Of a stretch of DNA of 5,103 nucleotides, positions 1 through 5,103 are shown one piece after another. The position numbers and the translations under genes were made by a program. How positions within the stretch are numbered: position 1 is the first letter of the stretch; every line of letters begins with the position of its first letter. The stretch comes from Candidatus Roizmanbacteria bacterium CG11_big_fil_rev_8_21_14_0_20_36_8 (GTDB taxonomy: Bacteria; Patescibacteriota; Microgenomatia; UBA1406; GWC2-37-13): NCBI GenBank assembly GCA_002796045.1, contig PCVM01000090.1:779-5881 (forward strand). Direction: 5' to 3'. Under the pieces are notes generated by a model that saw only the letters and a list, made by a program, of their open reading frames with translations, was not told the origin of the DNA and did no database searches.

Positions 1-1
1 A

Positions 2-223
2 ACTTGGATAAACGGCGGATTTATGGTTTTCAAGAAAAAAGTTTTTGATTATATAAATCCTGGAGAACTTGAGCACGATGCTCTTCGGAGGCTTGCAAAA
101 ATCAAAGAACTTTCTTTGTACAAGCACGAAGATTTTTGGTACTGTATGGATACTTATAAAGAAGTTGAGGAGCTAAATGAGATATGGGAAAAGGAAAATC
201 CACCATGGAGAATTTGGTCCTAA
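2..223 (+). CDS. rfbF: Glucose-1-phosphate cytidylyltransferase, C-terminal part (5' end outside window)
   Basis: Only the last 73 codons are present; the frame is open to the left edge, so the ATG at 23 is internal. The visible protein begins TWINGGF followed by an FDYI motif, then YKHEDFWYCMDT, and ends with a short tail containing NPPWRIW. These are hallmark C-terminal motifs of RfbF-type nucleotidyltransferases, which join CTP and glucose-1-phosphate to make CDP-glucose, the first step of CDP-6-deoxy and dideoxy sugar pathways in the cytoplasm. The next gene starts one base after the TAA stop and encodes the expected following enzyme, so the two are almost certainly in one operon and translationally coupled. 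The catalytic N-terminal region is not visible, so activity cannot be judged. Confidence 0.88.
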   Translation, partial: TWINGGFMVFKKKVFDYINPGELEHDALRRLAKIKELSLYKHEDFWYCMDTYKEVEELNEIWEKENPPWRIWS

Positions 224-224
224 T

Positions 225-1175
225 ATGAAAAACAAAACAATATTGGTAACAGGCGGTACGGGTTTTGTTGGGGCGCATCTTGTCGAATCTTTGATAAAAC
301 TTGGCGCCAATGTCATAGTTGTTGACATTAATTTAGATAAAAAGTCATATTTTTATACCCAAAAACTTGACCTGCAATCGACAGTAATAAATCTAGATAT
401 TTGTAATTATAGTAAATTACTGAATCTGATCGAAAAATATAAGGTTGAATTTATCTTCCATCTTGCTGCACAGGCCCTTGTCGATGCGGCTTATCGAGAT
501 CCAAAACATACGTTAGTGAATAATATTGTTAGTACCATAAATATTCTTGAGGCAGTCAGAATAAATCCTGAGATTTGTGGTCTAGTAGTCGCATCATCTG
601 ACAAGAGTTATGGAAAGTTACACAAAGATAAATATATTGAGACCGATCCCCTATCTGGCGACCATCCATACGATACGTCAAAATCGGCAACAGACTTGAT
701 AACGACTGCCTATTGTAAAACTTATGGCATCCCAGCAGTCGTTACAAGATTCGGAAATATTTACGGCGAGGGCGATCCTAATATGTCACGTATCATTCCT
801 GGGATCATGAATTCAATAATCAATGATCAAACACTTGAAATTCGAAGTGACGGAACATTTATACGCGATTACCTCTACGTCAAAGACGTTGTGGTGGGGT
901 ACATTTTACTAGCACAAAATATCGATAAAGTTCGTGGCCAGGCATACAATTTCGGATCAGATGATACTTTTTCAGTTTTGAAACTCATTGAAGAAGTCGG
1001 AAAAACACTCGGGAAAGAAATCCCTTATAAGATACAAAATACTGCCAAAAACGAAATCCCCTATCAGTCACTTAATTTTGATAAGATTCAATCAGCTATC
1101 GGCTGGAAACCAAAAGAAACAGTTTCTTCAACTGCAAATAGGATTTTGGATTGGTATGCTAAGCAAATTAGATAG
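225..1175 (+). CDS. rfbG: CDP-glucose 4,6-dehydratase-like NAD-dependent epimerase/dehydratase (extended SDR)
   Basis: Encodes 316 aa. The frame is open from 177, but the start at 225 puts the NAD-binding GGTGFVG (G10, G13, G16) at the usual place and lies one base after the rfbF stop. D34 follows the second strand of the Rossmann fold, HLAAQ is at 79-83, the catalytic SDK is at 125-127 and Y149-x3-K153 completes the active site. The SDK motif and RFGNIYGEGD fit sugar-nucleotide 4,6-dehydratases. With rfbF upstream, the likely reaction is CDP-glucose to CDP-4-keto-6-deoxyglucose. It is shorter than classical RfbG (about 350-360 aa), so a related nucleotide-sugar dehydratase is possible. No good Shine-Dalgarno sequence is placed before the start (a GGAG lies 14 bases away), so coupling to rfbF is likely. 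Its last 20 or so codons recur twice downstream. Confidence 0.82.
   Translation: MKNKTILVTGGTGFVGAHLVESLIKLGANVIVVDINLDKKSYFYTQKLDLQSTVINLDICNYSKLLNLIEKYKVEFIFHLAAQALVDAAYRDPKHTLVNNIVSTINILEAVRINPEICGLVVASSDKSYGKLHKDKYIETDPLSGDHPYDTSKSATDLITTAYCKTYGIPAVVTRFGNIYGEGDPNMSRIIPGIMNSIINDQTLEIRSDGTFIRDYLYVKDVVVGYILLAQNIDKVRGQAYNFGSDDTFSVLKLIEEVGKTLGKEIPYKIQNTAKNEIPYQSLNFDKIQSAIGWKPKETVSSTANRILDWYAKQIR
1101..1157 (+). repeat. Dehydratase-tail repeat, copy A (inside intact rfbG)
   Basis: This 57-base stretch encodes GWKPKETVSSTANRILDWY. It matches copies B (1980-2036) and C (3433-3489) at 52 of 57 bases each by eye. Copies A and B share an uninterrupted 32-base run covering TVSSTANRIL. Copy A is the only one attached to a complete gene; after this point it ends with AKQIR rather than LK. 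Confidence 0.93.
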
Positions 1176-1189
1176 TTTTTTCTTTAAAT
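1170..1189 (+). repeat. Degenerate copy of the site that flanks the second HEPN/MNT pair
   Basis: This segment straddles the rfbG stop codon. It matches the 3' end of the second MNT gene (2903-2922) at 17 of 20 bases and includes a shared TTCTTTAAAT. It lies at the same distance from tail copy A as the better copy (2048-2073) lies from tail copy B, so gapless alignment of A and B runs through it. The similarity is short and AT-rich, so common origin is plausible but not certain. Confidence 0.4.
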
Positions 1190-1221
1190 GTACCAATTAC
1201 TACTGTAATCATCTGGGTTAG

Positions 1222-1246
1222 ATGACATATTTTCATATCATTTTTT
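1222..1246 (+). terminator. Possible weak terminator between rfbG and hepT
   Basis: ATGACATAT (1222-1230) can pair with ATATCAT (1235-1241) if two bases bulge out, and six T follow. An alternative, mutually exclusive stem pairs TCATCT (1209-1214) with AGATGA (1220-1225). Either would serve the plus-strand rfbG transcript and overlaps the hepT stop on the other strand. The stems are weak. Confidence 0.25.
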
Positions 1247-1588
1247 GAATGTACTTATAACTTCATGAATTTGCTCGTAAAGTTCTGGAATATATGAAGA
1301 AATAATATTCCATATGATTGTGATATCAATATCAGCGTAGTCGTGCGCAACAATATTTCGAAGGTCAATTATCTTTCTCCATGGGATCTCTTTATGTGAA
1401 TCTCTAAAGGAAGCGCTAAGATTATTTGCAGCCTCCCCGATAATTTCTAGATTTCTAACAACAGCGTCATGATCCCATTCATCTTTGAAAAAATCTTCTT
1501 GAGAGTGTTTTTCAATATAGTTTTTGAGTTTATCAATAGCGTCTTGCATGTGAAGAAGATATGCAAGATTATCTCGCTTTTGTCTCAT
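1238..1588 (-). CDS. hepT: HepT-like HEPN (DUF86) toxin of an MntA-HepT pair
   Basis: Encodes 116 aa, a normal length for DUF86 HEPN proteins. RNLEIIGEAA (45-54) and IPWRKIIDLRN (68-78) are family signatures. R77-NIVA-H82-D-Y84 is the complete RX4HXY motif: R and H form the RNase site of HEPN toxins, and in studied MntA-HepT (type VII) systems the Tyr is the residue AMPylated by the antitoxin. All key residues are present, so an active toxin is expected, probably cutting tRNA or other RNA. Its start overlaps the mntA stop by four bases (ATGA, 1585-1588), giving strict coupling with the antitoxin translated first. It converges on rfbG, with 62 bases between the two stop codons. Confidence 0.9.
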   Translation of the reverse strand: MRQKRDNLAYLLHMQDAIDKLKNYIEKHSQEDFFKDEWDHDAVVRNLEIIGEAANNLSASFRDSHKEIPWRKIIDLRNIVAHDYADIDITIIWNIISSYIPELYEQIHEVISTFKK

Positions 1589-1857
1589 AAAATTGGTCGT
1601 TGTGAATCTAAAATACTCTTTTTAAGATATTTGTTTATTCCATTAAAACTGAGTAGATCGACTTTTTTTTTGAGTGTATCTTCAAGTTCGTGCTTCAGTT
1701 CAATATAAGATATCCCCATTTTTTTCGGGGGTTCAAATAAGATGTCCACGTCACTATTGCTATCAAAAGTGCTATTTGCGTATGATCCAAAAATTGACGC
1801 CTTTTTAACACCATATTTGATCAAAATTGGCTTTATAGTTTCTTGAATATCTTTCAT
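1585..1857 (-). CDS. mntA: MntA-like minimal nucleotidyltransferase antitoxin
   Basis: Encodes 90 aa with the minimal polymerase-beta-type nucleotidyltransferase core. G24-S25-Y26-A27 is followed by D36-V-D38, the metal-binding pair, and D67 in KKVDLLS is the probable third carboxylate. Proteins of this type paired with HepT transfer AMP onto the Tyr of the toxin RX4HXY motif and neutralise it. The gene lies directly upstream of hepT and overlaps it by four bases. All catalytic residues are visible, so the antitoxin looks functional. The start at 1857 is supported by an extended -10 box ending exactly six bases before the ATG, and no Shine-Dalgarno sequence is seen. Confidence 0.88.
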   Translation of the reverse strand: MKDIQETIKPILIKYGVKKASIFGSYANSTFDSNSDVDILFEPPKKMGISYIELKHELEDTLKKKVDLLSFNGINKYLKKSILDSQRPIL

Positions 1858-1863
1858 ATATTT

Positions 1864-1872
1864 ATTTTACCA
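1864..1872 (-). promoter_or_regulatory. Extended -10 promoter of mntA-hepT, probably leaderless
   Basis: On the minus strand the sequence reads TGGTAAAAT, an extended -10 (TG-N-TAAAAT). Six bases separate it from the mntA ATG, which would make the A of ATG the first transcribed base. No convincing -35 box is seen (GGGGAT at 17-base spacing), which is usual when TGN is present. Confidence 0.55.
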
Positions 1873-1892
1873 CAAATCCCTACTACATCCCC

Positions 1893-2045
1893 AAAATAAG
1901 CCATCTTTTAATTCTAAGCGAGGCAAAAAAAGAAGGAATAACAATTTACTCAAATTGATCAAAAATCAAAAAAGAAATTGGCTGGGAGCCAAAGGAGACA
2001 GTTTCTTCAACTGCAAATAGGATTTTGGAGTGGTATTTGAAATAA
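1893..2045 (+). pseudogene. Fossil 3' end of an rfbG-like dehydratase gene (tail B)
   Basis: In one frame this reads KISHLLILSEAKKE, then seven codons, a TGA at 1956-1958, then SKIKKEIGWEPKE and a tail ending ILEWYLK with TAA at 2043-2045. It aligns without gaps to the end of intact rfbG, where AKNE, DKIQSAIGWKPKE and ILDWY lie at the same spacing. From 1980 on identity is very high; upstream only scattered residues match, including AK-E, N, KI and IGW. There is no start codon or N-terminal domain, and the in-frame TGA breaks the frame, so it cannot be a working enzyme. The left limit is soft and runs towards the mntA promoter. Confidence 0.8.
1980..2045 (+). repeat. Dehydratase-tail repeat, copy B
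   Basis: This 66-base stretch matches copy C (3433-3498) at 64 of 66 bases, including the stop codon, and matches copy A at 52 of the first 57. The two B/C differences both fall on third codon positions and are silent (AAG/AAA for Lys, TCT/TCA for Ser). Confidence 0.93.
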
Positions 2046-2047
2046 TC

Positions 2048-2073
2048 AAGACGGTCTATTCTTTAAATTAATC
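2048..2073 (+). repeat. Direct repeat flanking the second HEPN/MNT pair, left copy
   Basis: This 26-base stretch starts two bases after the stop of tail B and matches 2901-2926 at 25 of 26 bases (the single difference is C2052 against T2905). In the right copy the same bases encode the last codons of the MNT gene. The left copy may be the fossil end of another MNT gene, or a target-site or recombination duplication. Confidence 0.85.
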
Positions 2074-2175
2074 CATTTCATATCATCAATCCTTAAACCT
2101 TTCAGGATATTTTCGAAGATCATTTTCTCTAGTTATCAATCCAATATAGAACTTTTGGATATAATTCTAATCATT

Positions 2176-2184
2176 TGATACAAT
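2176..2184 (+). promoter_or_regulatory. Extended -10 promoter of the second HEPN/MNT pair, probably leaderless
   Basis: TGATACAAT is an extended -10, with exactly six bases (TAGCAT) before the ATG at 2191; TTGGAT at 2155-2160 is a weak -35. A perfect TATAAT also lies at 2160-2165 and could drive a short leader, but no Shine-Dalgarno sequence lies between it and the ATG. Which box is used cannot be decided by eye. Confidence 0.5.
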
Positions 2185-2190
2185 TAGCAT

Positions 2191-2586
2191 ATGGAAATTA
2201 AGGAAAGTGACAAATTACAAAAAGCGTGGGTAAAGAGCGCTGATGAAGATTTAAAAACAGCTAATGATTTATTTAAGTTAGGTAGATTTAGCGGTTGTCT
2301 ATTTTTCTGTCATCTCGTGATTGAAAAAACTTTAAAAGCGATCTATATTAAAGTTAATGATACTTATCCGCCTCCTACTCATAAATTAATCAGTCTCGCC
2401 AATTTGTCAAAATTAGAATTAACTAAGGAGCATAAATTATATTTGACCGAGATAACCACCTTTAATGTTGAAGCGCGATATGATATTTTTAAAGAAAAAC
2501 TTTATAAAAAAGCCACAAGTAAATTTACTAGAAAATATCTTGACATAACTAAAGAATTATTTGTTCAATTTAAAAGATTACTATGA
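2191..2586 (+). CDS. HEPN domain protein (PF05168-like), partner of a nucleotidyltransferase
   Basis: Encodes 131 aa, all predicted helical. The signature of this HEPN branch is visible: SADEDLKTANDL (16-27), CLFFCHLVIEKTLKAIYI (36-53), PPTHKL (61-66) and EARYD (94-98). The canonical HEPN RNase motif RX4-6H is absent: neither R96 nor the nearby arginines has a correctly placed His. It may therefore not be an RNase, or may act through another site; some HEPN proteins of this branch are thought to act as binding partners of the nucleotidyltransferase. The stop overlaps the MNT start by four bases (ATGA, 2583-2586), the HEPN-first order opposite to the mntA-hepT pair. A TA role is inferred from pairing and is less secure than for hepT. 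Confidence 0.85.
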   Translation: MEIKESDKLQKAWVKSADEDLKTANDLFKLGRFSGCLFFCHLVIEKTLKAIYIKVNDTYPPPTHKLISLANLSKLELTKEHKLYLTEITTFNVEARYDIFKEKLYKKATSKFTRKYLDITKELFVQFKRLL

Positions 2587-2924
2587 TCGATAAAATAATT
2601 TTAAAAAAACAAGGGATATTAAATGAAATCGAAGATTATATTAAGGTGTTAATAAAGAATAAAATAAATCCAGAAAAAATAATTCTTTATGGTTCCTACG
2701 CCAAGGGGAAAGCTCACCAATATTCAGATATTGATATAGCAGTCATTTCTGACCAGTTTGGAAAAGATGAGATCGAGGAGTTGATGAATTTAGCAAGGCT
2801 GACTATCGATGTGTCAGATCGGATTGAAGCCATTCCTCTGACAAATGAAAACTTAAAATTGAAATACCATTCCCTAATTGGCGAAATAAATAAATATGGG
2901 AAGATGGTCTATTCTTTAAATTAA
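2583..2924 (+). CDS. Minimal nucleotidyltransferase (MNT) partner of the second HEPN protein
   Basis: Encodes 113 aa. GSYAKGKA (37-44) followed by D49-I-D51 is the nucleotidyltransferase active site, and E82 in IEAIPLT is the likely third acidic residue. The fold belongs to the polymerase-beta superfamily, and the protein probably modifies its HEPN partner or an RNA with a nucleotide. It starts inside the stop of the HEPN gene, so the pair is one translational unit. Its last seven codons (MVYSLN and stop, 2904-2924) lie within a 26-base direct repeat found again just left of the pair at 2048-2073, so the native C-terminus may have been replaced or supplied at an insertion junction. It is only distantly similar to the other MNT in this window. 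Confidence 0.87.
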   Translation: MIDKIILKKQGILNEIEDYIKVLIKNKINPEKIILYGSYAKGKAHQYSDIDIAVISDQFGKDEIEELMNLARLTIDVSDRIEAIPLTNENLKLKYHSLIGEINKYGKMVYSLN

Positions 2925-2926
2925 TC
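2901..2926 (+). repeat. Direct repeat flanking the second HEPN/MNT pair, right copy
   Basis: Matches 2048-2073 at 25 of 26 bases, offset 853 bases. It covers the 3' end and TAA of the MNT gene plus two bases beyond it. Confidence 0.85.
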
Positions 2927-3005
2927 TCATCTAGGGTTTAATTACCTGTCGCTCTACGTTGGGGAGTATCATTAACAATATATATTTTTAAAGCTCGAAA
3001 TTGGA

Positions 3006-3072
3006 AAATGTTTTAAGTATGAATAAAGTATTTTAATAATTTCATAAAATTTTAAGTATGATTAAAACATTT
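3006..3072. repeat. AT-rich nested repeats between the MNT gene and hicB
   Basis: AAATGTTTTAA (3006-3016) and TTAAAACATTT (3062-3072) form a perfect 11-base inverted repeat. Between and across these arms, TTTTAAGTATGA occurs twice (3011-3022 and 3050-3061), and ATTTTA (3030-3035) faces TAAAAT (3045-3050). It could be an operator, a termination region for the MNT transcript, or chance in AT-rich DNA. The rest of the 246-base gap (2925-3170) shows no gene. Confidence 0.4.
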
Positions 3073-3105
3073 AGAATGTGAGTCGCTTAGAAAGCACATA
3101 GTTGA

Positions 3106-3123
3106 GCCATTAGTAATTATGGC
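3106..3123. promoter_or_regulatory. Inverted repeat upstream of hicB, possible operator
   Basis: GCCAT and ATGGC form a 5-base inverted repeat around 8 bases, in otherwise AT-rich DNA, about 33 bases upstream of the hicB -10 box. TA operons are often autoregulated at such sites, but this HicB lacks an obvious DNA-binding domain, so the role is uncertain. Confidence 0.25.
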
Positions 3124-3155
3124 GGAAAAAATATATCAAAAAGAAAAATTTATAC

Positions 3156-3161
3156 TATAAT
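3156..3161 (+). promoter_or_regulatory. -10 box of hicB
   Basis: A perfect TATAAT lies nine bases before the hicB ATG, predicting an mRNA leader of only two or three bases. No -35 of note and no Shine-Dalgarno sequence are visible. Confidence 0.5.
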
Positions 3162-3170
3162 AATACATAT

Positions 3171-3386
3171 ATGAAAAAAGTAAAAAATATTTTAAAAGAA
3201 ACATCAGCCTTAGTTTGGAAGGAGAAAGATCTTTTTGTTGCGAAATCTTTGGAGGTAGAAGTCGCAAGTCAAGGTAAAACGAAAAAAGAAGCTTTAGAAT
3301 TATTTTTTGAAGAAGAATTATCTGCGCCAAAATTATTTCCTTATAAAGATTTATCCCTAGAAAAGCTAAACATTGCTTATGCCTAA
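3171..3386 (+). CDS. HicB-like antitoxin, short form, partner toxin gene broken
   Basis: Encodes 71 aa. ALVWKEKDLFVAKSLEVEVA (13-32), SQGKTKKEALELFFEE (33-48) and a C-terminal KLNIAYA match the short HicB family: a partial RNase-H-like fold that blocks HicA mRNA interferases. No C-terminal helix-turn-helix or ribbon-helix-helix domain is present, as is common in short single-domain HicB. The neighbouring hicA start overlaps the end of this gene by eight bases (ATG at 3379, stop at 3384-3386), the expected hicBA arrangement, but hicA breaks off after about 18 codons. The antitoxin therefore appears orphaned here. It could persist by inertia or act on a HicA encoded elsewhere. No frame damage is visible in it. 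Confidence 0.78.
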   Translation: MKKVKNILKETSALVWKEKDLFVAKSLEVEVASQGKTKKEALELFFEEELSAPKLFPYKDLSLEKLNIAYA

Positions 3387-3498
3387 GCTATACTCCGCAA
3401 GAGAAGTACTTTTTATCAATAAAATAGTTTTTGGCTGGGAGCCAAAAGAGACAGTTTCATCAACTGCAAATAGGATTTTGGAGTGGTATTTGAAATAA
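3379..3498 (+). pseudogene. Truncated hicA fused in frame to a dehydratase tail (39 aa chimera)
   Basis: An open frame of 39 codons plus stop. It starts MPKLYSAREVLFINKIVF, which resembles the N-terminus and first helix of HicA/YcfA-type toxins, and it overlaps the hicB end by eight bases as hicA normally does. At 3433 it passes in frame into GWEPKETVSSTANRILEWYLK, the C-terminus of the rfbG-like dehydratase (tail copy C). The HicA catalytic His, expected soon after this point in a GSH-type motif, is missing, so no toxin activity is expected. The junction falls near TTTTTGG, where a HicA GF codon pair and the tail could share a few bases. Whether the chimera is translated is unknown; signals for hicB translation would carry ribosomes into it. 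Confidence 0.75.
3433..3498 (+). repeat. Dehydratase-tail repeat, copy C
   Basis: Matches copy B at 64 of 66 bases and copy A at 52 of the first 57. Homology stops abruptly at the left, where hicA sequence begins, and the copy ends at a TAA that lies within a terminator-like hairpin. Confidence 0.93.
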
Positions 3499-3516
3499 GC
3501 AAGATATTGCTTATTT
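3493..3516. terminator. Hairpin shared by two converging reading frames, likely terminator
   Basis: AAATAAGCAA pairs perfectly with TTGCTTATTT around a GATA loop, a 10-base stem. In the plus direction it is followed by TATTTAAT, giving a U-rich end. It contains the TAA of tail C (3496-3498), and its last base is the last base of the glycosyltransferase stop codon read from the other strand. It probably ends the hicB-side transcript and may work weakly in the other direction. Confidence 0.6.
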
Positions 3517-4451
3517 TATTTAATGTTGATCTTATTTCGTAAAATGTGCGTTGGGCGATCTTTTGCTTCTTCGTATATTCTTGCGATATATTCGCTTATT
3601 ATTCCAAGAATAAAAAATAATATTCCAAATAAAAATAGCATTAAAAGCAATATTGATGTTATTCCTGGATTCACCCTGCCTTCAATAGCAAAAAGGATAA
3701 GGTAATATATTATCAGGACGAACGAGAATATTGTCATAATAATACCTGTATAAGTAACAAATCTAAGTGGCAAGTAGGAAAAAGAGAAGAAGGCGTTTTT
3801 TGCAACTCTTGCAACTGTAATAAAATCAGCTTTAGATTTTCCAGCGACTCTATTTACTCTGTTGAACTCGACGCCTGACTGTTTGAAACCAGTCCAAACT
3901 ACAAGCCCTCTTAAATATTTATTTTGTTCAGGCATGTTATTCACAACTTCATAAACACGTCTGTCCATCAGGCGAAAATCAGACACATTTTCAGGAAATG
4001 AGTCATGCGTCGCCATATTGAGGAGCTTATAAAACAAGATTGAGCTGATATTTCGTACAATTCCAGCTGTTCTCTTCTTAACAACTCCATAGACTATTTC
4101 ATATCCCTCTTCCCACTTAGCAATAAATTTTTTTACTACTTCAATAGGTTCCTGCATATCAGCCATCATCACCACACACGCATCACCTTTAATGTATTTT
4201 AGTCCGGCAGCTATACCACCATCACACTCAAAATTCCGAGAAAGTTGGAGTACTTTAAATCGTTTATCTTTTTTTGCATATGTAGATAGTAGTTCGTATG
4301 AGTCATCTGTTGAGCCGTTCTCAACAAGCATTATTTCAAAATCATATGATTCGTTTTTTTCAATAAATGTAGCAAGTTCTTTAAGAAGATGTGGAATACT
4401 TTCACTCTCGTTGTATACTGGGATTACGAAAGAAATCAATTTTTTTGACAT
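3516..4451 (-). CDS. Family 2 glycosyltransferase, DPM1/GtrB type, membrane anchored
   Basis: Encodes 311 aa, typical for polyprenyl-phosphate glycosyltransferases. The GT-A domain starts at once with SFVIPVYNE (7-15), then VENGSTDDS (43-51) and ADMQEP (97-102), which aligns with the usual DADLQDP metal-binding region but has Met in place of the first Asp. FRLMDRRVYEVV (159-170) and NKYLRGLVVWTGF (177-189) are strong GtrB/DPM1 signatures. Two membrane helices follow, about 233-257 and 263-288, with a short basic cytoplasmic tail. The likely role is transfer of a sugar from a nucleotide donor to undecaprenyl phosphate at the inner face of the membrane for surface glycan assembly. The sugar cannot be read from sequence. 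It diverges from the transketolase gene with only 17 bases between starts. Confidence 0.9.
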   Translation of the reverse strand: MSKKLISFVIPVYNESESIPHLLKELATFIEKNESYDFEIMLVENGSTDDSYELLSTYAKKDKRFKVLQLSRNFECDGGIAAGLKYIKGDACVVMMADMQEPIEVVKKFIAKWEEGYEIVYGVVKKRTAGIVRNISSILFYKLLNMATHDSFPENVSDFRLMDRRVYEVVNNMPEQNKYLRGLVVWTGFKQSGVEFNRVNRVAGKSKADFITVARVAKNAFFSFSYLPLRFVTYTGIIMTIFSFVLIIYYLILFAIEGRVNPGITSILLLMLFLFGILFFILGIISEYIARIYEEAKDRPTHILRNKINIK

Positions 4452-4457
4452 TTAAAG

Positions 4458-4463
4458 TATTAT
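4458..4463 (+). promoter_or_regulatory. Possible -10 box of the transketolase gene
   Basis: TATTAT lies five bases before the transketolase ATG at 4469 and overlaps the opposite-strand -10 of the glycosyltransferase. No matching -35 is seen at the normal spacing. It fits the pattern of the other starts in the window but is the weakest of them. Confidence 0.3.
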
Positions 4464-4467
4464 ATCA
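4459..4467 (-). promoter_or_regulatory. Extended -10 promoter of the glycosyltransferase gene, near-leaderless
   Basis: On the minus strand the sequence reads TGATATAAT, a perfect extended -10. It ends seven bases before the ATG, so the leader would be about one base. The upstream contacts lie inside the first codons of the divergent transketolase gene. Confidence 0.6.
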
Positions 4468-4468
4468 A

Positions 4469-5103
4469 ATGCGTACAAGCAAAAACCTCGGTGAACTGAA
4501 GATATTGGCAAAATCTATACGCAAGAACGTAATAGAGATATTAGTTCCAAGTGTTTCACATCACATAGGATGCTCTCTTGGGATTATAGAAATATTAACT
4601 GTTTTGTATGGCAATGTAATGAAGATATTTCCAAAAGATCCTAAAAATGTGGACAGAGATATTTTTATTTTAAGCAAAGGCCATGGCGCTGTCGCACTCT
4701 ACTCTACTTTATATAATTTAGGGTATTTTAAAAAAAAATTATTGATGAGCTATGATGCTGAAGGCACGATCATTCCAGAGCATGCGAGTACAAATGTTCC
4801 TGGAGTTGAAGTATCAACAGGCTCCCTTGGTCACGGTCTACCCATCGGGCTTGGATTTTCATTTTCATTTCTTAGAGATGATAAGAAAAATAAAGTATTC
4901 GTACTTATGTCTGACGGAGAATTAAATGAAGGTTCAAACTGGGAAGCGATACAGTATGCCGGTCACCATAAAGTAAACAATTTAACAATAATTATTGATA
5001 AGAATAATTTCCAAGGATTATCTGACACAAAATCAGTAATTGATTTAGATCCACTAGATGCAAAATTTAAAGTATTTGGATGGAATGTAATTGAGGTTGA
5101 TGG
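4469..5103 (+). CDS. Transketolase, N-terminal subunit (3' end outside window)
   Basis: 211 codons are visible and the frame stays open to the right edge. The region is the thiamine-diphosphate-binding half of a split transketolase: SHHIGCSLGIIEILTVLY (30-47), LSKGHG (68-73), STGSLGHGLPIGLG (116-129), then SDGELNEGSNWEA (148-160) and IIDKNNFQG (175-183), the pyrophosphate and metal-binding motif. The usual first Gly of GDG is Ser148. His31/His32, His72 and His122 sit where cofactor and substrate histidines are expected. Split enzymes need a C-terminal subunit, normally the next gene, which would lie outside. Such pairs occur both in central metabolism and in glycan clusters. The start at 4469 gives a usual N-terminus and lies 17 bases from the divergent glycosyltransferase start. 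Confidence 0.9.
   Translation, partial: MRTSKNLGELKILAKSIRKNVIEILVPSVSHHIGCSLGIIEILTVLYGNVMKIFPKDPKNVDRDIFILSKGHGAVALYSTLYNLGYFKKKLLMSYDAEGTIIPEHASTNVPGVEVSTGSLGHGLPIGLGFSFSFLRDDKKNKVFVLMSDGELNEGSNWEAIQYAGHHKVNNLTIIIDKNNFQGLSDTKSVIDLDPLDAKFKVFGWNVIEVD

Follow-up and report, generated by a model that had tools for sequence, protein, structure and literature searches.

By what route toxin-antitoxin (TA) modules come to populate chromosomes when no transposase or integrase moves them is an open question. We describe a locus of a tiny uncultured bacterium related to Roizmanbacteria in which the 3' end of an rfbG-like dehydratase gene is present three times, with TA genes between the copies. We analysed the whole stretch of 5,103 nucleotides that holds it (the window), together with corresponding loci in other genomes, and weighed the ways in which such an array may have been assembled.

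Three copies of a gene end, separated by TA cassettes

Alignment confirmed the preliminary description of three copies of the dehydratase 3' end, all in one orientation and with TA genes between them: tail A, which is the present 3' end of the anchor gene rfbG (shared part 1101-1157), and the orphan tails B (1980-2045) and C (3433-3498). The identities given there were also reproduced, with A matching each of the others at 52/57 and B matching C at 64/66 along the entire tail, a count made by eye; within the 57-nt stretch B and C agree at 55 positions. In 30 block-shuffled sequences A had no match better than 32/57, and in the assembly (851,598 bases, 66.87% complete) A, B and C are the sole matches at E <= 0.001. 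The exact tail pattern gave no match in the genome contigs, and a plasmid search with the tail region gave none. A computed join of A to C loses 2332 bases and leaves a single open frame with one stop, as had been proposed for recombination between these copies. The gene and its tails are dehydratase sequence, the toxins being separate genes; against TIGR02622, rfbG reaches 205.7 bits, under the cut-off of 278.45.

The true start of tail B is 1959, immediately past the point at which a truncated MNT gene stops, and the tail ends at its own stop. Tail C, in frame with a hicA fragment and 21 nt downstream of it, is probably the original end of rfbG. The terminator earlier placed at 3493-3516 corresponds to a hairpin that overlaps the stop of tail C (Table 1), the stretches behind tails A and B folding to -1.3 kcal/mol at best; an Rfam search of the window returned no RNA family at gathering score.

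In cassette 1, hepT and mntA score 49.9 and 48.9 bits against the corresponding NCBIfam models, each under the cut-off of 60. Of an MNT gene that the sister species G001 has intact at this position, as identified by Pfam, the window retains the last 60 bases (1899-1958). Behind tail B, the 26-nt duplicate of the end of the second MNT gene matches at 25/26, against 19/26 for the best of 200 block shuffles. The HEPN and MNT genes of cassette 2 are 82% and 88% identical to their G001 orthologues, and in both of the window's HEPN and MNT pairs the genes are adjacent, as in type VII TA systems (HepT/MntA). Cassette 3 is of the type II HicAB kind: a complete hicA is absent, and the hicB-like gene, so named because a hicA-like ORF follows its relatives, has an in-frame deletion of 7 codons relative to two homologues. 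Two complete relatives of the hicA fragment match HicA_toxin (PF07927).

Table 1. Features of the window and the evidence for each
Feature	Position	Strand	Evidence
rfbG, CDP-glucose 4,6-dehydratase-like anchor gene	225..1175	+	PF01370, 1.7e-52
hepT, HEPN RNase toxin-like, cassette 1, reverse orientation	1238..1588	-	PF01934, 1.3e-28
mntA, nucleotidyltransferase antitoxin-like, cassette 1	1585..1857	-	PF18765, 1.8e-14
Orphan MNT gene 3' end, 19 codons and stop	1899..1958	+	alignment to G001 locus L035, translation
Tail B, orphan rfbG 3' end	1959..2045	+	sequence alignment, G001 comparison
26-nt copy of second MNT gene's 3' end, behind tail B	2048..2073	+	25/26
HEPN gene, cassette 2	2191..2586	+	PF05168, 8.6e-18
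MNT gene, cassette 2	2583..2924	+	PF18765, 2.8e-13
hicB-like antitoxin gene, cassette 3 remnant	3171..3386	+	best library match DUF7387, below cut-off
hicA toxin gene, first ~11 codons, then cut off	3379..3411	+	comparison with relatives
Tail C, orphan rfbG 3' end	3433..3498	+	17 nt ahead of convergent GT2's stop
Hairpin, terminator-like, between convergent genes	3491..3518	.	-11.8 kcal/mol on +, -8.5 on -
GT2 glycosyltransferase, convergent neighbour of array	3516..4451	-	PF00535, 3e-25

Traces of tail exchange in the window and in a Roizmanbacteria locus

The junction between the MNT gene and tail B is common to the window and G001 (locus L035). Over the 21 nt before the motif GGCTGG, tail B matches the G001 gene at 19 positions and the window's own gene at 11 (9 to 1 by sign test, p 0.02). 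Across the next 57 bases A and B are equally close to the G001 gene (45 and 46 of 57), and tail B of the window is closer to that gene than to G001's own tail B (39/57), which indicates that it was not simply inherited with the junction; A, B and C may have undergone gene conversion with one another. Mosaic tests on such tails are of low power because the tails are short, and the signal in the window, limited to 21 bases, weakly suggests tail exchange.

A clearer record is found in G045, whose locus L042 is identical to Ca. Roizmanbacteria contig PFTH01000098.1 and is laid out as rfbG, AbiEi/AbiEii, rfbG tail. The pair, a type IV TA system (AbiE), was identified by PADLOC (2.1e-29 and 3e-31) and Pfam (AbiEii, 7.6e-26). 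In five comparison windows G107a is the first or second closest of 22 genes to the body of the G045 rfbG (70-81% nucleotide identity), and at the last codons the identity to G107a drops to 56%. Past a block of 15 codons that both tails share, G107a is matched at 54/72 by the displaced tail and at 42/75 by the gene's own tail; overall the displaced tail matches G107a at 121/147, the best of 23 genes. The two tails have in common a 53-nt block, 87% identical. Since it is the displaced tail, and not the gene's own, that matches the kin of the body, the G045 rfbG carries a foreign tail, with its old one downstream. Judged by these identities, G045 is an independent case, with another TA family, of measurable tail exchange. 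A constant gene body, an exchanged 3' end and the old 3' end downstream are found together there, and in the window over 21 bases only.

TA-free loci and the case for decayed paralogues

Among rfbG sites with at least 2 kb of downstream sequence, an orphan tail (a match of over 30 bits outside long ORFs) was present in all three with TA genes and in one of the 37 without. Matches below 30 bits or within long ORFs were dropped, among them two antisense to long ORFs, in L112 (9.2 bits) and L053 (8.2 bits). The TA-free exception, L085, has an orphan dehydratase-type tail, open for 31 codons, behind the copied 3' end of another gene. Neither of two readings, a further rfbG case or a decayed copy, was retained: the tail is open, and it resembles its own rfbG (51/90) no more than it does other genes, the best match being another species' gene (61/90). 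Its origin is uncertain.

A search of relatives for an empty site, suggested in the preliminary description, yielded four TA-free loci in which rfbG directly abuts a convergent GT2 gene 35-36% identical to that of the window. The same description had named as its alternative a row of tandem dehydratase paralogues, decayed, with TA modules inserted among the remains. Such a row could be seen in the distant dehydratase/epimerase gene that tblastn found right behind rfbG in 3 of 21 relatives' loci, and in the affinity of the L085 tail to a foreign gene. These second genes, however, are just 26-32% identical to rfbG, too divergent to be the source of a 91% identical tail, and a tail scan of 47 loci found no second close dehydratase downstream of rfbG. 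The sequence adjoining the orphan tails of the window and G045 upstream is TA sequence, with no rfbG 5' parts. A looser fragment scan, which took in opposite-strand matches, region edges and weak matches, gave 4 C-terminal and no N-terminal pieces at HEPN loci and 7 and 6 at 42 rfbG loci; a stricter scan without these gave, at the 42 rfbG loci, 3' pieces of rfbG and no 5' piece. A decayed row of paralogues is distinctly unlikely. Cassette accumulation with tail exchange, the reading favoured earlier, is supported by the empty-type sites, by the scan for a close second dehydratase and by G045.

The same layout at other genes

TA cassettes followed by the copied 3' end of a neighbouring gene, which the preliminary description had recommended seeking, were found in other genomes, both at the G045 rfbG and at unrelated genes. 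A gene followed by repeated units of TA module and gene tail occurs in one other genome, at a polysaccharide-type ABC ATPase (L168, G317) and at a 712-aa protein of no known family (L185), each with three orphan tails. At ftsH (L194) there is one orphan tail, and the cargo is a DUF4143 ATPase gene, with no TA pair, whose stop lies inside the ftsH tail; this locus and L085 indicate that tails are not exclusive to TA modules. The orientation of TA genes varies within arrays. For a mosaic test of the G317 ABC ATPase the available relatives are too distant.

As a background, 940 kb of G006, of the same genus, held no orphan C-tail for 707 genes in a stricter scan that also excluded pieces in other ORFs of at least 150 aa; four C-terminal matches in the joined G006 contig fell into this class. 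The scan missed the L185 tails when low-complexity filtering was switched on, and one known L168 tail under either setting.

Twelve HEPN pairs (9 loci) lie within direct repeats, and just three of them (2 loci) between gene tails. The repeats at L161-L163, L181, L184 and L197 were not established as gene tails, and at L177 a gene has been duplicated. Other HEPN pairs have intergenic repeats around them, which indicates that there are several ways for repeats and TA genes to come together. These repeats, like the tail without TA genes at L085, would suit an origin in which the tail was duplicated first, by replication slippage or microhomology, and TA genes came later by unrelated routes. Such an origin does not account for the foreign tail in G045 being on the gene and not on the orphan, and we give such an order of events a slim chance.

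In the tail arrays, the repeated sequences are 3' ends of four unrelated genes, different at every anchor. Integrative elements typically insert at the 3' ends of genes and bring a replacement tail; in protein genes the old tail is left at the far side. Insertion at a gene end, a replacement tail and the old tail beyond the insert are features shared by the loci studied here, and tandem tails resemble stacked elements, so the arrays might be site-specific elements that restore the gene end used as attachment site, their recombinase lost or acting in trans. The anchors, however, are unrelated, and the orphan rfbG tails begin at three places (AKNEIP, SKIKKE and GW), which gives no fixed core. 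No integrase was found among the ORFs of the window, L042, L168 and L185 given to Pfam, and the inserts are one or few genes in size. Site-specific elements are accordingly very unlikely.

A model for the growth of the array

The locus, in which each of two TA blocks is followed by a copy of the rfbG end, was probably built by one-sided, homology-facilitated illegitimate recombination, a donor tail entering the gene and the old tail being pushed downstream. Incoming DNA with an rfbG and a TA module would pair with the conserved rfbG tail. The gene body would be kept, its frame open, and would acquire a different tail, an outcome that is clear in G045 and weak in the window; the far end of the incoming DNA would then join the resident tail without homology. 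Repetition of the process would give arrays, which are seen, in an order of events that we reconstruct. Tail repeats would further allow RecA to loop cassettes out, and TA cassettes may persist where other inserts are lost because losing a functional antitoxin would carry a penalty; the broken hicBA cassette, still present, counts against a strict form of this addiction argument.

Each orphan tail extends to a stop; the tails differ in the codon at which they begin, and a cassette gene, whole or cut off, lies a short way upstream. To judge from their sequence, the joints look illegitimate: hicA is cut at about 11 codons, the MNT stop meets tail B, and the DUF4143 stop falls in the ftsH tail. 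A Campbell-type event, in which a circular molecule with a fragment of the anchor gene and a TA module enters by a single RecA crossover and copies of the shared block flank the insert, would leave a similar anatomy; the block found in both G045 tails is what it would leave, and differing TA orientations within arrays agree with it. Each circle would nevertheless need the right gene fragment, and the ends of hicA and of the DUF4143 gene do not have the look of homologous joints, so that we regard the crossover as a secondary and rather improbable explanation.

Returning to homology-facilitated illegitimate recombination, we tentatively raise the possibility of a recombinase-free cassette system in which TA modules travel attached to an ordinary gene's 3' end. 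Each arrival may land on the tail and replace it, the tail being expendable and the gene staying whole; addiction would hold the unstable repeats so that arrays grow, and any gene with a conserved end could be eligible. Arrays would then record events: every orphan tail would show where a joint was made, and the gene's new tail would point to the donor. If true, DNA uptake and one homologous end would allow TA modules to accumulate in reduced genomes, with exchange of the C-termini of ordinary enzymes as a by-product.

Relation to known systems

Integron arrays consist of serial cassettes with repeated elements between them, and often carry TA modules. The present arrays share the serial cassettes, the intervening repeats and the TA modules, but what recurs between their cassettes is the coding 3' end of the gene upstream; as ends of four unrelated genes, these repeats do not make up a single attC-type family. 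In agreement with the preliminary description, no integrase is visible among the window ORFs given to Pfam; the contig being only 6,989 bases long, a distant one is possible.

HepT/MntA modules are known as free-standing, and the layout with copied gene tails is new in relation to them. In their two adjacent HEPN and nucleotidyltransferase gene pairs, the window's cassettes are like the type VII TA systems (PMC7641770).

The closest parallel in form is with Rhs/T6SS effector loci, where arrays of orphan tips and immunity genes are attributed to homology-facilitated illegitimate recombination (PMC5361080; for CDI/Rhs systems see also PMC3150448). Such arrays likewise combine a constant 5' part, an exchanged 3' part and old pieces strung downstream, with the new module next to the gene and anchor homology at one end only; there, however, the exchanged 3' end is the toxin itself and the retained genes are immunity genes. 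No exchanged 3' end encoding a toxin with a cognate immunity gene was found at rfbG. Unlike Rhs/T6SS arrays, the layout described here is anchored at genes for a sugar dehydratase, an ABC ATPase, FtsH and a protein without known family, and its modules are mostly stand-alone TA systems.

Three tails of one gene in the window

Realignment bore out the preliminary description in that the 3' end of the CDP-glucose 4,6-dehydratase-like gene (rfbG) is present as three copies, every one on the + strand, tail A matching the other copies at 52/57 and B matching C at 64/66; block-shuffled sequence reached at most 32/57 against A (30 shuffles). The assembly, 66.87% complete, contained no further tail copy at E <= 0.001. 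Three features had escaped that description: tail B begins immediately 3' of the stop codon of a truncated nucleotidyltransferase antitoxin (MNT) gene, of which the final 60 bases remain; the 3' end of the second MNT gene is repeated after tail B; and tail C is preceded by the first ~11 codons of hicA and then 21 nt, two complete relatives of this hicA matching HicA_toxin (Pfam). Compared with two homologues, the accompanying hicB is seven codons short at an EAL-type repeat; with its hicA truncated as well, it represents a broken toxin-antitoxin (TA) module. Tails B and C share GGCTGGGAGCC, an inverted repeat that on the - strand resembles a terminator hairpin and is lacking in tail A.

Positions of tails, remnants and repeats in the window and in two loci of relatives
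Sequence	Feature	Position	Strand
Window	rfbG	225-1175	+
Window	Tail A, within rfbG	1101-1157	+
Window	Truncated MNT gene	1899-1958	
Window	Tail B	1959-2045	+
Window	GGCTGGGAGCC in tail B	1978-1992	-
Window	Copied 3' end of second MNT gene	2048-2073	
Window	hicB	3171-3386	
Window	GGCTGGGAGCC in tail C	3429-3447	-
Window	Tail C	3433-3498	+
Window	Glycosyltransferase (GT2)	3516-4451	-
L191 (G046:C24)	Direct repeat, first copy	5271-5430	
L191 (G046:C24)	Direct repeat, second copy	6443-6603	
L085 (G056:C143)	Copied 3' end and open tail	2798-3071	
L085 (G056:C143)	Following gene	3050-4573	

Tail arrays of other genes

A search of 373 genomes of the class for relatives of the HEPN protein encoded in the window found them in 37, the window's own included (51 matches); the 40 regions analysed account for 43 of these matches, the window and its sister species G001 being counted apart and six of the weaker matches left out. 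In genome G317, a full-length polysaccharide-type ABC ATPase gene (locus L168) has its 3' end repeated downstream as three orphan tails, between which stand AbiEii-like, HEPN/MNT and HepT/MNT genes. A second locus of G317 (L185) encodes a 712-aa protein with no Pfam match, followed by three orphan tail copies; between these lie three gene pairs, CopG-like/ParE-like (weak matches), HTH/Gp49 (HigBA-type) and HEPN/MNT, and one more HEPN/MNT pair lies beyond the tails. In G319 (L194), a gene that we take from its sequence to be ftsH precedes a DUF4143 ATPase gene, whose stop codon lies inside the orphan ftsH tail that follows; another DUF4143 gene lies farther downstream, as does a HEPN/MNT pair. 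Counting the window and G001 once, tail arrays occur at five separate sites and involve four unrelated genes.

With the low-complexity filter off, a fragment scan of the 40 regions (232 genes of at least 150 aa) gave six C-terminal orphans, all in L168, L185 and L194, and no N-terminal ones; with the filter on, the counts were two and zero. The scan gave one C-terminal and two N-terminal orphans in 39 TA-free rfbG loci; in 940 kb of G006, from the same genus as the window, none of 707 genes reaching 150 aa had an orphan C-terminal copy. Direct repeats of 35-260 nt enclose 12 of 36 HEPN pairs having at least 1 kb on each side (nine loci). For comparison, such repeats enclosed 122 of 4000 randomly placed centres in rfbG loci lacking TA genes (hits in 9/35 loci) and, within HEPN regions, 183 of 4000 centres away from TA genes (hits in 6/37 loci); the Fisher test (p 7e-10) treats centres as independent and therefore exaggerates the significance. 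Only three enclosed pairs lie between gene tails (L168 twice, L185), the others being flanked by intergenic repeats, by gene copies or by repeats whose nature is unclear.

Further repeats were seen around TA genes. At L161 (G174:C15), repeats of ~70-175 nt, first noticed in L133 and carrying the palindrome-like TCCACCCTCCAGGTGGA, separate three HEPN/MNT pairs and what are presumably a HicAB-like pair and a RelE-like gene; the locus resembles a cassette array with intergenic repeats. At L191, a 161-bp direct repeat (96%) surrounds a HEPN/MNT pair, the contig terminating inside the second copy, and at L188 (G144:C33) a 48-66 nt repeat occurs five times over 8.4 kb, twice behind HEPN/MNT pairs.

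rfbG loci with and without TA genes

The rfbG survey comprised 43 loci, 40 of which extend 2 kb or more downstream of the gene; L046, L126 and L127 are shorter. A TA block, as called from ORF lists and Pfam searches of three small ORFs near the gene rather than every ORF, directly follows rfbG at three of the 40 and is lacking at 37. An orphan rfbG tail scoring above 30 bits is present at all three TA sites; among the 37 TA-free sites one, L085, has a tail that is open, of dehydratase type, 31 codons long and of uncertain origin. There, the copied 3' end of the following gene (116/122 nt), which we take to be PEP-carboxylase-like, runs into the open tail in a different frame; the neighbours are non-TA genes, leaving a tail scar without TA.

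The empty-type site envisaged in the preliminary description was found at four TA-free loci (L036, L087, L112, L113), where the rfbG end adjoins a convergent GT2 35-36% identical to that of the window. In the window this position beside GT2 is occupied by tail C with its terminator-like hairpin, which makes tail C the probable original end of rfbG.

Probable exchange history and tail polarity

The closest named relatives found for the source genome (window contig, 6,989 bases) are Candidatus Roizmanbacteria, followed by other Microgenomates, to which Daviesbacteria, Gottesmanbacteria and Curtissbacteria belong. In G001, of the same genus, rfbG (80% identical) precedes an intact MNT gene and a tail of rfbG type; next come the HEPN (82%) and MNT (88%) orthologues of the window's genes, and then four opposite-strand genes, of which the orthologue of GT2 (77%) comes last. 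The MNT/tail junction is common to both; we infer that it predates the separation of the two and that the window lineage afterwards had most of its MNT gene replaced by mntA-hepT. Tail B of the window matches tail B of G001 at 39/57 and the G001 gene at 46/57, which speaks against simple inheritance of the tail itself.

An independent case, L042 of G045 (identical in sequence to a public Roizmanbacteria contig), has the order rfbG, AbiEi, AbiEii, an rfbG tail of ~40 codons and a reversed AbiEii/AbiEi pair. In five windows the gene body has the G107a gene as first or second closest among 22, a kinship that breaks off in no part but the last codons. It reappears in the displaced tail, which matches G107a at 121/147, the best among 23 genes. 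Past a shared 15-codon block, displaced and own tails match G107a at 54/72 and 42/75, G046 at 53/69 and 40/67, and G107b at 56/70 and 47/75, respectively. The polarity, a gene with a foreign tail and its old tail downstream, is that predicted by insertion with tail replacement. The window shows this polarity only weakly: over the 21 bases before GGCTGG the G001 gene matches tail B at 19/21 and the window's own gene at 11/21 (sign test, 9 against 1, p 0.02), the preceding 39 bases match at 30/39, and over the next 57 A and B match G001 equally (45 and 46/57).

Candidate mechanism

Orphan tails end at a stop codon and begin at differing codons of the parent gene; the joints inspected, those of window tails B and C, of G045 and of ftsH, have cassette sequence either overlapping the tail or 0-21 nt away from it, and hicA is truncated. 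This pattern fits recombination that would be homologous at one end and illegitimate at the other, the mechanism proposed in PMC5361080 for Vibrio T6SS effector-immunity arrays and, as stated there, also hypothesised for rows of orphaned 3' regions of Rhs genes. The titles and abstract openings searched, covering few subscription journals, contained no description of TA cassettes separated by 3'-end copies of a neighbouring gene. Addiction to the TA genes may be the reason for cassette retention; a strict version of this idea is disfavoured by the broken remnant of hicBA, by the cargo of DUF4143 type at ftsH and by L085, which has a tail but no TA genes.
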